Origin: Spirosoma montaniterrae
Lineage (GTDB): Bacteria; Bacteroidota; Bacteroidia; Cytophagales; Spirosomataceae
Direction of reading: 5' to 3'
Length of the DNA: 64,000 nucleotides
NCBI RefSeq assembly: GCF_001988955.1
Contig: NZ_CP014263.1
Span: 3,566,001-3,630,000, forward strand
Below the pieces are notes generated by a model. That model made no database searches. It was given only the letters and a program-made list of their open reading frames with translations, and had not been told where the DNA came from. Made by a program: the position numbers and the translations under genes. This document shows, piece after piece, positions 1-64,000 of the stretch (the first letter of the stretch is position 1; each line of letters begins with the position of its first letter).

Positions 1-528
1 CGTATAATACCCGTCGCGGTTGAGGTAGTCCATACGGTCCATGTCTAACTGACTCGACATGAGCTGATGAAAAAATGGCCGTTGATACGTACCTTCAAAC
101 ATCTGAATCGCCAATGACAGCCGCCCGTCAAACTGCCGGTTGAGGTCGTGCATGAGTTGCAGTGAAATGGCTTCGTGCTTCACGTCGTCGAGCAGGCAGC
201 ATTCGAGTACGTGCGAAAACGGCCCGTGTCCGATGTCGTGCAGCAGAATACCAATCTGAGCAGCTTCGCATTCGGCATCACTGATACGATGGCCCTTGCT
301 TTGCAGTGTTTGCATGGCCTGCCCCATCAGATGCATGGCCCCCAGCGCGTGGTGAAAGCGTGTATGCAACGCCCCAGGATACACGTATTCCGACAAACCC
401 AATTGTTTGATACGCCTAAGTCGCTGAAAGTAAGGATGTTCTACCAGATCGAACAGCAACTCGGTCGGAATGGTGATGAAGCCGTAAACGGGGTCGTTGA
501 GGATTTTTTTCTTGTTGGGCGCAGCCAT
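1..528 (-). CDS. HD-domain phosphohydrolase, C-terminal part outside window
   Basis: The first 176 codons of a minus-strand gene that runs off the left edge. It belongs to the HD superfamily of metal-dependent phosphohydrolases, related to dNTP triphosphohydrolases. The signature HDIGHGPFSH holds the metal ligands H97 and D98; an upstream TRFHH (residues 57-60) and a downstream SQLDMDRMDYL segment supply the other expected ligands. The start is the ATG read down from 528, giving MAAPNKKKIL, a usual beginning for the Bacteroidota version. The protein is probably cytoplasmic and acts on a nucleotide; the exact substrate cannot be told from sequence. A TAnnTTTG element lies only a few bases upstream of the ATG, so the mRNA may be leaderless. 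Confident in the family, not in the substrate. Confidence 0.9.
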   Translation of the reverse strand, partial: MAAPNKKKILNDPVYGFITIPTELLFDLVEHPYFQRLRRIKQLGLSEYVYPGALHTRFHHALGAMHLMGQAMQTLQSKGHRISDAECEAAQIGILLHDIGHGPFSHVLECCLLDDVKHEAISLQLMHDLNRQFDGRLSLAIQMFEGTYQRPFFHQLMSSQLDMDRMDYLNRDGYYT

Positions 529-532
529 TGGG

Positions 533-540
533 CAAAGGTA
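533..540 (-). promoter_or_regulatory. candidate -7 element for the HD-domain gene
   Basis: On the minus strand this reads TACCTTTG, matching the Bacteroidota -7 consensus TAnnTTTG. It ends five bases before the ATG, so the predicted transcription start falls at or next to the start codon. No clear -33 TTTG was found at the expected distance. Confidence 0.3.
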
Positions 541-616
541 ACGGTCAGCAACAGAGCTTTTTAGGGTTGGCGTAATGAAAAAAGTATTATTTCGACCGAA
601 TGTGTCGGAAAATGCG

Positions 617-624
617 TAAATTTG
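617..624 (+). promoter_or_regulatory. candidate -7 promoter element of the tRNA gene
   Basis: TAAATTTG is an exact match to the Bacteroidota TAnnTTTG element, about 32 bases before the tRNA 5' end, a sensible distance for a tRNA precursor with a short leader. The -33 region is weak (a TTTC around 590-593). Confidence 0.45.
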
Positions 625-655
625 CACCAGCAAAGTTGAGTAATCAATCAGCTAA

Positions 656-729
656 GGGCTTGTAACTCAGTTGGTTAGAGTGCCTGACTCATAATCAGTA
701 AGTCCCAGGTTCGAGTCCTGGCTGGCCCA
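656..729 (+). tRNA. tRNA with CAT anticodon (Ile2 or elongator Met)
   Basis: A 74-nt cloverleaf. Acceptor arms are 656-662 and 722-728, D stem ACTC/GAGT at 665-668 and 678-681, anticodon CAT at 690-692, T stem CCAGG/CCTGG at 705-709 and 717-721 with loop TTCGAGT, discriminator A729. CCA is not encoded. Two positions are not paired: T661-T723 in the acceptor stem and C683-T699 at the top of the anticodon stem. The first D-stem pair is A-T where G-C is usual, but both sides agree. The GGGC/GCCC acceptor fits the lysidine-modified tRNA-Ile2 better than elongator Met, but I cannot settle this by eye. Transcribed alone, with a terminator immediately after it. Confidence 0.85.
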
Positions 730-732
730 CAT

Positions 733-769
733 AAAAAGCCGTTGCATCAATCGATGTAACGGCTTTTTT
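733..769 (+). terminator. intrinsic terminator after the tRNA
   Basis: AAAAAGCCGTTGCATC, loop AATC, then GATGTAACGGCTTTTTT. The stem pairs over 16 positions with one G-U wobble and ends in a T run. The flanking A and T runs make it potentially bidirectional. Confidence 0.85.
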
Positions 770-879
770 GTTGGATTGAGTATTCTTTAGCTACAATTCA
801 CAAATCGTGCGATACATTTCGCCGGTTTTTACGTCACAACCAGCGATCACGTAACCTATTATTCTGTAGCCGTATCGCT

Positions 880-1953
880 TTGACGACCGTATCAAGATAT
901 GATCCTATACCCTTCCGTAACCGCTTCGTCGGCACGTTACTGCCCGCCATTTGGCATAACCGTTGGCGCGTCGGGTTGGTTACGCTGGCATTTATGCTTA
1001 GTGGCGTGGCGGTTGCGCTGCTGTTGCCCGAAGAGTTTGTGTCGGAAGCCCGGATCATACCCGAAATGACCAACGGATCGGGCAGTGTGGTGAAACGGCT
1101 GGCGTCGGTGGCAGGTATTGGGGGTCTCGACTTCTCAGACGCCGACGATGTAGATGCCGTGCGGCCCGATTTGTATCCGAATATTTTACAAAGCACACCT
1201 TTTTTGCTGTATCTAATTAACCAACGCATCAAGCGTCAAACGGGGCAGGCTACAACGGTAGGGGAGTTTCTGTTGCCCGATACTGGGGTGGGCTGGTCGT
1301 GGCGACAATGGCTTTCCAGTGGGCGGCAACTGAACCGGTCGGCCAATCAGAACGGTTTGTTACAGCTTACGCCCCGGCAACGCGACATTGCCGACGACAT
1401 CAGCGGGCGGCTAAATACCCGGCTCGATACGCGCTCCGGCATCATCACCATCTCGGCCCGAATGCCCGACCCGCTTGTGGCCGCTACCGTAACGCAACGG
1501 GCAATGACTTACCTGACCCGCTACGTAACCGAGTACCGAACCGGCAAAGCCCGGCACGATCTGCGGTTTTGTGAGCAACAACTTCAAACGGCCCGGCAAC
1601 GCTACCGGGACGCGCAATACGCCCTGTTCATGCACAACGACCGGCACAAAAACGTGGTGTTGCAAACAGCTACGATAGAAAAACATCGGTTAGATACCGA
1701 ACTGGTGCTGGCCCAGAGCGTTTACAATCAACTGGCGCAGCAACGTGAACAGATAAAATTGCGCGTTCAGGAGCGAACGCCCATTTTTAAAACGCTGGAG
1801 CCGCCAACCATTCCGCATCAGCGCGTTTCGCCCAAACGAACGATTCTGGTTGTTTTGTTCACGGCTGTTGGGCTAACTATCGGTTCGCTGATGGCCCTGC
1901 TCAACCAACAGCCGTGGGACGTTTTGTGGCAGACATTTCTGAAAAATAATTAG
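880..1953 (+). CDS. Wzz/GumC-type polysaccharide co-polymerase (chain-length determinant)
   Basis: 357 residues with the layout of a polysaccharide co-polymerase: a short cytoplasmic N-terminus, a transmembrane helix at about residues 32-50, a long periplasmic segment with helical coiled-coil character (roughly 200-300, rich in Gln, Arg and Leu), then a proline-containing turn and a second transmembrane helix at about 321-341. It has no C-terminal tyrosine kinase domain. Members set the length of O-antigen, capsule or exopolysaccharide chains by acting with a Wzy polymerase, and a Wzy-like gene lies three genes downstream. The frame stays open upstream without an ATG, so the TTG at 880 is the best start. 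It is the first gene of the 14-kb polysaccharide operon. Confidence 0.8.
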   Translation: MTTVSRYDPIPFRNRFVGTLLPAIWHNRWRVGLVTLAFMLSGVAVALLLPEEFVSEARIIPEMTNGSGSVVKRLASVAGIGGLDFSDADDVDAVRPDLYPNILQSTPFLLYLINQRIKRQTGQATTVGEFLLPDTGVGWSWRQWLSSGRQLNRSANQNGLLQLTPRQRDIADDISGRLNTRLDTRSGIITISARMPDPLVAATVTQRAMTYLTRYVTEYRTGKARHDLRFCEQQLQTARQRYRDAQYALFMHNDRHKNVVLQTATIEKHRLDTELVLAQSVYNQLAQQREQIKLRVQERTPIFKTLEPPTIPHQRVSPKRTILVVLFTAVGLTIGSLMALLNQQPWDVLWQTFLKNN

Positions 1954-1965
1954 TCCGACTAACCC

Positions 1966-3258
1966 GTGTACAACGATTTACTTACGAAACAGAAACAACT
2001 CGCCGTTATCGGGCTGGGCTATGTGGGGCTGCCGATTGCGCTGGCATTTGCCCGGCGGTTTCGGGTTATTGGCTTCGACGTCAACGCCGAGCGCGTATCC
2101 CTGATGCAGCAATGCGAAGACCCGTCGCGTCAATTAGTTGCCGACGACTTTGCCGATACCGATATTATGTTCACGGCCAATTCTGATGACCTGCGTCAGG
2201 CCCATTTTTTCGTGGTGGCAGTGCCAACGCCGGTCGATGATTATAAAGTGCCTGATCTTCAATTTCTTGAGCAGGCATCACAAACAGTTGGCCGCGCCCT
2301 GAAACCCGGCGATTATGTAGTGTATGAATCGACTGTGTATCCCGGTTGCACAGAAGACGACTGCCTGCCCATACTGGCGCAAACATCGGGCCTGACACCG
2401 GGCCGTGATTTTAACTTTGGCTACTCCCCCGAACGCATCAACCCCGGCGATAAGGACCGTAAACTAACTGATATTCTGAAGGTTGTATCGGGCAATAACC
2501 CCGAAGCAGCTCAGACCATTGCCGATGTGTATGGCAGCGTGATTACGGCGGGCATCTATACCGCACCAAGCATCCGCGTAGCCGAAGCGGCAAAAGTTAT
2601 CGAAAACGTGCAGCGCGACCTGAACATCTCGCTCATGAACGAATTGGCGATCCTTTTCGACCGAATGGACCTCGATACACAGGAGGTGTTACAAACGGCA
2701 TCGACCAAGTGGAATTTTCTGCCATTTACGCCCGGTTTGGTGGGTGGGCACTGCATTGGTGTCGATCCGTATTACCTGCTCCATAAAGCGCATCAGTTAG
2801 ATTATGACCCGCAGGTCATTAACTCCGGTCGGCGGGTCAACGATGGAATGCCCGCCTTTATCGCCAGCAAACTGTTGCAACTGCTGCTCCGGCACGGTAA
2901 ACACCCGCGCCACACCAAGGTACTCGTGATGGGTCTGACATTCAAGGAGAACGTTGCCGACGTGCGTAACTCGAAAGTAGCTGAGCTGGTTCGTGAGTTG
3001 ATGAAATACGCTATCAATGTCCACATCGTTGACCCGTATGCATCGGCCAACGACGTGGCGCACGAATACGGACTTACCCTGCTCGACGCGCCTTCGATAC
3101 AGTATGATGCGGTTGTTGTAGCAGTTGGACACGATGCTTACCGAACGCTGGATTTGGCCTATTTCCAATCCATCATGAATGGCACGCCTATTCTCCTCGA
3201 TCTGAAAGGGTTATACCCAAAACCAGTCGAAGAAACGCTTACTTACTGGCGTTTGTGA
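1966..3258 (+). CDS. UDP-HexNAc 6-dehydrogenase (TviB/WecC-type nucleotide sugar dehydrogenase)
   Basis: 430 residues, a normal length. The N-terminus holds the NAD-binding loop GLGYVGLP; the centre has the family pattern VYESTVYPG and NPGDKDRKLTDILKVVSG; the catalytic cysteine lies in GGHCIGVDPYYL, followed by the UDP-binding C-terminal domain (KVLVMGLTFKENVADVRNSK). The enzyme oxidises C6 of a UDP-N-acetylhexosamine twice to the uronic acid. With WecB in the same operon, UDP-ManNAc is one possible substrate, but the pattern around the active site resembles TviB, which uses UDP-GlcNAc. The start is GTG at 1966, 12 bases after the previous stop. Confident in the reaction class, not in the sugar. 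Confidence 0.9.
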   Translation: MYNDLLTKQKQLAVIGLGYVGLPIALAFARRFRVIGFDVNAERVSLMQQCEDPSRQLVADDFADTDIMFTANSDDLRQAHFFVVAVPTPVDDYKVPDLQFLEQASQTVGRALKPGDYVVYESTVYPGCTEDDCLPILAQTSGLTPGRDFNFGYSPERINPGDKDRKLTDILKVVSGNNPEAAQTIADVYGSVITAGIYTAPSIRVAEAAKVIENVQRDLNISLMNELAILFDRMDLDTQEVLQTASTKWNFLPFTPGLVGGHCIGVDPYYLLHKAHQLDYDPQVINSGRRVNDGMPAFIASKLLQLLLRHGKHPRHTKVLVMGLTFKENVADVRNSKVAELVRELMKYAINVHIVDPYASANDVAHEYGLTLLDAPSIQYDAVVVAVGHDAYRTLDLAYFQSIMNGTPILLDLKGLYPKPVEETLTYWRL

Positions 3259-3267
3259 GCCGCGAAA

Positions 3268-4302
3268 ATGGCTAATTTCTCATCCCGTTTCTACCGTTTT
3301 CGCATGAATGTAATTATTGTCGGCTGCAACGTATTCGACTCACTGGAGTTTCATCTGGCCGATTCATTTCGGGCACTGGGCCATAACGCCCGCGTTATAG
3401 ACGTGACGGGCCGGGGTGCCTTGTCTAAAAAAATCGGCTATTGGTCGGCACGCTTTGCCGGGTCTTACGACCGGGTCGTCGGGCATCGGCTGGCAACGCG
3501 TATTATTCATCACAACCCTGATTTAGTGATTGTTGTGTACCGGCATCTGCACCCCGTTCTGGTCGATGACATTAAAACTACGTTGCCCTACGTGCCGGTA
3601 ATACAGGTTAACCCCGACGCGCTCTCGAACCTCGAAAAGCAACAGATTATTGCTGCCGACTTCGACTATTACTTTTCTAAAGAACCATACATAGTCAATC
3701 TGTTACGGCATAAAAATGGCCTGAATGCCTACTATCTTCCCGAAGGCTTCAATCCACGCGTCCATTGCCGGCCACTTCCCGAAAAAGCAGTAGCCGAGCG
3801 GGAAACAGTAGTTGACGTGCTGATGTACGGTAGCCTGTATGCGTACCGCGCCCGTTTTGTGGAGCAACTGCTTCGTGCGGGGCTTCGCGTGGCTATTTAC
3901 GGCACTAAAGGCCCTTATCTGCGGTCGGCAATCCGGGCCGTATTCCAGGGGAAGTATTTAGTTGGCGATGAAAAAAATCGGCTCGTTTATGGAGCTAAGA
4001 TCACCCTCAACACGCTGCACTACGCCGAAATCACGTCAGCCAATCAAAAGTATTTCGAGATTAACGGCATTGGCGGTTTTCAGCTTTGCGATGACAAGCC
4101 TACGCTGAGCGATTATTCTGCTGTGCCAACAGAGTTAGTTACGTTCCGGTCGCTTTCTGACGCCATCGACAAAATCCGGTACTATCTGGCCCGCCCCGCC
4201 GAACGCCACGAACTCGCCGAGCAACAGTACCAGCATTTTCAACAGCACCACACTTTCGACCATCGGGCCATTCAGTTGCTCCAGACTATTGGCCTTGCCT
4301 GA
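3268..4302 (+). CDS. CgeB-like glycosyltransferase
   Basis: A cytoplasmic glycosyltransferase-like protein of up to 344 residues. The N-terminal Rossmann-like half begins MNVIIVGCNVFDSLEFH, and the C-terminal half carries a GT-B nucleotide-sugar part ending in a region typical of CgeB/Glyco_trans_1_2 proteins (KYFEINGIGGFQLCD followed by a helical tail). The donor and acceptor are unknown. The first ATG is at 3268; the ATG at 3304, exactly where the first beta strand begins, is at least as likely and would give 332 residues. It sits between the sugar dehydrogenase and the membrane polymerase, 9 bases after the former. Confidence 0.75.
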   Translation: MANFSSRFYRFRMNVIIVGCNVFDSLEFHLADSFRALGHNARVIDVTGRGALSKKIGYWSARFAGSYDRVVGHRLATRIIHHNPDLVIVVYRHLHPVLVDDIKTTLPYVPVIQVNPDALSNLEKQQIIAADFDYYFSKEPYIVNLLRHKNGLNAYYLPEGFNPRVHCRPLPEKAVAERETVVDVLMYGSLYAYRARFVEQLLRAGLRVAIYGTKGPYLRSAIRAVFQGKYLVGDEKNRLVYGAKITLNTLHYAEITSANQKYFEINGIGGFQLCDDKPTLSDYSAVPTELVTFRSLSDAIDKIRYYLARPAERHELAEQQYQHFQQHHTFDHRAIQLLQTIGLA

Positions 4303-4305
4303 CTT

Positions 4306-5724
4306 ATGCCCGATGATACGCATCATCATTTTACGCGCTGTTTGTGGCTCTCGCTGCCAATAGCTGGATTGTCAATAGTCTGGCCATCAACGGGTTGGTT
4401 TGTAAGTGTAGGTGGCTTATCGGCGGTGGGCGGCTTTTATGGCCTTGCATCATTGCTGGCAAACCCGGCCAGTCGGTTCAATTTTTTTCGGGTGGCGGCT
4501 GTAGCAGTTGTGCTGGGAAATGCAGCCGGGAGCCTGTTCAGTTTTGTAACACTGTCGTTTCAGGCCAACGACCTCTGGAAAACTATACTGGAACTCGCCC
4601 ACACCACGCCCACCGATTTAACACTGGCACAAGCGTATGTCAACCTGTTTTCGCTGGCCCTATTAGTGGTTGATAAAAAACTGGAAAACAGTCAATTGAT
4701 CAACACATTGCAAGCTATGACCGCTGTTTGCCTTGGGCTTCACCGCAACGCCGTACAGTGGCTGATGAGTGCCTTGCTGGTGAGTCAGGCGTATCTGCTG
4801 CAACTCGGCGTGGTGGTTTACGGCGGTAAAGACCTTTCTCAGGAAGGCACGCCAACACACCCGCTGCTGGCCCTAACCGGGCCGTTTGTGCCGCTCCTGC
4901 CCTTTGCGCTGGCCTTCTACCAGCGCGGGTATTGGCAACAAAATCAGTACGCCAGAGCGGTGCTGTGCGGTTTATTACTGATGCTCGAACTGGGCTGGTT
5001 TTTTCTGCTGGGTCGGCGCAGCATTTTTTTCTTCTTTGTGCTTATGGCAATGGGCCTGACCTTTAATCAGCCGGTAACGCGCCAGTTGTTGCGCCGAAAC
5101 GCGCTGCCCATTCTATTAACGGTCGGTATTGCCGCCGGACTCGCCGATATATACCATAAACTGCGGGTGCTGTACCGGTTTGAACGTGTTCAGCAGATGC
5201 AGTTGGCCGATGCGCTGGCGGGTATTCGCGCAGCCGACGACAGCCGATACGCCGACATTCGTAACCGGAATCTGGCCCTGCGGTCAAGCTACGGCCCAAT
5301 GGCGTTGGGGCAGTTCGTCAACCTGTTCCGAACCAGTCCGGCTGCACCGCTGGGAGGGCGGCAGTTGGCGGGTAGTTTACTTATGACAGCACCGAGCGAC
5401 TGGCTGATTGACAAGCGCACGGTGCTGGTCAAAGAATTTTTGTACGAAAGTGCGTATGGCCTCGGTCTGACCGACATCAGCGAAACCCTATGTCTCGAAT
5501 CGTTCATTGATTTTGGCTGGCCGGGGTTTCTGCCCTACGTACTACTATTGGCCTTATTGCTCTATCCCGCTTATGCAGCGGCTAAACACAATCCGTTGTT
5601 CGCCCTGCTAACAGGAGTTATGCTTACATCGCTGGCAATGAGCATGATCGAAACCGATTTAATTACCCTACTGGCAAGCCTGCGATGGCTATTTATTGCT
5701 TATATACTAACGCGTTTATCATGA
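4306..5724 (+). CDS. Wzy-like O-antigen/EPS polymerase, polytopic membrane protein
   Basis: 472 residues with about ten to twelve hydrophobic helices, interrupted by a large hydrophilic loop near residues 285-375 (rich in Arg, Asp and Tyr) before the last three or four helices. That layout is typical of Wzy polymerases and O-antigen ligases, whose sequences diverge too far for direct recognition. Its position next to glycosyltransferases and a Wzz-like gene supports polymerase. It begins 3 bases after the previous stop, and its own TGA overlaps the next ATG, so the genes are translationally coupled. The alternative is a ligase. Confidence 0.65.
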   Translation: MPDDTHHHFTRCLWLSLPIAGLSIVWPSTGWFVSVGGLSAVGGFYGLASLLANPASRFNFFRVAAVAVVLGNAAGSLFSFVTLSFQANDLWKTILELAHTTPTDLTLAQAYVNLFSLALLVVDKKLENSQLINTLQAMTAVCLGLHRNAVQWLMSALLVSQAYLLQLGVVVYGGKDLSQEGTPTHPLLALTGPFVPLLPFALAFYQRGYWQQNQYARAVLCGLLLMLELGWFFLLGRRSIFFFFVLMAMGLTFNQPVTRQLLRRNALPILLTVGIAAGLADIYHKLRVLYRFERVQQMQLADALAGIRAADDSRYADIRNRNLALRSSYGPMALGQFVNLFRTSPAAPLGGRQLAGSLLMTAPSDWLIDKRTVLVKEFLYESAYGLGLTDISETLCLESFIDFGWPGFLPYVLLLALLLYPAYAAAKHNPLFALLTGVMLTSLAMSMIETDLITLLASLRWLFIAYILTRLS

Positions 5725-6725
5725 CGATTTTGCATTTGCTACGCAGTTCCGGCACAGGCCACAGCATCGAAACTGTGTTTTCCGACGTTCGGTGGGGCCC
5801 TTTTATCAACAAGAACTTTACCGTTGAGCCAGTAACTATGCCGTGCATTAGCCGGGACTGGCAGAGCGTTTGGCGGAATCTACGGTTCGCCCGTCAACAG
5901 CAAGCCGATGTTTTTCACATCACCGGCGATGTACATTACCTCGCGCTGGCCCTGCCTAAATCCCGAACCGTACTGACCATTCACGATGCTATTCCGCTTG
6001 TCAGGAATCGGCACCGGCCTCTTCGATACGCCCTGTTCTGGCTGCTGTGGTATTACTGGCCCATGCGCCGGGCCAGCATCGTAACCACAGTTTCTGAAAA
6101 AAGCCGACAGGAACTGCTTCAGCGCGTGGGGCGCGTGGCCCGCAAGGTTGTGGTGGTGGCGAATCCGGTCGGTTCACTGTTTCAGTACTGCCCACAACCG
6201 GTTAACACCCGTTGCCCAACGCTCCTCCATATTGGTACAGCCCCGCATAAAAACCTGACCCGGCTCATTCAGGCTCTCGATGGGTTTGCCTGTCGATTAA
6301 TTATTGTCGGACCCCTGACCGACAGCGACAAAGCCGAGTTGAACCACCGACGCATCGTGTATGAAAATTATGTTGATCTTCCTCAGCACCAGCTACTTAA
6401 TCTGTACAAAACCTGCGACCTCGTTTCGTTTGTCTCGACCTATGAGGGCTTTGGCCTGCCGATTCTGGAAGCACAGGCTGTTGGGCGTCCCGTGCTAACC
6501 AGTGCTATCAGCCCGTTGCGCGAAGTGGCGGGGATGGGAGCACACTTCGTCGATCCAACCAATATTCAGGACATCCGGGCCGGACTTGAGCGCATTTGTG
6601 GGGATGTTGCGTACCGCGAAACGTTGGTTGCCAACGGGCTGGTTAATGTTAAAAAGTTTACAATATCTCAAATTGAGCGTTACTATGCGGCTTTGTACGC
6701 GTCTATGGGTATATCTGACCCATGA
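5721..6725 (+). CDS. Family 4 glycosyltransferase
   Basis: 334 residues from the ATG at 5721, which overlaps the upstream stop as ATGA; an in-frame ATG at 5685 inside the polymerase gene is less likely. GT-B fold: N-terminal MTILHLLRSSGTGHSIE, a DVFHITGDVHYLAL acceptor-domain segment, and a C-terminal donor domain with the GT4 E-x7-E motif in YEGFGLPILEAQAVGRPVL. It should transfer a sugar from a nucleotide donor to the lipid-linked repeat unit at the inner membrane. The sugar is not predictable. Confidence 0.85.
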   Translation: MTILHLLRSSGTGHSIETVFSDVRWGPFINKNFTVEPVTMPCISRDWQSVWRNLRFARQQQADVFHITGDVHYLALALPKSRTVLTIHDAIPLVRNRHRPLRYALFWLLWYYWPMRRASIVTTVSEKSRQELLQRVGRVARKVVVVANPVGSLFQYCPQPVNTRCPTLLHIGTAPHKNLTRLIQALDGFACRLIIVGPLTDSDKAELNHRRIVYENYVDLPQHQLLNLYKTCDLVSFVSTYEGFGLPILEAQAVGRPVLTSAISPLREVAGMGAHFVDPTNIQDIRAGLERICGDVAYRETLVANGLVNVKKFTISQIERYYAALYASMGISDP

Positions 6726-7885
6726 ACAAGTTACAAGCTACCGGGCCTTCAGCCATACTTCTATTTGTCGAATACTTTTTGCCGGGCTATAAGTTTGGCG
6801 GGCCGGTGCAGGCCGTAGCCAATCTGGTAAGGCTGCTGAAAGATACGTACACGTTTTTCATCGTCGCCCGCGACCGCGACGTGGGCGATACGCAGCCTTA
6901 CCCCAACAGGCCAGCCAACTGCTGGCTACGACAAGACGGCTATTGGGTCCGTTATCTGTCTCCCGACCAGATTAACCACTTCAACATCAATAGCTTACTT
7001 ACAGAACGCCCGTATCGGTACGTTTACACGAACAGCCTGTTTTCGCGGTTCACGCGGCAGTTGTTGCTTACGCGCACAAACATACCGTTGCTGCTTGCCC
7101 CCCGTGGCGAATTACACCCCGGCGCACTACGGCTGAAAGCCTGGAAAAAACGGCCTTACGTATGGCTGCTGCGGCACTGCAAAGCAAAGGATATCCGCTG
7201 GCACGCTACCGATGCTGTTGAGCAGCAATACATCGACACTCATTTTCCGGGCAGCCAGGTTCGGATCGCGCCCGACGTGCCGAACCGGCTCCCCCGAAGG
7301 CCCCTTTATCAGAAACAGGCCGGGCAGGTTCGCTTACTGTGGCTGGCCCGCATTGCCCGTAATAAAGGGCTGCTGTTCTTGCTCAACTGCCTGAAACAGC
7401 TTCCCAATCAGTCTGTTACGCTGGATATATATGGCCCCATTGCCGACACCGATTACTGGCACAAATGCCAGCGGCTCCTCAACACGCTGCCAACGTCTTG
7501 CTGTGTTAAGTATCGGGGACCACTCCCCTATCCGCTGATTGGCGATACCATAAGTCAGTATGATTTTCTGGCGTTACCAAGCGATGGTGAGAATTTTGGG
7601 CATGTTATCGCCGAAAGCCTGTCGGCAGGTTTACCCGTGCTGGTCAGCGACCAGACGCCGTGGCAAAAGCTGGCCGAACAGGGGGCGGGTTGGGCCATAC
7701 CCTTACAGCCTGATGCCTGGCTTACTGTGCTGCAAACGTGCGTTGACATGCCCGATGTGCTATATCAAACGCTCGTTGCCAACGCCCCGCTGGTAGTTGA
7801 AAGCCAGAGCAATTTACCAGCAATTGCGAAGCAGTACAACCAACTGTTCACTCCAGAAGTGTTTGCCGATGAGCCGGTTGCGTAA
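6722..7885 (+). CDS. Family 4 glycosyltransferase
   Basis: 387 residues, coupled to the gene before it by an ATGA overlap. The N-terminal acceptor domain has the pattern FVEYFLPGYKFGGPVQAVANL common to GT4 enzymes of Bacteroidota capsule loci and PRGELHPGALRLK mid-chain; the C-terminal donor domain carries PSDGENFGHVIAESLSAGLP, the E-x7-E region. It is expected to add one sugar to the repeat unit on the cytoplasmic side of the membrane. The 3' end overlaps the next gene by 17 bases. Confidence 0.85.
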   Translation: MNKLQATGPSAILLFVEYFLPGYKFGGPVQAVANLVRLLKDTYTFFIVARDRDVGDTQPYPNRPANCWLRQDGYWVRYLSPDQINHFNINSLLTERPYRYVYTNSLFSRFTRQLLLTRTNIPLLLAPRGELHPGALRLKAWKKRPYVWLLRHCKAKDIRWHATDAVEQQYIDTHFPGSQVRIAPDVPNRLPRRPLYQKQAGQVRLLWLARIARNKGLLFLLNCLKQLPNQSVTLDIYGPIADTDYWHKCQRLLNTLPTSCCVKYRGPLPYPLIGDTISQYDFLALPSDGENFGHVIAESLSAGLPVLVSDQTPWQKLAEQGAGWAIPLQPDAWLTVLQTCVDMPDVLYQTLVANAPLVVESQSNLPAIAKQYNQLFTPEVFADEPVA

Positions 7886-9026
7886 GCTTTTTCGTTTCGC
7901 CGGACTGTATGGATGGCAACGAACCCTGACCAAAACCATTGCCCGTAATCGACGCCTGACCCGGTGGTTGCCAACGCATCTACCCAATACAGGCAAAGCC
8001 GACGTCTCTGTGATTGGCTGCGGGCAATTCGCATTCAGCACGGTCTGCTTTTTTCTGCGGAAACATATGAAAAATCGCTTCCTGTCGGCCTATGATCCCG
8101 ACGTGTTTCAACGCCAGTCGCTGGGTCGGTATTACGGATTTCGGCAAGCAGCCAGTACGCCCAACGCCCTACTGACTGAGCCGGGTCTGCGGGTGTTATA
8201 CGTGCTCTCGAATCACGCGTCGCATACCCCCTACGCCGTGGCGGGGCTGGATCGCGGCCTTACCGTGTACATTGAAAAGCCGGTAGCTATCAGTTGGCAG
8301 CAATTGGTTGCCTTATCGGCGGCACAACGGCGTAGTACCGGGCAGTTGGTCGCAGGATACAATCGTCCGTATGCCCCTGCGATACAGACACTTCGCGAGC
8401 GGGTTCGCGCCATGCCCAACACAGGCAGCTTCGTGCTGACGATGCACATCAACGGGCACGCTATAGCAACAGATCACTGGTATCGGCACCCCGCCGAAGG
8501 GTCGCGCATTTGCGGTAATCTGGGCCACTGGATCGACCTGACGCTGCACGTCTGGCACTGGCGTAGCCTGCCCAACTGGATCGACGTTCGGCTGACGTGC
8601 GCCCGCGCTGCAGAACCCGACGATTCGCTTTGCCTCACTCTGACAACCGACCACCATGACCTTGCTACTATCGTTCTGACCTCGCAAACCGAACCGTTTG
8701 AGGGCGTTTGCGAGTATATCAACGTTCAGTATGGCAACCTCATCGCCCGCATCGACGATTTCCGGAGCCTGACCTGCTGGCAGGGGCCACATCGCCAAAC
8801 CATTCGCTACCAGCCTAAAAACCTCGGCCATGAGCGCACAGTGCTGCAACCCTTCCGGCCTAATAACCGCGAATGGCGCGAAGTCGAACTATCGTCGCTG
8901 CTTATGCTGCACGTGTATGACATGCTGCTGACCGGAGCCGAAGTTTCCCGGTTCGTGATAGCCGACCAATACGCCTGTTTCGAGCAGGCCGTGAATGAAG
9001 TCAATAACTGCCCTATTCCCTTTTAA
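7869..9026 (+). CDS. Gfo/Idh/MocA-family oxidoreductase in polysaccharide operon
   Basis: 385 residues from the ATG at 7869 (MSRLRKLFRFAGLYGW). A basic N-terminal extension of about 50 residues precedes a Rossmann fold starting at ADVSVIGCGQFAFSTV. The Gfo/Idh/MocA signature GLTVYIEKPVAISWQQL supplies the lysine of the EKP motif, and GNLGHWIDLTLHVW matches the second conserved block with the catalytic histidine. Family members reduce or oxidise a sugar ring position with NAD(P). Here it probably modifies a nucleotide sugar for the repeat unit. Its place between a glycosyltransferase and wecB supports that; the substrate is unknown. Confidence 0.8.
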   Translation: MSRLRKLFRFAGLYGWQRTLTKTIARNRRLTRWLPTHLPNTGKADVSVIGCGQFAFSTVCFFLRKHMKNRFLSAYDPDVFQRQSLGRYYGFRQAASTPNALLTEPGLRVLYVLSNHASHTPYAVAGLDRGLTVYIEKPVAISWQQLVALSAAQRRSTGQLVAGYNRPYAPAIQTLRERVRAMPNTGSFVLTMHINGHAIATDHWYRHPAEGSRICGNLGHWIDLTLHVWHWRSLPNWIDVRLTCARAAEPDDSLCLTLTTDHHDLATIVLTSQTEPFEGVCEYINVQYGNLIARIDDFRSLTCWQGPHRQTIRYQPKNLGHERTVLQPFRPNNREWREVELSSLLMLHVYDMLLTGAEVSRFVIADQYACFEQAVNEVNNCPIPF

Positions 9027-9037
9027 ATCAGACCGTT

Positions 9038-10135
9038 ATGTACCTGTTAACTTTAGTCGGCACACGCCCGAACTTCATCAAAGCGGCCCCGCTGCACCGG
9101 GCATTTTCGGCACGCGCGGGCATCAGGTCGGCACTTGTGCATACCGGCCAACACCACGACCAGCAAATGAGTGAGGTATTTTTCGCTCAACTCAATCTGC
9201 CCAAACCAGCTTACCACCTCGGCGTGGGCAATTCGTCGGTGCAGACCGTTACGCAACAAACGGCAGAAATTATGTGCCGACTTGAACCGGTGCTGACGAC
9301 CGAACGGCCCGACTGGCTCGTGGTTATTGGCGATGTAACGAGTACACTGGCCGGGGCGTTGGTGGCCGCCCGCCTGGGTATTCGCGTGGCGCACGTCGAA
9401 GCGGGACTACGCTCCGGCGACCGGCAAATGCCCGAAGAAATCAACCGCATTCTGGTCGATAGTCTGGCCGACGCGCTCTTCGTAACCGAGCAGTCGGGAG
9501 TAGATAACCTTCAGCGTGAAGGTATTGCCGACCACAAAATTCATTTCACAGGTAACGTACTAATTGACGCGCTGACTGACTTTCTTCCCAGAGCAACTGC
9601 CCGCAACACCGTTGGCCGGCTGGGGCTATCGAAAGGTAGCTACGTGCTACTGACGCTGCATCGCCCGGCTAACGTCGATACGAAAGCGGGCCTGCAACAC
9701 CTGCTTCAACTCGTAGCCAGTACGGCCCGGCAGTGCGTAGTGGTCTGGCCCCTGCATCCGCGCACCCGCGCCAACCTCCAGACATTTGGGCTGCTCAGTC
9801 AACTCAACTCACTACCAAACGTGCTGTTGCTGGAACCGCAGGGTTACATCGAATTTCTGAATCTGCTCGATCAGGCGGATTTAGTCATAACCGATTCGGG
9901 TGGCATTCAGGAAGAAACAACCTGGCTGCGGGTTCCCTGCCTGACACTCCGGTCTACGACCGAGCGGCCCGTTACGACTACGCTCGGCACCAATCAGCTT
10001 TTCCCCGACTTTACGCCCGAAACGGCAGAGCCTGTCATTGCCAGCCTATTGAACAGCCAACCAGCCGATAGCCAGATTCCTCCACACTGGGACGGCCAAA
10101 CCGCGCAGCGCATCGCCAACATACTGACACAGTGA
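9038..10135 (+). CDS. wecB: UDP-N-acetylglucosamine 2-epimerase (non-hydrolysing)
   Basis: 365 residues, the standard length. Conserved WecB blocks are present in order: GTRPNFIKAAPL at the N-terminus, HTGQHHDQQMS, HVEAGLRSGDRQMPEEINR, the LTLHRPANVD block, and DSGGIQEETTWL near the C-terminus. The enzyme interconverts UDP-GlcNAc and UDP-ManNAc in the cytoplasm. With the UDP-HexNAc dehydrogenase of the same operon it could supply UDP-ManNAcA. It starts 11 bases after the previous stop, and its stop overlaps the GTG of the next gene. Confidence 0.95.
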   Translation: MYLLTLVGTRPNFIKAAPLHRAFSARAGIRSALVHTGQHHDQQMSEVFFAQLNLPKPAYHLGVGNSSVQTVTQQTAEIMCRLEPVLTTERPDWLVVIGDVTSTLAGALVAARLGIRVAHVEAGLRSGDRQMPEEINRILVDSLADALFVTEQSGVDNLQREGIADHKIHFTGNVLIDALTDFLPRATARNTVGRLGLSKGSYVLLTLHRPANVDTKAGLQHLLQLVASTARQCVVVWPLHPRTRANLQTFGLLSQLNSLPNVLLLEPQGYIEFLNLLDQADLVITDSGGIQEETTWLRVPCLTLRSTTERPVTTTLGTNQLFPDFTPETAEPVIASLLNSQPADSQIPPHWDGQTAQRIANILTQ

Positions 10136-12306
10136 ATCAGCTTATTCAAGACCTCCGCACGGGCGAAACGCGACTAATCGAGGTGCCGATTCCGGCGGTA
10201 GGGCCGGGGCAGGTGCTGATTCGCACGCGCCGGTCGCTGGTGTCGCCCGGCACCGAGCGGATGCTCGTATCGTTTGGGCGCGGGAATTGGTTAGACAAAG
10301 CCTGGCAGCAGCCCGAACGGGTAAAACAGGTGCTGAATAAAGTACGTACCGACGGACTGCGGCCTACGCTCGAAACCGTATTTCGCAAGCTCGACCAGCC
10401 GTTGCCACTGGGCTACTGTAACGTTGGTATTGTGTTGGCCGTGGGCGAAGGCGTGACTGATTTGCATAGTGGGCAGCGGGTAGTCAGCAACGGTCCTCAT
10501 GCCGAAGCCGTTTGTGTGGCGCGCAATTTGGTTGCGGCTATTCCCGATGCTGTCAGCGACGATGATGCGGCTTTCACCGTCATGGGAGCCATTGGTTTGC
10601 AGGGCATTCGGTTACTGAATCCTACGCTGGGCGAAACGGTGGTGGTTATCGGTCTGGGGCTGATTGGCCTCCTCACAGCCCAGTTACTGCGGCTCAACGG
10701 GTGCCGGGTTATCGGCACAGACGTAAACGAACATCGGCTTACACTGGCCCGGCAGTTCGGCATTACTGCTATCAACGCCACCGATGCGGTTAGTACCGTT
10801 TTAGCGCGTACCGACAACGTTGGGGCCGATGGCATCGTCATAACAGCCTCGACCCGACACGATAAGCTGATAGCGCAGGCCGCGCAAATGAGCCGCAAAC
10901 GTGGCCGGATTGTGCTGGTCGGCGTGGTTGGTCTGTCGCTGAACCGGAGCGATTTTTACGCCAAAGAGCTGACGTTTCAGGTATCGTGTTCCTACGGTCC
11001 CGGTCGCTACGATCCCACCTACGAGCAACAGGGTCAAGATTACCCGCTACCGTTTGTGCGCTGGACCGAAAACCGGAATTTCCAGGCCATTCTGCACCTG
11101 CTCGGCACCAAGCAGTTATTGGTTGGCCCCCTGATCTCCGAAGTTGTTCGGCTGGAAGCATATCAGCGCGTTTACGACCGGATGAACGACCCCAAAGCCA
11201 GCGGTGGGCCAATGGTGGCGTCGTTGTTTCGCTACACTGAATCGGCCCCGCTTGAGTCGACGCTGACGCTAAACGAGCGGTATGTTTCGGCGGGTTCGAG
11301 CGCGATTGGCCTGATCGGCGCGGGTAACTTTGCCGCATCGACACTCCTGCCCGCGCTGAAAGCTGCCGGGGCGTCGGTCAAAACCATCGCGAGTGCCAAC
11401 GGGCTGTCGGCCACACGATTAGCACAGAAGTTTGCCATTGCCCGAAGTACTACCGATTACCAAACTATTCTGAACGACCCGGCGATTAGCCTATGCATTA
11501 TTGCCACCCGGCACAACAGCCACGCCCGCCTGACCATAGACGCATTACAGGCCGGAAAGCACGTTTTTGTGGAAAAACCGCTGGCGATCTACGCACCCGA
11601 ACTGGCTGAAATCGTATCGGCTCAACAAGTATCAGAACGGTTTGTAACAGTCGGGTTCAACCGCCGTTTCTCGCCCTATGTGCAAAAGATGAAGGCGTTG
11701 GTGGGTGGTGCGGCATCGCATATGACCCTCATGAACGTAGTGGCGACGATGAACGCAGGAGCCGTACCGCCCGATTCGTGGCTACACAACCGGACCGTTG
11801 GGGGCGGGCGCATTCCTGGCGAAGCCTGCCATCTGGTCGATCTGATTACGTTTCTGACCGGGAGCCGCGTTGCGGGCGTTTGCCTGAACACGATGGGGCC
11901 GTTCAGCGAAACCGCCGATTCGGCCTCTCTGTTGCTGCGTTATGAAAACGGCGCAACGGGCGTGGTAAATTACTTCGCCAACGGTAGCACCAGCTATGCC
12001 AAAGAACGCGTAGAAGTTTACACCCAGGGCAGAACCCTCATTCTCGATAATTTCCGCCAACTAACGGGCTACGGTTTTCAGAATTTCTCGCGCATGACCG
12101 GGCGGCAAGACAAGGGACACGCCGAACAATTCAGGCGGTTGGTTGCCTGGCTATCAAATCCCAACATCCGCCCCAACGAACTGCTGATTCCGTTTGCAGA
12201 CTGCGTGAACGCTACACAAACCATGCTGGCAGCGTTGCAGAGTGGTCGCGATAAGCGTTGGGTGCCCGTAGACACTAATTCCCTGACAACGAGACATCTA
12301 CGATGA
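10132..12306 (+). CDS. Bi-domain oxidoreductase: MDR dehydrogenase fused to Gfo/Idh/MocA
   Basis: 724 residues. Residues 1 to about 350 are a medium-chain dehydrogenase with a GroES-like part and a Rossmann fold at VVVIGLGLIGLLTAQLL. Residues from about 390 to the end are a Gfo/Idh/MocA protein with its own Rossmann loop GLIGAGNFAAS at 394-404 and the FVEKPLAIYAPEL motif. Such fusions recur in bacterial capsule and EPS clusters beside heparinase-like genes, as here; their reaction has not been assigned to my knowledge. Start GTG at 10132 overlaps the wecB stop, and the stop overlaps the ATG of the next gene. I infer a two-step redox modification of a nucleotide sugar. Confidence 0.85.
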   Translation: MNQLIQDLRTGETRLIEVPIPAVGPGQVLIRTRRSLVSPGTERMLVSFGRGNWLDKAWQQPERVKQVLNKVRTDGLRPTLETVFRKLDQPLPLGYCNVGIVLAVGEGVTDLHSGQRVVSNGPHAEAVCVARNLVAAIPDAVSDDDAAFTVMGAIGLQGIRLLNPTLGETVVVIGLGLIGLLTAQLLRLNGCRVIGTDVNEHRLTLARQFGITAINATDAVSTVLARTDNVGADGIVITASTRHDKLIAQAAQMSRKRGRIVLVGVVGLSLNRSDFYAKELTFQVSCSYGPGRYDPTYEQQGQDYPLPFVRWTENRNFQAILHLLGTKQLLVGPLISEVVRLEAYQRVYDRMNDPKASGGPMVASLFRYTESAPLESTLTLNERYVSAGSSAIGLIGAGNFAASTLLPALKAAGASVKTIASANGLSATRLAQKFAIARSTTDYQTILNDPAISLCIIATRHNSHARLTIDALQAGKHVFVEKPLAIYAPELAEIVSAQQVSERFVTVGFNRRFSPYVQKMKALVGGAASHMTLMNVVATMNAGAVPPDSWLHNRTVGGGRIPGEACHLVDLITFLTGSRVAGVCLNTMGPFSETADSASLLLRYENGATGVVNYFANGSTSYAKERVEVYTQGRTLILDNFRQLTGYGFQNFSRMTGRQDKGHAEQFRRLVAWLSNPNIRPNELLIPFADCVNATQTMLAALQSGRDKRWVPVDTNSLTTRHLR

Positions 12307-13892
12307 GAGCCATCGGGATCTACTGGCGAACCGTTCGGCATCTGACGTGTCGACAACTATGGTTCCAGGTCTGGCACCGGCTACGGGTACGCGGGCGGTT
12401 GCGCGTTCCAGAGCGGGGCGGGGCGGGCCATTGGTTGGCAGTATCTGCGGTTGACACGATGATTTCTGACTCGTACCAGCCCGATTCTAACACAGTTACG
12501 TCTTTAAATCAGTCGGTTAGCTTTCCTGAACGTATCGATTGGAATTATGCTTCGAATGGTAAGCTATGGACGTATCACCTAAATTATTTTGACTTCCTGA
12601 ATCAGCCGGGCCTGAACGCAAGTGCCGGACTGAGGCTTATACGAGACTTTGTCAGTCAGTCGGATACCATTCTTGATGGATTGGAGGCTTATCCGACTTC
12701 GTTGCGGGTTATGAACTGGATTCGGTTTTTGAGCCGCAACCAGATTTATGACCATCGTATCGATACGCATTTGTTCGCGCAAACGGCTCGGCTGCGTGGG
12801 CGGCTCGAACATCATCTGGGCGGTAATCATCTGCTTGAGAACAGTTTCGCGCTCTTGCTGGCAAGTCTGTACTTCCGCCACCGTCGCTGGTTTCGCAAAG
12901 CCAGATCGCTCGTGCGGACTGAACTGAAGCGGCAAATTCTGCCCGATGGAGGACATGCCGAACGCAGCCCCTCCTACCATAACCTGCTTCTCGAACACCT
13001 GACTTGCCTGACCGCTGCTCTCCGTGTCGATACGTGGCATAGCGACCCGGCTCTATCGCCGTTTCTGGAAAACAAAGCTGATAACATGCGTAACTGGCTG
13101 TCGGCCATTACATTTCAAAACGGCGACTGCCCGGTAATAAACGACTGCATTCCCCTGACTGCCCAGCCGACAGCGTCGCTAACCGCTCCGGCTACGCAGC
13201 TATCCCACTCCGGCTATTACTTTTTTCGTCAGCCACAGTACGAACTTTTCGTAGACGCGGGCGCAGTTGGGTTTGATCAACAACCGGGACACGCGCACGC
13301 CGACACGTTCAACTTTGTGCTGCATGTCCGGGGTGAGCCACTCATCGTTGACGTCGGCACATCGACTTATGAGCCGGGCGAACGGCGGCAATGGGAACGC
13401 AGCACGGCGGCCCACAACACGGTAGAGGTGGCTGGGCAGAATTCGTCGGAAGTATGGTCGAATTTTCGGGTCGGACGGCGGGCGCGGGTTACGGTGCTTG
13501 ACCAAACAAACCAAACGCTCACTGCCCGGCACGATGGCTACCGGCATCTCGGCCTCATCCACGAACGCGCCTGGACAGTCGCGCCTGACGCGCTGACCAT
13601 CTACGACCAGTTACACGCGAAAGCCGGTTGTGCCACGCATCAATCTACGGCCCGTTTCTATTTCCATCCCGATCAGGTTGTTTCACGAACCGACGAAACC
13701 ATTTTGGTCAGAACGACCCGGCTCCTGTTTACATCGTCGGGATCAATCAGGGTTCGGCTTACGGCGTATAAAATGGCCGACGGATTTAACCGGCTTCGCC
13801 CGGCCTGCTGTGTTGAAGTCGATTTCACAGGCAAGCTTTCAAGCTTTTTTCACTTTTCGGATGACAATCCTGTACCTGACATTTTATTTTGA
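12303..13892 (+). CDS. Heparinase II/III-family protein in the polysaccharide operon
   Basis: 529 residues. The N-terminal half is an alpha-helical toroid-like region with the pattern HHLGGNHLLENSFALLLASL, where heparinase/alginate lyase-type enzymes place catalytic Asn and His residues. The C-terminal half is the heparinase II/III beta domain with HAHADTFNFVLHVRGEPLIV, then GTSTYEPGERRQWERSTAAH. There is no signal peptide, unlike secreted lyases, so a cytoplasmic or membrane-side role in making or trimming the polymer is likelier than feeding. It is coupled by ATGA overlap to the bi-domain oxidoreductase and overlaps the next gene by 32 bases. Confidence 0.85.
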   Translation: MRAIGIYWRTVRHLTCRQLWFQVWHRLRVRGRLRVPERGGAGHWLAVSAVDTMISDSYQPDSNTVTSLNQSVSFPERIDWNYASNGKLWTYHLNYFDFLNQPGLNASAGLRLIRDFVSQSDTILDGLEAYPTSLRVMNWIRFLSRNQIYDHRIDTHLFAQTARLRGRLEHHLGGNHLLENSFALLLASLYFRHRRWFRKARSLVRTELKRQILPDGGHAERSPSYHNLLLEHLTCLTAALRVDTWHSDPALSPFLENKADNMRNWLSAITFQNGDCPVINDCIPLTAQPTASLTAPATQLSHSGYYFFRQPQYELFVDAGAVGFDQQPGHAHADTFNFVLHVRGEPLIVDVGTSTYEPGERRQWERSTAAHNTVEVAGQNSSEVWSNFRVGRRARVTVLDQTNQTLTARHDGYRHLGLIHERAWTVAPDALTIYDQLHAKAGCATHQSTARFYFHPDQVVSRTDETILVRTTRLLFTSSGSIRVRLTAYKMADGFNRLRPACCVEVDFTGKLSSFFHFSDDNPVPDILF

Positions 13893-15045
13893 ACCCGACC
13901 TGTCGGCTGGCTCTTTCCGGAACACGGCGTTGGTTGGCGAACTGGCGCGGCAACTCACACCCGCCGACCAAATACATGTAATTACCACCCAACCCAATCG
14001 TTATCAGTCATTTAGTCCATCGGCAACGGCGTATGAAAAACGAGGCAACGTTACAATTGAGCGCATCTCGCTGCCTACTCATACCAACGGTTTTCGCGAT
14101 CAGATACGAGCCTTTGCGTCGTATTACCGGGCAGTGCATCGGCTCAGCCGGTTGGTGCAGTATGATCTGGTCTTTGCCTCATCGTCGCGACTGTTTACGG
14201 CCTTCCTGGGAGCGCGGCTATCTCAAAAACGGCGCGTCCCGCTGTTTCTCGATGTGCGCGATTTATTTCGTGAAACCATTCTGGAAATGCTTAACCCAGT
14301 TGTGCGCCTGTTGCTATGGCCGTTTTTGTGGGTTTCCGAACGGTACGCCTTTAGCCGGGCCACGCATATCAATTTAGTTTCAGAAGGTTTCCGGCCCTAC
14401 ATCCAGCCATTCCGACAAACTTCGTATAGCTTCTTTCCGAACGGTATCGATGACTTATTTCTTAAACAGCCCGTTGCAGAAACGCTACCAGCAACTAACT
14501 GTGGGACAATACTTTACGCCGGAAATATTGGAGCAGGACAGGGGTTGGAAAAAATAATTCCGCAGGCAGCCCGACGTCTGGGCGACGGGTATCGGTTTAT
14601 TGTCATTGGCGATGGTGGTCGGCGAGCGGCTCTCGAAGCTGCTATTCGGGCGGAAGGCGTTCAGAACGTACTTGTGCAGAAACCCGTTAACCGTGCAGCT
14701 TTGGTAGCAGCGTATCAACAGGCCCATTACCTGTTCGTGCACTTAAACGACTATAAAGCCCTGCATCGAGTGCTACCGTCCAAATTGTTTGAGTATGGAG
14801 CAACGGACAAACCCATTCTGGCTGGCGTTGCGGGCTACCCGGCTCAGTTTGTCCGATCCTATATACCCAATTCGCTGGTGTTCCGACCAACTGATGCGGC
14901 TGGTTTAGTAGAGTTAATACAAAACACGCCCTATCAAACCCAGCCACGGCCTGAATTTATAGAACAATTTAACAGACAGGCTATTATGAGCGAAATGGCG
15001 CGGTGTCTGCTGGCGTTTGAGCAACAAAAAAAGTCGGCTGTTTAG
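13861..15045 (+). CDS. Family 4 glycosyltransferase (WbuB-like)
   Basis: 394 residues from the ATG at 13861 (MTILYLTFYFEPDLSAGSFR). The ATG lies inside the previous gene; an in-frame start far upstream at 13630 would add residues unlike any glycosyltransferase N-terminus. It has the WbuB-type N-terminal FEPDLSAGSFRN and HVITTQPNRY, the FLDVRDLFRETILEM block, and a donor domain with ILYAGNIGAGQGLEKIIPQA and KLFEYGATDKPILAGVAG. It should add an amino sugar or similar unit to the repeat unit. It is the last gene of the operon, and its stop codon lies inside a hairpin that acts on the opposite strand. Confidence 0.85.
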   Translation: MTILYLTFYFEPDLSAGSFRNTALVGELARQLTPADQIHVITTQPNRYQSFSPSATAYEKRGNVTIERISLPTHTNGFRDQIRAFASYYRAVHRLSRLVQYDLVFASSSRLFTAFLGARLSQKRRVPLFLDVRDLFRETILEMLNPVVRLLLWPFLWVSERYAFSRATHINLVSEGFRPYIQPFRQTSYSFFPNGIDDLFLKQPVAETLPATNCGTILYAGNIGAGQGLEKIIPQAARRLGDGYRFIVIGDGGRRAALEAAIRAEGVQNVLVQKPVNRAALVAAYQQAHYLFVHLNDYKALHRVLPSKLFEYGATDKPILAGVAGYPAQFVRSYIPNSLVFRPTDAAGLVELIQNTPYQTQPRPEFIEQFNRQAIMSEMARCLLAFEQQKKSAV

Positions 15046-15066
15046 AGATGTCCCTAAACAGCCGAC
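15026..15066 (-). terminator. intrinsic terminator for the thioredoxin-like gene, overlapping a glycosyltransferase 3' end
   Basis: A perfect 13-bp stem (GTCGGCTGTTTAG at 15033-15045 with CTAAACAGCCGAC at 15054-15066) has an A run at 15026-15032, which is a T run on the minus strand. On the plus strand no T run follows. So it terminates the minus-strand gene ending at 15085, and the plus-strand gene's TAG stop is the last three bases of the left arm. Confidence 0.75.
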
Positions 15067-15084
15067 GCGTAACTCGCTGTTTTA

Positions 15085-15540
15085 TCACTTCACACTCTTG
15101 CCAATTGCCAACAGACTTTCGGGGCTTTGATAGCCCAGAATTTTCTTCAAAACGCGGCCATTACCATCAATGAACATCAGTGTGGGGTAGCCCTCAATTG
15201 GATAGACCTGCGACAAGGCCGGGCCTTCCCCTTTTTCCATGTCGATCTTTACATTGATGAACCTGCTGTTGTAGAAATCGCCTAAATCCTTCTTCGTAAA
15301 CACGTTTTTCTGCAACATTTTGCAGGGGCCACACCAGCTTGTGTAAGCATCTAAAAAGATGATTTTTTTCTCCACCTTAGCTTTTTTCAGAATGTCACGC
15401 CACGACGCTTCGGTAAACTGAATCCCCGGCTCTCCGGCTTTACCTGGCTTTTTGGGATCGACCAACGATACAACGGCGTGGGTTGGGGCGGGGCCGAAGC
15501 CGATGAACAAAACCGCCAATATCCATGCTAACTTTTTCAT
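15085..15540 (-). CDS. Exported thioredoxin-family protein
   Basis: 151 residues from the ATG at 15540, chosen because a signal peptide (MKKLAWILAVLFIGFGPAPT, cut near residue 22) begins there. The thioredoxin fold follows with the active site WCGPC (C70, C73) and the cis-proline segment EGYPTLMFID. It resembles the thioredoxin-like proteins of Bacteroidota that keep periplasmic thiols reduced or isomerise disulfides. It is monocistronic, convergent with the polysaccharide operon, and ends in its own terminator. Confidence 0.85.
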   Translation of the reverse strand: MKKLAWILAVLFIGFGPAPTHAVVSLVDPKKPGKAGEPGIQFTEASWRDILKKAKVEKKIIFLDAYTSWCGPCKMLQKNVFTKKDLGDFYNSRFINVKIDMEKGEGPALSQVYPIEGYPTLMFIDGNGRVLKKILGYQSPESLLAIGKSVK

Positions 15541-15700
15541 AGGTGTACCGGCAAACCGGCTCTTCTTGTGGTTTTTGATGCTATAACGAACCAACAACCC
15601 GCTTTCGTTTCTTACTGCTCGGTTGCCGAAGCAAATTAACTCTTCCACGGTAAACAGGCAAACCCTGTGCCATTCTGCCCAATCTTTCCGAACTTTGCAG

Positions 15701-15781
15701 TTCAGTCAACAGCCAACAATGAACATCCAACAGTTTTGCGGTGGGCAGAAATCATTGTTGACTGATAACTGTTCACTGAAA
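15701..15781. repeat. imperfect inverted repeat upstream of engB
   Basis: TTCAGTCAACA and ACAATGA on the left face TCATTGTTGACTGA on the right, with a second short TTCACTGAA at the edge. The left arm carries a 4-base insertion relative to the right. It fills the spacer between the divergent thioredoxin-like and engB genes. No function assigned. Confidence 0.45.
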
Positions 15782-15785
15782 AATT

Positions 15786-16400
15786 ATGCCCGTTAAGCAA
15801 GCCACCTTCTTCGTCAGCAACTCCGACCCGGCCAAATGCCCCGCGCCCGACCGGCCCGAATATGCCTTTATTGGCCGCTCAAACGTCGGCAAGTCGTCGT
15901 TGATCAATATGCTGACAGGCCGCAGTGGGTTAGCCAAAATATCAGGCAAGCCCGGTAAAACGCAATTAATCAACCACTTCATTATCGATAACGAATGGTA
16001 TCTGGTCGATTTACCCGGCTATGGTTATGCGAAAGTGAGCAAAACTGAGCGCGAAAAATTTGCCGCGCTCATTAACGGCTATCTGACCAGTCGGCCTAAT
16101 TTGGTTTGCACCTTCGTGCTGGTCGATTCGCGCATTGATCCGCAAAAACTCGACCTCGATTTCATGGAAAACCTCGGCGACCGGAATATTCCATTTGTAA
16201 TCGCGTTTACCAAAACCGAAAAGCTCGGCCCGCAAAAATTGCAGACCCAACTGGAAAATTACCGGGCAACACTGCTCGAAACCTGGGAGGAAGTGCCGCA
16301 AATTTTTGTTACATCGGCCATTACAGCCGCCGGTCGCGAAGAAATCCTGGCGTTTATCCGACCTCTGAATAAAGAGTACCTTCAGTCGTTGAGTGACTGA
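15786..16400 (+). CDS. engB: Ribosome biogenesis GTP-binding protein EngB/YsxC (YihA)
   Basis: 204 residues, standard length. G1 is GRSNVGKSS at 30-38, G3 DLPGYGYAKV, G4 TKTEKLG in place of the usual TKxD, and G5 VTSAITAAG. The protein assists assembly of the 50S ribosomal subunit in the cytoplasm. The start at 15786 is the only sensible ATG. A hairpin-rich spacer lies on each side. Confidence 0.95.
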   Translation: MPVKQATFFVSNSDPAKCPAPDRPEYAFIGRSNVGKSSLINMLTGRSGLAKISGKPGKTQLINHFIIDNEWYLVDLPGYGYAKVSKTEREKFAALINGYLTSRPNLVCTFVLVDSRIDPQKLDLDFMENLGDRNIPFVIAFTKTEKLGPQKLQTQLENYRATLLETWEEVPQIFVTSAITAAGREEILAFIRPLNKEYLQSLSD

Positions 16401-16481
16401 ATGGTTGAGTGATTGAATGGAACAATTAGGTCATGTATACACTCAATCATTCCATCAGTCAATAATTCAATCAGAATCTGC
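16392..16481. repeat. imperfect inverted repeat of TGATTGAATGG-type words
   Basis: Directly after the engB stop, GACTGAATGG, GAGTGATTGAATGG and later ACTCAATCATTCCATCAGTC form degenerate inverted copies of one short word. The element spans the gap between engB and the DUF5606 gene. Similar simple-word hairpins occur at 61540-61613 and 62803-62896. Confidence 0.5.
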
Positions 16482-16503
16482 GTTACCAGTTTATTACAAC
16501 TCT

Positions 16504-16947
16504 ATGGAAGCTTTAAAGCAAATTGCCAATGTGGCCGGGTATCCCGGTCTGTACCGAATTTTAAAACCTGGTCGGGCGGGCGTTATCGTTGAATCGCTTG
16601 ATGATAAGAAGGCCAAGACCATGATGGGGCCAACCGCTCGCGTGTCGGTCCTGAACGATATTTCGATTTACGTTGACGACAACAGCGACGAACAGTCGGT
16701 TCCGCTGGCCGAGGTGCTGCTGACGATCAATCAAAAATACGGCGAAACGCTACCCGTTGATCCCAAAGCGTCGACCGACGAACTCGCCACGTTCATGGCC
16801 GAAGCCGTTCCGACCTATGACCGTGAACGCGTTCGGGCCACCGACATTAAAAAATTAGTAATGTGGTATGGCATTCTGCGGCAATATGCCCCGGAAGTCT
16901 TTGAGCCATCTGCCGAAGAAAGCCCGAGCCATCAGAACCAGGATTAG
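16504..16947 (+). CDS. DUF5606 domain protein
   Basis: 147 residues from the ATG at 16504 (MEALKQIANVAGYPGLYRIL). An earlier in-frame start at 16417 would translate the repeat and is rejected. It matches the Bacteroidota-specific DUF5606 pattern: an N-terminal beta-rich part with GLYRILKPGRAGVIVESLDD, then a helical C-terminal part with PVDPKASTDELATFM. It is widely conserved and usually single-copy, with no known function. It is likely cytoplasmic; no signal or membrane segment is seen. The last codons lie in the left arm of a 51-bp inverted repeat shared with the end of pyk. Confidence 0.85.
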   Translation: MEALKQIANVAGYPGLYRILKPGRAGVIVESLDDKKAKTMMGPTARVSVLNDISIYVDDNSDEQSVPLAEVLLTINQKYGETLPVDPKASTDELATFMAEAVPTYDRERVRATDIKKLVMWYGILRQYAPEVFEPSAEESPSHQNQD

Positions 16948-17236
16948 CCAGGATTGTCAAGATTAAACAGGATTTTACGCTGCGCTTAAACTGTTCGGGA
17001 CATACGTCCCGAACTTGCTAACGGCGGATTTTTATCCGCAGACACAGCTTTCAGCGCGGACGAATGTCCGCTGTAGTAGGTTCGGGACGTATGTCCCGAA
17101 CAGCCCGACTGAACCAAAATAGTAGCTTGGACCATCAAGATTAAACAGGATTAACAACCCAACGAAGCAACTAAGCGCAGCGTAGAATCCTGTTTAATCT
17201 CGATAATCCCGGCTAATCCTGGTTCTGATGGCTCGG
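16924..17236. repeat. 51-bp inverted repeat enclosing REP-like palindromes between DUF5606 gene and pyk
   Basis: Left arm 16924-16974 and right arm 17186-17236 are inverted copies with about three mismatches in 51. Each arm runs into the C-terminal codons of its gene. A third partial copy (TCAAGATTAAACAGGATTAA) lies at about 17137-17156. Between them are smaller palindromes: GTTCGGGAC-ATAC-GTCCCGAAC, GCGGAT-TTTT-ATCCGC, GCGGAC-GAAT-GTCCGC and GTTCGGGAC-GTAT-GTCCCGAAC. The same palindrome words recur at 60541-60680. No gene fits in this 291-base gap. Confidence 0.8.
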
Positions 17237-17238
17237 AC

Positions 17239-18675
17239 TTAATCTACCGAACTCAGTTTCACCGTATTGGTACGGCGGTCCTGGGTAAGCGGCATACTCA
17301 GCGTATTGATAAAAATATCGCCCGATACTAATTTCTTCTGCGTAATCAGCGTTTGCTTGATGCCTTCAACGGTCTGGTCGATAGTCAGTTCAGGGTTTTG
17401 CTCGTAAGGCAGCACCTGAACACCCCAGTACAGGCCGAGCGTGTTGCGCAGTTGCGGGTCGTTCGAGAACACGTACAAATCAGCTTTGGGACGGTGGTGC
17501 GACAGTCGCACGGCTGTGTAACCGGAGTTTGTAATACCGATAATAGCCTTCGCCTTTGTATCGCGGGCCAGGCGGCAGGCACTCATCACCACGTTGTCGT
17601 TGATAACGTTTTCGCTCGGCTGCTCGTTGACGTGGGCGTGATAGCGGAAATAAATCTTATCGGTCAAGGTTTCTACCTGCCGGATGGTGTTTGCCATCGC
17701 ATCAACAGCCAGCACGGGGTATTTGCCCGATGCAGTTTCGGCACTGAGCATCACGGCGTCGGCACCGTCGAGTACCGAGTTGGCAATGTCATTGATTTCG
17801 GCTCGGGTGGGCCGGGGTGCGTCGATCATGCTTTCGAGCATTTGCGTTGCCACAATTACGGGCTTGGCAGCTTTGTTACACTTTTCGACCAGCATTTTCT
17901 GAATCATCGGCACCTCTTCGGCGGGCAGTTCAACGCCGAGGTCGCCCCGCGCCACCATCAGGCCATCGGTAGCAGTAATGATTTCATCGATATTCTGAAT
18001 GGCTTCGGGCTTTTCGATTTTGGCGATAACCCGGCTTTTTTTGCCTTTCGAGCGAATATATTCTTTGATTTCGAGAATCTCTGACGCTTCGCGCACAAAC
18101 GAGAGGGCGATCCACTCCACGTCATTTTCCAGGCCAAATTCAAGGTCGGTCCAGTCTTTGTCGGTCACGGCGGGCATAGACACTCGCGTGTTAGGCAGGT
18201 TCACGCCCTTCTTCGACTTCATCGAACCACCATACACCACTTCAGTAACTACATCAGTACCCTCTGTTCGGAGCACGCGCACTTCGAGCTTGCCATCATC
18301 CATCAGAATGCGCTCGCCCGGATGCACGTCTTTATACATATCCTTGTAGGGTGTACTGACGCGTTCGGCGGTGCCAATAATATCGTCGTTGGTGAACGTC
18401 AGGGTATTACCGGCTTCAATCAGGACGCCATCTTTCTCGGCGACGTTGCCAATCCGAATTTTCGGGCCTTGCAAATCCTGCAAAATGCAGAGATTGAGAT
18501 TATGTTCGGCGTTGATTTCGCGGATGCGGTTGAGCCGCATCAGATGATCTTCGTGGGTACCGTGCGAGAAATTAAGCCGGAATACATTGACGCCAGCCTG
18601 GGCCAGAGCCAGCAGTTGTTCTTTTGTCTCAGAAGCCGGACCAACGGTGGCTACAATCTTGGTTTTCTTGGACAT
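17239..18675 (-). CDS. pyk: Pyruvate kinase
   Basis: 478 residues, full length. The N-terminal TKIVATVGPAS, the KIEKPEAIQNIDEII active-site block (lysine near 219), ARGDLGVELPAEEVP, and the ATQMLESMIDAPRPTRAE block are intact, followed by the C-terminal allosteric domain. It converts phosphoenolpyruvate and ADP to pyruvate and ATP in glycolysis. Monocistronic on the minus strand, with a TAnnTTTG promoter element 42-49 bases upstream of the start. It is convergent with the DUF5606 gene across the inverted repeat. Confidence 0.97.
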   Translation of the reverse strand: MSKKTKIVATVGPASETKEQLLALAQAGVNVFRLNFSHGTHEDHLMRLNRIREINAEHNLNLCILQDLQGPKIRIGNVAEKDGVLIEAGNTLTFTNDDIIGTAERVSTPYKDMYKDVHPGERILMDDGKLEVRVLRTEGTDVVTEVVYGGSMKSKKGVNLPNTRVSMPAVTDKDWTDLEFGLENDVEWIALSFVREASEILEIKEYIRSKGKKSRVIAKIEKPEAIQNIDEIITATDGLMVARGDLGVELPAEEVPMIQKMLVEKCNKAAKPVIVATQMLESMIDAPRPTRAEINDIANSVLDGADAVMLSAETASGKYPVLAVDAMANTIRQVETLTDKIYFRYHAHVNEQPSENVINDNVVMSACRLARDTKAKAIIGITNSGYTAVRLSHHRPKADLYVFSNDPQLRNTLGLYWGVQVLPYEQNPELTIDQTVEGIKQTLITQKKLVSGDIFINTLSMPLTQDRRTNTVKLSSVD

Positions 18676-18716
18676 GAGGGGACAGAAAAGTTGGGCAGAT
18701 TGGCCGAAGGCCGCTG

Positions 18717-18724
18717 CAAAAATA
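18717..18724 (-). promoter_or_regulatory. candidate -7 promoter element of pyk
   Basis: Reads TATTTTTG on the minus strand, matching TAnnTTTG, with a predicted transcript leader of about 35 bases before the pyk ATG. The -33 element is not obvious. Confidence 0.4.
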
Positions 18725-18909
18725 ACCGGACATGTAGATAAACCGGCGTATTCGCAGAAATTTTACGGGCAGAAGCAAAACTAAGCTCTGCTTGGATATT
18801 GTTGCCCGGATAAGCAGTTCCTGTATTGTGTAGAGTGAAATGATAACCTCCTGCTTCACAAATTTACCTCAGTAACGTTTAGTATATCATGCAACAAGTT
18901 CGGCTGTTA

Positions 18910-19119
18910 TCACTGCAATCCCAACTCCTGCCAAACCTGATCGCGGGTTAGCCATTTGGTAGTTTCAGCTTTTGTTTTTAACAATTGAACGTAATCGAAA
19001 AAGTCTTCGAGCGAGTCGAACTCTGTCAACTCATCGGCCAAAGTACGATATGCCTGATACGGCAGCACGGCAAACTTAGGTTCGCCATTTTCTTCAATAA
19101 TTTGAGCTTGCAGTGTCAT
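18910..19119 (-). CDS. Phd/YefM-like antitoxin candidate
   Basis: 69 residues, acidic, with an N-terminal beta strand pair (MTLQAQIIEENGEPKFAVLP) followed by PYQAYRTLADELTEFDSLED, the layout of Phd-type antitoxins. Its start overlaps the stop of the RelE/ParE-like gene by 4 bases, so the order is toxin then antitoxin, the reverse of most type II pairs. It would neutralise the toxin and perhaps bind the promoter. The family assignment rests mainly on context and fold-like pattern. Confidence 0.7.
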   Translation of the reverse strand: MTLQAQIIEENGEPKFAVLPYQAYRTLADELTEFDSLEDFFDYVQLLKTKAETTKWLTRDQVWQELGLQ

Positions 19120-19385
19120 CTATATATGTCTTTTCTGCTTCCTACATTAACCACTTCGATAATTCGCAATTTATCCTCTCGGCTAAACAGAACCTGGTAA
19201 TTACCAACTCGTAAACGAAAACCAGCTATAGGATGATTCATTAACTGCTTAACATTGGCCGCTTCGCCCGGATTAGCAGCCAGTTCATCAAGTTTTACCA
19301 AAATTCGCTTCGCGTCTGCCTTCGGTATTTTTTTGAGGTTTTTGGTAGCTTTCTCCGTGAACAACAACTCGTACATGCGTGGCAA
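19116..19385 (-). CDS. RelE/ParE-family toxin
   Basis: 89 residues. The pattern YELLFTEKATKNLKKIPKADAKRILVKL, GFRLRVGNYQVLFSRED and IIEVVNVGSRKDIYR is that of the RelE/ParE fold; the arginine in FRLRVG and the final RKDIYR are typical of RelE-type toxins that cut ribosome-bound mRNA. ParE-like gyrase inhibition cannot be excluded. The ATG at 19385 or the one at 19376 (MYELLF) could be the start. It forms a two-gene operon with the antitoxin candidate. Confidence 0.8.
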   Translation of the reverse strand: MPRMYELLFTEKATKNLKKIPKADAKRILVKLDELAANPGEAANVKQLMNHPIAGFRLRVGNYQVLFSREDKLRIIEVVNVGSRKDIYR

Positions 19386-19437
19386 ATAGTGGATAGAAAT
19401 ACAATCAAATCAAATGTACGCCAAATACTAATCTCCA

Positions 19438-20169
19438 TCAAAACGTCAGTTCCCGAATCTTGTCCATATACGACCGGCTGACACGCACGACGTCGCCGTT
19501 TTGCAGAATGACGTCGTAGCTCGATGGGTACTTCTGGATTTCACGCACAAAATTCAGGTTGATAATATCGGAACGATGTACGCGCAGAAACTGCTTCGGG
19601 TTGAGTTTGGCTTCGAGTGCGCTGATGCCGTAGTTGCTCAGGTGTTTGCCGTTTGCTGTTACGAGCGTGGCATAGTCGCCCTCGGCTTCGATACGCAGAA
19701 TATCGGATACGGCCACCGTAACGAGTCGATTGCCGGTTTGCACCAGAATTTTTTCGGGATAATCGGCGGTTGCTAACAGGCTTTCGGCCAGCGGCTGAAT
19801 CTTCTGGAGATTGGTTTGCCGCCCGTCGGTTATGCGTTGAATGGCCTGCGCAAAGCGGTCGCGGGTGTAGGGTTTGAGCAGGTAATCGACCGCATGTACC
19901 TCGAACGCCCGAAGCGCGTATTGGTCGTAGGCAGTCGAAAAAATAATCTGCGGAATCTCATCGATGTGTTTCAGCACGTCGAACCCCGTCAGGCCGGGCA
20001 TCTGCACGTCTAAGAAAATCAGATCGGGCCGGAACTCGTTGATGAGCCGCACGGCATCGACGCCATTGTTGGCTTCGCCCACCACAATCAGCGTTGGGTA
20101 GGCTTCCAGATACTGCCGAATCAGCATACGCCCGGCGGCTTCATCGTCAATTATGATTACTTTCTGCAT
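19438..20169 (-). CDS. LytTR-family response regulator
   Basis: 243 residues from the ATG at 20169 (MQKVIIIDDEAAGRML). The receiver domain has D9 and phosphoacceptor D54 in FLDVQMPG and the lysine in LLKPYTRDRF. A LytTR DNA-binding domain follows at about 140-240 (FLRVHRSDIINLNFV). The partner is the LytS-type kinase gene just upstream on the same strand, so the pair forms a two-component system; a repeat element fills the 115-base spacer. Targets are unknown. Confidence 0.92.
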   Translation of the reverse strand: MQKVIIIDDEAAGRMLIRQYLEAYPTLIVVGEANNGVDAVRLINEFRPDLIFLDVQMPGLTGFDVLKHIDEIPQIIFSTAYDQYALRAFEVHAVDYLLKPYTRDRFAQAIQRITDGRQTNLQKIQPLAESLLATADYPEKILVQTGNRLVTVAVSDILRIEAEGDYATLVTANGKHLSNYGISALEAKLNPKQFLRVHRSDIINLNFVREIQKYPSSYDVILQNGDVVRVSRSYMDKIRELTF

Positions 20170-20178
20170 ATGTTTTTG

Positions 20179-20276
20179 TGACACAGAGATGCACCAAGAC
20201 GCACGGAGATACACGGAGGATTATTTTAAAAATATCTTGGTGTATCTCTGTGTGTTCTCTGTGCATCTCTGTGTCA
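20179..20276. repeat. CACAGAGATGCAC inverted repeat between kinase and regulator genes
   Basis: TGACACAGAGATGCAC at 20179-20194 and its exact reverse complement at 20261-20276 form a 16-bp stem. Further degenerate copies inside (CACGGAGATACACGG facing TGTATCTCTGTG) extend it. The same word family makes the element at 21364-21528 on the other side of the kinase gene. Confidence 0.75.
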
Positions 20277-20284
20277 TAACTTCT

Positions 20285-21349
20285 CTAAACTGGTATCTCG
20301 AATTGCACCCGCAGTCCGTGGGGCTGAACCGGGCTGATGTGTAGTTCGTGGCCGTACATTTTCGACAGCCGCATCCGGGTATTTGCCAGCCCAACGCCGT
20401 TACCGCTAATCGCTGAGCCGTTCAATCCCACGCCCGTATCGGCCACCTCGACCGCCAGGTGTCCATTTTGTCGGTCTATTTTTATCAGCACGTCGCCACC
20501 ATCGATGAGCGGAGCAATGCCGTGCCGAACCGAGTTTTCAATGAGTGGTTGCAACAGCATAGGCGGCATGGGCTGGTTCAGAACGTCGTCGGATACGTCG
20601 AAGTAAACGCGCAGCCGGTCGCCGAAGCGGGCTTTTTCGAGGTCTAAGTATTTACGGACGAAGGCTATTTCGTCGGCTACAGTTACCAGATCTGTGCGCG
20701 ATGCCTGAAGCTGATAGCGGAACAGGTCGGCGAGGTCGGCCAGCAGTTCGCGGGTGTGTTCCTGAGCGGGCGGCACCGTCGCGCTGATCGTGTTGAACAC
20801 GTTGTACAGGAAGTGCGGATTTAACTGTGCTTTCAGTGCCGAGAGTTCACTTTTTACGGCCAGTTCGCGGAGTTCGACTTCGCGGATACGCTGTTGCTGA
20901 TAGTCGCGGTAGTAAGCATAGGCATGAAAAACACCAAACTGAACGAGGTAAAACAACGCGCCAATGTAGGTGTCCCAAATTTGGGCACTGTCGCGCAGCC
21001 GGCCAAGTTTAAACGCATCGGCAATGGCATAATAGGTACTTTGCCAAACCATTATAAAGAGCGGCAACAAGACAACGTGCAGCAGTACACGGTGGAACAA
21101 AGGCCAGTATCGCAACCGCACAAACAGCAAATACCAGACGGGAGCCGTCAGCAAAAGTTTCAGTCCGTATTCAAACGTGTTACGGGGCAAGTACGCCAGA
21201 AAATCGGCCCCAAATGATTGTTTCGACCATGTTTGCTGGCTGATCGTCAGTGACACGGTGTACAGCAGTATGGCAGCCGCGTACATACCCAGCACCAGCG
21301 CGAGTTGGCGGTACGTAATTCCCCAGAAAGCCGTGCGGTTCCAGTTCAT
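20285..21349 (-). CDS. LytS/YehU-type sensor histidine kinase
   Basis: 354 residues. Four transmembrane helices at about 15-37, 62-78, 84-106 and 126-146, then a coiled-coil linker and the His_kinase domain with phospho-accepting H179 in QLNPHFLYNVF. The ATPase part ends with the G-box GVGLANTRMRLSKMYG. No periplasmic sensor domain is visible, so the signal may be sensed in the membrane. It should phosphorylate the adjacent LytTR regulator. Bracketed on both sides by CACAGAGATGCAC-type repeats. Confidence 0.92.
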   Translation of the reverse strand: MNWNRTAFWGITYRQLALVLGMYAAAILLYTVSLTISQQTWSKQSFGADFLAYLPRNTFEYGLKLLLTAPVWYLLFVRLRYWPLFHRVLLHVVLLPLFIMVWQSTYYAIADAFKLGRLRDSAQIWDTYIGALFYLVQFGVFHAYAYYRDYQQQRIREVELRELAVKSELSALKAQLNPHFLYNVFNTISATVPPAQEHTRELLADLADLFRYQLQASRTDLVTVADEIAFVRKYLDLEKARFGDRLRVYFDVSDDVLNQPMPPMLLQPLIENSVRHGIAPLIDGGDVLIKIDRQNGHLAVEVADTGVGLNGSAISGNGVGLANTRMRLSKMYGHELHISPVQPHGLRVQFEIPV

Positions 21350-21363
21350 GATCTTCTATAATT

Positions 21364-21528
21364 GTTACACAGAGATGCACAGAGTTTAAGGAGATGCACA
21401 GAGACGTATATGTGGAAAGGGCCTCTGTGAAACTCCATGTCTACTCTGTGCATCTCTGTGTAACAAAGTAAATCTGTGCATCTCTGTGTAACAAAATAAA
21501 TCTGTGCATCTCTGTGTAACAAAGTAAA
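21364..21528. repeat. hairpin plus three tandem 28-bp units of the CACAGAGATGCAC family
   Basis: The left arm TTGTTACACAGAGATGCACA begins at 21363. Its complement lies in three tandem units of 28 bases at 21445-21472, 21473-21500 and 21501-21528, each starting TCTGTGCATCTCTGTGTAAC; the middle one differs by one base. Any of the three copies could pair with the left arm. The rest of the 338-base gap (21350-21687) holds no gene that I can see; it should carry promoters for the kinase gene and the receptor gene. Confidence 0.85.
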
Positions 21529-21687
21529 CTAATTGCGTTCGTCAAACTCCGGCTTTTCCGACGAGTGAACAAATACGTCGCCGAATGAATGCGGCTGTCA
21601 TTCAACGGCCATTTCGGCCACTCGCCGATTGCGGCTGGCTCCCCACCCGACCCGCCTATAGCTTTGACCCATCAATTCGCCAAAGTC

Positions 21688-24120
21688 ATGAAAAAGCTAT
21701 TCGCTCTTTTGCTTCTCCTTACCAACGTTGCCTTCGCCCAAACCATCACGCTGAGCGGCACGGTCGTTACGGCTTCAGGGCAACCCGTTCCATTTGCTAC
21801 GGCTACGCTCCACCATGCCGCCGATTCGTCGCTGGCGAAAGCCGCCGTAGCTGATGCCAACGGCCAGTATTTGTTTGCGGGTGTTCGGCCCGGCAATTAC
21901 CGGGTCGTTCTGACGGCAGTTGGTTACGCCCCCTGGCGGTCGCAGGTGCTGGCTCTGACCAACGAAGCAGCCACTAAACTGCCACCCGCCATCCTGCGTG
22001 AGACCACAAATTCTCTCAGCGAAGTGAGCGTAAAAGCACGAAAACCGCTGGTAGAGGTGCAGTCCGACAAAGTAGTGCTAAATATAGAAAGTAGCATTAC
22101 AGCCGCAGGTAACTCGGCCATTGAACTGCTACAGAAAGCTCCGGGCGTGCAGATCGACCAGAATGACAACATCATTCTGCAAGGTAAAAATGGCGTTCGG
22201 GTGTTTATCGACGGTAAGCCTTCGCCCCTCGGCCCGGCTGACCTGGCGGCCTATCTGCGCACCCTGCAAGCCACCGACATCGACGCTATCGAGATTATCA
22301 CACAGCCTTCAGCCCGCTTCGACGCGCAGGGAAATGCGGGTATCATCAACATTCGACTCAAACGAAACCGAAACTACGGCACCAACGGCAGCGCAACACT
22401 GGGCATGGCGCACGGAGCTTTTTTCCCGAAATACAACGGCTCTGTATCGCTCAACAATCGTACAAAAAAAGTCAATCTATTTGCTACGTACAGCCACCGC
22501 AACGCCCGAGACTGGTTATTTATCAACCTGTATCGGGAGCAATCAGGAAGCTTTTTCGATCAGAAAAGCGAGACCCGGTCGCGGTCAGTGAGCCATAATG
22601 CCCGGCTCGGTGCCGACTGGTTCGTAGGCCGAAACAGTACATTGGGCGTATTGCTCGACGGCTCTCTGCGCAACGCTGCCAACAATACGCTGGGCAAAAC
22701 CCCCATTGGCTTGCTGGGCGAAGGCGCAACTACCCTGCTCATAGCCGATAACCGCAACCTGAGCGACCGTGCCAACGGCAACGCGAACCTAAACTATCGG
22801 TATGCAGATACGTTGGGCCACGAACTGACGATTGATGCCGACCTGGGGCGGTTTCGGTCGGCGGGTAATAATTACCAGCCCAATCGCTACCTGAACCCTG
22901 TTACCAACGAACTCTTGTCGGAGCGCAATTTTCAGATGAATACATTGACCAACATTACGTTACGAACGCTGAAGGCCGATTATGGGCAGCGGCTGTGGGG
23001 CGGTAAACTCAGCGCAGGTTTTAAAGTATCGTCGGTGCAGACTGACAACGGGTTCGATTTCTTCGACGTGCTGAACGGTCAGCCCGTGCTGAATCCTGAC
23101 CGCACCAACCGTTTTATGTATACGGAAAACATCAGCGCAGGTTACGCATCGTTCGAGAAAACGCGGGGCAAATGGCAGTATCAGGCTGGCTTGCGGCTCG
23201 AACAAACGTACTCGCTTGGCGAACTGAGCAGTGCCGTTGAGCAGACCGACCGGTACGCCGGAACGAGTCGGGTAGAACGCCGATACCTGAACGCCTTTCC
23301 GAGCGCGGGCCTGACCTGGAACCGCACCCAGCACAGCACGCTCTCGCTGACGTTCAGCCGCCGAATCGACCGGCCTACGTATCAGAGCCTCAACCCGTTT
23401 GAGTCGAAACTCGATGAGTTGACCTACCAGAAAGGGAACGCCTTTCTGCGCCCGCAGTACACCAACACCGTTCAACTCGCGCACACCTACAAATACAAAC
23501 TGACCACTTCGCTAAGCTACAGCGACACGCAGGATTTCTTCACTGAAATTACGGACACGACCGAGCGCGACGGCCAACCGCGCAATTACATCACCACGCT
23601 CAACCTGGCCCGGCAACGGGTGGTGTCGGTCAATGCCAGTTACCCGTTCAGCCTGGCAACGTGGTGGAATGTGTTCATGAACGTGAGCGCGTACCGCTCA
23701 ACCAACCGCGCCAACTTCGGCGAAGGCAGACAAATCGGCCTGACAGCCAATGTATTAAGCTTGTACATGCAACATACGATTACACTGCCGCGCCAGTGGA
23801 ACCTGGAAGTTTCGGCCTTCTATACATCGCCATCTATCTGGGGCGGCACCTTTCGGAACCAGCGTTTCTGGGGCAGCAGCATCGGGCTGCAACGCAAGGT
23901 TCTGGCCGAGCGTGGCACGCTGGTGCTTACCGTATCGGACCCGTTCAATAGCCAGCAATGGCGGGGCATCAGCCGGTTCGGCGGGCTGTACATGGACGCC
24001 AGCGGGGGCTGGGAAAGCCGGCAGATGCGCGTGAATTTCACCTATACTTTTGGCAGCAAACAAATCAAAGCTGCCCGCCAGCGCAAAACCGGGCTGGAAG
24101 ACGAGAAAGGGCGACTGTAG
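21688..24120 (+). CDS. TonB-dependent receptor-like outer membrane beta-barrel protein
   Basis: 810 residues from the ATG at 21688, which begins a signal peptide (MKKLFALLLLLTNVAFA). A carboxypeptidase-regulatory-like domain follows at about 20-105 (TLSGTVVTASGQPVPFATAT), then a plug-like domain at about 125-225 (LLQKAPGVQIDQNDNIILQG), and a long barrel to the C-terminus ending in alternating hydrophobic residues (MRVNFTYTFGSK). It belongs to the OMP_b-brl_3 type of Bacteroidota receptor, which lacks a clear TonB box and a SusD partner. The ligand is unknown. Monocistronic. Confidence 0.88.
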   Translation: MKKLFALLLLLTNVAFAQTITLSGTVVTASGQPVPFATATLHHAADSSLAKAAVADANGQYLFAGVRPGNYRVVLTAVGYAPWRSQVLALTNEAATKLPPAILRETTNSLSEVSVKARKPLVEVQSDKVVLNIESSITAAGNSAIELLQKAPGVQIDQNDNIILQGKNGVRVFIDGKPSPLGPADLAAYLRTLQATDIDAIEIITQPSARFDAQGNAGIINIRLKRNRNYGTNGSATLGMAHGAFFPKYNGSVSLNNRTKKVNLFATYSHRNARDWLFINLYREQSGSFFDQKSETRSRSVSHNARLGADWFVGRNSTLGVLLDGSLRNAANNTLGKTPIGLLGEGATTLLIADNRNLSDRANGNANLNYRYADTLGHELTIDADLGRFRSAGNNYQPNRYLNPVTNELLSERNFQMNTLTNITLRTLKADYGQRLWGGKLSAGFKVSSVQTDNGFDFFDVLNGQPVLNPDRTNRFMYTENISAGYASFEKTRGKWQYQAGLRLEQTYSLGELSSAVEQTDRYAGTSRVERRYLNAFPSAGLTWNRTQHSTLSLTFSRRIDRPTYQSLNPFESKLDELTYQKGNAFLRPQYTNTVQLAHTYKYKLTTSLSYSDTQDFFTEITDTTERDGQPRNYITTLNLARQRVVSVNASYPFSLATWWNVFMNVSAYRSTNRANFGEGRQIGLTANVLSLYMQHTITLPRQWNLEVSAFYTSPSIWGGTFRNQRFWGSSIGLQRKVLAERGTLVLTVSDPFNSQQWRGISRFGGLYMDASGGWESRQMRVNFTYTFGSKQIKAARQRKTGLEDEKGRL

Positions 24121-24201
24121 GTCAACTTCCGCACTTTCGGCAATGGTGCTACGTTTACCGGATTAACCGATACATTTGCAACGGCACAAACCAGCAAGGC
24201 A

Positions 24202-24393
24202 ATGGAAGCGACGATTGATAAAGAACAACTCAGCAGGTCATTAAAGCAATTGGCAGTCAATGAGCCAGACTTTGTGAAAACACTCTTGCGCGAGATTACC
24301 GAGGAATTGAAACGCGCAAAACGGCAGCGACTTGAGCAAATTGTGAACGAAGATTTTGCTGAATACGAAGACGTATTCAGAGCGTTGGCATGA
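24202..24393 (+). CDS. Antitoxin candidate paired with Doc
   Basis: 63 residues, strongly helical and charged (LLREITEELKRAKRQRLEQI), with no recognisable DNA-binding motif. Its TGA overlaps the ATG of the Doc-like gene as ATGA, the usual coupling of antitoxin and toxin. It would block Doc by contributing a helix to the Doc groove, as Phd does. The assignment is from context. Confidence 0.65.
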   Translation: MEATIDKEQLSRSLKQLAVNEPDFVKTLLREITEELKRAKRQRLEQIVNEDFAEYEDVFRALA

Positions 24394-24794
24394 CATATCT
24401 TGACAAAGAAGATATTACGTATATCAATCAGCGAACAGTAGCCGAACACGGCGGTAATTTCATGCCGCCCTATAATTTTCTACACGAGGAAAATTTAGAT
24501 TATCTGCTTGAAGCCGTTCAGGCCGACATGTTTGATGAACCGCTTTACCCAACCATTACGGACAAAGCGGCTGTGTACTGCTACAACATCATCTGCAATC
24601 ACATCTTCTCCGATGGCAACAAACGGACCGGACTGGAAGCTGCGCTTGCTTTTCTGAAGCTAAACGGCCACCGGATAAGCCGGGAATTGCCCAAAGACGA
24701 TCTGTATGATTTCATTTTGATAGTGGCCTCTGGTCAGTCCAGCTTAGACGAGTGCCGCGAGTGGTTTGCGGCCAATGTAGTGCCGTTCGCGTAG
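24390..24794 (+). CDS. doc: Death-on-curing (Doc/Fic-fold) toxin
   Basis: 134 residues. The core motif HIFSDGNKRT at 71-80 matches the Doc/Fic signature Hx[FY]x[DN]GNKR, with the extra Thr typical of Doc. Doc phosphorylates elongation factor EF-Tu and stops translation; Fic relatives add AMP. Its length and short N-terminus favour Doc. Coupled to the upstream antitoxin candidate. Its stop lies six bases before a remnant copy of the priA 3' end. Confidence 0.85.
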   Translation: MTYLDKEDITYINQRTVAEHGGNFMPPYNFLHEENLDYLLEAVQADMFDEPLYPTITDKAAVYCYNIICNHIFSDGNKRTGLEAALAFLKLNGHRISRELPKDDLYDFILIVASGQSSLDECREWFAANVVPFA

Positions 24795-24799
24795 AGCTT

Positions 24800-24856
24800 C
24801 TCACAAACAATCGACGTCGGCCACGATGCTAACCTGGCGCAGACCCTTGTCGGTCA
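24800..24856 (-). pseudogene. remnant of a second priA 3' end
   Basis: This 57-base stretch is a diverged copy of 25509-25565, the last codons and stop of priA, with 51 of 57 bases identical by eye. On the minus strand it still reads LTDKGLRQVSIVADVDCL and a TGA stop, but it has no gene attached and lies out of frame with the neighbouring DUF5615 gene, whose stop codon falls on its edge. It marks the outer boundary of the DUF433/DUF5615 module. Confidence 0.85.
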
Positions 24857-25255
24857 GAGAAATAAAATTTGTTCGGGTTCCAGCAAGATTTTTAGTGACG
24901 CTATTTTCTTGCCCCTGCTCAACCCCTCGACGCTAATATGGACAATTTTGACAAGTGTCTCAGGAGGGAGTGTAAGCAATGTTGTTAGTTTTGGAATAAA
25001 CTGTTGTTGGTGTGGCCAAAGCAGCGTTGGCGTATCGAGTAATATGATTGTAAAATTCGTTAGAGTCAGGTTCTGCTGAAAAGGTATGTTCTTGTCGGCG
25101 GTTATGAAAAAGCGGAAGCCTTCCTGGTTCAGACGCTCGCGCAGTACGCCGTTTTTGACCCCAAGCCAGCCTTTGTCCTGAACTGTACAGGCCGAAAATT
25201 CCTGCAATGCCAACTTCATACGCACGTCGATTTGCTCGTCAAGCAGTACGTTCAT
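24854..25255 (-). CDS. DUF5615-family PIN-like protein (toxin candidate)
   Basis: 133 residues. It begins MNVLLDEQIDVRMKLAL, an acidic residue after a hydrophobic strand as in PIN-like DUF5615 proteins (the Mut7-C/PIN superfamily), and has FRFFITADKNIPFQQNL carrying the second conserved acidic site. Such proteins are predicted ribonuclease toxins paired with DUF433 antitoxins. It overlaps the DUF433 gene by 17 bases. The family call is good; nuclease activity is inferred. Confidence 0.75.
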   Translation of the reverse strand: MNVLLDEQIDVRMKLALQEFSACTVQDKGWLGVKNGVLRERLNQEGFRFFITADKNIPFQQNLTLTNFTIILLDTPTLLWPHQQQFIPKLTTLLTLPPETLVKIVHISVEGLSRGKKIASLKILLEPEQILFL

Positions 25256-25466
25256 GGCGAGCGCGTCGGCGGGTTAACTGATTGGCAGCTACTGTGAGTA
25301 CTTCGTTAACCATAGCGCGGTCGATATGCGGATAACCAATCAGAAACTCGTCAATTGTACTATATTGAAGGTAATCGAAAAGCACCTGTACCGGAACGCG
25401 CGTTCCCCGAAAAACCGGCTCTCCGTTCAAAATATCAGGGTCCCGATGAATGATAGATGAGCGCAT
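25239..25466 (-). CDS. DUF433 domain protein (antitoxin candidate)
   Basis: 75 residues from the ATG at 25466 (MRSSIIHRDPDILNGEPVFR). The pattern IHRDPDILNGEPVFRGTRVPVQVLFDYL is the DUF433 signature, a small winged-helix-like domain. It is followed directly by the DUF5615-like gene with which it overlaps. It lies 43 bases after the priA stop, on the same strand. Confidence 0.85.
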   Translation of the reverse strand: MRSSIIHRDPDILNGEPVFRGTRVPVQVLFDYLQYSTIDEFLIGYPHIDRAMVNEVLTVAANQLTRRRARHERTA

Positions 25467-25509
25467 ACGCTGAAATTTACAGTAAAGATAATTGCTTTTA
25501 CCCAACCAC

Positions 25510-28056
25510 TCACAAACAATCAACGTCGGCAATGATGCTGACCTGCCGCAGACCCTTGTCGGTTAAAATGTCGTTAATGCGTTCCCGGATATAGGCTTTT
25601 ACGGCTTTCACATTCACCTTGTCGCGTTCGAGTTTGATGAGAATATCGAACAGAAACTGGTTGCGAATGCGCTCTACCAGCGGTTGTTCGGGGCCAAGTA
25701 CGCGGGTGGGGCCGAGGGTTTGGGTGAGGTCGGCGGCAAGGCGTTCGGCGGCTCGTTGGCTCGTGTGTTTGTCCATGTGCCGCACAGTCAGCTTGATAAG
25801 TCGCGAAAACGGCGGGTAGTTAAAATCCTGCCGTTCCTGAATTTCTTCGTTGTATAGCCCCCGGTAATCGTTCTGGATAACTTTCTGGAGAATACTCTGG
25901 TCTGGATTGGCCGTCTGAATCAGCACGGTTCCCTGCCGCCCAGCCCGCCGACCAGCCCGACCGCTCACCTGCGTCAACATCTGAAAAGCTCGCTCAGTCG
26001 CCCGAAAATCGGGAAAGCGAATCATCCGGTCGGCATCGAAAATACCGACGAGCGACACGTTATCGAAATCCAGCCCTTTGGTAATCATCTGCGTACCGAC
26101 GAGAATATCGACGCCCCCACGCTCAAATTCACGAATAATCTGACCATAGGCGTCTTTAGCGCGGGTAGTATCGAGGTCCATGCGTAGCACCCGCGAGCCG
26201 GGAAAAAAAATCTGGAGCTGGTCTTCGAGTTTTTCGGTGCCGAAACCAATGGTTTTCACTTTCGTAGAGCCGCAGGTGGGGCAGGTGCGCGGCACTTCTT
26301 CTTTATGACCGCAGTAGTGGCAGCGCAGTTCGGCGTCGCGCTGATGGTACGTCAGACTAACGGCGCAGTTCAGACACTCTGCCGTCCAGTCGCAGTCTTC
26401 GCATTGCATGTAGGGCGAATAGCCGCGCCGGTTCTGAAACAGAATGCTTTGCTCTTTCCGCTCTATGTTCTCGGCCAACGCGTCGTGCAGAGCCGATGAA
26501 AATTCGCTTTTCATCGTCTTCTGTCGTTTTTCACGTTTTACGTCTACTAATAAAATTGTAGGTAACGTGGCATCACCAAAGCGGTGGTGTAGTTCAACTA
26601 ACCCGTATCGGCGTTGTTTTGCCAGAAAATAGCTCTCAAGTGAAGGCGTGGCCGAACCCAGTAACACTTTGGCCTGTTGCCAGTGTCCAATCATCAGGGC
26701 CACGTCGCGGGCATGGTAGCGGGGAGCCGGGTCGTGTTGTTTGTAACTCGTTTCGTGCTCCTCATCAACAATGATTAACCCCAGATTATCGAACGGCAGA
26801 AACACCGCCGACCGCACACCCACCACAAATTGATACTGCCCCGACACCACCCCTTTCCAGACTTCTACCCGCTCGTTGTCGGAGAATTTGGAGTGGTAGA
26901 TCCCCATCTTATCGCCGAATACACGCTGTAATCGCACTACAATTTGGGTTGTCAGGGCGATTTCGGGGAGCAGATACAGCACCTGCGAACCACTCGCCAG
27001 AGCCTGTTGAATCAGATGGATGTACACTTCCGTTTTGCCGCTGCCCGTCACGCCGTGCAATAACACCGTATTTTGCTCGGCAAACTGTGCCATGATCTCA
27101 TCGGCAGCCCGTTGTTGATGTTCGGTGAGTTTTATCTCCGGCTGTGCGCCTGAATTGCTATCCGAAAAACGCGGCTGAATTACCTCGAACGACTCAAAGA
27201 CAGCATTCTTTACCAGCGTTTGCAGCGACGATTGCGACAACGCGTCGTCCTGATTTAAAATGCTCTTATCCAGCCCTTTTTGATTAAGCGCAGGGTTCAC
27301 CTGCACCGGTACGTGACGCAAATACCGCATCACGACCTCCTGCTGTTTCGGTAGCTTTTCGAGCCGTTTCAACAGCATCAGCAGTTGTTCGCGCTCTTCG
27401 TAGGTGCGATGCAGCCGAAGTTTACGAATCATCTTTGGTACGTACTTTTCGCGCACCTCCTCAAAGACAATAATTGCTTTCTTGCCCACCAGCGACTTAA
27501 TGAGGGCGGCTATGTTTGTGGTCTCACCAGCCAGCCGGGCCAGTTCGTCATACGTTAGGGCAGATTGTTTTTTTAGTTCTGCCAGCAGCAAAACTTCCTG
27601 TTCGGTAAGCAATTCAGGATAATCGAAATCGGGGTTGTATTGTACTTTCGACTGACTCGAAATTTTCAGACCGGAGGGTAGCGCAACGTTCATCACGTCG
27701 CCGATGCAACACATGTAATAGTCGGCCATCCAACGGAAAAGCTCCAGTTGGCTATTATTAACTAATGGATACTCATCAAGCAATTCAGTAACGTACCTCG
27801 CCTGATAATTTACGGGTGGCGAGTTGTGTAAATTCGCTACAATAGCCGTCATAACCCGGCTATTTCGCTTCCCAAACGGAACAATCACTCTGGCACCAAT
27901 TTTGACAATTTCGGCCATGCCACGCGGTATCCGGTAAGTAAACATTCTTGGCACCGGAATAGGCAAAATTAGGTCGGCAAATAATGTAACCTCTTCTTTG
28001 TCAAAAGAATGAAAAATAGGATCAGATGAGGGTTCTTTTATTTGAAAATTGTCCAT
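25510..28056 (-). CDS. priA: Primosomal protein N', replication restart helicase PriA
   Basis: 848 residues, close to the usual length for this phylum. The N-terminal 3'-DNA-binding domain (FADLILPIPVPRMFTYRIP) is followed by a superfamily 2 helicase with Walker A GVTGSGKTEV, DEEH box VDEEHETSYKQHD, and the paired zinc sites CEDCDWTAECLNC and CHYCGHKEE to CPTCGS. It reloads the replisome at stalled forks. The last 19 codons are present a second time 0.7 kb further on, so this 3' end may have been exchanged when the DUF433/DUF5615 module arrived. Confidence 0.96.
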   Translation of the reverse strand: MDNFQIKEPSSDPIFHSFDKEEVTLFADLILPIPVPRMFTYRIPRGMAEIVKIGARVIVPFGKRNSRVMTAIVANLHNSPPVNYQARYVTELLDEYPLVNNSQLELFRWMADYYMCCIGDVMNVALPSGLKISSQSKVQYNPDFDYPELLTEQEVLLLAELKKQSALTYDELARLAGETTNIAALIKSLVGKKAIIVFEEVREKYVPKMIRKLRLHRTYEEREQLLMLLKRLEKLPKQQEVVMRYLRHVPVQVNPALNQKGLDKSILNQDDALSQSSLQTLVKNAVFESFEVIQPRFSDSNSGAQPEIKLTEHQQRAADEIMAQFAEQNTVLLHGVTGSGKTEVYIHLIQQALASGSQVLYLLPEIALTTQIVVRLQRVFGDKMGIYHSKFSDNERVEVWKGVVSGQYQFVVGVRSAVFLPFDNLGLIIVDEEHETSYKQHDPAPRYHARDVALMIGHWQQAKVLLGSATPSLESYFLAKQRRYGLVELHHRFGDATLPTILLVDVKREKRQKTMKSEFSSALHDALAENIERKEQSILFQNRRGYSPYMQCEDCDWTAECLNCAVSLTYHQRDAELRCHYCGHKEEVPRTCPTCGSTKVKTIGFGTEKLEDQLQIFFPGSRVLRMDLDTTRAKDAYGQIIREFERGGVDILVGTQMITKGLDFDNVSLVGIFDADRMIRFPDFRATERAFQMLTQVSGRAGRRAGRQGTVLIQTANPDQSILQKVIQNDYRGLYNEEIQERQDFNYPPFSRLIKLTVRHMDKHTSQRAAERLAADLTQTLGPTRVLGPEQPLVERIRNQFLFDILIKLERDKVNVKAVKAYIRERINDILTDKGLRQVSIIADVDCL

Positions 28057-28252
28057 CCAGTAAATATACAGAGAAATAGTCGCTTCGATGGCAAGGATTT
28101 TGTCAAGTAGGCTGGTGCATTTTCAACGCAAGCAGCCGCGCTCAACAGGATTTATCTACTTATTTAATCGACTACCGAGCCAACCATGAAAAATAAGTTA
28201 ACGGCCCTTTTGAGCGTTTCTGAACCATTTTGTACCAAAAACAGCCTCTCTC

Positions 28253-31200
28253 ATGCAACAATTTTATCCACTTCGAGCCTTCATTGGACGCTGGCTCGCG
28301 ATTGTCCTGCTTATTGCTGCGGGTTCAATTACCACACGCGCTCAGGTTAGCGGAGTCGTTTTCCGAGACTTCGACAATAACGGCATTCGCTCCGATACAT
28401 TACCTATTGAGATGGGCGTAAGCGGTGTGCTGGTCAGAGCTTTCGTCGATTTGAACACAACGCCCCTGTCGGCCACAACCGATGCCGAGGGGAAATATGC
28501 GTTCAGCAGTGCCGACATTCCGAGCGGCAAACCCGTGCGCGTTGAGTTCACCAGTTTTTTACCCGGCGACTACAACGGTCCCAACGGCATAAACAACGGA
28601 ACGACGGTGCAGTTTGTTACGGCAGGCACATCGACCACCAACGTAAGTGCGGGCATCAATTACCCATCTGACTATTGCCAAAAGACAAATATATTGCTGG
28701 CTACGCCATGCTACGTAAACGGTAATGCGCTGATTACTACCGATAAAGACGGGAATCCAGTTCCGGAAAGCAAACAGGCTGCCAAAGGCGACGCATTAGT
28801 TGCATTTCCTTACAATGCAACGGGAGTAGCTGGTTCATCAGGCCCAATGCCTCAGCACTATGCCTATGCAGGTGAGGTTGGTGCGATATGGGGGTTGGCT
28901 TTCCAGCGACGGTCGAAAACGCTGTTTAGCTTCGCCACTGTCAAGCGACACGCGTCGTTTGGGCCGGGGGGCGTTGGCGGTATTTATGCCACCAACGTAG
29001 AATCTGGCGCAACAACGACCTTTATGACGACTGCCGATTTAGCCAGTATTGGCGTCAATGTGGGCGACGTTTCGCGCACCAACCCACTGGCGAATCTGTT
29101 TGGCGACAAAACCCAGGCCAGCACCGACCCTGATAGTTTCACAGCAGTAGGAAAAGTCAGTTACGGAGGAGTCGATATGGCGGAGGACGACAAAACGATG
29201 TACTTCGTCAACCTTTTCGACCGCAAGTTATACGCGCTCGCTGTTGGTTCACCGGCGCAGGTGCCGACCTTAGCCAGTGCCGTTACGACGTGGGACATTC
29301 CCAATCCGGGCTGCTCGAACGGTGATTTCCGGCCCTGGGCACTCAAAACGTACCGGGGCAAACTCTACATCGGCGTAGTGTGTTCGGCAGAAACCTCGCA
29401 GCAGCAGAGCGACCTGAGCGTTACCATCTATCGGCTTGATCCGAAAGCCGTTTCGCCCACGTTTGAAACGGTTTTGTCGTTCCCGCTCGATTTCCGGCGC
29501 GGCCCTGCCGATCTTACCGGCACCTGTATTCAGTATGACCGCTGGCTACCCTGGACCGACGCGTGGCCTGCTGCCTGCGGTGAGGGCAATGAACCCCGGT
29601 TTGTGATGTATCCACAGCCCATTGTTACCGATATTGAATTTGACGACGACGGTTCCATGCTCATCGGCTTTTTGGATCGCTTCGGAGCCATGTCGGGCAA
29701 CGAGAACCACGACCCCAGCGGCAACGGCCTGTACGACGGCTTTACGGGGGGCGATCTGCTTCGGGCCAACAACAACAACGGCACCTTTGAACTGGAGAAA
29801 AACGGAACAGCAGGCAATCGTACCGGCAGTGGCGTAGACAACAACGAAGGACCGGTAAACGCCAACGGGCAGGGTGGCGAATTCTACGGCCAGGATAACT
29901 GGCTGTTTTTCAGCCGGGTGGCTCACGCCGAAGTCACTAACGGTGCTTTAACCCTTATTCCAGGGTATAACGAAGTTATTACATCTGCGTTTGATCCGAT
30001 CACCGATATTTTTAAATCGGGTGGCGTTAAAGTGTTCGACAATCGTACCGGCAAAACAAACCGGAACTTCGTCCTGTACACCTACGAGAACCCTGGCACC
30101 TTCGGCAAGGCTGCGGGTCTGGGCGATAACAAAGCCCTCTGCGACCTGCCCACCATTGAGATCGGCAACCGTATCTGGTTCGACGACAACCGCGATGGCA
30201 TTCAGGATGCCTACGAACCCGGTGTCGATGGTATTGTGCTGACGCTCCACGACATGGCAAATGGTGGCGTTCAGATTGCTACTACAACTACGCAAAACGG
30301 CGGGCTATACTACTTCAACAGCAGTAACGTGCCAGATGGATTGAAGTTTAACCACACCTATCAGGTGCGCATGCCGCTCGATCAGTTGCCCCTGTTAGAC
30401 ATCACACTGAATGGCACCCGGCCCCTCAATCAGGGCGGTGGCGGTGGCAACGCCCGATCAACTGCCAATGGGCGGGTGGCAGCAGCTTCGCAGGTGCAGC
30501 GGTCGTACTCGATTTCGCCCGCTTTCCGAACAGGCACTCTCGACACGCCCGAACTGCGTAACTCCAAAGGTATCATCGAAGGCTCATCGGCGGTAATCAA
30601 TGTAGTGACGGGCGATGCCGGGCAGAACGAGTTTATTTTCGATTTATCGATGTATTCCTGCCCCATGCTGGCTCCGCAAAAAGAAGTTATCGATGTTTGC
30701 TCGGGAGCTGAAATTGATTCGATTGTAGTAGAAGGGTTGCACCTGAGCCGCACCGATCAGGTGCAGTTTGTGCTGTTCAGCAGCCCACAGTCGGGTACGG
30801 CGATGTACAGCGGGGGCACCGTTCTCGGCACAGTATCGGCCACCGCCATCTCCAGTTCAGCCGTTTCAACAACCGTGCTGTCTACGTCGGCCACTGCCGA
30901 TTCTGTTAAACGGGCCGTACTGCGCAATCCGGTAATCAATACGCTCAACGCTACGGCCAATCCGCTAAAACAGTATGTATACGCCATTGTACTGCCCATT
31001 CCCGAAGACCCAAATTGCCGACAGTCGGCAGAAACCGAAATTGTGATTCAACCCGGCATCTCGGCCACGGCTACGGGCGGCACACTCACCTGCGCTCTTA
31101 CATCTGTAACGATGACAGGCAAGGCTACTTACAAAGACGGCTCCGACGTGCCCGACCCTTCGGTTTATAGCTACGTCTGGACCGGTCCTGGCAATTTCAG

Positions 31201-32872
31201 TGCAACAGGCCAAACCGCAATAACCGACCAACCCGGTACCTACACCCTAACCGTAGACGATGTCAACTGTCCATCTTCGACCACAACGGCCACCGCGCTG
31301 GTTGAATCGCAAACGTCGGTCGCATCACTAACGCTGACAGCCACGCCGAGCGGCACGGTTGAGGTAGGCACGAGCGTGACATTGACGGCGGTCGGTTGTG
31401 AATCGGGCACGCTGGTACTATCGGAAGGCCCTATTGTTCAGCCCATTGTTGGCGAAAACGTGTATTCGGCCACCTGTACCAGCGGTCTGGGCTGTACGGC
31501 CACTACCACCGTAAGCGTAACGGCAACGCCGGTTCGAAGCCTTCGGGTTGATGTTCAGTCGATTTGCGTAAAAGACGTTCCCTACATTACCTACAGCGTT
31601 ACACCGGTTAATTTCACCGCCACCACCACAAGTATTACGCTGAAAAAAGTAATTGATGACTCAGTCATTGAAACGCTGACCGATCAGCCACTGTCGGGAA
31701 CGTTGCTCTATCCGGGTGCAGCCATCGACGCGCAGGGCAACCCAACCGACTGGCCGGGCTGGAAGTTTGAGAATGGCGAGTGGGTGAAAGAAGAGGATAA
31801 CCTGCGCCCACGCGTGGCGTTCAGCGTAACGGTTAACCCCACCTCGGAGACAGCCGTCTTCTACCCCGATCCTACGCCTGCCTGCTTTACCGAACCTCGG
31901 CTGGGTCTGGGCGACCGCGTCTGGAAAGACCTCAACGGCAACGGTGTGCAGGACAGTGACGAACCCGGCGTACCGGATTTTACGGTCGAACTCTATACAG
32001 TTATCGGCGGTATTCGCTCCACTACCGTTGCCAGTACGACCACCACCGACGGAGCCGGATTCTACCTGTTCAGCGATCTGCCGCCGGGTACGTATCAGGT
32101 GCGTTTCCTGCCGAGTTCCGTACCAGCAAGTTGCTCGATTAGCCAGCCTTTTGCCACAAGCAGTACGACAGCCGACAGTAACGCTGACGTAACAACGGGC
32201 TATTCTGACGAAATTACGCTGGCCCTGACCGACGCCGTCCGGCCTAACCGAACGGTCGATTGTGGTCTTGTGCCACTACCGGGGCAGATCACTGTGGTTA
32301 GTACGGCGGTTTGCGACGGGCAAACGGCAAGTCTGTCGGCGGTAGGCTGCTCTGGCTCAGTAAGTTGGAACACGGGCGACACCGGGCCGGTGCTTACTGT
32401 AAGTGCCACAGCCTTGAGCGGTATCATCAGTTCGTCGGCACTCACTTATACGGCTACCTGCACCATTAGCGGAGTGGGCGGCACAACCATGAGCGAATCG
32501 GGGCAGGTGGCCGTACTACCAACGCCTACATCCGTCGGTATTTCGCTGACTGCCGTGGCACCCACCTGTTCGGGTATGGTCTCGCTAACCAACGGGCAGC
32601 TTAGTCTGCTGGCAAAACCAGGAGTCGATCTATCGCAGTTCAGCTATCAGTATGTAGTTGGCAGCGATTTCTCGTCGGGTCAGCCTACACCGGCTGAACC
32701 GGCTTTTGTACCGGCAGGTGGCATTCTGACTACCGAAGTGCCGCAGGGAACTTACGTGGTTCGGGTAAGCAATTCGCTGGGCTGTTCGGAAGACTATGTG
32801 GTGTCGTTAGAAACCGACTGCCAGTGTCCGAAGCCCGTTTGCCTGCCAACCACTGTTGCGCGAATTCGATAA
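28253..32872 (+). CDS. Large secreted protein with SdrD-B-like repeats
   Basis: 1539 residues. Signal peptide to about residue 31 (ending TTRAQ). Three SdrD-B-type beta-sandwich domains show the DxDxNGxxD-like calcium-binding pattern: VFRDFDNNGIRSD near 36, IWFDDNRDGIQDAYEPGVDG near 640, and VWKDLNGNGVQDSDEPGVPD near 1220. The region of about 130-630 is predicted beta-rich and may be a propeller. The centre (about 800-1200) has cysteine-containing repeats rich in Ser, Thr and Val. The chain ends CQCPKPVCLPTTVARIR instead of a standard T9SS domain. A surface or matrix adhesin is the likely role. Confidence 0.85.
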   Translation: MQQFYPLRAFIGRWLAIVLLIAAGSITTRAQVSGVVFRDFDNNGIRSDTLPIEMGVSGVLVRAFVDLNTTPLSATTDAEGKYAFSSADIPSGKPVRVEFTSFLPGDYNGPNGINNGTTVQFVTAGTSTTNVSAGINYPSDYCQKTNILLATPCYVNGNALITTDKDGNPVPESKQAAKGDALVAFPYNATGVAGSSGPMPQHYAYAGEVGAIWGLAFQRRSKTLFSFATVKRHASFGPGGVGGIYATNVESGATTTFMTTADLASIGVNVGDVSRTNPLANLFGDKTQASTDPDSFTAVGKVSYGGVDMAEDDKTMYFVNLFDRKLYALAVGSPAQVPTLASAVTTWDIPNPGCSNGDFRPWALKTYRGKLYIGVVCSAETSQQQSDLSVTIYRLDPKAVSPTFETVLSFPLDFRRGPADLTGTCIQYDRWLPWTDAWPAACGEGNEPRFVMYPQPIVTDIEFDDDGSMLIGFLDRFGAMSGNENHDPSGNGLYDGFTGGDLLRANNNNGTFELEKNGTAGNRTGSGVDNNEGPVNANGQGGEFYGQDNWLFFSRVAHAEVTNGALTLIPGYNEVITSAFDPITDIFKSGGVKVFDNRTGKTNRNFVLYTYENPGTFGKAAGLGDNKALCDLPTIEIGNRIWFDDNRDGIQDAYEPGVDGIVLTLHDMANGGVQIATTTTQNGGLYYFNSSNVPDGLKFNHTYQVRMPLDQLPLLDITLNGTRPLNQGGGGGNARSTANGRVAAASQVQRSYSISPAFRTGTLDTPELRNSKGIIEGSSAVINVVTGDAGQNEFIFDLSMYSCPMLAPQKEVIDVCSGAEIDSIVVEGLHLSRTDQVQFVLFSSPQSGTAMYSGGTVLGTVSATAISSSAVSTTVLSTSATADSVKRAVLRNPVINTLNATANPLKQYVYAIVLPIPEDPNCRQSAETEIVIQPGISATATGGTLTCALTSVTMTGKATYKDGSDVPDPSVYSYVWTGPGNFSATGQTAITDQPGTYTLTVDDVNCPSSTTTATALVESQTSVASLTLTATPSGTVEVGTSVTLTAVGCESGTLVLSEGPIVQPIVGENVYSATCTSGLGCTATTTVSVTATPVRSLRVDVQSICVKDVPYITYSVTPVNFTATTTSITLKKVIDDSVIETLTDQPLSGTLLYPGAAIDAQGNPTDWPGWKFENGEWVKEEDNLRPRVAFSVTVNPTSETAVFYPDPTPACFTEPRLGLGDRVWKDLNGNGVQDSDEPGVPDFTVELYTVIGGIRSTTVASTTTTDGAGFYLFSDLPPGTYQVRFLPSSVPASCSISQPFATSSTTADSNADVTTGYSDEITLALTDAVRPNRTVDCGLVPLPGQITVVSTAVCDGQTASLSAVGCSGSVSWNTGDTGPVLTVSATALSGIISSSALTYTATCTISGVGGTTMSESGQVAVLPTPTSVGISLTAVAPTCSGMVSLTNGQLSLLAKPGVDLSQFSYQYVVGSDFSSGQPTPAEPAFVPAGGILTTEVPQGTYVVRVSNSLGCSEDYVVSLETDCQCPKPVCLPTTVARIR

Positions 32873-32903
32873 CGGCCTAACCCGTAGTTTAAAAACATAA
32901 ATG

Positions 32904-32935
32904 GCCCCCACTGGCGCAACCTTTGGGGGCTTTTT
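32904..32935 (+). terminator. intrinsic terminator after the SdrD-like gene
   Basis: GCCCCCA at 32904-32910 pairs with TGGGGGC at 32924-32930, followed by TTTTT. A strong GC stem with a 13-base loop ends transcription 32 to 63 bases after the stop codon. Confidence 0.85.
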
Positions 32936-32950
32936 CTGTGTTATTCCATC

Positions 32951-33955
32951 ATGCAGATCTACGACGTTATTATTGTGGGTGGTGGCCCCTGCGGACTGGC
33001 AGCCGGTATTGAAGCCACCAAAGCCGGACTGAGTCATTTGATTCTGGAAATGGGGAGCCTGACCGAATCGATTCGGCAGTATCCGCGCCGGATGCGCTTT
33101 TTCAGCACCGCCGAAAACATCGAGATTGGTGGCCTGCCCTTTCCAATTTCGGGCGTGAAAGCCGGACGCGACGAAGCTCTGCAATACTACCGAAAAGCAG
33201 CCGCGTATTATCATCTGAATTTCAAGTTGTTTCAGCAGGTCCGGGACGTTACCAAAAACGACGACCTGTTTACGGTATCGACCACTGCGGGCGAACAGTA
33301 TCAGGCCCGTAAAGTAATTATGGCAACGGGTTATTTTACCCTGCCGCGCTGGCTTGGCATTCCCGGCGAAGACCTGCCGCACGTGTCGCATTATTATGAT
33401 GAACCGTTCAAGTATTCGTTCACCAATGTGGTCATCATCGGTGGCTCGAACTCAACAGTCGAAGCTGCGCTGGAACTCTACCGCCACGACGTCAACATCA
33501 CAATTGTTCATCGGGGCGACGATTTCCGCAAAACCGTGAAATACTGGCTGGTTCCCGACGTAAAAAATCGCGTCAAAGAAGGCAAAATACACACTCGCTT
33601 CGACTCGGTAGTAACGCAGATTAGCGAGAAATCGGTAACGATCAATAACCTGAAAACGGGCGAAGAAGAGCAACTCCCAGCCGATTTTGTGCTGGTACTG
33701 ACGGGATATATTCCCGATGCCGACCTGTTGCGCCGGTGCGGCATTGACCTCGACCCCAATACGCAGGTACCGGTGTATGACAAAGAAACGTTTGAAACGA
33801 ACGTACCGGGCCTCTACGTCTGCGGCACTGTTATGGCGGGTATTTTCACGGAAAAGGTATTCATCGAAAACGGTCGCGAACATGCGCAGGCCATCCTCGA
33901 CCATATTATGGGCCGTGAAGTGCATAAAGTGGCGGAATTGATCGAGCGTATTTGA
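32951..33955 (+). CDS. ypdA: YpdA-family thioredoxin-reductase-like flavoprotein
   Basis: 334 residues. The FAD-binding loop IIVGGGPCGLAAG keeps the cysteine C14 that is conserved in YpdA, and the NADPH site VVIIGGSNSTVEAAL and the C-terminal GLYVCGTVMAGIFTEKVFIENG are present. It lacks a CxxC redox centre, unlike thioredoxin reductase. YpdA reduces bacillithiol disulfide in Firmicutes, and related genes occur in Bacteroidota. Starts 15 bases after the terminator of the previous gene, so it needs its own promoter. Confidence 0.88.
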   Translation: MQIYDVIIVGGGPCGLAAGIEATKAGLSHLILEMGSLTESIRQYPRRMRFFSTAENIEIGGLPFPISGVKAGRDEALQYYRKAAAYYHLNFKLFQQVRDVTKNDDLFTVSTTAGEQYQARKVIMATGYFTLPRWLGIPGEDLPHVSHYYDEPFKYSFTNVVIIGGSNSTVEAALELYRHDVNITIVHRGDDFRKTVKYWLVPDVKNRVKEGKIHTRFDSVVTQISEKSVTINNLKTGEEEQLPADFVLVLTGYIPDADLLRRCGIDLDPNTQVPVYDKETFETNVPGLYVCGTVMAGIFTEKVFIENGREHAQAILDHIMGREVHKVAELIERI

Positions 33956-34031
33956 TTTCTATCTTCATTCCACAGTCCCGGTCTTCGTTAGGTTTGTTTC
34001 CACGCATTCAGGCTTATCTTCGCGGCAGATG

Positions 34032-34060
34032 CAGTTCTTTATGAACTGAAAATATATTTG
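34032..34060 (+). promoter_or_regulatory. candidate promoter and operator of the hsd operon
   Basis: TATATTTG at 34053-34060 matches TAnnTTTG and ends only eight bases before the hsdM ATG. Just upstream lies the palindrome CAGTTC-TTTAT-GAACTG (34032-34048), positioned where a repressor would block RNA polymerase. Transcription would start next to the start codon. Confidence 0.4.
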
Positions 34061-34068
34061 TTCGCAAA

Positions 34069-35646
34069 ATGCTACAGAACCCTACCATTAAACGACTCAT
34101 AAACCAGCTTTGGGATAAGTTCTGGTCAGGCGGTATCTCAAACCCGCTCACCGCCATCGAGCAAATTACGTACCTGCTGTTTATGCGAATGCTCGACGCG
34201 CAAGACGCCAAGAAAGTGGCCGACGCCGAGTTTACTGGCGATACGTACCTATCCATCTTCGCTGGTTCGTATCTGCCCGCCGGTCAGAAAGACGAGCCTG
34301 AAAACTATGTCAGCAAACAAATGCTACGCTGGAGCTACTTCAAAAACCTGCCTGCCGCCGAAATGCTTAGTCAGGTTCAACTTAACGTCTTCCCATTTCT
34401 GAAAACGTTGAATGCCAGCGGTACGCCCTTTGCCCGGCATATGGATAATGCGGTGTTCATTATCCCGAAGCCCTCGCTGATGGTAGAAGCCGTGAAGCTC
34501 ATTGACGATATTTTCAAGGAGGTTGAGCGCGACGCCACCGAGGGCGGTCATACGTTGCAGGACATACAGGGCGACGTGTACGAACACCTGCTCTCAGAAA
34601 TAGCCACGGCGGGTAAAAACGGGCAGTTCCGCACTCCGCGCCACATCATTAACCTGATTGTCGAACTGCTGCGGCCCGAACTGGGCAAGCGCATCGCCGA
34701 TCCGGCCTGCGGATCGGCAGGCTTCCTGCTGGCGGCTTACGTGTATATCCTGACGCAACACACCTCGGAAGCGCACAAGAAAACCGACGAAGACGGCTTT
34801 GTGCGGGGTACGATGGGCGATCTGCTCACCAATCGCGAACTTCGCGCCGACTGGGAACGCGACTGTTTCCACGGCTACGACATCGACCAGACGATGGTCC
34901 GTATGGGCCTGATGAACCTGATGATGCACGGGTTTCAGAACCCACAACTCGATTACCAGGACACGCTCTCGAAGGGCTACGACGAAGCCGGGCTGTACGA
35001 CTACGTACTGGCAAACCCACCCTTCACGGGCAACATCGACAAGGGCGACGTGAACACGAGCCTGAAACTGCCCACCACCAAAACCGAACTGCTGTTTCTG
35101 GAGCGCATTTACCAAATGCTACGTATCGGCGGCACAGCCGCTGTGATTGTACCGCAGGGCGTGCTGTTTGGGGCTGGGCGGGCTTTTGTCGAAATCCGTA
35201 AGCAGTTAGTGGAGCAGGCCGAACTGAAGGCTGTGATTACGATGCCCTCCGGCGTATTTAAGCCCTACGCGGGCGTAAGCACGGCTATCTTGATTTTCAC
35301 GAAAGGCGAACCTGCTGAGCAGATCTGGTTCTATGAAATGAAAAACGATGGCCGTACATTAGACGACAAACGCACCAAACTCAGCGGCTACGGCGATTTG
35401 CAGAACATTGTAACGCGCTACCACAGCCGCGACCCTAAACAGCCCAACGACCGCAAGAGTCAATGCTTTTTTGTCGAGAAACAGGAACTGGCCGACAACA
35501 ACTACGACCTCAGCCTGAGCAAATACAAAGAAGAAGACTACGAAGCGACCACCTATGACGCACCCGCCGACATCCTGAAAAAACTGCGGACGCTCGAAGC
35601 TGATATTTTACAGGGTATTGACGAATTGGAGGGGTATTTGGTATGA
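34069..35646 (+). CDS. hsdM: Type I restriction-modification DNA methyltransferase, M subunit
   Basis: 525 residues, normal length. The N-terminal helical HsdM domain covers about 8-130 (ISNPLTAIEQITYLLFMRML). The SAM-binding loop DPACGSAGFLLAAY is near 211 and the N6-adenine motif NPPF near 316. The protein methylates adenine at the site set by HsdS. Its stop overlaps the hsdS start by 4 bases. No hsdR gene follows or precedes it here. Confidence 0.96.
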   Translation: MLQNPTIKRLINQLWDKFWSGGISNPLTAIEQITYLLFMRMLDAQDAKKVADAEFTGDTYLSIFAGSYLPAGQKDEPENYVSKQMLRWSYFKNLPAAEMLSQVQLNVFPFLKTLNASGTPFARHMDNAVFIIPKPSLMVEAVKLIDDIFKEVERDATEGGHTLQDIQGDVYEHLLSEIATAGKNGQFRTPRHIINLIVELLRPELGKRIADPACGSAGFLLAAYVYILTQHTSEAHKKTDEDGFVRGTMGDLLTNRELRADWERDCFHGYDIDQTMVRMGLMNLMMHGFQNPQLDYQDTLSKGYDEAGLYDYVLANPPFTGNIDKGDVNTSLKLPTTKTELLFLERIYQMLRIGGTAAVIVPQGVLFGAGRAFVEIRKQLVEQAELKAVITMPSGVFKPYAGVSTAILIFTKGEPAEQIWFYEMKNDGRTLDDKRTKLSGYGDLQNIVTRYHSRDPKQPNDRKSQCFFVEKQELADNNYDLSLSKYKEEDYEATTYDAPADILKKLRTLEADILQGIDELEGYLV

Positions 35647-37334
35647 AGAAAGTAGCATTTGGAACGTTGGTCAAGCTGTTAAAAGGGAAAAAGCACAACC
35701 CTTCTATTCAGCGTTCTACCACCTCAAAGCGATTTATCCAAATTGATGATTTACGTAATGACAAACTGGTAAAATTTACTGATGACAAATCGGGGGTTGA
35801 AGCGCATCAAAATGACCTGCTTATTGCCTGGGATGGGGCAAATGCCGGAACTGTTGGTTGGGGCTTGAATGGGTATGTGGGCAGTACTATTGTACTCATC
35901 CGTTTGAAGGAACCCGATCAGTGGCATACTCCCTTTTTAGGATTCTTTCTGCGTAGTCAGTTTAACACATTGCGTGCCAATACCACAGGGGCCACTATTC
36001 CTCATTTGAGCCGAATTTCGCTTGATAATCTACAAGTACCAGACATCAGTCTCGACGCCCAACGCCAGATTGCCCATATCCTCAGCCGAGCGGAGGAGTT
36101 GATTGCGGCCCGGCAACAGACCCTCGCCCTCTTGGACGACTTCTTAAAAAGCACCTTTTTCGATATGTTTGGCGACCCGGTGAATAATAAAAAGGGGTGG
36201 AAAGTGGAGAAGTTGGAGAAGTGTTTGACACGTATAGATAGTGGGTGGAGTCCGGTATGCCTGGATGAGGTCAAACAGAGTGATGAAGAATGGGCAATTC
36301 TGAAGTTAGGTGCTGTTACAAGTCGTTATTTTAAATCGAATGAGAATAAAAAACTTCCTGATAGTCTACGGCCACGTCCGAATATTGAAGTAAGAAAGAA
36401 CGACCTTCTATTCTCACGGAAGAACACAAGAGAGTTAGTTGGGGCGTGTGCATACGTCTTTGATACTCCCCCTGGACTCATGCTATCTGATACTATTTTC
36501 CGGTTAGTACATGATCAAAATGTACGCGGACAATATTTATGGTATCTGCTAAACGGTTCTAAATTTAGGAAGAGTGTTCAAGCATTAGCTTCTGGGAGTG
36601 CTGGATCAATGCCCAATATATCGAAAGAAAGATTAGCAAATTTAAAAATCCCCCTCCCCTCCCTCGACCTGCAAAGCCAATTCGCTGAGATTGTCAACCG
36701 TGTGGAAGCGTTGAAAGCGCAGCAGCGCGAATCGCTCACGGAGTTGAAGCACCTGTATCAGAGCCTGATGCAGCGGGCGTTTGCGGGGCAGTTGGATGTC
36801 AGCCGCGTGGTGCTGCCGGCATTACCAACGGCAGAATCTCCCAAACCGAAGCGGACAGAACGCCCCAACACATCGCTGAAACCTGATTCCGACAACCTAC
36901 CCGCTCAGTTACCGCTGGGCTGGGATTTCCCCAACGCCTGGCAACAACCGCCCATGCAACGGGAGCAAAGCCCGGCCTCTACCCTGGACAACCTAATTCT
37001 CAAACACGGGCAGGGACTGAGAATTCTGTACAGCCCCGTACCCGCCACCGACGGCATACGTGACTTAGTACTAATACCAGCACATGAACCGGAGCGGCCC
37101 GTACCAACGCTGGATACCCTGACAACAGTACTAAGCCAGGCTGGTCCGGTGCCGTTCGAGATGCTACGTCGGGAGCTTGGCACTGTAGCTTATACAAACC
37201 TGAAACGACTAATTTTCGAGGGACTCGAACAGGGCGAAATCTATCAGGAATTCGACGACGAAACGAATACCGCGGCCGACTCGCTGACGCAGGGCCGTAT
37301 TCTGTTAACGGTAACGCCAACTCCCATCACCTGA
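35643..37334 (+). CDS. hsdS: Type I specificity subunit HsdS with extended C-terminus
   Basis: 563 residues, much longer than the usual 400-450. Target-recognition domain 1 spans about 1-135, then the conserved coiled-coil spacer QRQIAHILSRAEELIAARQQ and DDFLKSTFFDMFGDP. Domain 2 spans about 185-335 and the second spacer contains SLTELKHLYQSLMQRAFAG. An unusual extension (about 385-563) follows: a Pro-rich linker, then a segment resembling a winged helix (TTVLSQAGPVPFEMLRREL). Both recognition domains, most clearly the second (about 36180-36660), are AT-richer than the rest of the gene, suggesting exchange by recombination. It overlaps the ATPase gene by one base. Confidence 0.93.
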   Translation: MKKVAFGTLVKLLKGKKHNPSIQRSTTSKRFIQIDDLRNDKLVKFTDDKSGVEAHQNDLLIAWDGANAGTVGWGLNGYVGSTIVLIRLKEPDQWHTPFLGFFLRSQFNTLRANTTGATIPHLSRISLDNLQVPDISLDAQRQIAHILSRAEELIAARQQTLALLDDFLKSTFFDMFGDPVNNKKGWKVEKLEKCLTRIDSGWSPVCLDEVKQSDEEWAILKLGAVTSRYFKSNENKKLPDSLRPRPNIEVRKNDLLFSRKNTRELVGACAYVFDTPPGLMLSDTIFRLVHDQNVRGQYLWYLLNGSKFRKSVQALASGSAGSMPNISKERLANLKIPLPSLDLQSQFAEIVNRVEALKAQQRESLTELKHLYQSLMQRAFAGQLDVSRVVLPALPTAESPKPKRTERPNTSLKPDSDNLPAQLPLGWDFPNAWQQPPMQREQSPASTLDNLILKHGQGLRILYSPVPATDGIRDLVLIPAHEPERPVPTLDTLTTVLSQAGPVPFEMLRRELGTVAYTNLKRLIFEGLEQGEIYQEFDDETNTAADSLTQGRILLTVTPTPIT

Positions 37335-39172
37335 TGCGTCTGCTCAACCTGCATCTGCACACACCATTTCGGGGGTTGCCCGCCGATTTTCACATTGGCT
37401 TTCGGTCCGGCACTGTTCCTACTTACGAGCAATTGGAGCCCATCTGCTTCGTAGGGCTGAACGGCTCCGGCAAGTCGAACGTATTACAGGTGCTGGCCGA
37501 GATTTTCTATTGCGTAGAGTATCAGTGGCTGGTTGGCAAAAGCGGAGTTCGTCATAAGGATATCTGGATCGACAACGAGTTCATCAGGCATCTGGCGTTC
37601 AGCCTCCACTACGTACCCGATAAGCTATCGTGGCAGTTGGCTCAGCAAGACACCAAGCTGTCTGCGTTGCCGGGTTTTGTACCGCCGGACGTCGATTTTG
37701 TCCGGTTGTTTCCTGTTATACGCATCACCAAAGAGACTGGCAAACAAGCCGACTGGCAACTGCTCCAAACCGAAGATTTCAGGCAGCTAACCCCCGTTGC
37801 TGATTACCTGATAACCCCGCCCCTGCCCCGGCACGTAGTGGGCTACTCATCGGGCATGAACGAGTTGATATCCAACCCGTTTATTCGGTTAGACGTGTTC
37901 TATGCCGAGCGATTGTTTCAGCAGACAAGCCACGACGATACTTTTTCGGGCGACGACGCCGAATGGCAATCGCAGGGTTACCCCGAAGATGATTTCGACA
38001 CCGAATCACTACCCGCCGACTGGACTCCCGATCAGGCAAGCCGCAACCGGTTGCTATATCTTGACTACGAGTCGAACAAGCTCATTACGCTGGCCAACTT
38101 CCTGATCCCAGACCGCAAACAACTGCCTTTGCTCTACGACATGGCCCGTATCGAAGACGTTCGGTCGTTCACCATCACCATCAACTACCCGTACACGCTC
38201 GACAGCGAAGGCGAACCTCTGCGGTCCATCCCGCTGCCCACGCTGCTCAACCAGACTATCGACAAACTGACTCGCTGCGCCACCACCTGGACCGGCGGTG
38301 CCCCCGAAGCCGAACAGCCGGTACGTTTACAACTCGACTTCTGGGTCAATCAGGCCACCAAAAAGGCTTTCAATCACCACTTTCGCACCGCCGATAACCT
38401 CCTGAACGAACTCTACGGCCTGCGACTACTGAACGTACTGAATTATTCTGAAACCCTCCGTCAACGCATTAAAACAGCCGACGCCGACGACAACCTGTCC
38501 ATGCTACTGCCCCGTCCGGAGCCGCAAGACGCGTCATTTCATGTAGGCAATCTAAAGCTATTGAAAGCTGGCTCGGCGCAGTCTATTCCATACCGGAGCC
38601 TGTCGGACGGCGAGCATCAACTGCTGCATGTATTTGGGGCTATGATGCTCATGGAACAGCCCGGTACGCTGTTTCTGTTCGACGAACCCGAAACTCACTT
38701 CAATCCTGAATGGCGCAGCCGGTTCGTGAGCCTGCTGAACCAGATTGTCGCCGACCCCGAACCAGACCCGAACAGTCCGAAAAAAATACGCGAACAGGAG
38801 GTATTGCTGACCTCGCACTCGCCCTTTATTGTATCGGACTGCAAACCCGAAAACGTGTTTGTGTTTGAACGCCAGTCGGGCGGTACGGTAACGTATCGGC
38901 GGGCGGCTGATGAACACTTTAGCGAAACCGGGCCGTTCAACACCTTCGGTGCATCGGAGAGTTTAATTCTGGAGACTGTCTTTCGAAAACAGGACAGCGT
39001 ATCGCACCTGGTGCTGGAGACTATCGAGCGAATCAAACGGGAGGCCGATACGCTTGATGCAGTTCGCACCGGCAAACGTGAACTGCTGCAACTGGGCGAA
39101 TCCATCGAAAAATTCGACGCGCTCAATTTTCTGAACAAACGGGAGAAACAACTACTAAACTCAACGCTCTGA
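37334..39172 (+). CDS. Restriction system-associated AAA-family ATPase
   Basis: 612 residues, with a Walker A motif GLNGSGKSN at 41-49, an ABC-like signature SLSDGEHQLLHVFGAMML, Walker B FLFDEPETHFNP with the aspartate at about 450, and the switch histidine in TSHSPFIVSD. It resembles the SMC/OLD-like ATPases found next to type I modification genes and, in architecture, PtuA of Septu. It would use ATP to control or load the nuclease encoded next. It starts at the hsdS stop (1-base overlap) and is followed after 4 bases by the HNH gene. Confidence 0.85.
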   Translation: MRLLNLHLHTPFRGLPADFHIGFRSGTVPTYEQLEPICFVGLNGSGKSNVLQVLAEIFYCVEYQWLVGKSGVRHKDIWIDNEFIRHLAFSLHYVPDKLSWQLAQQDTKLSALPGFVPPDVDFVRLFPVIRITKETGKQADWQLLQTEDFRQLTPVADYLITPPLPRHVVGYSSGMNELISNPFIRLDVFYAERLFQQTSHDDTFSGDDAEWQSQGYPEDDFDTESLPADWTPDQASRNRLLYLDYESNKLITLANFLIPDRKQLPLLYDMARIEDVRSFTITINYPYTLDSEGEPLRSIPLPTLLNQTIDKLTRCATTWTGGAPEAEQPVRLQLDFWVNQATKKAFNHHFRTADNLLNELYGLRLLNVLNYSETLRQRIKTADADDNLSMLLPRPEPQDASFHVGNLKLLKAGSAQSIPYRSLSDGEHQLLHVFGAMMLMEQPGTLFLFDEPETHFNPEWRSRFVSLLNQIVADPEPDPNSPKKIREQEVLLTSHSPFIVSDCKPENVFVFERQSGGTVTYRRAADEHFSETGPFNTFGASESLILETVFRKQDSVSHLVLETIERIKREADTLDAVRTGKRELLQLGESIEKFDALNFLNKREKQLLNSTL

Positions 39173-39176
39173 TGCC

Positions 39177-40241
39177 GTGATCTATACATACCGCTATCTA
39201 AACCACTCCATCAATCAATTTCACGACAACATAGCCTATTTTTTTGAGCAGCTATTTGCCCTGAACCTGTTGGCGTTTGATGCTACCGTGCTGTTTCGTG
39301 ACGACTTTCTGCTCCTAATCCAGTCATCGAAAGTACTGTTACGGCGCTTCGAGACAATTGTACCCACCTACCATCAGCTTACGAATGCGGAACAGGCTTT
39401 GGTGCAGGAAGCATTCCGGAATAACAATGACATTGAGACGATCTGCCAGTGCGGTTGCCACCCCTACAAATACAATGATCTGCCATCTGGCATTCGTGAG
39501 CCGCTGAAAGACCTCTTCATGTCGTTGTGGGAGGATTATTCTCAATTCAAGAAAGTGAATAGTGCCTACGGAACGGTCAAAAATCATTTTGATATGTTTG
39601 TCAGTCATAACCATCAGGACGCGCTGCTTTGTCCATTCTGCGGCATTAATATCCTGCAACCGTCAGAGGGGTTGTATCGTGATGCCTACGACCATTTTAT
39701 ACCCAAAGCGGTCTATCCATTCAACTCCGTCAATTTCAAAAACCTACTTCCCATCTGCTACGTCTGCAACAGCAACGCCAAGAGGGCCAAAGACGTACCG
39801 TTCGATGATACCGGTGCCCAACGAGCCATAACCTATCCCTACAAAAATCAACCGGATCGGTATGTAGAAGCGCACATACAGTACGAATCAGCCTATGACC
39901 AATCAGACCAAACTTTACTGAGTGATACAAAAACGCTTTGGCACGTAACGCTAACCGAGTCGGGTAGCTACACCCCCGAAATGGATAGCTGGAATGCTAT
40001 TTATTGCATACGAAAGCGGTATCAGGATCACATTGGGCAGTTCGAGCGTCAATGGTGGAAAGAAATGACCAAACGATACAAACGTCGGCGTCATACTACG
40101 TTCGACGACTTCAAAGCCGATATCCTCGACGACTATAATGAGCTTTCTGCTATACCGATGGCAATACTCCGTAAGGCATACTATAGCCACCTGTTTCAAA
40201 CCCCCGACATCGATAAACTAATCGAAGCCACTGTTGCCTGA
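39177..40241 (+). CDS. HNH-type nuclease candidate (PtuB-like)
   Basis: 354 residues. A zinc-finger-like HNH core has CPFC at 152-155, the DHFIP block with H173, and CYVCNSNAK at 194-201, matching the DH...N...CxxC layout of HNH endonucleases. Regions on both sides are helical. Together with the upstream ATPase it forms a PtuA-PtuB-like pair, here in an operon with type I modification and specificity genes. The start is a GTG at 39177. DNA is the inferred substrate; RNA or tRNA cannot be excluded. Confidence 0.8.
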   Translation: MIYTYRYLNHSINQFHDNIAYFFEQLFALNLLAFDATVLFRDDFLLLIQSSKVLLRRFETIVPTYHQLTNAEQALVQEAFRNNNDIETICQCGCHPYKYNDLPSGIREPLKDLFMSLWEDYSQFKKVNSAYGTVKNHFDMFVSHNHQDALLCPFCGINILQPSEGLYRDAYDHFIPKAVYPFNSVNFKNLLPICYVCNSNAKRAKDVPFDDTGAQRAITYPYKNQPDRYVEAHIQYESAYDQSDQTLLSDTKTLWHVTLTESGSYTPEMDSWNAIYCIRKRYQDHIGQFERQWWKEMTKRYKRRRHTTFDDFKADILDDYNELSAIPMAILRKAYYSHLFQTPDIDKLIEATVA

Positions 40242-40260
40242 CAGGCAGTAGTAGGTCTTT

Positions 40261-40290
40261 AAAAGAATGGTCTTTTCGACTTGAAAGTCG
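40261..40290 (+). terminator. weak hairpins after the HNH gene
   Basis: AAAAGA-ATGG-TCTTTT is followed at once by CGACTT-GA-AAGTCG, with TTTTT a few bases later. Each stem is short, so termination would be partial. The 108-base gap (40242-40349) holds nothing else. Confidence 0.25.
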
Positions 40291-40349
40291 CTGATTTTTA
40301 CGTAATATCGCTAGTCATCCACATCTACAACAGCTCTACCTTTCCCTGA

Positions 40350-41855
40350 ATGATTATAACCACTACCATTGCACCAATTGGCGATATAATCCCGAAGGTG
40401 CAGGCCCACGCCCGTAAAATCTTCCAATACGGTAGCATTCCGGTCAATCAGGTTGATGAGGCTGTAAAGGATGCACTTGCGTTATTCCAATATGGGCTTC
40501 GTGACGACTTGTTTGTCTGCATTGAATCACCTTATATGGATGAAGTGTACCGCGACAGTTATTCGCAGTACTACGCTGGTAAGCTGGAGAGTTACCCGAA
40601 AGATTGTATTCGCCTGTCGTTTTTTGAGGCTCCCATCAAAGTCAGTGATTTTCGTGACAGTAAACGACGTTCATATTTGCAGCAAAGCTTTATGGGCTTC
40701 TTGGTCTTACGTCCAACCCTACGAAACGTAATCGGCCGTAACGTCATGAGTCCTAAAGCCTACTGGGAACCCATCGGTGAAATTTGCCAGACTACCTTTA
40801 CCACTACGGTAAACTGCGTTAAGCTTACCATAGATGGCTTTCCGCATTCGGCGCAGGACACCGAAACCATGACCTGTGCCCAAACCACGCTTTGGGCTAT
40901 TATGGAGTATTTCAGTCGACGTTATCCGCATTATCAGCTTGCCTTTCCGTCGGGCATCACCCGCCTGCTCGAACCGATCATGTATGAGCGAATGATGCCG
41001 GCAGTGGGATTACACATTAGTCATGTTTCCTACGTGTTGCGAAGCTTTGGGTTTGGCCCACGCATCTACAGCAAAGTCGATTATCAGGAAGATTTCACCC
41101 GTTTATTTAGTTGCTACGTAGAGAGTGGCATTCCAATTGTGGTGTCTATTCTCAACAAAGACGAAAAAACCAGCCATGCTGTCATCTGTGTAGGAAGAAA
41201 AGCCGTTGATACAAAACAACTTGTCCAGTATTTACAGGAAAGCGATATTGAGCCTGAACAGCAGCAACCACCTGTCTATGATCTCGACCGGGCCGTTAAA
41301 GAATATGTATTCATCGATGACAATCTACCGCCTTACAGCCGGGCTGCATTCGGTAACGGAAATGCTACGCTTACCCGTAGCGATGGCAAAAAATTTGAGG
41401 TCACCGCCTTTGTGGTTCCGCTACACCGCAATGTGTATCTGGAAGCTTCCACTGCGAAGCGATACGTAGAAAACTTACTGGCGCAGGGCGTTATAGAATT
41501 GAGTGGCTATCACGACGTGATCCTGAAATTCTTTCTGACATCCAGTCGCTCTTATAAAGATCGGGTTGCCACTGATCCGTACATGCAGTCTGAGCTGAAG
41601 CAAGTGATCGTATCTGCCGTGCTGCCCCAGTTCATTTGGGTAGGCGAATTGTCAACGCCTAAGTTTTTCCAACAGAAACGAGCTTTGGGAGTTGTGCTAC
41701 TGGATGCAACGGAGGCCTATACCGCAAAAGATAAACCGCTGATACTCGTAGCTTTCCACGACAAAATCCGTAACTTTGCGGCTGCTTTTCGCGATGAGGC
41801 TACACTACTCGTGCCAGTAAAGCCGTTTAGCCAGTACCAAAGCAATTTGACTTAG
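40350..41855 (+). CDS. Papain/C39-like cysteine-protease-fold protein of unknown role
   Basis: 501 residues with no close family that I recognise. Its central part has the layout of a C39/papain-like protease: C176 in MTCAQTTLWAIMEYF (a Cys at a helix start, as in DCGxA-type peptidases), H276 in SHAVICVGRK, and D323 in YVFIDDNLPPYS, in the C-H-D order. The N-terminal 150 residues and the C-terminal 150 are not recognised. It follows the R-less type I operon by 108 bases and precedes two small paralogous genes, so a role in defence or in processing those proteins is possible. Protease activity is inferred from motif order only. Confidence 0.75.
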   Translation: MIITTTIAPIGDIIPKVQAHARKIFQYGSIPVNQVDEAVKDALALFQYGLRDDLFVCIESPYMDEVYRDSYSQYYAGKLESYPKDCIRLSFFEAPIKVSDFRDSKRRSYLQQSFMGFLVLRPTLRNVIGRNVMSPKAYWEPIGEICQTTFTTTVNCVKLTIDGFPHSAQDTETMTCAQTTLWAIMEYFSRRYPHYQLAFPSGITRLLEPIMYERMMPAVGLHISHVSYVLRSFGFGPRIYSKVDYQEDFTRLFSCYVESGIPIVVSILNKDEKTSHAVICVGRKAVDTKQLVQYLQESDIEPEQQQPPVYDLDRAVKEYVFIDDNLPPYSRAAFGNGNATLTRSDGKKFEVTAFVVPLHRNVYLEASTAKRYVENLLAQGVIELSGYHDVILKFFLTSSRSYKDRVATDPYMQSELKQVIVSAVLPQFIWVGELSTPKFFQQKRALGVVLLDATEAYTAKDKPLILVAFHDKIRNFAAAFRDEATLLVPVKPFSQYQSNLT

Positions 41856-41899
41856 CTGCCTGAACCCCGTCTAACCGATATCATAAGCATTCTAACACC

Positions 41900-42097
41900 A
41901 TGGCAGACATCATTAGCGATTACCAAAAAATGATTGACCGCTTGAAGAAACAAGGTAAAGTCGAGTCAATCGAACCGTTACTCAACTCAGACAAAATGCG
42001 CCGAGTCGATCAACAAATGGAAGAAGAACGTAAAAAGTTCTTACGTCGCGATGCAGAATCGCGGCAAACGGCGAATCAGATTTTACTGGGTCCATAA
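41900..42097 (+). CDS. Small charged helical protein, first of a paralogous pair
   Basis: 65 residues, unrecognised. Predicted almost all helix, with many Lys, Arg, Glu and Gln, and ending QTANQILLGP. Over 59 residues it aligns without gaps to the second protein, with about 14 identities and many conservative changes; KM and the final R-x4-S/A-x-I-L pattern are shared. No signal peptide or membrane segment. It starts 44 bases after the protease-fold gene and may be co-transcribed with it. Confidence 0.65.
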   Translation: MADIISDYQKMIDRLKKQGKVESIEPLLNSDKMRRVDQQMEEERKKFLRRDAESRQTANQILLGP

Positions 42098-42177
42098 GCA
42101 CCATGTTTATGCATTGAAAAAACGACCTTCACAAGTCGGTTCTTTCCTGCTTGTTTCTGGTAAACACCAACAATCCA

Positions 42178-42372
42178 ATGAATAAGAAATTCTCTTACGA
42201 AGAACTGGTGAAACGAATCACGGGCGGGCAACGTACGTATTCGCTGGAAGAAGCTATGCCCTATGAAAAAATGCAGGAGTTTAACAAAGACATGGCTGCC
42301 GACCGACTGGAAGCCCGGCGGAAAGCCGCTTCATCACAACGCAACGCATCAAAAATCATTCTGAATGCGTAG
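42178..42372 (+). CDS. Small charged helical protein, second of a paralogous pair
   Basis: 64 residues from the ATG at 42178 (MNKKFSYEELVKRIT), chosen over the in-frame ATG at 42151 because the alignment to the first small protein begins here. It is helical and charged, and ends QRNASKIILNA. It lies 80 bases after its paralog and ends just before a terminator. Function unknown; unlike leader peptides, neither protein has a GG cleavage site. Confidence 0.65.
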   Translation: MNKKFSYEELVKRITGGQRTYSLEEAMPYEKMQEFNKDMAADRLEARRKAASSQRNASKIILNA

Positions 42373-42387
42373 ACAAGTAAGCTGAAC

Positions 42388-42420
42388 GCAGAGAGCCGCT
42401 CCATCTGGGCGGCTTTCTGC
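42388..42420 (+). terminator. hairpin terminator ending the defence island
   Basis: GCAGAGAGCCGCTC at 42388-42401 pairs with GGGCGGCTTTCTGC at 42407-42420 over 14 positions with two G-U pairs, loop CATCT. It is followed by AT-rich sequence but no tight T run. Confidence 0.6.
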
Positions 42421-42452
42421 ATTTATTACCTTTTATAAAAAACAAACCCACC

Positions 42453-43454
42453 ATGCACGCGGGTAAACGCTACACCTTCACCGAATTTGTGTTCTGGACA
42501 CGCCGGGACATTTATAAACTGCTGCTTTTGTCTGTTGTTCCTACGGCCCTGTACCACTTTTTCGGCTATACGTTTCTGGCTCTTACGTGGGTACCCATCG
42601 CGCTGATTGGGACGGCAGTAGCCTTTATCGTTGGCTTTAAAAACAACGCGACCTATTCGCGATTGTGGGAAGCCCGGCAGATTTATGGCAGCATTATCAA
42701 TACCAGCCGGGCCTTCGGCGTAATGGTGCGCGACTATCTGCGCGGACAGGCCGACGCCGAGACGAAAGTGATTCTGTACCGGCACATAGCCTGGCTAACG
42801 GCCCTCCGCTACCAGCTCCGCGAACCACGCATCTGGGAAAGTACGCAGGAAGCAAACAACATTGAATACAGCCATTTGTATAAAATTCCCGAACGGGAAA
42901 CAAAGCTCGACGACGAACTTCAGCCGTATTTGTCGGATGAGGAGCGCGTGTATGTGCTGACCAAGAAAAACCGGGCTACGCAGATAATGGCACTACAATC
43001 CAAGCACATCAACGAACTGCGGGGCCTGCTCAACGAGTTTCAGTTGATGCAGTTGCAAACGGGCATCACATCTTTCTACGACCATCAGGGCCGGGCCGAA
43101 CGCATCAAAAACTTCCCGTATCCGCGCAATTTTTCGTCCATTGCTACCATCCTGCTGTATTTATTTGTCGTTCTGGTTCCGTTCGGGCTGCTCAAGGAAT
43201 TTAACTCGATGGGGAAAGATACGTTTCTCGAAGGCTATAGCGTCTGGTTCAACGTGCCGTTTGCTACGCTGCTGACATGGGTATTCGTAGCCCTCGACCG
43301 CGTAGGCGAAAGCAGTGCCAATCCGTTTGAAGGAGGAGCCAACGACGTACCGATCAGCAACATATCGCGCACCATCGAAATCGACCTGCGCGATATGCTT
43401 GATGAAACTGACCTCCCCGCTCCTATTGCGCCCGTCAATAATATTCTAATGTGA
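42453..43454 (+). CDS. Bestrophin-family ion channel
   Basis: 333 residues of the bestrophin/RFP-TM family (UPF0187). The hydrophobic segments lie at about 22-42 and 48-66 (ALIGTAVAFIVGFKNNATYSRLWEAR, a conserved family block) and near 225-275 (ILLYLFVVLVPFGLL and PFATLLTWVFVALDRVGE). Bacterial members form pentameric channels passing small ions. The family is recognised clearly; ion selectivity is not predictable. Monocistronic and convergent with the small lasso-leader gene. Confidence 0.88.
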   Translation: MHAGKRYTFTEFVFWTRRDIYKLLLLSVVPTALYHFFGYTFLALTWVPIALIGTAVAFIVGFKNNATYSRLWEARQIYGSIINTSRAFGVMVRDYLRGQADAETKVILYRHIAWLTALRYQLREPRIWESTQEANNIEYSHLYKIPERETKLDDELQPYLSDEERVYVLTKKNRATQIMALQSKHINELRGLLNEFQLMQLQTGITSFYDHQGRAERIKNFPYPRNFSSIATILLYLFVVLVPFGLLKEFNSMGKDTFLEGYSVWFNVPFATLLTWVFVALDRVGESSANPFEGGANDVPISNISRTIEIDLRDMLDETDLPAPIAPVNNILM

Positions 43455-43476
43455 TTGAATAGCCTCTTAACCGATT

Positions 43477-43620
43477 TCACGAAAATGCCCCAAGCCCATC
43501 AATGTTAGAGCCGGTTTTGAGCGTCAGTTTTCTGACGTTACCCAGTGTTTTCATCGTTGGCGTTTTATACGCCTTCTTCGGAGTAGAAGTAGTTAGTAAA
43601 GCTTGTTTCGTTGATTTCAT
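43477..43620 (-). CDS. Lasso-type RiPP leader peptide gene (precursor candidate)
   Basis: A 47-residue peptide reading down from the ATG at 43620. It has a basic N-terminal leader, then the lasso-leader recognition pattern YxxPxLxxLGxVxxLT as YKTPTMKTLGNVRKLT at residues 18-33. The leader would end within LKT, and the core would be GSNIDGLGAFS, starting with the Gly that lasso cores require and with an Asp at core position 5 (a ring-closing Asp is normally at 7-9, so the true core start is uncertain). Lies 42 bases after a T9SS cargo gene on the same strand. No lasso cyclase or protease is in the window. Recognised from motif alone. Confidence 0.75.
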   Translation of the reverse strand: MKSTKQALLTTSTPKKAYKTPTMKTLGNVRKLTLKTGSNIDGLGAFS

Positions 43621-43662
43621 GCTTGTAGAAGGATTACAAAAAAGGTGCTATTGGTTTCAAAC

Positions 43663-44646
43663 CTATTGAACGAGTACTTTTAACGCTATCGGCTGACTAC
43701 CGCCCGCTTTACTAACTTTCAATAGGTAGATGCCTTTTGCTATTGACCCAACTGCCGAAACCGACACACTGTTCGGGTCGCCGGTTTTGGTAACCGTTAC
43801 CGGAATTTCCAGGCCTGCCTCGCTATACAACTGTAGCGTAGCCGATTGAGCGTCGAGCATCGACAGCATAAAAGTACCACCTGCGTTGGCGTTTGGAAAC
43901 ACTTTGGCAGGCATCTCCTGACCCAACGCGTGCCGAACCGCAATAATACGCGAATAGGCAAACGCCCCGCCAACGTCTTTTTGCTTGAGCCGGTAGTAGT
44001 ACGTCTCCCCATCCCGAACGGTAGCGTCCAGAAATTCGTAGGTAGATAGCTGAGTCGTGGTTTGCTGGCCTTTCACAAAGCCAACACGCTCGAACGAGTT
44101 GGCATTCAGACTTTTTTCTATGTCGAAGCCTTCGTTTTTGGTCTCCCACTGGGTTGCCCAATTCAGCAGAATGCCTTCGGGTTTTGAGATGCCATAAAAC
44201 GAAAGCAACTCAACGGGCAGCGGGCCGTTAAAAAGCTGCGTGGGACCAGTGCAGGTACTATTTCCCGATGTGGCCGTGCTACCCCTGAGTGAAAGCGAAC
44301 CACTACTACAAGGCAAGGTGATAGTAACCGCCGGAAAAAGCAGGTTGGCTCCGCTGGGCAAATCCTGATAACTACCCGAACAAGGCACCGAAGCCGCAGG
44401 AGTACCCGAGTAACATACCTGAACAACAGTAGCACCTATCGTGAAGGTGTACTCCGCGAGTTTAACCGAGCCACCTCTTTGATCTATGGTTACGGTTGGC
44501 TGAAACCGGAACGAGCAGTTGGTTCCCGTACCCGACAGATAACTCAGCGAATAGCTGTTTGTAACAACGCAGGGAGTCTGACTGGGCTGAGCAATCGCCT
44601 GATATAAACAACCCAGCCAGAAGAAAGTAAGTAATAATGTCTTCAT
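43663..44646 (-). CDS. Secreted protein with type IX secretion C-terminal domain
   Basis: 327 residues from the ATG at 44646, which begins a signal peptide (MKTLLLTFFWLGCLYQAIAQ). The mature N-terminal part has cysteine pairs and a beta-rich region, then LPVELLSFYGISKPEGILLNW to about residue 245, a fibronectin-like segment common before T9SS domains. The last ~75 residues match the type A C-terminal signal, with KVFPNANAGGTFML and a final KVLVQ. It should be exported by the outer-membrane type IX system. Function unknown. It precedes the small RiPP leader gene on the same strand and may be co-transcribed with it. Confidence 0.85.
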   Translation of the reverse strand: MKTLLLTFFWLGCLYQAIAQPSQTPCVVTNSYSLSYLSGTGTNCSFRFQPTVTIDQRGGSVKLAEYTFTIGATVVQVCYSGTPAASVPCSGSYQDLPSGANLLFPAVTITLPCSSGSLSLRGSTATSGNSTCTGPTQLFNGPLPVELLSFYGISKPEGILLNWATQWETKNEGFDIEKSLNANSFERVGFVKGQQTTTQLSTYEFLDATVRDGETYYYRLKQKDVGGAFAYSRIIAVRHALGQEMPAKVFPNANAGGTFMLSMLDAQSATLQLYSEAGLEIPVTVTKTGDPNSVSVSAVGSIAKGIYLLKVSKAGGSQPIALKVLVQ

Positions 44647-45018
44647 GCGAAAATGATCATAAGTAAAAATACTCATTGCTTGAAATTTACATGTGAAAAT
44701 GAATAGGCTTATTACCCATTTGGTAGCCCATCAATACAAATGCCAAATCAGTTTCTATTGACGTGTAGACCCTACCCAGAATTTTCATATGCACTAATAG
44801 ACTACTTCAGAACACAAAACAAAGAAATAATTGGTATGTAAGATAAAGTTTTGATTAAAAAAATTTCACTTCTGTTAATTCATCCCTGTATTCTAACGTT
44901 TACGTACAAACACTCAAAGTGTCTCGATCATGTTTAGTAAGAATGAACATATACTAAAAGCTATAGGGCTGTAGTTGCCATGTAGCGTTAATAATGTCGC
45001 GTGTAAGCAAAAAATAGT
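44647..45018. other. AT-rich intergenic region without a recognised gene
   Basis: A 372-base gap between two minus-strand genes. It is clearly richer in A and T than its surroundings. I see only very short open frames on either strand, no strong hairpin and no repeat. It must contain the promoter of the T9SS cargo gene near 44650-44700; no exact TAnnTTTG is visible there. Confidence 0.6.
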
Positions 45019-45834
45019 TTACCGAAGCGGTATCACCAGCACCGGCATTGGCGCATGATTGACCACGTCTTCGGCCACGCTGCCATTAATCAGGTGCCAC
45101 ACGCCTTTGCGTTGGTGCGAAAACAAGACGATCAGGTCGGCTCGCCGGCTTTCGGCGTAGGCGATGATGCCATCGGGTACGTTGCCCGCCGTTACAATCG
45201 TGAAGTGGTAATCGATCAGATTCCGGGCTGCGGCCAGTTCAGCCATCCAGTCGCGAATACCTTCGTCTACTTTCGGGTCAGATGGCGTTTTCACGTAGAT
45301 GTACTCCCGAATCGTTTCGCCCAACTGAAACGGAATTGGGTGCGGAGTTAGCAGGTGGTCATCGACATCGATGCCACAAACGGGGTGTTGGGGGTTGAAA
45401 TTCTCCTGCTCGGTTTTTATGACCAGCACCGGGCAATGCACGCGTTTCATAATCTGCTCGGCATTGGACCCAAACAGCCACTCGGCCCAGCCCGACGACC
45501 CGTGCGAAGCAACGACAACCAGATCAGCAGCCAAATCGGCCAGCGTTTCGTATAAGCCCTGATTGCCACGGGCAATGGTGGGCCGTATCGTTACGTCCTG
45601 ATAGCGCGGCTGCTGGCATAGTTGCTGAATAGACTTCTCGGCCTCCTGAGCCTGCTCGTCAAGGTATTGAGCAACAGATATGGGGGCTTCCGAAAAACTG
45701 GGTTCGATTAGGCTAAACGGCACAAAATGAACCAGATCGATAACAGCCCCGTGCTGCCGGGCCAGGCTGACAGCTACGGCTAATGCCCGATTCGCGAAAT
45801 CACTCAGGTCAGTTGGAACAACAATAGTTTTCAT
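45019..45834 (-). CDS. Tandem-domain universal stress protein
   Basis: 271 residues with two UspA domains, at about 1-145 and 150-271. The first has MKTIVVPTDLSDFANRALAV and the ATP-site loop VVVASHGSSGWAEWLFGSNAEQIM ending in VHCPVLVIKTE; the second keeps LIVLFSHQRKGVWHLINGSVAEDVVN. Such tandem proteins aid survival in stress and low oxygen. It is the second gene of a two-gene minus operon. A second tandem Usp lies at 47516. Confidence 0.9.
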   Translation of the reverse strand: MKTIVVPTDLSDFANRALAVAVSLARQHGAVIDLVHFVPFSLIEPSFSEAPISVAQYLDEQAQEAEKSIQQLCQQPRYQDVTIRPTIARGNQGLYETLADLAADLVVVASHGSSGWAEWLFGSNAEQIMKRVHCPVLVIKTEQENFNPQHPVCGIDVDDHLLTPHPIPFQLGETIREYIYVKTPSDPKVDEGIRDWMAELAAARNLIDYHFTIVTAGNVPDGIIAYAESRRADLIVLFSHQRKGVWHLINGSVAEDVVNHAPMPVLVIPLR

Positions 45835-45860
45835 AAAGAGGAAGGATTCAGTTTGATGCG

Positions 45861-46271
45861 TTAAATTAAGTTCAGGCCAACTAATCGGGTCAGCAGGGCG
45901 TAGCAGTTATCGCGCAGCCGCCCAAACTCAGCCGCCATTGCCGACACAGGCGCGTCAGTAGCAGCGATAGACACGAAGCGGGTGTCGGTACAGGTCAGCA
46001 CGGGCGTTGGTACACTACAGCCGGTTCCATCGCAGACCATATCGGTTCGGAGTTGGCCGATACTGTTTTTGAGCCGGTTCAGAGCCTGAGCGTAGTCGGG
46101 TAGCGAACGCGTCAGGGTTCGATAGTCGGCCTCGGGCAGGGTCGTGAGCAAATCGAGCAGTTGGTCGATTTCCTGTTCGTTCCGGCTGAGTGTATCGGCC
46201 CAGGCCCGGTGCTGAGCGCGGCAGGTCAGCACCGGCAGTTCGGCTGAATGGGTAGCAGATGAGGTAGTCAT
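45861..46271 (-). CDS. Unrecognised 136-residue protein in the stress block
   Basis: No family recognised. The protein is mostly helical (EQEIDQLLDLLTTLPEADYR and LNRLKNSIGQLRTDM), with a cysteine cluster CDGTGC at about 81-86 and single cysteines elsewhere. No signal peptide. It lies 26 bases upstream of a Usp gene on the same strand and is divergent from the receiver-Crp regulator, which suggests a stress-linked role. A metal or thiol function for the cysteines is speculative. Confidence 0.6.
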   Translation of the reverse strand: MTTSSATHSAELPVLTCRAQHRAWADTLSRNEQEIDQLLDLLTTLPEADYRTLTRSLPDYAQALNRLKNSIGQLRTDMVCDGTGCSVPTPVLTCTDTRFVSIAATDAPVSAMAAEFGRLRDNCYALLTRLVGLNLI

Positions 46272-46421
46272 ACAAAATTATTTCTTCGGTAAAGTTGGGG
46301 CCTGGCAAACTGCCCCGCGCTGACGATTGTTAGGGTGCAGGCTGAGCTTTATCAGGTTGATTCGCGGGCTTTTACCTAATTTTCGTGCAGAAATACCCCC
46401 GCCCTGAAGGGTGCTTTGCTT

Positions 46422-47477
46422 ATGAAAACGATTCTGTTGATTGAAGACAACGATGCCATCCGCGAAAACACCGCCGAAATCCTGGAACTGACCGGCTATG
46501 TCGTTCTAACTGCCGAAAATGGGAAGGTAGGCGTCGAAAAAGCCCTTGCCACCCGGCCCGATCTGGTCATCTGCGATATTATGATGCCCGTTCTCGATGG
46601 TTACGGCGTCCTGCATATTTTCAACAAAAATCCGCAGCTATCGGGCATTCCGTTTATTTTTCTGACTGCCAAAACCGAACGCAGCGATTTCCGGAAAGGC
46701 ATGGAACTCGGTGCCGACGATTACCTGACCAAACCGTTTGAGGAATCGGAACTGCTGAGTGCCATTGAAGGGCGGCTGAACCGTTTTCAGCACGTGGCAC
46801 CGGCCCAGCTAAAACCCGACTACGACCTGCATCAAAACGGTCTCGACCAGTTTCTGACCGATGCCCGCACAGTGGGCAACCTCGCCAGCCTATCGAACGA
46901 CCGGAAGGTTCATGCCGTTCGCAAAAAGCAGTATATATATACGGAAGGCGACGAGCCGACACGGCTGTATTTTCTGAAATCGGGTAAGATAAAAACCGTG
47001 CGTACCAACGTCGATGGAAAAGAGTTGATTACAGGCTTGTATCAATCGGGTGAGTTCTTCGGCTACCTTGCCCTGCTCGAACAAACCGACTATACCGACT
47101 CGGCAATTACACTCGAAGACTGTGAACTGATTTATATTCCACAGGATGATTTCCGGCAATTGCTGCTGGCAAACGCGGAAGTGGGGCAACAGTTTATTAA
47201 ACTCCTGGCGGGGCGCGTATCGGACCGCGAACAGCAACTGCTGGGCATGGCCTACGGCTCGCTGCGTCGGCGCGTAGCCGATACGCTACTACGGCTGTCG
47301 GAACAGCACAGCGGTCTCATTCAACTTTCGCGCGATGACCTGGCGGCTATGGTTGGTACGGCCACCGAGTCGCTCATCCGCACCCTCAGCGAATTCAAAC
47401 AGGACGGCCTGATTGACATGGCCGGCACCAGCATCCGCATCGTACAGCCCGACAAACTGCGCCGGGCCAATTGGTGA
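46422..47477 (+). CDS. Receiver domain fused to Crp/Fnr-type regulator
   Basis: 351 residues from the ATG at 46422 (an in-frame TTG at 46416 is possible). Receiver domain 1-125 with D9 and phosphoacceptor D52 in VICDIMMPVLDG and the LTKPFEE lysine near 102. A cyclic-nucleotide-binding-like sensor domain covers about 155-265 (SGEFFGYLALLEQ). A Crp-type helix-turn-helix covers about 275-340 (SRDDLAAMVGTATESLIRTLSEF). It has no FNR cysteine cluster. Phosphorylation may control the Crp domain directly. It sits between two Usp genes and probably regulates them; a near-consensus TTG-N17-TAATTTTC lies upstream. Confidence 0.9.
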   Translation: MKTILLIEDNDAIRENTAEILELTGYVVLTAENGKVGVEKALATRPDLVICDIMMPVLDGYGVLHIFNKNPQLSGIPFIFLTAKTERSDFRKGMELGADDYLTKPFEESELLSAIEGRLNRFQHVAPAQLKPDYDLHQNGLDQFLTDARTVGNLASLSNDRKVHAVRKKQYIYTEGDEPTRLYFLKSGKIKTVRTNVDGKELITGLYQSGEFFGYLALLEQTDYTDSAITLEDCELIYIPQDDFRQLLLANAEVGQQFIKLLAGRVSDREQQLLGMAYGSLRRRVADTLLRLSEQHSGLIQLSRDDLAAMVGTATESLIRTLSEFKQDGLIDMAGTSIRIVQPDKLRRANW

Positions 47478-47515
47478 ATTTCTTTGGCTTACGCTCAGAT
47501 TAACCACTTCCTCTC

Positions 47516-48346
47516 ATGAAAAAAATCCTTGTCACTACTGACTTTTCGAGCCAATCGAAGGCAGCCATGCGTTTCGCCATGCAGGTAGCCTCGCAGTCTG
47601 GTGCTGCTCTCACCTTTTTGACTGTATGCCATGTTCCGCGACCAACCGTCTGGACCGACGCAACCTACACGGCTCACGAAAAAACCGAATTGAATAAAAC
47701 ACGAAAGACGGTCGGCAATTTTGTTGAATCGGTATACAAAAGCCGACAGATGTTTCCCACAAACTACACCTGCGTGGCTGTAAACTCGCCCTTTACCGAC
47801 AGCACTATTATGGGATACGCGGCTGACCATGCTTTCGACTACATCTGTATCAGTACGCATGGAGCGGGCATGGTCGAAAAACTGTTTGGCAACACCACCT
47901 CGAACCTAATCAACCAGTCGCCGGTGCCGGTGATTGCCGTGCCCGCCACATACCGGGTATCAGAACTGACTACCGTGCTATATGCCAGCGATTTGAGCCA
48001 GCTCAACGAAATAAAACGAGTGGTCGATTTTGCCAGGCCGCTTTCCACTTCGGTCGAGTTGCTGCACTTCAGCGAACCCAACGAGCCAGTTGTTGACTCG
48101 GACATTATTGCTACGGCGGTGAAAAAACACACCGACTACCCCGTAACCGTACAGGTAAAACCCCGCCACATGGCGCATGCCCTGACCGCTAACATTGAAG
48201 CCTTCATCCAGGCCAAAAAGCCTTCGGTTCTGGTCATGTTTACCACCCAAAAAGACGGTTTTTTCAAGCGTTTGTTCCTGTCGGGCAATTCGGTCGACTA
48301 CTCGTTTCTGACTACTACTCCCCTGCTTGTGTTTCGTAAAGCCTGA
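47516..48346 (+). CDS. Tandem-domain universal stress protein
   Basis: 276 residues with two UspA-like domains. The first starts MKKILVTTDFSSQSKAAMRFA and keeps ISTHGAGMVEKLFGNTTSNLI; the second is degenerate, with no clear nucleotide loop (VLVMFTTQKDGFFKRLFLSG). It lies 38 bases after the receiver-Crp gene, likely in one operon with it. The role is stress tolerance, probably under that regulator. Confidence 0.88.
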   Translation: MKKILVTTDFSSQSKAAMRFAMQVASQSGAALTFLTVCHVPRPTVWTDATYTAHEKTELNKTRKTVGNFVESVYKSRQMFPTNYTCVAVNSPFTDSTIMGYAADHAFDYICISTHGAGMVEKLFGNTTSNLINQSPVPVIAVPATYRVSELTTVLYASDLSQLNEIKRVVDFARPLSTSVELLHFSEPNEPVVDSDIIATAVKKHTDYPVTVQVKPRHMAHALTANIEAFIQAKKPSVLVMFTTQKDGFFKRLFLSGNSVDYSFLTTTPLLVFRKA

Positions 48347-48355
48347 GCCACGTCT

Positions 48356-48399
48356 GTGTTCTGCAAGCTCCCGAATTAAGTTAGGGGCTTGCAGAACAC
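48356..48399 (+). terminator. long hairpin after the usp gene
   Basis: GTGTTCTGCAAGC at 48356-48368 pairs perfectly with GCTTGCAGAACAC at 48387-48399, and CCC with GGG extend the stem. No T run follows, so it may act through RNA stability as much as termination. It lies 10 bases after the usp stop. The remaining gap to 48553 shows no gene. Confidence 0.55.
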
Positions 48400-48553
48400 A
48401 TTCACGAAAACGTTGTAGTTCGCCATTTCAAACGTTGTAGCTGGTTCATAAGAAGGTTCTGTTTGGTACAGGATTGTTATTTTTTAATAAAATTCCAAGT
48501 TTTAAGGTAGAAATAGTGGTCAGCCGACTGCTTCCTATACCTAATATCCTGTT

Positions 48554-49972
48554 ATGAACCTCCTCAACAATTCGGTTTCGCGCCGGTCGTTTCTCGATTT
48601 ATCGGCTCGCACGGTGCTGGCATCGGGCGCGGTGGCGAGCGGTTTCCCAGCTATCGTTCCGTCGTCGGTTTTTGGAAAAAACGCACCAAGCAACCGTATC
48701 AACGTAGCGGCTATCGGTACGGGCCGCATCTCGCGCGATCATGATATGCCCGGCGTCTGGAAACACGACACGGCCCGAATCGTGGCCGTTTGCGACCTCG
48801 ACGATCACCGGGCGCAGGAAGCTAAAACGCTGGTCAACAACTACTACACTAAGCAAACTGGCAAACCCTACGATGGGGTGCGGGTCTATAACGACTACCG
48901 CGAAGTACTGCTCAACAAAGACATCGACGCCGTAATCATCAGCACCCCCGACCACTGGCACGCACCCATTGCGGTTGCCGCCGTAGAAGCCGGAAAAGAT
49001 GTGTACATGCAGAAACCGGCTTCGCTCACTATTTCGGAAGGGCGGGCAATGGCCGACGCCGTGAAACGCACGGGCCGCATTTTGCAGATTGGCAGTCAGC
49101 AGCGGTCGTCGGCCCAGTTTCGGTATGCTGCCGAACTCGTTCGCAACGGGCGTATCGGGCAACTCAAAAAGATTTACGTGGGCCTCCCCGGCGATCCATC
49201 GGGCAACGAGGAGCCTGAAATGCCGATTCCAAAAGGGTTCAATTATGACATGTGGCTCGGCACCACGCCGGAGGTGTATTATACTGAAAAGCGGGTGCAT
49301 CCGCAGGTGGGCTACGACCGCCCCGGCTGGCTCCGCTGCGAACAGTTTGGCGCGGGTATGATTACCGGCTGGGGGTCGCACCACATCGACTGTTCGCACT
49401 GGGCCATGAACACCGAATATACCGGCCCGGTCGAGATTTGGGGTACAGCAGATTTTCCAAAATCGGGACTGTGGGACGTTCACGGCATTTTCCGCACCGA
49501 AGCCCGCTACGAAAACGGCGTTCACATGGTTGTGAGCAACGAACTGCCCAACGGTATCAAGTTTGAAGGCACCGACGGCTGGCTGTTCGTGACGCGGGGC
49601 AACTACTCCGTAACGGCCAGTGACCCGGTCAACAAAGCCGGCAATACGAAAGCCTTGGACGCCAGTAACCCCAAAATTCTGGAGTCGGTCATTGGCCCCA
49701 GCGAGGTGCATCTGCCCGTCAGTACCGACCATCATGGCAACTGGTTAGAGAGCGTAGCCAGCCGCAGGCAACCCATCGCACCTGCCGAAGTGGGTCATCG
49801 CTCGTGTTCGGCCTGCCTGCTGCATCACGCCACCATGAAGCTGAAACGTAAGCTGTACTGGGACCCAAAAACCGAGCAGTTCAAAAACGACGACGAAGCC
49901 AACCGGCTGCTTTCGCGCCCGCAGCGAGCCGCGTATGCCATCAAGCCCGTAGCCACGGCAAAGGCGCGGTAG
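48554..49972 (+). CDS. Tat-exported Gfo/Idh/MocA oxidoreductase
   Basis: 472 residues. The N-terminus carries a twin-arginine signal (SRRSFLDLSA, Arg 10 and 11), so the protein is exported folded with its cofactor. The Rossmann fold begins INVAAIGTGRISRDHD, and the family motif is VYMQKPASLTISEGRAM. The C-terminal part has WGSHHIDCSHWAM. It would oxidise or reduce a sugar ring position in the periplasm. First of a run of three such genes ahead of ThuA and SusCD. Confidence 0.88.
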   Translation: MNLLNNSVSRRSFLDLSARTVLASGAVASGFPAIVPSSVFGKNAPSNRINVAAIGTGRISRDHDMPGVWKHDTARIVAVCDLDDHRAQEAKTLVNNYYTKQTGKPYDGVRVYNDYREVLLNKDIDAVIISTPDHWHAPIAVAAVEAGKDVYMQKPASLTISEGRAMADAVKRTGRILQIGSQQRSSAQFRYAAELVRNGRIGQLKKIYVGLPGDPSGNEEPEMPIPKGFNYDMWLGTTPEVYYTEKRVHPQVGYDRPGWLRCEQFGAGMITGWGSHHIDCSHWAMNTEYTGPVEIWGTADFPKSGLWDVHGIFRTEARYENGVHMVVSNELPNGIKFEGTDGWLFVTRGNYSVTASDPVNKAGNTKALDASNPKILESVIGPSEVHLPVSTDHHGNWLESVASRRQPIAPAEVGHRSCSACLLHHATMKLKRKLYWDPKTEQFKNDDEANRLLSRPQRAAYAIKPVATAKAR

Positions 49973-49984
49973 TACACAACCATC

Positions 49985-51346
49985 ATGCTAAAAACACTAC
50001 TCATAGCCTGTAGCGTTATGATTCTCACCTCGCCCGCGCTGGCACAGGTGCGGTTGGTTACGCTCGACCCCGGCCATTTTCATGCGGCATTAGTGCAGAA
50101 AAACATGTATGCGGGCGTGAGTCCCGACGTGTATGTTTATGCCCCCGAAGGCCCTGATTTGCAGATGCATCTCGACCGCATCAAGGGCTACAACACCCGC
50201 GCCGACAACCCCACTCGCTGGCAGGAAATTGTATATAAAGGCCCTGATTATCTTACGAATATGCTGGCCGGCAAAAAAGGCAATGTGGTGGTGATGGCGG
50301 GTAACAACCGCATCAAAACCGACTATGTCCGACAGGCCGTTGGCGCGGGTTTCAATGTGCTGGCCGACAAACCGATGGTCATCAACGCGGCTGAATTCGG
50401 TAAGCTGAAAGAGTCGTTCGAGGTAGCGCGGCAGAAAAACGTATTGCTCTACGACATCATGACCGAACGCTACGAAATCACGTCGATGCTGCAACGGGCG
50501 TTCTCGATGCAGCCCGCCCTGTTCGGCACCCTCGAACGCGGCACACCCGACAACCCCGCCGTGACGAAAGAAAGCGTTCACCATTTCTACAAAAACGTGT
50601 CGGGCAGTATTCTGACACGCCCGGCCTGGTTTATGGACGTAGCCCAGCAGGGCGAAGGTATCGTTGACGTGACTACGCACTTGGTCGATCTGGTGCAGTG
50701 GGCCTGTTTCCCTGACCAATCGCTCGATTATCAGAAAGACATCCGGCTCACCTCAGCCCGCCGATGGACTACCGACATGACGCTGAGTCAGTTCAGGGCC
50801 GTGACCAAACTGCCTGCTTTTCCTGATTATCTGAAAAAAGACGTCGTGCGCGACAGCATGTTGCAGGTCTACAGCAACGGCGAAATCAATTACCAGTTGA
50901 AGGGCGTTCATGCGAAAGTTTCGGTTATCTGGGCTTACAAAGCACCCGAAGGCGGGGGCGACACGCACTACTCGATTATGCGCGGCACCAACGCCAATCT
51001 GGTGATTCGGCAGGGAGCCGACCAGAAATTCGTACCGACGCTTTACATTGAACCGAGCGACGCTTCGCCTGCTGGCAAAACTGACCTCAGTGTGGCCGTT
51101 ACCAACGCTGTTCGGGCTTTGCAGACCGAGTTTCCCGGCATCAGCGTTCGGAAGAATGCCACTGGCTGGGAGGTTGTTACGCCCGAGTCGTACCGCGAAG
51201 GCCACGAAGCCCACTTTGGCCGGGTCATGCAGAAATACCTCGACTTCCTGAAAGCCGGAGCCATGCCCGCCTGGGAAGTACCGAACATGCTGGCGAAATA
51301 TTACACCACTACGCAGGCCCTCGAACTGGCAAAAAAACATGACTAA
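49985..51346 (+). CDS. Periplasmic Gfo/Idh/MocA-like protein with Oxidoreduct_C domain
   Basis: 453 residues with a Sec-type signal peptide (MLKTLLIACSVMILTSPALA). The N-terminal domain has a degenerate Rossmann pattern (VRLVTLDPGHFHAALV); the Gfo-like motif is NVLADKPMVINAAEFGKL. The C-terminal two thirds resembles the putative oxidoreductase C-terminal domain seen in Bacteroidota sugar-utilisation loci. It starts 12 bases after the previous stop and overlaps the next gene by 8 bases. Substrate unknown. Confidence 0.82.
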   Translation: MLKTLLIACSVMILTSPALAQVRLVTLDPGHFHAALVQKNMYAGVSPDVYVYAPEGPDLQMHLDRIKGYNTRADNPTRWQEIVYKGPDYLTNMLAGKKGNVVVMAGNNRIKTDYVRQAVGAGFNVLADKPMVINAAEFGKLKESFEVARQKNVLLYDIMTERYEITSMLQRAFSMQPALFGTLERGTPDNPAVTKESVHHFYKNVSGSILTRPAWFMDVAQQGEGIVDVTTHLVDLVQWACFPDQSLDYQKDIRLTSARRWTTDMTLSQFRAVTKLPAFPDYLKKDVVRDSMLQVYSNGEINYQLKGVHAKVSVIWAYKAPEGGGDTHYSIMRGTNANLVIRQGADQKFVPTLYIEPSDASPAGKTDLSVAVTNAVRALQTEFPGISVRKNATGWEVVTPESYREGHEAHFGRVMQKYLDFLKAGAMPAWEVPNMLAKYYTTTQALELAKKHD

Positions 51347-52487
51347 CCTACACGCAAACCGTCGCCGGTTTTTACAGCAGACCGTAGCAGCCGCAACGGG
51401 CGTAGCCGTGGGCACTACCTCGCTTAGCGATGCGTTCGGCGCACCAGCTATTATCAGCCGTTCAACAACCCAGCCGGGTGCCTCGCGAATCCGGTTTGCG
51501 GCCATTGGGCTGAACCACGGGCATATTTACGGGCAGGTAGAAGCCGTAATTCGGGGCGGGGGCGAACTGGTATCGTTCTACGCCAAAGAAGATGACCTGG
51601 CCGCTACCTTCGCCAAACGCTACCCGCAGGTCAAACGCGCCCGCACCGAAGAAGAAATTTTAGCCGATAAAAGCATTCAACTCGTGGTCAGCGCGGGAAT
51701 TCCCGACGAGCGCGGGCCGCTGGGCGTTCGGGTGATGCGGGCGGGCAAAGATTATATGGCCGACAAACCCGGCCTGACAACCCTCGCTCAACTTGCCGAA
51801 GCGCGGAAAGTGCAGAAGGAAACCGGGCGCATTTACTCGATTATGTACAGCGAACGGTTAGAGAACAAAGCCACCGTGAAAGCGGGCGAATTGGTTAAAG
51901 CCGGGGCTATTGGGCAGGTGGTGCAGACCATTGGGCTGGGGCCGCACCGCATGAGCATCAAATCGAGACCTGAGTGGTTTTTCGACAAGAAACGCTACGG
52001 CGGTATCCTGTGCGACATCGGCTCGCACCAGTTCGACCAGTTTCTACATTTCACCGGTTCCACGCAGGCCGACGTGCTGGCCGCGCAGGTCCGCAATGTG
52101 CATTACCCGCAATATCCCAATTTTGAGGATTTCGGCGATGTGATGCTGCGTGGCAACGGCGGGTCGGGCTACGTGCGCGTGGACTGGTTCACGCCCGACG
52201 GCCTGAATACCTGGGGCGACGGTCGGCTAACGATTCTGGGTACAGATGGCTACATCGAACTCCGCAAATACACCGACATTGGCGGGCGCACGGGCGGCAA
52301 TCACCTGTTTTTGGTCAATCAGAAAGAAACCCGCTATGTCGATTGCAGCGACGTGGCCCTCCCCTACGGCACCCAACTCATCGACGACATTCTGAACCGA
52401 ACCGAAACGGCCATGACGCAGGCGCACTGCTTTCTGGCTACCGAACTGGCTCTGAAAGCCCAGCAATGGGCGGAGCGAAAGGCGTAG
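51339..52487 (+). CDS. Tat-exported Gfo/Idh/MocA oxidoreductase
   Basis: 382 residues. A twin-arginine-like signal (ANRRRFLQQTVAAATGVAVG, Arg 8-10) precedes a Rossmann fold beginning IRFAAIGLNHGHIYGQV. The family motif is DYMADKPGLTTLAQL and the catalytic-side block is CDIGSHQFDQFLHFTG. With the two genes before it, it makes a three-gene set of exported sugar oxidoreductases, suggesting oxidative processing of a carbohydrate outside the cytoplasm. Confidence 0.88.
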   Translation: MTNLHANRRRFLQQTVAAATGVAVGTTSLSDAFGAPAIISRSTTQPGASRIRFAAIGLNHGHIYGQVEAVIRGGGELVSFYAKEDDLAATFAKRYPQVKRARTEEEILADKSIQLVVSAGIPDERGPLGVRVMRAGKDYMADKPGLTTLAQLAEARKVQKETGRIYSIMYSERLENKATVKAGELVKAGAIGQVVQTIGLGPHRMSIKSRPEWFFDKKRYGGILCDIGSHQFDQFLHFTGSTQADVLAAQVRNVHYPQYPNFEDFGDVMLRGNGGSGYVRVDWFTPDGLNTWGDGRLTILGTDGYIELRKYTDIGGRTGGNHLFLVNQKETRYVDCSDVALPYGTQLIDDILNRTETAMTQAHCFLATELALKAQQWAERKA

Positions 52488-52497
52488 TGACGCTGGC

Positions 52498-52672
52498 CCC
52501 TCCCCTAAAACAAGGGGAGGGCATACAGCGGGGCTAATAGTGTCCTTTGTGGCTAACCCATTACGTTAAAAGACCCCCTCACCCCCGGCCCCTCTCCCAA
52601 AACGGGAGAGGGGTGAGCCATCCGGGAGCACTGCTCCCCTCTCCTGTTTTGGGAGAGGGGCCGGGGTGAGGG
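52498..52672. repeat. GC-rich palindromes (CCCCTCTCCC family) between Gfo/Idh and ThuA genes
   Basis: CCCTCCCC at 52498-52505 pairs with GGGGAGGG at 52514-52521. Then CCCTCACCCCCGGCCCCTCT beginning near 52577 faces CCGGGGTGAGGG at the right end (52661-52672), with inner CTCTCCCAAAACGGGAGAG and CTCTCCTGTTTTGGGAGAG. This word is a widely scattered bacterial intergenic repeat. It fills the 196-base gap. Confidence 0.75.
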
Positions 52673-52683
52673 AAATTAAGTCT

Positions 52684-53508
52684 ATGAAACATATCTACGC
52701 ATTCCTACTCATCGCATTGTATGCTTCCGCCCACGCACAAGACCCCAACTGGAAACGGGTGCGCGTGCTGGTCTACACCAAAAACGGTAAAGGCTACGTG
52801 CATGATAATATTCCGTTTGCCGTACAGGCCGTTCTCAAACTGGGCCGCGAGCACGGTTTCAGCGTCGATACGTCGTCGCGGGCAGAGGTGTTCAGCGAGA
52901 GCAATCTGAAAAAATACAATACGCTGATCTTTACCAGCACCAACAACGACGTATTCGATAGTGATGCACAACGGCTGGCCTTTCGGCGGTACATCGAAGC
53001 AGGCGGTGGCTTTGTAGGCGTTCACTCGGTAACGGGCACCGAGCGCAACTGGGTCTGGTTCAAGCGGATGCTGGGCGGTACGTTTCTGTGGCACGCCAAA
53101 TTTCAGCCGTTTAACGTACGTGTCATCGACAGCAACCACTCCTCCATGAAGGGCATACCGGCGGTCTGGACGCGCAACGATGAGTGTTATTTCGCCAAAG
53201 AACTGTCGCCGGGACCAACGGCGGTACTGGCCCACGACATCACCTCGCTCGACCGGAGCGACCCGCGTGAGGAGCAGAAAATCAAAGACGCTGCCGGACA
53301 TTACAACACCCTTTACCCGGCAGCCTGGTATTACGACTTCGACGGGGGCCATACGTGGTGTACGGCTCTGGGCCATTCCAAGGAAGATTACAGCGAACCG
53401 ACCTTCGTGAACCACCTTTTTCAGGGCATCCGCTACGTGGTAACACGAGTCAAACAGATTGATTTTTCGAGAGCTTACGCTACGAATCGCGACGAGCCGA
53501 TTCGATGA
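52684..53508 (+). CDS. ThuA-domain protein, exported
   Basis: 274 residues from the ATG at 52684 (signal peptide MKHIYAFLLIALYASAHAQ). The ThuA fold (glutamine-amidotransferase-like) shows VLVYTKNGKGYVHDNIPFAV, FTSTNNDVFDSDAQRLAFRR, GGGFVGVHSVTGTERNW and the final GHTWCTALGHSKEDY. ThuA-like proteins accompany Gfo/Idh/MocA enzymes in keto-sugar pathways; the reaction here is not certain. It precedes susC by 45 bases in the same direction. Confidence 0.85.
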   Translation: MKHIYAFLLIALYASAHAQDPNWKRVRVLVYTKNGKGYVHDNIPFAVQAVLKLGREHGFSVDTSSRAEVFSESNLKKYNTLIFTSTNNDVFDSDAQRLAFRRYIEAGGGFVGVHSVTGTERNWVWFKRMLGGTFLWHAKFQPFNVRVIDSNHSSMKGIPAVWTRNDECYFAKELSPGPTAVLAHDITSLDRSDPREEQKIKDAAGHYNTLYPAAWYYDFDGGHTWCTALGHSKEDYSEPTFVNHLFQGIRYVVTRVKQIDFSRAYATNRDEPIR

Positions 53509-53553
53509 AACAAGTTTTTACCCCTTTCTTACCAACCATAATTCCTAAACACT

Positions 53554-56500
53554 ATGAATGCTTATTACCAGAAAATCAGGCTCCGGGGCCGTCCGTTGCA
53601 GCTACTGAGCCTGCTGCTGTTTCTTCTGCTGCCGGGGCTGCTGTTCGCTCAGGAACGCACCATTACCGGGCAGGTTCTCTCTACCGACGACAACACGCCC
53701 CAGCCGGGTATCAACGTGGCGGTGAAAGGCACCACACGCGGCACCACTACCGATGCGTCGGGAAATTACCGTATTGCCGTTCCAGACGGTAATGTTACGC
53801 TGGTATTCTCCTCGGTGGGATTTACTACGCAGGAAGTGGCCGTGGGCAATCAATCGAGTGTCAACTTAAGCTTAGTTAGCGACAACCGCGCCCTGAGCGA
53901 AGTGGTCGTTGTGGGTTACGGTACGCAGAAAAAGAGTCAGACTACGGGAGCCATTTCATCGGTAGGAGCCAAAGAAATTGCCGAACTGCCCCTCACCAAT
54001 GCCCGGCAGGCATTGCAGGGCCGGGCGGCTGGCGTCGACGTAATTCAGACGGGGAGCCGTCCGGGTGGGGGCGTTACGGTGCGGGTTCGCGCCCGACGCT
54101 CGATCAACGCCAGCAACGACCCACTTTTTGTGCTTGACGGAATCCCGCTGGCCGGTAATATCGACGACCTCAACCCCAACGATATTGCCGGAATGGAAAT
54201 TCTGAAAGATGCTTCAGCAACGGCTATTTATGGTTCTCGCGGTGCCAACGGCGTTATTATCGTGACCACCAAACGCGGCAAAACCGGCAAATCGCAGGTC
54301 AACGTCGACAGCTACTACGGCGTATCGTCTGAATTAGGCCGGATCGATGTGATGGACGGCCCGCAGTTTGCCGAATACAAACGCGAGTCGCGCCGGGCAG
54401 TGGGTATCTACAAAGATGCGAACGGTAATAATGTGCCATCGGGTGTGGCCGATCCGTTTGCCGACTCGAAGCTGTTTGAACCCATTGAATTAGACGGTAT
54501 CGCCAAGGGCCGTACTACCGATTATCAGTCATTTCTGTTGCAGCAGGGCACCATCCAGAGCCACAACGTATCGGTGCTGGGCGGTAGCGAGAAAACGCAG
54601 TTTGCCGTATCGGGCGGTTATTTCCGGGAGGTGGGTATCGTTAAAAATCAGGACTTTACCCGCTACAACTTCCGCCTTGCCATCGACCACCAGTTAAACA
54701 ATCGTATCCGCATCGGCATGACAACGCTGGGCGCGTACAGCCTACAAAATGGTAACGATTTCAATCCCTACGGCGGTGCCTTGCAGGAGAACCCGCTGGG
54801 CCGACCCTTCGACGACAACGGCAATCTGATCTTTCTGCCTACGTCCGACGGCCTGCGTACCAACCCCATTGCCGAGGTCATTCCGGGCGCACAGGTTGAC
54901 CTGACCAAGCGGATGCGGATGTTTACGAGCCTCTACGGCGAGTGGACCATTCTCGATGGCTTGAAATACCGCGTTAACTTCGGCCCGGATTTTACCAATC
55001 GGCGCGTAGGGCGGTTTACGGGCAGCCAGACCAACGCCCGGCGCGGGGGCGATCCAACTGGTTTTACTACCTACGAATACCAGTTCAATTATACGCTCGA
55101 AAACATCCTGACGTATCAGAAAACAATTGGTAATCACAATTTTAACCTTACGGCCCTGCACTCGCTTCAGCGCGACGATTTCGAGACGGGTACGATGAAC
55201 GTAACGGGTATTCCGGCTGAAACACAGCAATACTTCAACCTCGGTCAGGCAACGATCATCAACAGCATCGGCACGAATCTGGAGCAGTGGACCCTCAACT
55301 CGTACATGGGCAGATTAAACTACGACTACAACGACAAATACCTGCTTACGCTGACGGCCCGTGCCGACGGTAGCAGCCGATTCGGGGTAAACAACAAATA
55401 CGGCTTTTTCCCCTCGGCGGCTGTGGGCTGGAATATCAGCAACGAACCATTCCTGAAAGGGTCATCATGGATCGACATGCTCAAATTCCGTGTCAGCTAC
55501 GGGTCAACGGGTAACACGGCTATCAACCCATATCAGACGCAAACGCTGCTGACCCGCACCACCTACGCTTTTGGCACCCTGCCCGGCTACGGCTACCGGC
55601 CAAACACCATCGGCAACCCCGACCTGAAATGGGAAACCACCACCACAGGCAACGTTGGGCTTGATTTCAGCCTGTACCGGGGCCGTATCTCGGGTTCGCT
55701 CGAAGTGTACCGCGCCAACACCCGCGACCTGCTTCTGGCCGACCAATTGCCGTTTACCAGTGGCTACGGCAGTGTACTGCGGAACGTGGGCCGCACCCGC
55801 ACCGAAGGCGTTGAGGTTACGGTATCGACCGTTAACGTGAATACGCCGTCGGGCTTCAAATGGAGCACTGATTTGCAGTGGGCGCGCAACCGCGAAGCCA
55901 TTGTCGAGCTCTTTAATGGTAAGGTCGATGACATCGGCAACTCGCGCTTCATCGGTCAACCCATTACGGCCTATTTCGACTACAAGAAAATTGGTATCTG
56001 GCAGGCGAGTGAAGAAGCCGAAGCCGCCAAGTTTGGCCGCAGAGTGGGCGAAATAAAGATTCAGGACAACAACGGGCGTAGCCCCGACGGGCAGTTGACG
56101 GGCCAGCCCGATGGCCGTATCAACGCCGACGACCGCGTAATCATTGGTTCGCAGGTGCCGGAATTTACCGCCGGGATGACCAACCGGTTCAGCTACAAAG
56201 GCTTCGATCTGTCGTTCTTCCTGTTTGCGCGGGTAGGCAGCACCATCCGCAGCGGGTTCCATACGGCGTTTAGTTCGCTGGCAGGCCGCTACAATAACTT
56301 AGACGTAGATTACTGGACTCCCAACAACCCAACCAACGAGTTTCCTCGTCCCAACCAGAGTCAGGAGGCACCGGTATTTCAATCGACCCTGCAATATTTC
56401 AGCGGCACATTCCTGAAAGTGCGGAACATCAATATCGGATACAACCTGCCCGCTACTTTGACAAATCGGCTGCGCATGAGCGGTCTGCGCGTGTTTGCAT

Positions 56501-56637
56501 CGGCACAGAACCCGTTCAACTTCTCGGAGTACCGCTCAAAATACAAGGGTATCGACAACGAATCGTTCGATATTGTCAACCAGAACCAGTCACCTGCTGT
56601 AAAGCAGTTCACCGTTGGCCTCAATGCCAAATTCTAA
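53554..56637 (+). CDS. SusC/RagA-family TonB-linked outer membrane transporter
   Basis: 1027 residues. Signal peptide ending near residue 33 (LLLFLLLPGLLFAQ), a carboxypeptidase-like regulatory domain at about 35-115 (TITGQVLSTDDNTPQPGINV), the TonB-box-like VVVVGYGTQKKS, and the SusC plug signature LFVLDGIPLAGNIDDLN followed by EILKDASATAIYGSRGANGV. The barrel continues to the C-terminus (FTVGLNAKF). With SusD it imports an oligosaccharide across the outer membrane; the gene is followed by susD after 57 bases. The substrate is probably a uronic-acid-containing glycan, judging from the neighbouring genes. Confidence 0.95.
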   Translation: MNAYYQKIRLRGRPLQLLSLLLFLLLPGLLFAQERTITGQVLSTDDNTPQPGINVAVKGTTRGTTTDASGNYRIAVPDGNVTLVFSSVGFTTQEVAVGNQSSVNLSLVSDNRALSEVVVVGYGTQKKSQTTGAISSVGAKEIAELPLTNARQALQGRAAGVDVIQTGSRPGGGVTVRVRARRSINASNDPLFVLDGIPLAGNIDDLNPNDIAGMEILKDASATAIYGSRGANGVIIVTTKRGKTGKSQVNVDSYYGVSSELGRIDVMDGPQFAEYKRESRRAVGIYKDANGNNVPSGVADPFADSKLFEPIELDGIAKGRTTDYQSFLLQQGTIQSHNVSVLGGSEKTQFAVSGGYFREVGIVKNQDFTRYNFRLAIDHQLNNRIRIGMTTLGAYSLQNGNDFNPYGGALQENPLGRPFDDNGNLIFLPTSDGLRTNPIAEVIPGAQVDLTKRMRMFTSLYGEWTILDGLKYRVNFGPDFTNRRVGRFTGSQTNARRGGDPTGFTTYEYQFNYTLENILTYQKTIGNHNFNLTALHSLQRDDFETGTMNVTGIPAETQQYFNLGQATIINSIGTNLEQWTLNSYMGRLNYDYNDKYLLTLTARADGSSRFGVNNKYGFFPSAAVGWNISNEPFLKGSSWIDMLKFRVSYGSTGNTAINPYQTQTLLTRTTYAFGTLPGYGYRPNTIGNPDLKWETTTTGNVGLDFSLYRGRISGSLEVYRANTRDLLLADQLPFTSGYGSVLRNVGRTRTEGVEVTVSTVNVNTPSGFKWSTDLQWARNREAIVELFNGKVDDIGNSRFIGQPITAYFDYKKIGIWQASEEAEAAKFGRRVGEIKIQDNNGRSPDGQLTGQPDGRINADDRVIIGSQVPEFTAGMTNRFSYKGFDLSFFLFARVGSTIRSGFHTAFSSLAGRYNNLDVDYWTPNNPTNEFPRPNQSQEAPVFQSTLQYFSGTFLKVRNINIGYNLPATLTNRLRMSGLRVFASAQNPFNFSEYRSKYKGIDNESFDIVNQNQSPAVKQFTVGLNAKF

Positions 56638-56694
56638 CCACGATTTTTCGGATTAACCTGATTTCGTTGCTTATTCATTTCACTGATCATTCCG

Positions 56695-58404
56695 ATGAAA
56701 ACCATATATTCAATAAAATACATGCTGGTGGCTGCTCTGTTGTTGGGGAGTCAGTCGTGCAAAGACGTACTCGAAGAAGTACCCGTCTCGCAGGTAGGGG
56801 CGCAGTACATCAACACCCCGGCAGGCTTTGAAGCCGCTGGCCGGGCTGCTTACTCTACCCTGCGCGATTTCTACGGACGCGAGATTGGCATGAACCTCAC
56901 CGTGTTTGGCACCGATACGTACACCATGGGGGCCGATGGCAGCTACAAATTCATGAACCAGTATTTGTCGCAGTTCGATGGGCGGGTCGATCTTATGCGC
57001 GACCTCTGGAACAACTTCTACGTGGGTATCAACACGATGAATATCGTGATCGATAACTCGACCTCGGTAACGGGTCTGGACCCCAATCTGGTGAAACGAC
57101 GTGTGGCCGAAATGAAGTTTCTGCGGGCGCATCACTATTTTGTGTTAACCCAGACCTTTGGTGGCGTGGCCCTCGTAACAAAAGGCAACCTGCTGCCCAC
57201 CAAGGAGTTTAAGCGGGCCACGGTGAAAGAGGTATACGCCCAGATTGTCGGTGATCTGGAAGCGGCCATTCCTGACCTCGGCACCCCTACGTCTGATTAT
57301 GGCCGGGCTACCAAAGGAGCCGCCGAACACCTGCTGGCGCGGGTTTACCTGACCAAAGCTACTTCCGATGCCGCTGCCGCCGACGATTACGCCAAAGCCG
57401 CTACGCTGGCTACCAACGTCATCAAAAACTACAGCTACGCCCTCCTGCCCGACTTTGCCAGCGTGTTTGCACAGGGCGGGGGCGAAATCAACAGCGAAGT
57501 GATTTTTGCGACGCAATACACCTCCGACGCGCTGACCAATATTGGAGCCGCTGGCGGAAGCCCAATTCAGGGCAACGGCAATCCGAATCAGGTACAAGGC
57601 AACCAGACCCACCTCTATTTCGGGATGGAATATGACACGCAGGCGGGTATGCAGCGCGACGTACTCAATGGCCGCCCATTCAAACGGTATATGCCTACGA
57701 AGTACATGCTCGAAACGGTGTTTGCTATAAATAACCGGGTCAACGATTCGCGCTACAAGAAGACGTTTAAGGATACCTGGCTCAGCAACCGCCCCGGCAC
57801 CTACACCAATATGTTCGACGACTCGAAAACGCGCCTGACCTTTGCCAGTGGCGACACCACCATTTTTATTCCCGGATTCGAGATGTCGAAGGCCGAGCGC
57901 GCCAGACGACCGTATCAGGTGCTGGTGCCGAGCAACTACCGGCCCAACCTCTTTCCGACGCTCCAGAAGTTTCTGGACCCTCTCCGCCCCGACCGGACCT
58001 ACGAGGCCGGTAGCCGCGACTTTATCATGTTCCGGCTGGCCGAAACATACCTGATTCTGGGCGAAGCGCAGTTCCGGCTCGGCAAACTAACCGAAGCCGC
58101 CGATGCCATCAACATGGTACGTCGGCGGGCGGCATGGCCGGGCCGGGCCGCACAGATGGAAGTGACGCCCGCCCAGATCAACATCGACTTTATTCTGGAC
58201 GAGCGCGACCGCGAACTGGCAGGCGAGATGTTCCGCTGGTTCGACCTGAAGCGGACGGGCAAGCTCATCGAACGGGTAAAAGCGCACAACCCTGACGGTG
58301 GCCCGAACATCAAGGATTTCCATGTACTACGCCCCATTCCGCAGGATCAGATCGACCGTACTACCAACGGTGCTACTGCCTTCCCGCAAAATCCGGGCTA
58401 TTAA
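56695..58404 (+). CDS. SusD/RagB-family nutrient-binding lipoprotein
   Basis: 569 residues. A lipoprotein signal with the lipid-bearing C22 (ALLLGSQSCKDV), then a SusD-like tetratricopeptide-rich fold with the pattern LRAHHYFVLTQTFGGVALVT and the C-terminal LAETYLILGEAQFRLGKLTEAA and PIPQDQIDRT. It sits on the outer membrane over the SusC barrel. The start fits the lipobox. One operon with SusC. Confidence 0.93.
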   Translation: MKTIYSIKYMLVAALLLGSQSCKDVLEEVPVSQVGAQYINTPAGFEAAGRAAYSTLRDFYGREIGMNLTVFGTDTYTMGADGSYKFMNQYLSQFDGRVDLMRDLWNNFYVGINTMNIVIDNSTSVTGLDPNLVKRRVAEMKFLRAHHYFVLTQTFGGVALVTKGNLLPTKEFKRATVKEVYAQIVGDLEAAIPDLGTPTSDYGRATKGAAEHLLARVYLTKATSDAAAADDYAKAATLATNVIKNYSYALLPDFASVFAQGGGEINSEVIFATQYTSDALTNIGAAGGSPIQGNGNPNQVQGNQTHLYFGMEYDTQAGMQRDVLNGRPFKRYMPTKYMLETVFAINNRVNDSRYKKTFKDTWLSNRPGTYTNMFDDSKTRLTFASGDTTIFIPGFEMSKAERARRPYQVLVPSNYRPNLFPTLQKFLDPLRPDRTYEAGSRDFIMFRLAETYLILGEAQFRLGKLTEAADAINMVRRRAAWPGRAAQMEVTPAQINIDFILDERDRELAGEMFRWFDLKRTGKLIERVKAHNPDGGPNIKDFHVLRPIPQDQIDRTTNGATAFPQNPGY

Positions 58405-58429
58405 GCACGAATAAGGTTCCTTCTCGACC

Positions 58430-59452
58430 ATGACCAAGCCCGTTACGCTTAAAGAACTGTCGCAGGAGTTGGGGGTGTCGGTGGCGACGGTGTCAAAAGC
58501 CCTCAACCACGACCCCACCATCGGGCATTACACGCGCGAACGGGTGTTGAAACTGGCGCAGGACAGAAACTACATCCCAAACGAAAATGCCCGCAACTTT
58601 CAGCAGCAGAAGAGTTTAACGATTGGTTTGCTGATTCCGAACGTGCTCGATCAGTTTTTTGTGCAGGCCATCAACGGTGTCGATGCCGTGGCTGTGGATA
58701 CGCACTACAGTTTGGTGGTAGCGCAAACCCGCGACGACCCCAACCGGGCGGCTGCGGTGCTGAACATGATGCTGCGCGACCGGGTCGATGGGCTGATTGC
58801 AACAATTACGCCCAACACCACCGACCTCGCGCCCTACCAACGGCTCGAAGCGGCTGGGATTCCGGTTGTGTACATGGCCCGCAGTCCCAACGATCCGGCC
58901 TGCCACCGGGTAGTGTGTCAGAACGTGCAGGGTGCTACACAGGCCACGCGCTTTCTGCTCGAACGCGGCCACCGGCGGCTGGCGCATTTGAAAGGTCCCG
59001 ACGCTATCTCGGCCAGCCATCAGCGACAAACGGGGTTTGCCAATGCCATAGCCGACTGGCCCGAACGGCCCAGATCTGTGCAGGTTGAAACGGTCGATTT
59101 ATTGGCCGAGTCGGTTTATAAGGCCATGCAGCGGCTTATGGAACGACCCGACTACCCAACGGGCATTTTGACCTTTAAAACGTATATCACCCTCGATGCC
59201 ATTGATTTTCTGCGCCAACATTATCCTGAACGGCTGGCCCGGATCGACTTTGTGGGTTTCGGCAACCTGCCGCTCATCCGCTACCTCGACCCCAAGCCAG
59301 CCGCATCGGTGGAAGAAAACGCCCACCTGATGGGTCAGGAAACCATGCGGCTGCTGTTGCGGCTAATGCAAAACGCCGAAACGGGCGTCGTGACCAACCC
59401 GCAGCACATAGAAGTACCCTGTAAGCTGATACCCCACGAACCCCAATCCTAA
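58430..59452 (+). CDS. LacI-family transcriptional regulator (first of paralogous pair)
   Basis: 340 residues. The HTH (VTLKELSQELGVSVATVSKAL) occupies about 4-24, the hinge about 50-60, and the periplasmic-binding-protein-like sensor domain the rest (TIGLLIPNVLDQFF). It shares long blocks with the convergent protein encoded at 59449-60456, such as the TLDAI-F-HYPER motif and VGFG-LPL-Y. The TAA stop interlocks with the neighbour's TAG over CTAA at 59449-59452. Lies 25 bases after susD and probably controls it; the ligand is unknown. Confidence 0.92.
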   Translation: MTKPVTLKELSQELGVSVATVSKALNHDPTIGHYTRERVLKLAQDRNYIPNENARNFQQQKSLTIGLLIPNVLDQFFVQAINGVDAVAVDTHYSLVVAQTRDDPNRAAAVLNMMLRDRVDGLIATITPNTTDLAPYQRLEAAGIPVVYMARSPNDPACHRVVCQNVQGATQATRFLLERGHRRLAHLKGPDAISASHQRQTGFANAIADWPERPRSVQVETVDLLAESVYKAMQRLMERPDYPTGILTFKTYITLDAIDFLRQHYPERLARIDFVGFGNLPLIRYLDPKPAASVEENAHLMGQETMRLLLRLMQNAETGVVTNPQHIEVPCKLIPHEPQS

Positions 59453-60456
59453 TACACTGTCAGCAGGCAGGGCACCCTCACGTTTCGGTCGGTGAGGTCA
59501 AGGTCGGTATTGTGGGTGAGTTGATGGAGCAGCAGCCGGAACGCTTCGGCCCCCACCGTAAACGGGTCGGCTTCAACGGAAGCTAACGGGCGGTAATTAA
59601 TGTATTTAAGCAATGGCAGCGTACCGAAACCAACGAACGAAATGGTGTTTACGCGCTCCGGGTAATGGGTTTTCAAAAACTCGATGGCGTCTAAGGTTAC
59701 GTAACTTTTGAATGTCAGCATCGCCGTGGGCGGGTCGGGTAGCCGCATCAACGCCTGCATACAGTCGAAAGTCGACTCGGTGGTCAGGTCGGAGGTTTGT
59801 ACTAAATAGGGGTCATACGGAATCTGATGATCGTGTAGTGCCTGCTGATAGCCATCATGGCGTATCTGACTGGTTGCCAGACTATACGGCCCGCGCAGAT
59901 GCGCTACCCGCCGATGCCCCTGCGCAATCAGATAAGCAACGGCCTGCCGACTACCGGTAAATGAGTCGTTGGTCACGCTGTAGTGCGAACGGTCGCGGGC
60001 ATTCCGCATCAGAAACACAACCGGAATACCGAAGGCATTGAGCCGACGAACGAAATCAGTTTTGTAGGTATGCGACGTGCTGGCAATGATAATACCATCG
60101 ACCCGGTTGCGGAGCATTGTTTCGATGAGTTGCTGCTCTTTGTTGAGGTCTTCGTGGGTTTGCGTGATGAGTACGTTGTAGCGGTGCTGCACGGCTGATT
60201 CTTCGATACCGGGCAACGCCAGTGCATAAAACTGATCGAACAGGTCGGGAATGATGACACCGATGGTAAACGTTCGGCTCTGTTTAAGTCGGCGGGCGGC
60301 TTCGTTCGGTACGTAGTTCCAGGTTTGGGCCAGTTCCGTCACGCGTTGACTGGTAGCCGGGCTGATTTCGGGGTCGTTGCGCAATGCTTTAGACACTGCC
60401 GACACCGAGAGTCGCAGTTCGCGAGCCAGGTCTTTCAACGTAACGCCTTTTTTCAT
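59449..60456 (-). CDS. LacI-family transcriptional regulator (second of paralogous pair)
   Basis: 335 residues. HTH VTLKDLARELRLSVSAVSKAL near the N-terminus, then the sensor domain (TIGVIIPDLFDQFYALAL). It is clearly paralogous to the gene at 58430, with which it is convergent and overlaps by four bases. Its start is next to the 238-base divergent region facing the SDR/uxuA/uxaC genes, so it is a natural candidate regulator of the uronate pathway. Confidence 0.92.
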   Translation of the reverse strand: MKKGVTLKDLARELRLSVSAVSKALRNDPEISPATSQRVTELAQTWNYVPNEAARRLKQSRTFTIGVIIPDLFDQFYALALPGIEESAVQHRYNVLITQTHEDLNKEQQLIETMLRNRVDGIIIASTSHTYKTDFVRRLNAFGIPVVFLMRNARDRSHYSVTNDSFTGSRQAVAYLIAQGHRRVAHLRGPYSLATSQIRHDGYQQALHDHQIPYDPYLVQTSDLTTESTFDCMQALMRLPDPPTAMLTFKSYVTLDAIEFLKTHYPERVNTISFVGFGTLPLLKYINYRPLASVEADPFTVGAEAFRLLLHQLTHNTDLDLTDRNVRVPCLLTVY

Positions 60457-60540
60457 ACTGTCGGGAAATGGGCGAAGTTACGAAAACGATACAGGGATTT
60501 GGAAAGGAATGTTTTGGCCTGATGCGAACGGAAAGCTGTT

Positions 60541-60680
60541 CGACACTTAAGTACCGAACGCGTTAACAACGGACATTCGCGCAGACTATCAATTGATTGC
60601 TAATGCGGACAAACGTCCGCACTTATCCGGTTCGGGATTCAAATCCCGAACAGCAACCAGGACTTAAATTCCGAACCGCA
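60541..60680. repeat. REP-like palindromes upstream of the SDR gene
   Basis: Palindromes in order: GTTCG-ACACTTAAGTAC-CGAAC, AACGCGTT at 60557-60564 (a possible LacI-type operator), GCGGAC-AAAC-GTCCGC, and GTTCGGGATT-CA-AATCCCGAAC. Degenerate GGACTTAAATTCCGAAC follows. Words match those inside the element at 16924-17236. The remaining sequence to 60694 is the promoter region of the SDR gene and probably also holds the divergent LacI promoter. Confidence 0.7.
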
Positions 60681-60694
60681 ACCAACGAACAGAA

Positions 60695-61534
60695 ATGACG
60701 ATAGACAAACCACTAACTGAAACCGCTTCGCTGTTCGACCTGAGCCAGAAAGTTATTGTGGTCACAGGCGCAACGGGCATACTGGGCGAGTCATTTTGCC
60801 GGTCTATTGGCGAAGCCGGTGGCACGGTCGTGGCCGTAGGTCGCAACGAGGCCGTAGGCAGCAACCGTGTGGCTGAATTACGTCAGTCGGGTATCGAAGC
60901 CCTCTTTGCCCCCGCCGACGTGCTCCAGCAGGCCGACCTCGACCGCGTCTGCGAACAAACCCTCGATACCTACGGGCGCATCGACGGGCTGGTAAACGCG
61001 GCTGGCGGCAACGTCGCTGAAGCTGTAATTGGCCCCGACGCCGACCTGTTTTCGGTCAGTTTAGATGCCCTACGCCGGGCCTTCGACCTCAACCTGTACG
61101 GCACGATTTTGCCCACGCTAACCTTTGGCAGGCACTTGGTTAAACAGGGCGGCAGTGTCGTCAATATATCCTCCATGGCGGCTCAGTCGGCCATTACGCG
61201 GGTGTTGGGCTACTCGATGGCAAAAGCTGCGGTCGATAATTTTACGCGCTGGATGGCCGTGGAAAGTGCCCACCGGTACGGCGACAAACTACGCGTGAAC
61301 GCCATTGCGCCCGGCTTTTTCGTTACTAACCAGAACCGCCACCTGCTCACCAACCCCGATGGTTCGTATACGGCGCGGGGCGAAGCCGTGATTCGTAGTA
61401 CACCCTACCGCCGATTCGGCCAACCCGACGAACTGGCCGGTGCGCTCGTCTGGCTGCTATCTGATGCGTCGCGCTTCGTCAATGGCGAAGTTATCTGCGT
61501 GGATGGCGGTTTTCATGTCTTTTCAGGAGTTTAA
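60695..61534 (+). CDS. SDR-family oxidoreductase, probable fructuronate reductase
   Basis: 279 residues of a classical short-chain dehydrogenase. NAD(P) loop TGATGILGESF near 23-33; NAAGG; catalytic Ser and the YSMAK motif (SSMAAQSAITRVLGYSMAKA). Next to uxuA and uxaC this is the SDR type that converts D-fructuronate to D-mannonate in organisms lacking classical UxuB. The start has the usual short N-terminus. It lies 86 bases upstream of uxuA with a hairpin repeat in the gap. Confidence 0.82.
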   Translation: MTIDKPLTETASLFDLSQKVIVVTGATGILGESFCRSIGEAGGTVVAVGRNEAVGSNRVAELRQSGIEALFAPADVLQQADLDRVCEQTLDTYGRIDGLVNAAGGNVAEAVIGPDADLFSVSLDALRRAFDLNLYGTILPTLTFGRHLVKQGGSVVNISSMAAQSAITRVLGYSMAKAAVDNFTRWMAVESAHRYGDKLRVNAIAPGFFVTNQNRHLLTNPDGSYTARGEAVIRSTPYRRFGQPDELAGALVWLLSDASRFVNGEVICVDGGFHVFSGV

Positions 61535-61539
61535 CTTTT

Positions 61540-61613
61540 AGTGAAAAGTGAAAAATGCACAGTGAAAAGTCAATCTGAACACACGCTACATTTTTCACTT
61601 TTCACTTTTCACT
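61540..61613. repeat. AGTGAAAAGTGAAAAATG inverted repeat before uxuA
   Basis: AGTGAAAAGTGAAAAATG at 61540-61557 pairs perfectly with 61589-61606; a further CACTTTTCACT extends the right arm to 61613. The arms are simple GTGAAAA repeats. The hairpin occupies the SDR-uxuA spacer, ending just before the uxuA ATG. Confidence 0.75.
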
Positions 61614-61620
61614 AAGCACT

Positions 61621-62802
61621 ATGCGCTTACTTCAATCCTGGCGGTGGTTTGGGCCGAACGACCCCGTTACACTGACCGACATTCGGCAAACCGGGGCTAC
61701 GGGCATCGTAACGGCCCTGCACCATATGCCATACGGCGAAATCTGGCCCGTTGAGCAGATTCGGGCGCGGCAAGACGAAATCCGGGCGGCTGGCCGAAAC
61801 GGGTCAACGCTCGACTGGGCCGTAATCGAGAGTCTGACGGTTCACGAAAGCATCAAAACCCGCACGGGACCGTATCAGCAATATATCGACAAGTACAAGC
61901 AAAGCCTGCGCAACATTGCCGAATGCGGCCTGAAAATCGTGACGTACAATTTTATGCCCGTCAACGACTGGACTCGCACGAATCTTGATTATACGATGCC
62001 CGACGGCTCGAAAGCTCTGTATTTCAACTGGTTCGACTTAGCCGTTTTCGATATTCACATGCTCCGTCGGCCCAACGCGGCTGACAACTATCCGGCGTAT
62101 GTAGTGGCTGAGGCCGAGCAGCGATATGCCCGCTATACCGAGGCCGAACGCGAACACCTTGCGGGGGTAGTGATGTTCGGCATTCCGGGCGAAGAACGGC
62201 AGACAATTCCAAAAATGCGCGACAAACTGGCCCTCTACAACGACATCGACCACGCGGCCCTCCGCAGTAATCTGATCGATTTCCTGCGCGAGATTACGCC
62301 CGTAGCCGACGAACTGGGCATTCGCATGGCGATTCATCCCGACGATCCGCCGTTCGATATTCTGGGGCTGCCGCGCATTGCCTGCCGTGCTGACGACTTC
62401 GCCCAACTGCTTTCGGCGGTGCCGAACGAGAGTAATGGCGTGTGTTTCTGTACCGGCTCGCTGGGGGCCAATCCGACCAATGATCTGGTTGAGATGGCAA
62501 AGCAGATTGGCACGAAGATTCATTTTGTACACCTGCGTAACGTAAAGAAAGACGAACACGGCAACTTTTTCGAGGACGATCACCTCGGTGGCGACGTAGA
62601 CATGTACGGCGTGATGCGCGAGATTCTGCGGATTCAGCAGCAGGTGGCCGAGCCGATTCCGTTCCGGCCCGACCACGGCCATCAAATGCTCGACGATCTG
62701 CACAAAACTACCAACCCTGGCTACTCGTGCATTGGCCGGATGCGCGGCCTTGCCGAACTGCGTGGCCTGGAGTTAGGCATCTGCCGCGCCGAAGGATGGT
62801 AA
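61621..62802 (+). CDS. uxuA: Mannonate dehydratase
   Basis: 393 residues, normal length. Blocks SWRWFGPNDPVTLTDIRQTG, AVIESLTVHESIKTR, TYNFMPVNDWTRT and MAIHPDDPPFDILGLPRI are those of UxuA, and the C-terminal FRPDHGHQML completes the active site. It removes water from D-mannonate to give 2-keto-3-deoxygluconate in the cytoplasm. Sits between the SDR and uxaC genes in the uronate pathway order. Confidence 0.96.
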   Translation: MRLLQSWRWFGPNDPVTLTDIRQTGATGIVTALHHMPYGEIWPVEQIRARQDEIRAAGRNGSTLDWAVIESLTVHESIKTRTGPYQQYIDKYKQSLRNIAECGLKIVTYNFMPVNDWTRTNLDYTMPDGSKALYFNWFDLAVFDIHMLRRPNAADNYPAYVVAEAEQRYARYTEAEREHLAGVVMFGIPGEERQTIPKMRDKLALYNDIDHAALRSNLIDFLREITPVADELGIRMAIHPDDPPFDILGLPRIACRADDFAQLLSAVPNESNGVCFCTGSLGANPTNDLVEMAKQIGTKIHFVHLRNVKKDEHGNFFEDDHLGGDVDMYGVMREILRIQQQVAEPIPFRPDHGHQMLDDLHKTTNPGYSCIGRMRGLAELRGLELGICRAEGW

Positions 62803-62896
62803 TTTAGTGATGAGTGATGAACGATGAGTGTTTGCGTCAGCCTACTCATCACTCATCGTTCATCACTCATCACTAAAAAATACTCATCACTAAAAA
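62803..62896. repeat. GATGAGT-type inverted repeat between uxuA and uxaC
   Basis: A 27-bp arm starting at 62803 (TTTAGTGATGAGTGATGAAC) pairs perfectly with 62851-62877. A third copy of ACTCATCACTAAAAAA follows (62882-62896). The hairpin starts with the base after the uxuA stop and reaches within six bases of the uxaC ATG. Confidence 0.8.
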
Positions 62897-62901
62897 AGAT
62901 T

Positions 62902-64000
62902 ATGACAACGACGACGCAACCTTTTATTAGCGAAGATTTTGTGCTGGAGAACGACTATGCCCGGTCGCTGTATTTCGACTATGTACAGCACCTGCCAATT
63001 GTTGATTACCATAATCACCTCCCGCCCGACGAAGTAGCGAACAACAGACGATACGCCAACCTGACCGAAATCTGGCTAAAGGGCGACCACTATAAATGGC
63101 GGGCCATGCGCACCAACGGCGTACCCGAATCGCACATTACGGGCGAACAGGACGACTGGACCAAGTTCCGGGCGTGGGCGCAGACGGTGCCGTACACCAT
63201 GCGTAATCCACTTTACCACTGGACGCACATGGAGTTGGCTAAACCATTTGGTATCAGCAAGTTGCTGAACGCAGACACGGCACGGTCCATTTACGATTCC
63301 TGCAATGAGCAGTTGCAGAACCGCTGGTCGGCGCGGGCGTTGCTCGCTACCTACGACGTGCGCATCGTTTGCACTACCGACGACCCTACCGACGACCTGC
63401 GTTACCACCAGCAGATGCGGGCTGAATCGGGGCCAACCGAAGGCGAGGCACTGACCATGCTGCCCACCTTCCGGCCCGATGCCCTGCTACCTACCGCCGA
63501 CGTTACCGGCTGGCGCAAACGCATCGACGCGCTGACTGCGGCATCGGGCGTGGCTGTTACTGACCTCAACTCGTACCTGGAAGCGATGGCCCGGCGCATT
63601 GCCACCTTCGACGCGCTGGGATGCCGGGCTTCAGACCACGGCCTGGAGCAGATGCCGCCCGTTGCCGAACGCAGCACGGCACTCGAAACCGCCTTTAAGC
63701 AATTGGTGGCCGGGCAAACGCCCACCGATGCGGGGGTATTTGAGCAGTTACAGGGGTATTTATTGCTCGAACTTTGTCGCGAATACCACAGGCGCGGCTG
63801 GGTGCAGCAGTTTCACCTCGGTGCATTGCGCAATGCCAATACACGGCTATTCAGGCGCATGGGACCGAACGTGGGGGGCGACTCCATCAGCGACCTGCCA
63901 CAAGTACACCGGCTCGCGCTTTTCTTAGATGCCCTCGACCAAACCGACCAGCTTACCAAAACGGTGCTGTATAACCTGAACCCGGCTGATAACGAAGCCT
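62902..64000 (+). CDS. uxaC: Glucuronate isomerase, N-terminal part (cut at window end)
   Basis: 366 complete codons, running off the window edge. The N-terminus MTTTTQPFISEDFVLENDYA is followed by VDYHNHLPPDEVANN, the metal-binding HxH, and the block VCTTDDPTDDLRYH near 155-168. The enzyme isomerises D-glucuronate to D-fructuronate and D-galacturonate to D-tagaturonate. It is the first step before the SDR and UxuA here. Confidence 0.95.
   Translation, partial: MTTTTQPFISEDFVLENDYARSLYFDYVQHLPIVDYHNHLPPDEVANNRRYANLTEIWLKGDHYKWRAMRTNGVPESHITGEQDDWTKFRAWAQTVPYTMRNPLYHWTHMELAKPFGISKLLNADTARSIYDSCNEQLQNRWSARALLATYDVRIVCTTDDPTDDLRYHQQMRAESGPTEGEALTMLPTFRPDALLPTADVTGWRKRIDALTAASGVAVTDLNSYLEAMARRIATFDALGCRASDHGLEQMPPVAERSTALETAFKQLVAGQTPTDAGVFEQLQGYLLLELCREYHRRGWVQQFHLGALRNANTRLFRRMGPNVGGDSISDLPQVHRLALFLDALDQTDQLTKTVLYNLNPADNEA

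Follow-up and report, generated by a model that had tools for sequence, protein, structure and literature searches.

Can a small open reading frame (ORF) with a lasso-type leader be a working precursor gene when none of the enzymes that would mature its product lie nearby? The first-pass annotation of a 64,000-nucleotide stretch of the Spirosoma montaniterrae chromosome, hereafter the window, described such an ORF at 43477-43620 on the minus strand and offered two explanations: that the enzymes are encoded elsewhere, or that the leader has been taken over by another maturation pathway. Our analysis indicates that this small gene very probably encodes the precursor of a knotted "lasso" peptide, with the enzymes for its maturation about 3 million bases away. 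In this bacterial group, precursors of this kind are mostly found right behind the gene of a secreted surface protein, and a sortase-like gene accompanies the lasso genes; this points to a connection between the two pathways that has not been reported before.

The precursor gene and its predicted core

The 47-codon ORF is present as described, translates as MKSTKQALLTTSTPKKAYKTPTMKTLGNVRKLTLKTGSNIDGLGAFS, and has a lasso-type leader in the motif-bearing stretch YKTPTMKTLGNVRKLT. The 'L' position of YxxPxL is occupied by Met (M23), which we counted as agreeing with the motif. The bare motif arises by chance about 0.1 times per 64 kb (four matches in 40 simulated windows; three in 1.77 Mb of reversed sequence), or roughly once per ten windows, and homology evidence was therefore needed. 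Two paralogues are present in the same 5.80-Mb genome (E 6e-14 and 4e-13), where a three-row profile revealed no additional copy at E up to 10. Homologues occur in 77 of 222 genomes of the family, and 27 of 36 congeneric genomes (Spirosoma, as far as they are named) carry such precursors. In a survey at class level, four of 395 genomes matched at E up to 1e-4, all of them from this family and the S. montaniterrae genome among them. A large protein database contained 250 homologous proteins at E up to 0.001; among the 120 listed, several from Spirosoma, Arcticibacterium, Marinilongibacter and Salmonirosea are named 'lasso RiPP family leader peptide-containing protein' by NCBI, and the remaining names are often 'hypothetical protein'.

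The window copy and one paralogue differ at 26 sites in 30 codons, 18 of them third positions, with 14 synonymous and seven non-synonymous codons, which is a coding-type substitution pattern. The NCBIfam lasso models match the ORF below cut-off (16.4 of 33 and 13.4 of 19 bits), a shortfall that is one of model threshold and concerns no defining feature of lasso precursors; Pfam gave no match to the ORF. Judged by its sequence, the ORF is a real, coding gene of the lasso-precursor type. For the comparisons below, the in-genus genome table totals 73 matches, of which 71 were listed and all 71 read; of the 79 copies listed from other genera we read 49, which brings the total to 120 of 150.

According to the available text of PMC10368454, lasso leaders have a conserved Thr at −2 and, further upstream, YxxPxL at −17 to −12. 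The recognition stretch of the window precursor (43522..43569, minus strand) comprises Y18 (−17), P21 (−14), M23 (−12), L26 G27 and T33 (−2), the Thr agreeing with the count from Tyr(−17), and its Y, P, G and T are invariant in a 12-row alignment. Because the Tyr(−17) and Thr(−2) rules agree, the core is placed to start at Lys35. The predicted core, KTGSNIDGLGAFS (43480..43518, minus strand), is numbered K1, T2, G3, S4, N5, I6, D7, G8, L9, G10, A11, F12, S13; the codons of Lys1, Ser4 and the ring acceptor Asp7 lie at 43516-43518, 43507-43509 and 43498-43500, respectively. Asp7 falls among positions 7-9, at which an Asp or Glu acceptor is expected, and a Lys1-Asp7 ring is predicted. The first-pass annotation had begun the core at a Gly. 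Both register rules oppose a start at Gly37, and counted from there (GSNID) the acceptor Asp would be residue 5, short of the seven to nine residues that a ring needs, so that this part of the annotation is not supported.

The same register was applied to the other copies with a script that demanded Thr at −2. It fitted 119 of 120, one of them (G146) wrongly; this copy and the unfitted one from G217 were set by hand. After this adjustment Lys occupies the first core position in 107 of 120 copies, and among the 119 fitted copies Lys1 occurs together with Asp7 in 106 and Ser4 is found in 115. The 13 non-Lys1 copies comprise 11 with Asp8 (G146 as set by hand) and two (G182, G202) that end after four residues; ten of the 13 sit in stretches with a cyclase match. 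One more leader-motif ORF, outside the 120 counted (L145:7102-7293, minus strand, G216), has a Gly1-Asp8 core and lies beside a 649-aa cyclase-like ORF, near B2. Two non-Lys1 precursors, in stretches L166 and L167, stand directly before a cyclase-like gene some 600-700 kb from B2; their cores, GKIGSQED and GKLGSAAD, have Lys2, and a C25 match lies nearby.

The first residues listed for lasso peptides in the available part of PMC12670498 are Gly, Cys, Ser and Ala, with Asn newly reported, and the window core with its Lys1 falls outside this list, which is a rule of experience and no definition of the family. Metanodin, described in the same paper, likewise has a core start set by Thr(−2) despite an unusual residue 1, Asn1 there versus Lys1 here. 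Lys1 as the first residue would be new if confirmed. Xanthomonins have a short tail like that of the window core, and begin with Gly1 rather than Lys1. A seven-residue ring, as predicted here, is given for xanthomonins by a title cited in PMC7549694 and PMC13352647; as far as the available text of PMC7549694 goes, their precursors lie inside the cluster, whereas the window precursor is distant.

Enzymes encoded elsewhere and probable maturation in trans

The window was reported to contain no lasso enzymes, and this held. The two PF00733 matches of the genome (one strong, one of 21 bits at 3358884) and its single PF13471 match all lie outside the window, leaving it without cyclase, B2 or B1, and tblastn (E 1e-8) with the organism's own C, N, K, B1, B2, lipoprotein and C25 proteins gave no match there. 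The proposed search of the whole genome, which yielded the two paralogues, also found a single lasso enzyme cluster at C1:495.5-500.3 kb, 3.1 Mb along the contig from the window ORF, in agreement with the first of the two original explanations. The genome therefore holds B1, B2 and C. The locus is ordered C25 gene, lipoprotein-like gene, cyclase C, nucleotidyltransferase N, HPr-type kinase K, B2 and B1. B2 scores 83.3 bits (NCBIfam cut-off 33) and the PqqD domain of B1 64.2 bits (cut-off 23.4); the AsnB-like cyclase begins MGGI, with no Cys2 nucleophile, and scores 309 bits to a lasso cyclase model. For the cyclase and the PqqD domain the scores exceed the Pfam cut-offs and not those of the NCBIfam subfamily models. 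Recurring beside the cyclase is a protein of about 234 aa that resembles a lipoprotein and has no NCBIfam match (L209:2323-3027, minus strand, and homologues).

The HPr-type kinase (PF07475, 39.4 bits, cut-off 33.3) and the nucleotidyltransferase (PF14907, NTP_transf_5, 123.8 bits, cut-off 31.2) are the pair found in phosphorylated or phosphoglycosylated lasso systems. In the available texts, the bsf cluster of Bradymonas sediminis (PMC10368454) and the paeninodin/pseudomycoidin-type clusters (PMC8498205) share with this locus discrete B1, B2, C, HPr-type K and N genes as well as YxxPxL at −17 to −12. BsfK phosphorylates core Ser3 (PMC10368454), and the cores compared here conserve Ser4. The bsf cluster differs in having its precursor inside the cluster, a Gly1-Asp8 ring, Ile at −2 and an ABC transporter (PMC10368454), whereas in S. 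montaniterrae the window precursor is 3.1 Mb off beside a type IX secretion system (T9SS) gene, the ring would be Lys1-Asp7, and a PorU2 homologue is present at the enzyme locus. On reading the cluster ORFs we recognised no exporter among them, and this counts against the explanation that we favour.

A precursor adjoining its enzymes, which is the usual though not a defining arrangement, is not seen in S. montaniterrae: the 19 kb surrounding the cluster contain no ORF that carries the strict leader motif. The full clusters of G183 and G190 likewise have no leader motif in the 16 kb searched, and each of these genomes has one precursor match elsewhere. In G190 this sole match adjoins a second B1-like gene, so that its precursor is not wholly without local enzymes. 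Maturation in trans is the simplest reading of the gene content of these three genomes. Relatives have this leader immediately ahead of B1-B2, and 20 of the 71 listed in-genus copies, in 19 genomes, are within 10 kb of B2. HPr-type kinase and NTP_transf_5 are the families that recur next downstream of in-genus copies; outside the genus, close downstream neighbours are lasso-cyclase-like in 9 of 27 cases. Across the family, B2 was found in 75 of 77 precursor genomes versus 45 of 145 others (six of the 45 below the Pfam cut-off), kinship being ignored in these counts.

Of 66 in-genus stretches, 34 match none of the seven cluster proteins. In six others (L073, L080, L085, L086, L109, L131), C, N, K and B1 match near the precursor and B2 does not, which means that B2 may be shared in trans too; in five of these six genomes, and likewise in G187, B2 matches are located at another place on the chromosome or on a different contig.

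The gene order in S. spitsbergense (G211) is T9SS cargo, precursor, B1, B2, K and N, with C convergent. The S. montaniterrae unit at 473.6 kb resembles this cluster unit (cargo 86% and precursor 81% identical), and the native unit has therefore probably moved by about 26 kb. A transposase-like ORF, IS4-like by eye, lies about 1 kb before the relocated unit (L008:2170-3321, plus strand). Beside B1 of the S. montaniterrae cluster, an FtsE-like gene is split over two frames (L004:12260-12939, minus strand); in relatives the T9SS-precursor unit comes directly before B1.

T9SS cargo genes and a PorU2-type paralogue

The neighbours named in the first-pass annotation, a bestrophin gene and a T9SS cargo gene, fared differently. 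The T9SS gene lies upstream on the same strand, 42 nt away, and such a gene recurs at 51 of 71 in-genus copies; the convergent downstream gene is bestrophin-like by eye only, and in the short neighbour pieces read by eye a bestrophin neighbourhood was seen at the window copy and at none of the others. The partner (43663..44676, minus strand) is a T9SS type A cargo gene of 337 aa from its first ATG (TIGR04183, 26.1 bits, cut-off 23), with its C-terminal sorting domain at 43696..43902; an alternative ATG at 44646 gives 327 aa with a signal-peptide-like start by eye. Its AlphaFold2 model has a pLDDT of 86.6 and a pTM of 0.46, and among the best 50 Foldseek matches in the PDB most are FnIII/Ig-domain chains with low TM-scores, so the model suggests an all-beta protein resembling Ig/FnIII-like domains and nothing more specific. 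A simple scan of the 42-nt gap (43621..43662, minus strand) detected no promoter- or terminator-like site on the same strand. Elsewhere in the window, an AAA ATPase followed by an HNH-type protein (37334-40241, plus strand) resembles, by eye, a Septu-like defence pair.

All three dispersed precursors of S. montaniterrae are found 42-56 nt behind a T9SS-tailed gene, the other two partners scoring 39.2 bits to TIGR04183 (above cut-off) and 19.3 bits (below it; the 3306.8-kb partner). Background abundance of such genes was considered and rejected as the source of this pairing, as the genome has only 52 T9SS-tail matches at E up to 0.01 (45 above cut-off), yet all three precursors are paired. Within the genus, an ORF of 150 aa or more on the same strand stops 17-143 nt before the precursor in 51 of 71 copies (median gap 48 nt), and all 51 of these ORFs match TIGR04183 (E up to 0.01). 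The nearest downstream ORF is T9SS-tailed in 5 of 70 cases, most of the five being, by coordinates, the next tandem unit; these neighbour sets are unmatched, the upstream one being restricted to the same strand and less than 200 nt and the downstream one taking the nearest ORF on either strand at any distance. The remaining 20 copies have no close same-strand T9SS gene, and five of them have no upstream 150-aa ORF in the stretch covered. For 45 copies from outside the genus, a T9SS tail is present in 18 of the 24 close neighbours upstream and in 7 of the 27 downstream. In S. fluviale (G188), four units occur within 8 kb.

Distances between precursors and between partner tails are correlated (rank correlation 0.61, a value reached in none of 500 permutations). 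Also against mere background abundance, 18 other genes with the partner module, drawn from 42 rows in six genomes after two weak G213 rows (71 and 55 bits) were left out, have no precursor within 700 nt downstream. One of these (L192) has a partner-type tail and no precursor, and two loose-pattern matches downstream of such genes (L198, L199) fall within a longer frame that resembles a membrane protein. One lasso precursor has, a short way downstream, a Gly/Cys-rich peptide with a leader of double-glycine type by eye (L009:7130-7318, minus strand) and, close to it (L009:1199-6629, minus strand), a protein with C39, VKOR and thioredoxin domains and, by eye, a C39-type ABC transporter and an HlyD-like protein; this looks like a separate bacteriocin-type system.

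The pairing follows the type of core. With T9SS calls made from a profile of in-genus tails and slightly wider neighbour sets than in the out-of-genus counts above, a T9SS gene was found beside 81 of 107 Lys1 copies versus 0 of 13 others (Fisher 9e-8, kinship ignored), leaving 26 Lys1 copies without such a neighbour. Outside the genus the corresponding counts are 30 of 39 and 0 of 10 (1e-5, kinship ignored). Five genomes (G049, G161, G164, G167, G210) have both kinds of precursor.

The C25 protein of the enzyme locus (882-aa frame) falls in the NCBIfam family 'putative type IX secretion system sortase PorU2' (NF052324, 954.8 bits, cut-off 450), a name that calls the sortase function itself 'putative'. 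Like the T9SS sortase PorU, it has a C25 domain with conserved His and Cys; unlike PorU, it is a separate paralogue that sits with the lasso genes. H614 and C647 are invariant in nine aligned C25 proteins and probably form the catalytic pair. A PDB sequence search with this protein gave no match, and a search with NF052318 gave none in six genomes nor in the controls. In S. montaniterrae the gene (L206:7570-10826, plus strand, equal to C1:491569-494825) is in two overlapping frames near the C-terminal sorting domain, and this split may be either a sequencing error or real.

A C25 gene is found near the lasso genes in 26 of 27 precursor-bearing genomes of the genus, G190 being the exception, versus 0 of 9 others (kinship ignored). 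One of the nine, G200, has B2 and distant B1, C and K matches, and may therefore make another lasso. The 115 PF01364 rows of the 36 genomes correspond to 107 genes (six second pieces, one 30-bit match and one match below cut-off were dropped), of which 31 are within 15 kb of a precursor or B2, the distance in S. montaniterrae being that to B2. None of these 31 is among the 34 C25 genes above 350 bits, from which the one scanned, in S. montaniterrae, is named PorU; four more lasso-linked proteins scanned (G191, G203, G211, G183) are all PorU2. Other PorU2 members occur away from lasso genes in S. montaniterrae and G200, so the PorU2 family is not lasso-specific. The lasso-linked PorU2 of S. montaniterrae is 57-59% identical to four lasso-linked copies and 41% to a fifth, compared with 35-36% to two other PorU2 proteins and 21% to PorU. 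What tracks the precursors, by these comparisons, is the paralogue rather than the PorU2 family. C25 matches are also seen beside cores without Lys1, in G161 (no Lys) and in G056 and G061 (Lys2).

A proposed pathway and its alternatives

We consider it likely that the product of the window ORF is a lasso precursor, one that undergoes maturation in trans and has a functional tie to the T9SS, leaving any covalent bond out of this estimate. Given their shared strand and short gap, the cargo gene and precursor would probably be co-transcribed. From what is known of the enzyme families, the PqqD-like B1 encoded at the distant cluster would bind the YxxPxL leader and B2 would cut after Leu34, one residue beyond Thr33. 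The AsnB-like cyclase would then join the N-terminal amine of Lys1 to Asp7. The resulting peptide of 13 residues would consist of a seven-residue ring and the tail GLGAFS, and either its conserved Ser4 or its C-terminal Ser may be modified by kinase K and subsequently by N. The peptide would act at the cell surface together with the T9SS cargo, the PorU2-type sortase homologue being part of the lasso locus. The genomic links were observed; the ring and the knot, like the conjugation considered next, are predictions from sequence.

In P. gingivalis, PorU joins cargo to free amines, including medium peptides and lysine when A-LPS is absent (PMC4560394; PMC10202324, as their available texts report). 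With the N-terminus locked in the ring, the side chain of Lys1 would be the free primary amine in most cores, and the two points together led us to propose conjugation of lasso and cargo: PorU2 would remove the sorting domain of the cargo and join its new C-terminus to the Lys1 side-chain amine. This is the likeliest form of the link that we can name, although we hold it tentatively and think it rather unlikely to be right as it stands. The fallback is co-expression without a covalent bond.

That co-expression is all there is has somewhat less than an even chance of being correct. The product would then be an ordinary secreted antimicrobial or signalling lasso, to which the T9SS gene lends its promoter, and PorU2 would process only the cargo. 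A single N-terminal domain common to the partners is ruled out: their N-terminal parts vary (11 of 51 are ice-binding-like) and the T9SS module is what they share, so that no specific binding partner is evident. The kinase and nucleotidyltransferase also fit known tailored lasso clusters, as described in the available parts of PMC7533575 and PMC8498205. Co-expression by itself, however, leaves unexplained both the bias of Lys1 copies towards T9SS neighbours and the way in which the PorU2-type paralogue tracks the precursors.

Improbable by comparison is that the dispersed copies are relics, precursors that were duplicated or moved and have ceased to be matured. The S. montaniterrae cluster is without a T9SS-precursor unit, the 473.6-kb unit looks like a relocated unit of the S. 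spitsbergense type with its transposase-like ORF nearby, and there are odd copies, with a frame that runs on in G213 and cores ending after HAGS in G182 and G202. Against decay, none of the 71 listed in-genus matches has an internal stop, substitutions are of the coding type, Ser4 and Asp7 are retained in nearly all copies, and genomes with only dispersed precursors keep full enzyme sets.

The second original explanation, a leader taken over by a non-lasso pathway, or a core from Gly37 with other chemistry, is very improbable. It could draw on the Asp four residues after Gly37, the window without enzymes, and YcaO-type genes close downstream in 3 of 27 out-of-genus cases, but the register rules and alignment with the G/A/S1-D8 cores of sister copies set residue 1 at Lys35, and the families recurrent downstream in the genus are those of tailored lassos, HPr-type kinase and NTP_transf_5. 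A chance ORF without function, for which only the background frequency of the bare motif speaks, has next to no probability in view of the two paralogues, the coding-type substitutions, and the recurrent gene order around homologues across the family.

In openly licensed PMC literature we found no paper with both 'lasso peptide' and 'type IX secretion', none with three of T9SS, RiPP, precursor peptide and sorting domain and, among the matches listed, no account of lasso precursors acted on in trans or of lassos beginning with Lys1. The prochlorosins (ProcA/ProcM lanthipeptides) are a familiar case of scattered precursors that share a single set of enzymes in trans, with other chemistry and no T9SS pairing. 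If the preferred reading, a precursor matured in trans and tied to the T9SS, is true, lasso biosynthesis acts in trans on scattered precursors, Lys serves as the ring-forming first residue of a seven-residue ring, and type IX secretion gains a link to a RiPP pathway; dispersed precursors of this kind would escape genome mining confined to the vicinity of the enzymes. Should the conjugation also be true, every scattered pair of cargo and precursor would put on display a surface protein capped with a lasso, and a single enzyme cluster would serve them all.
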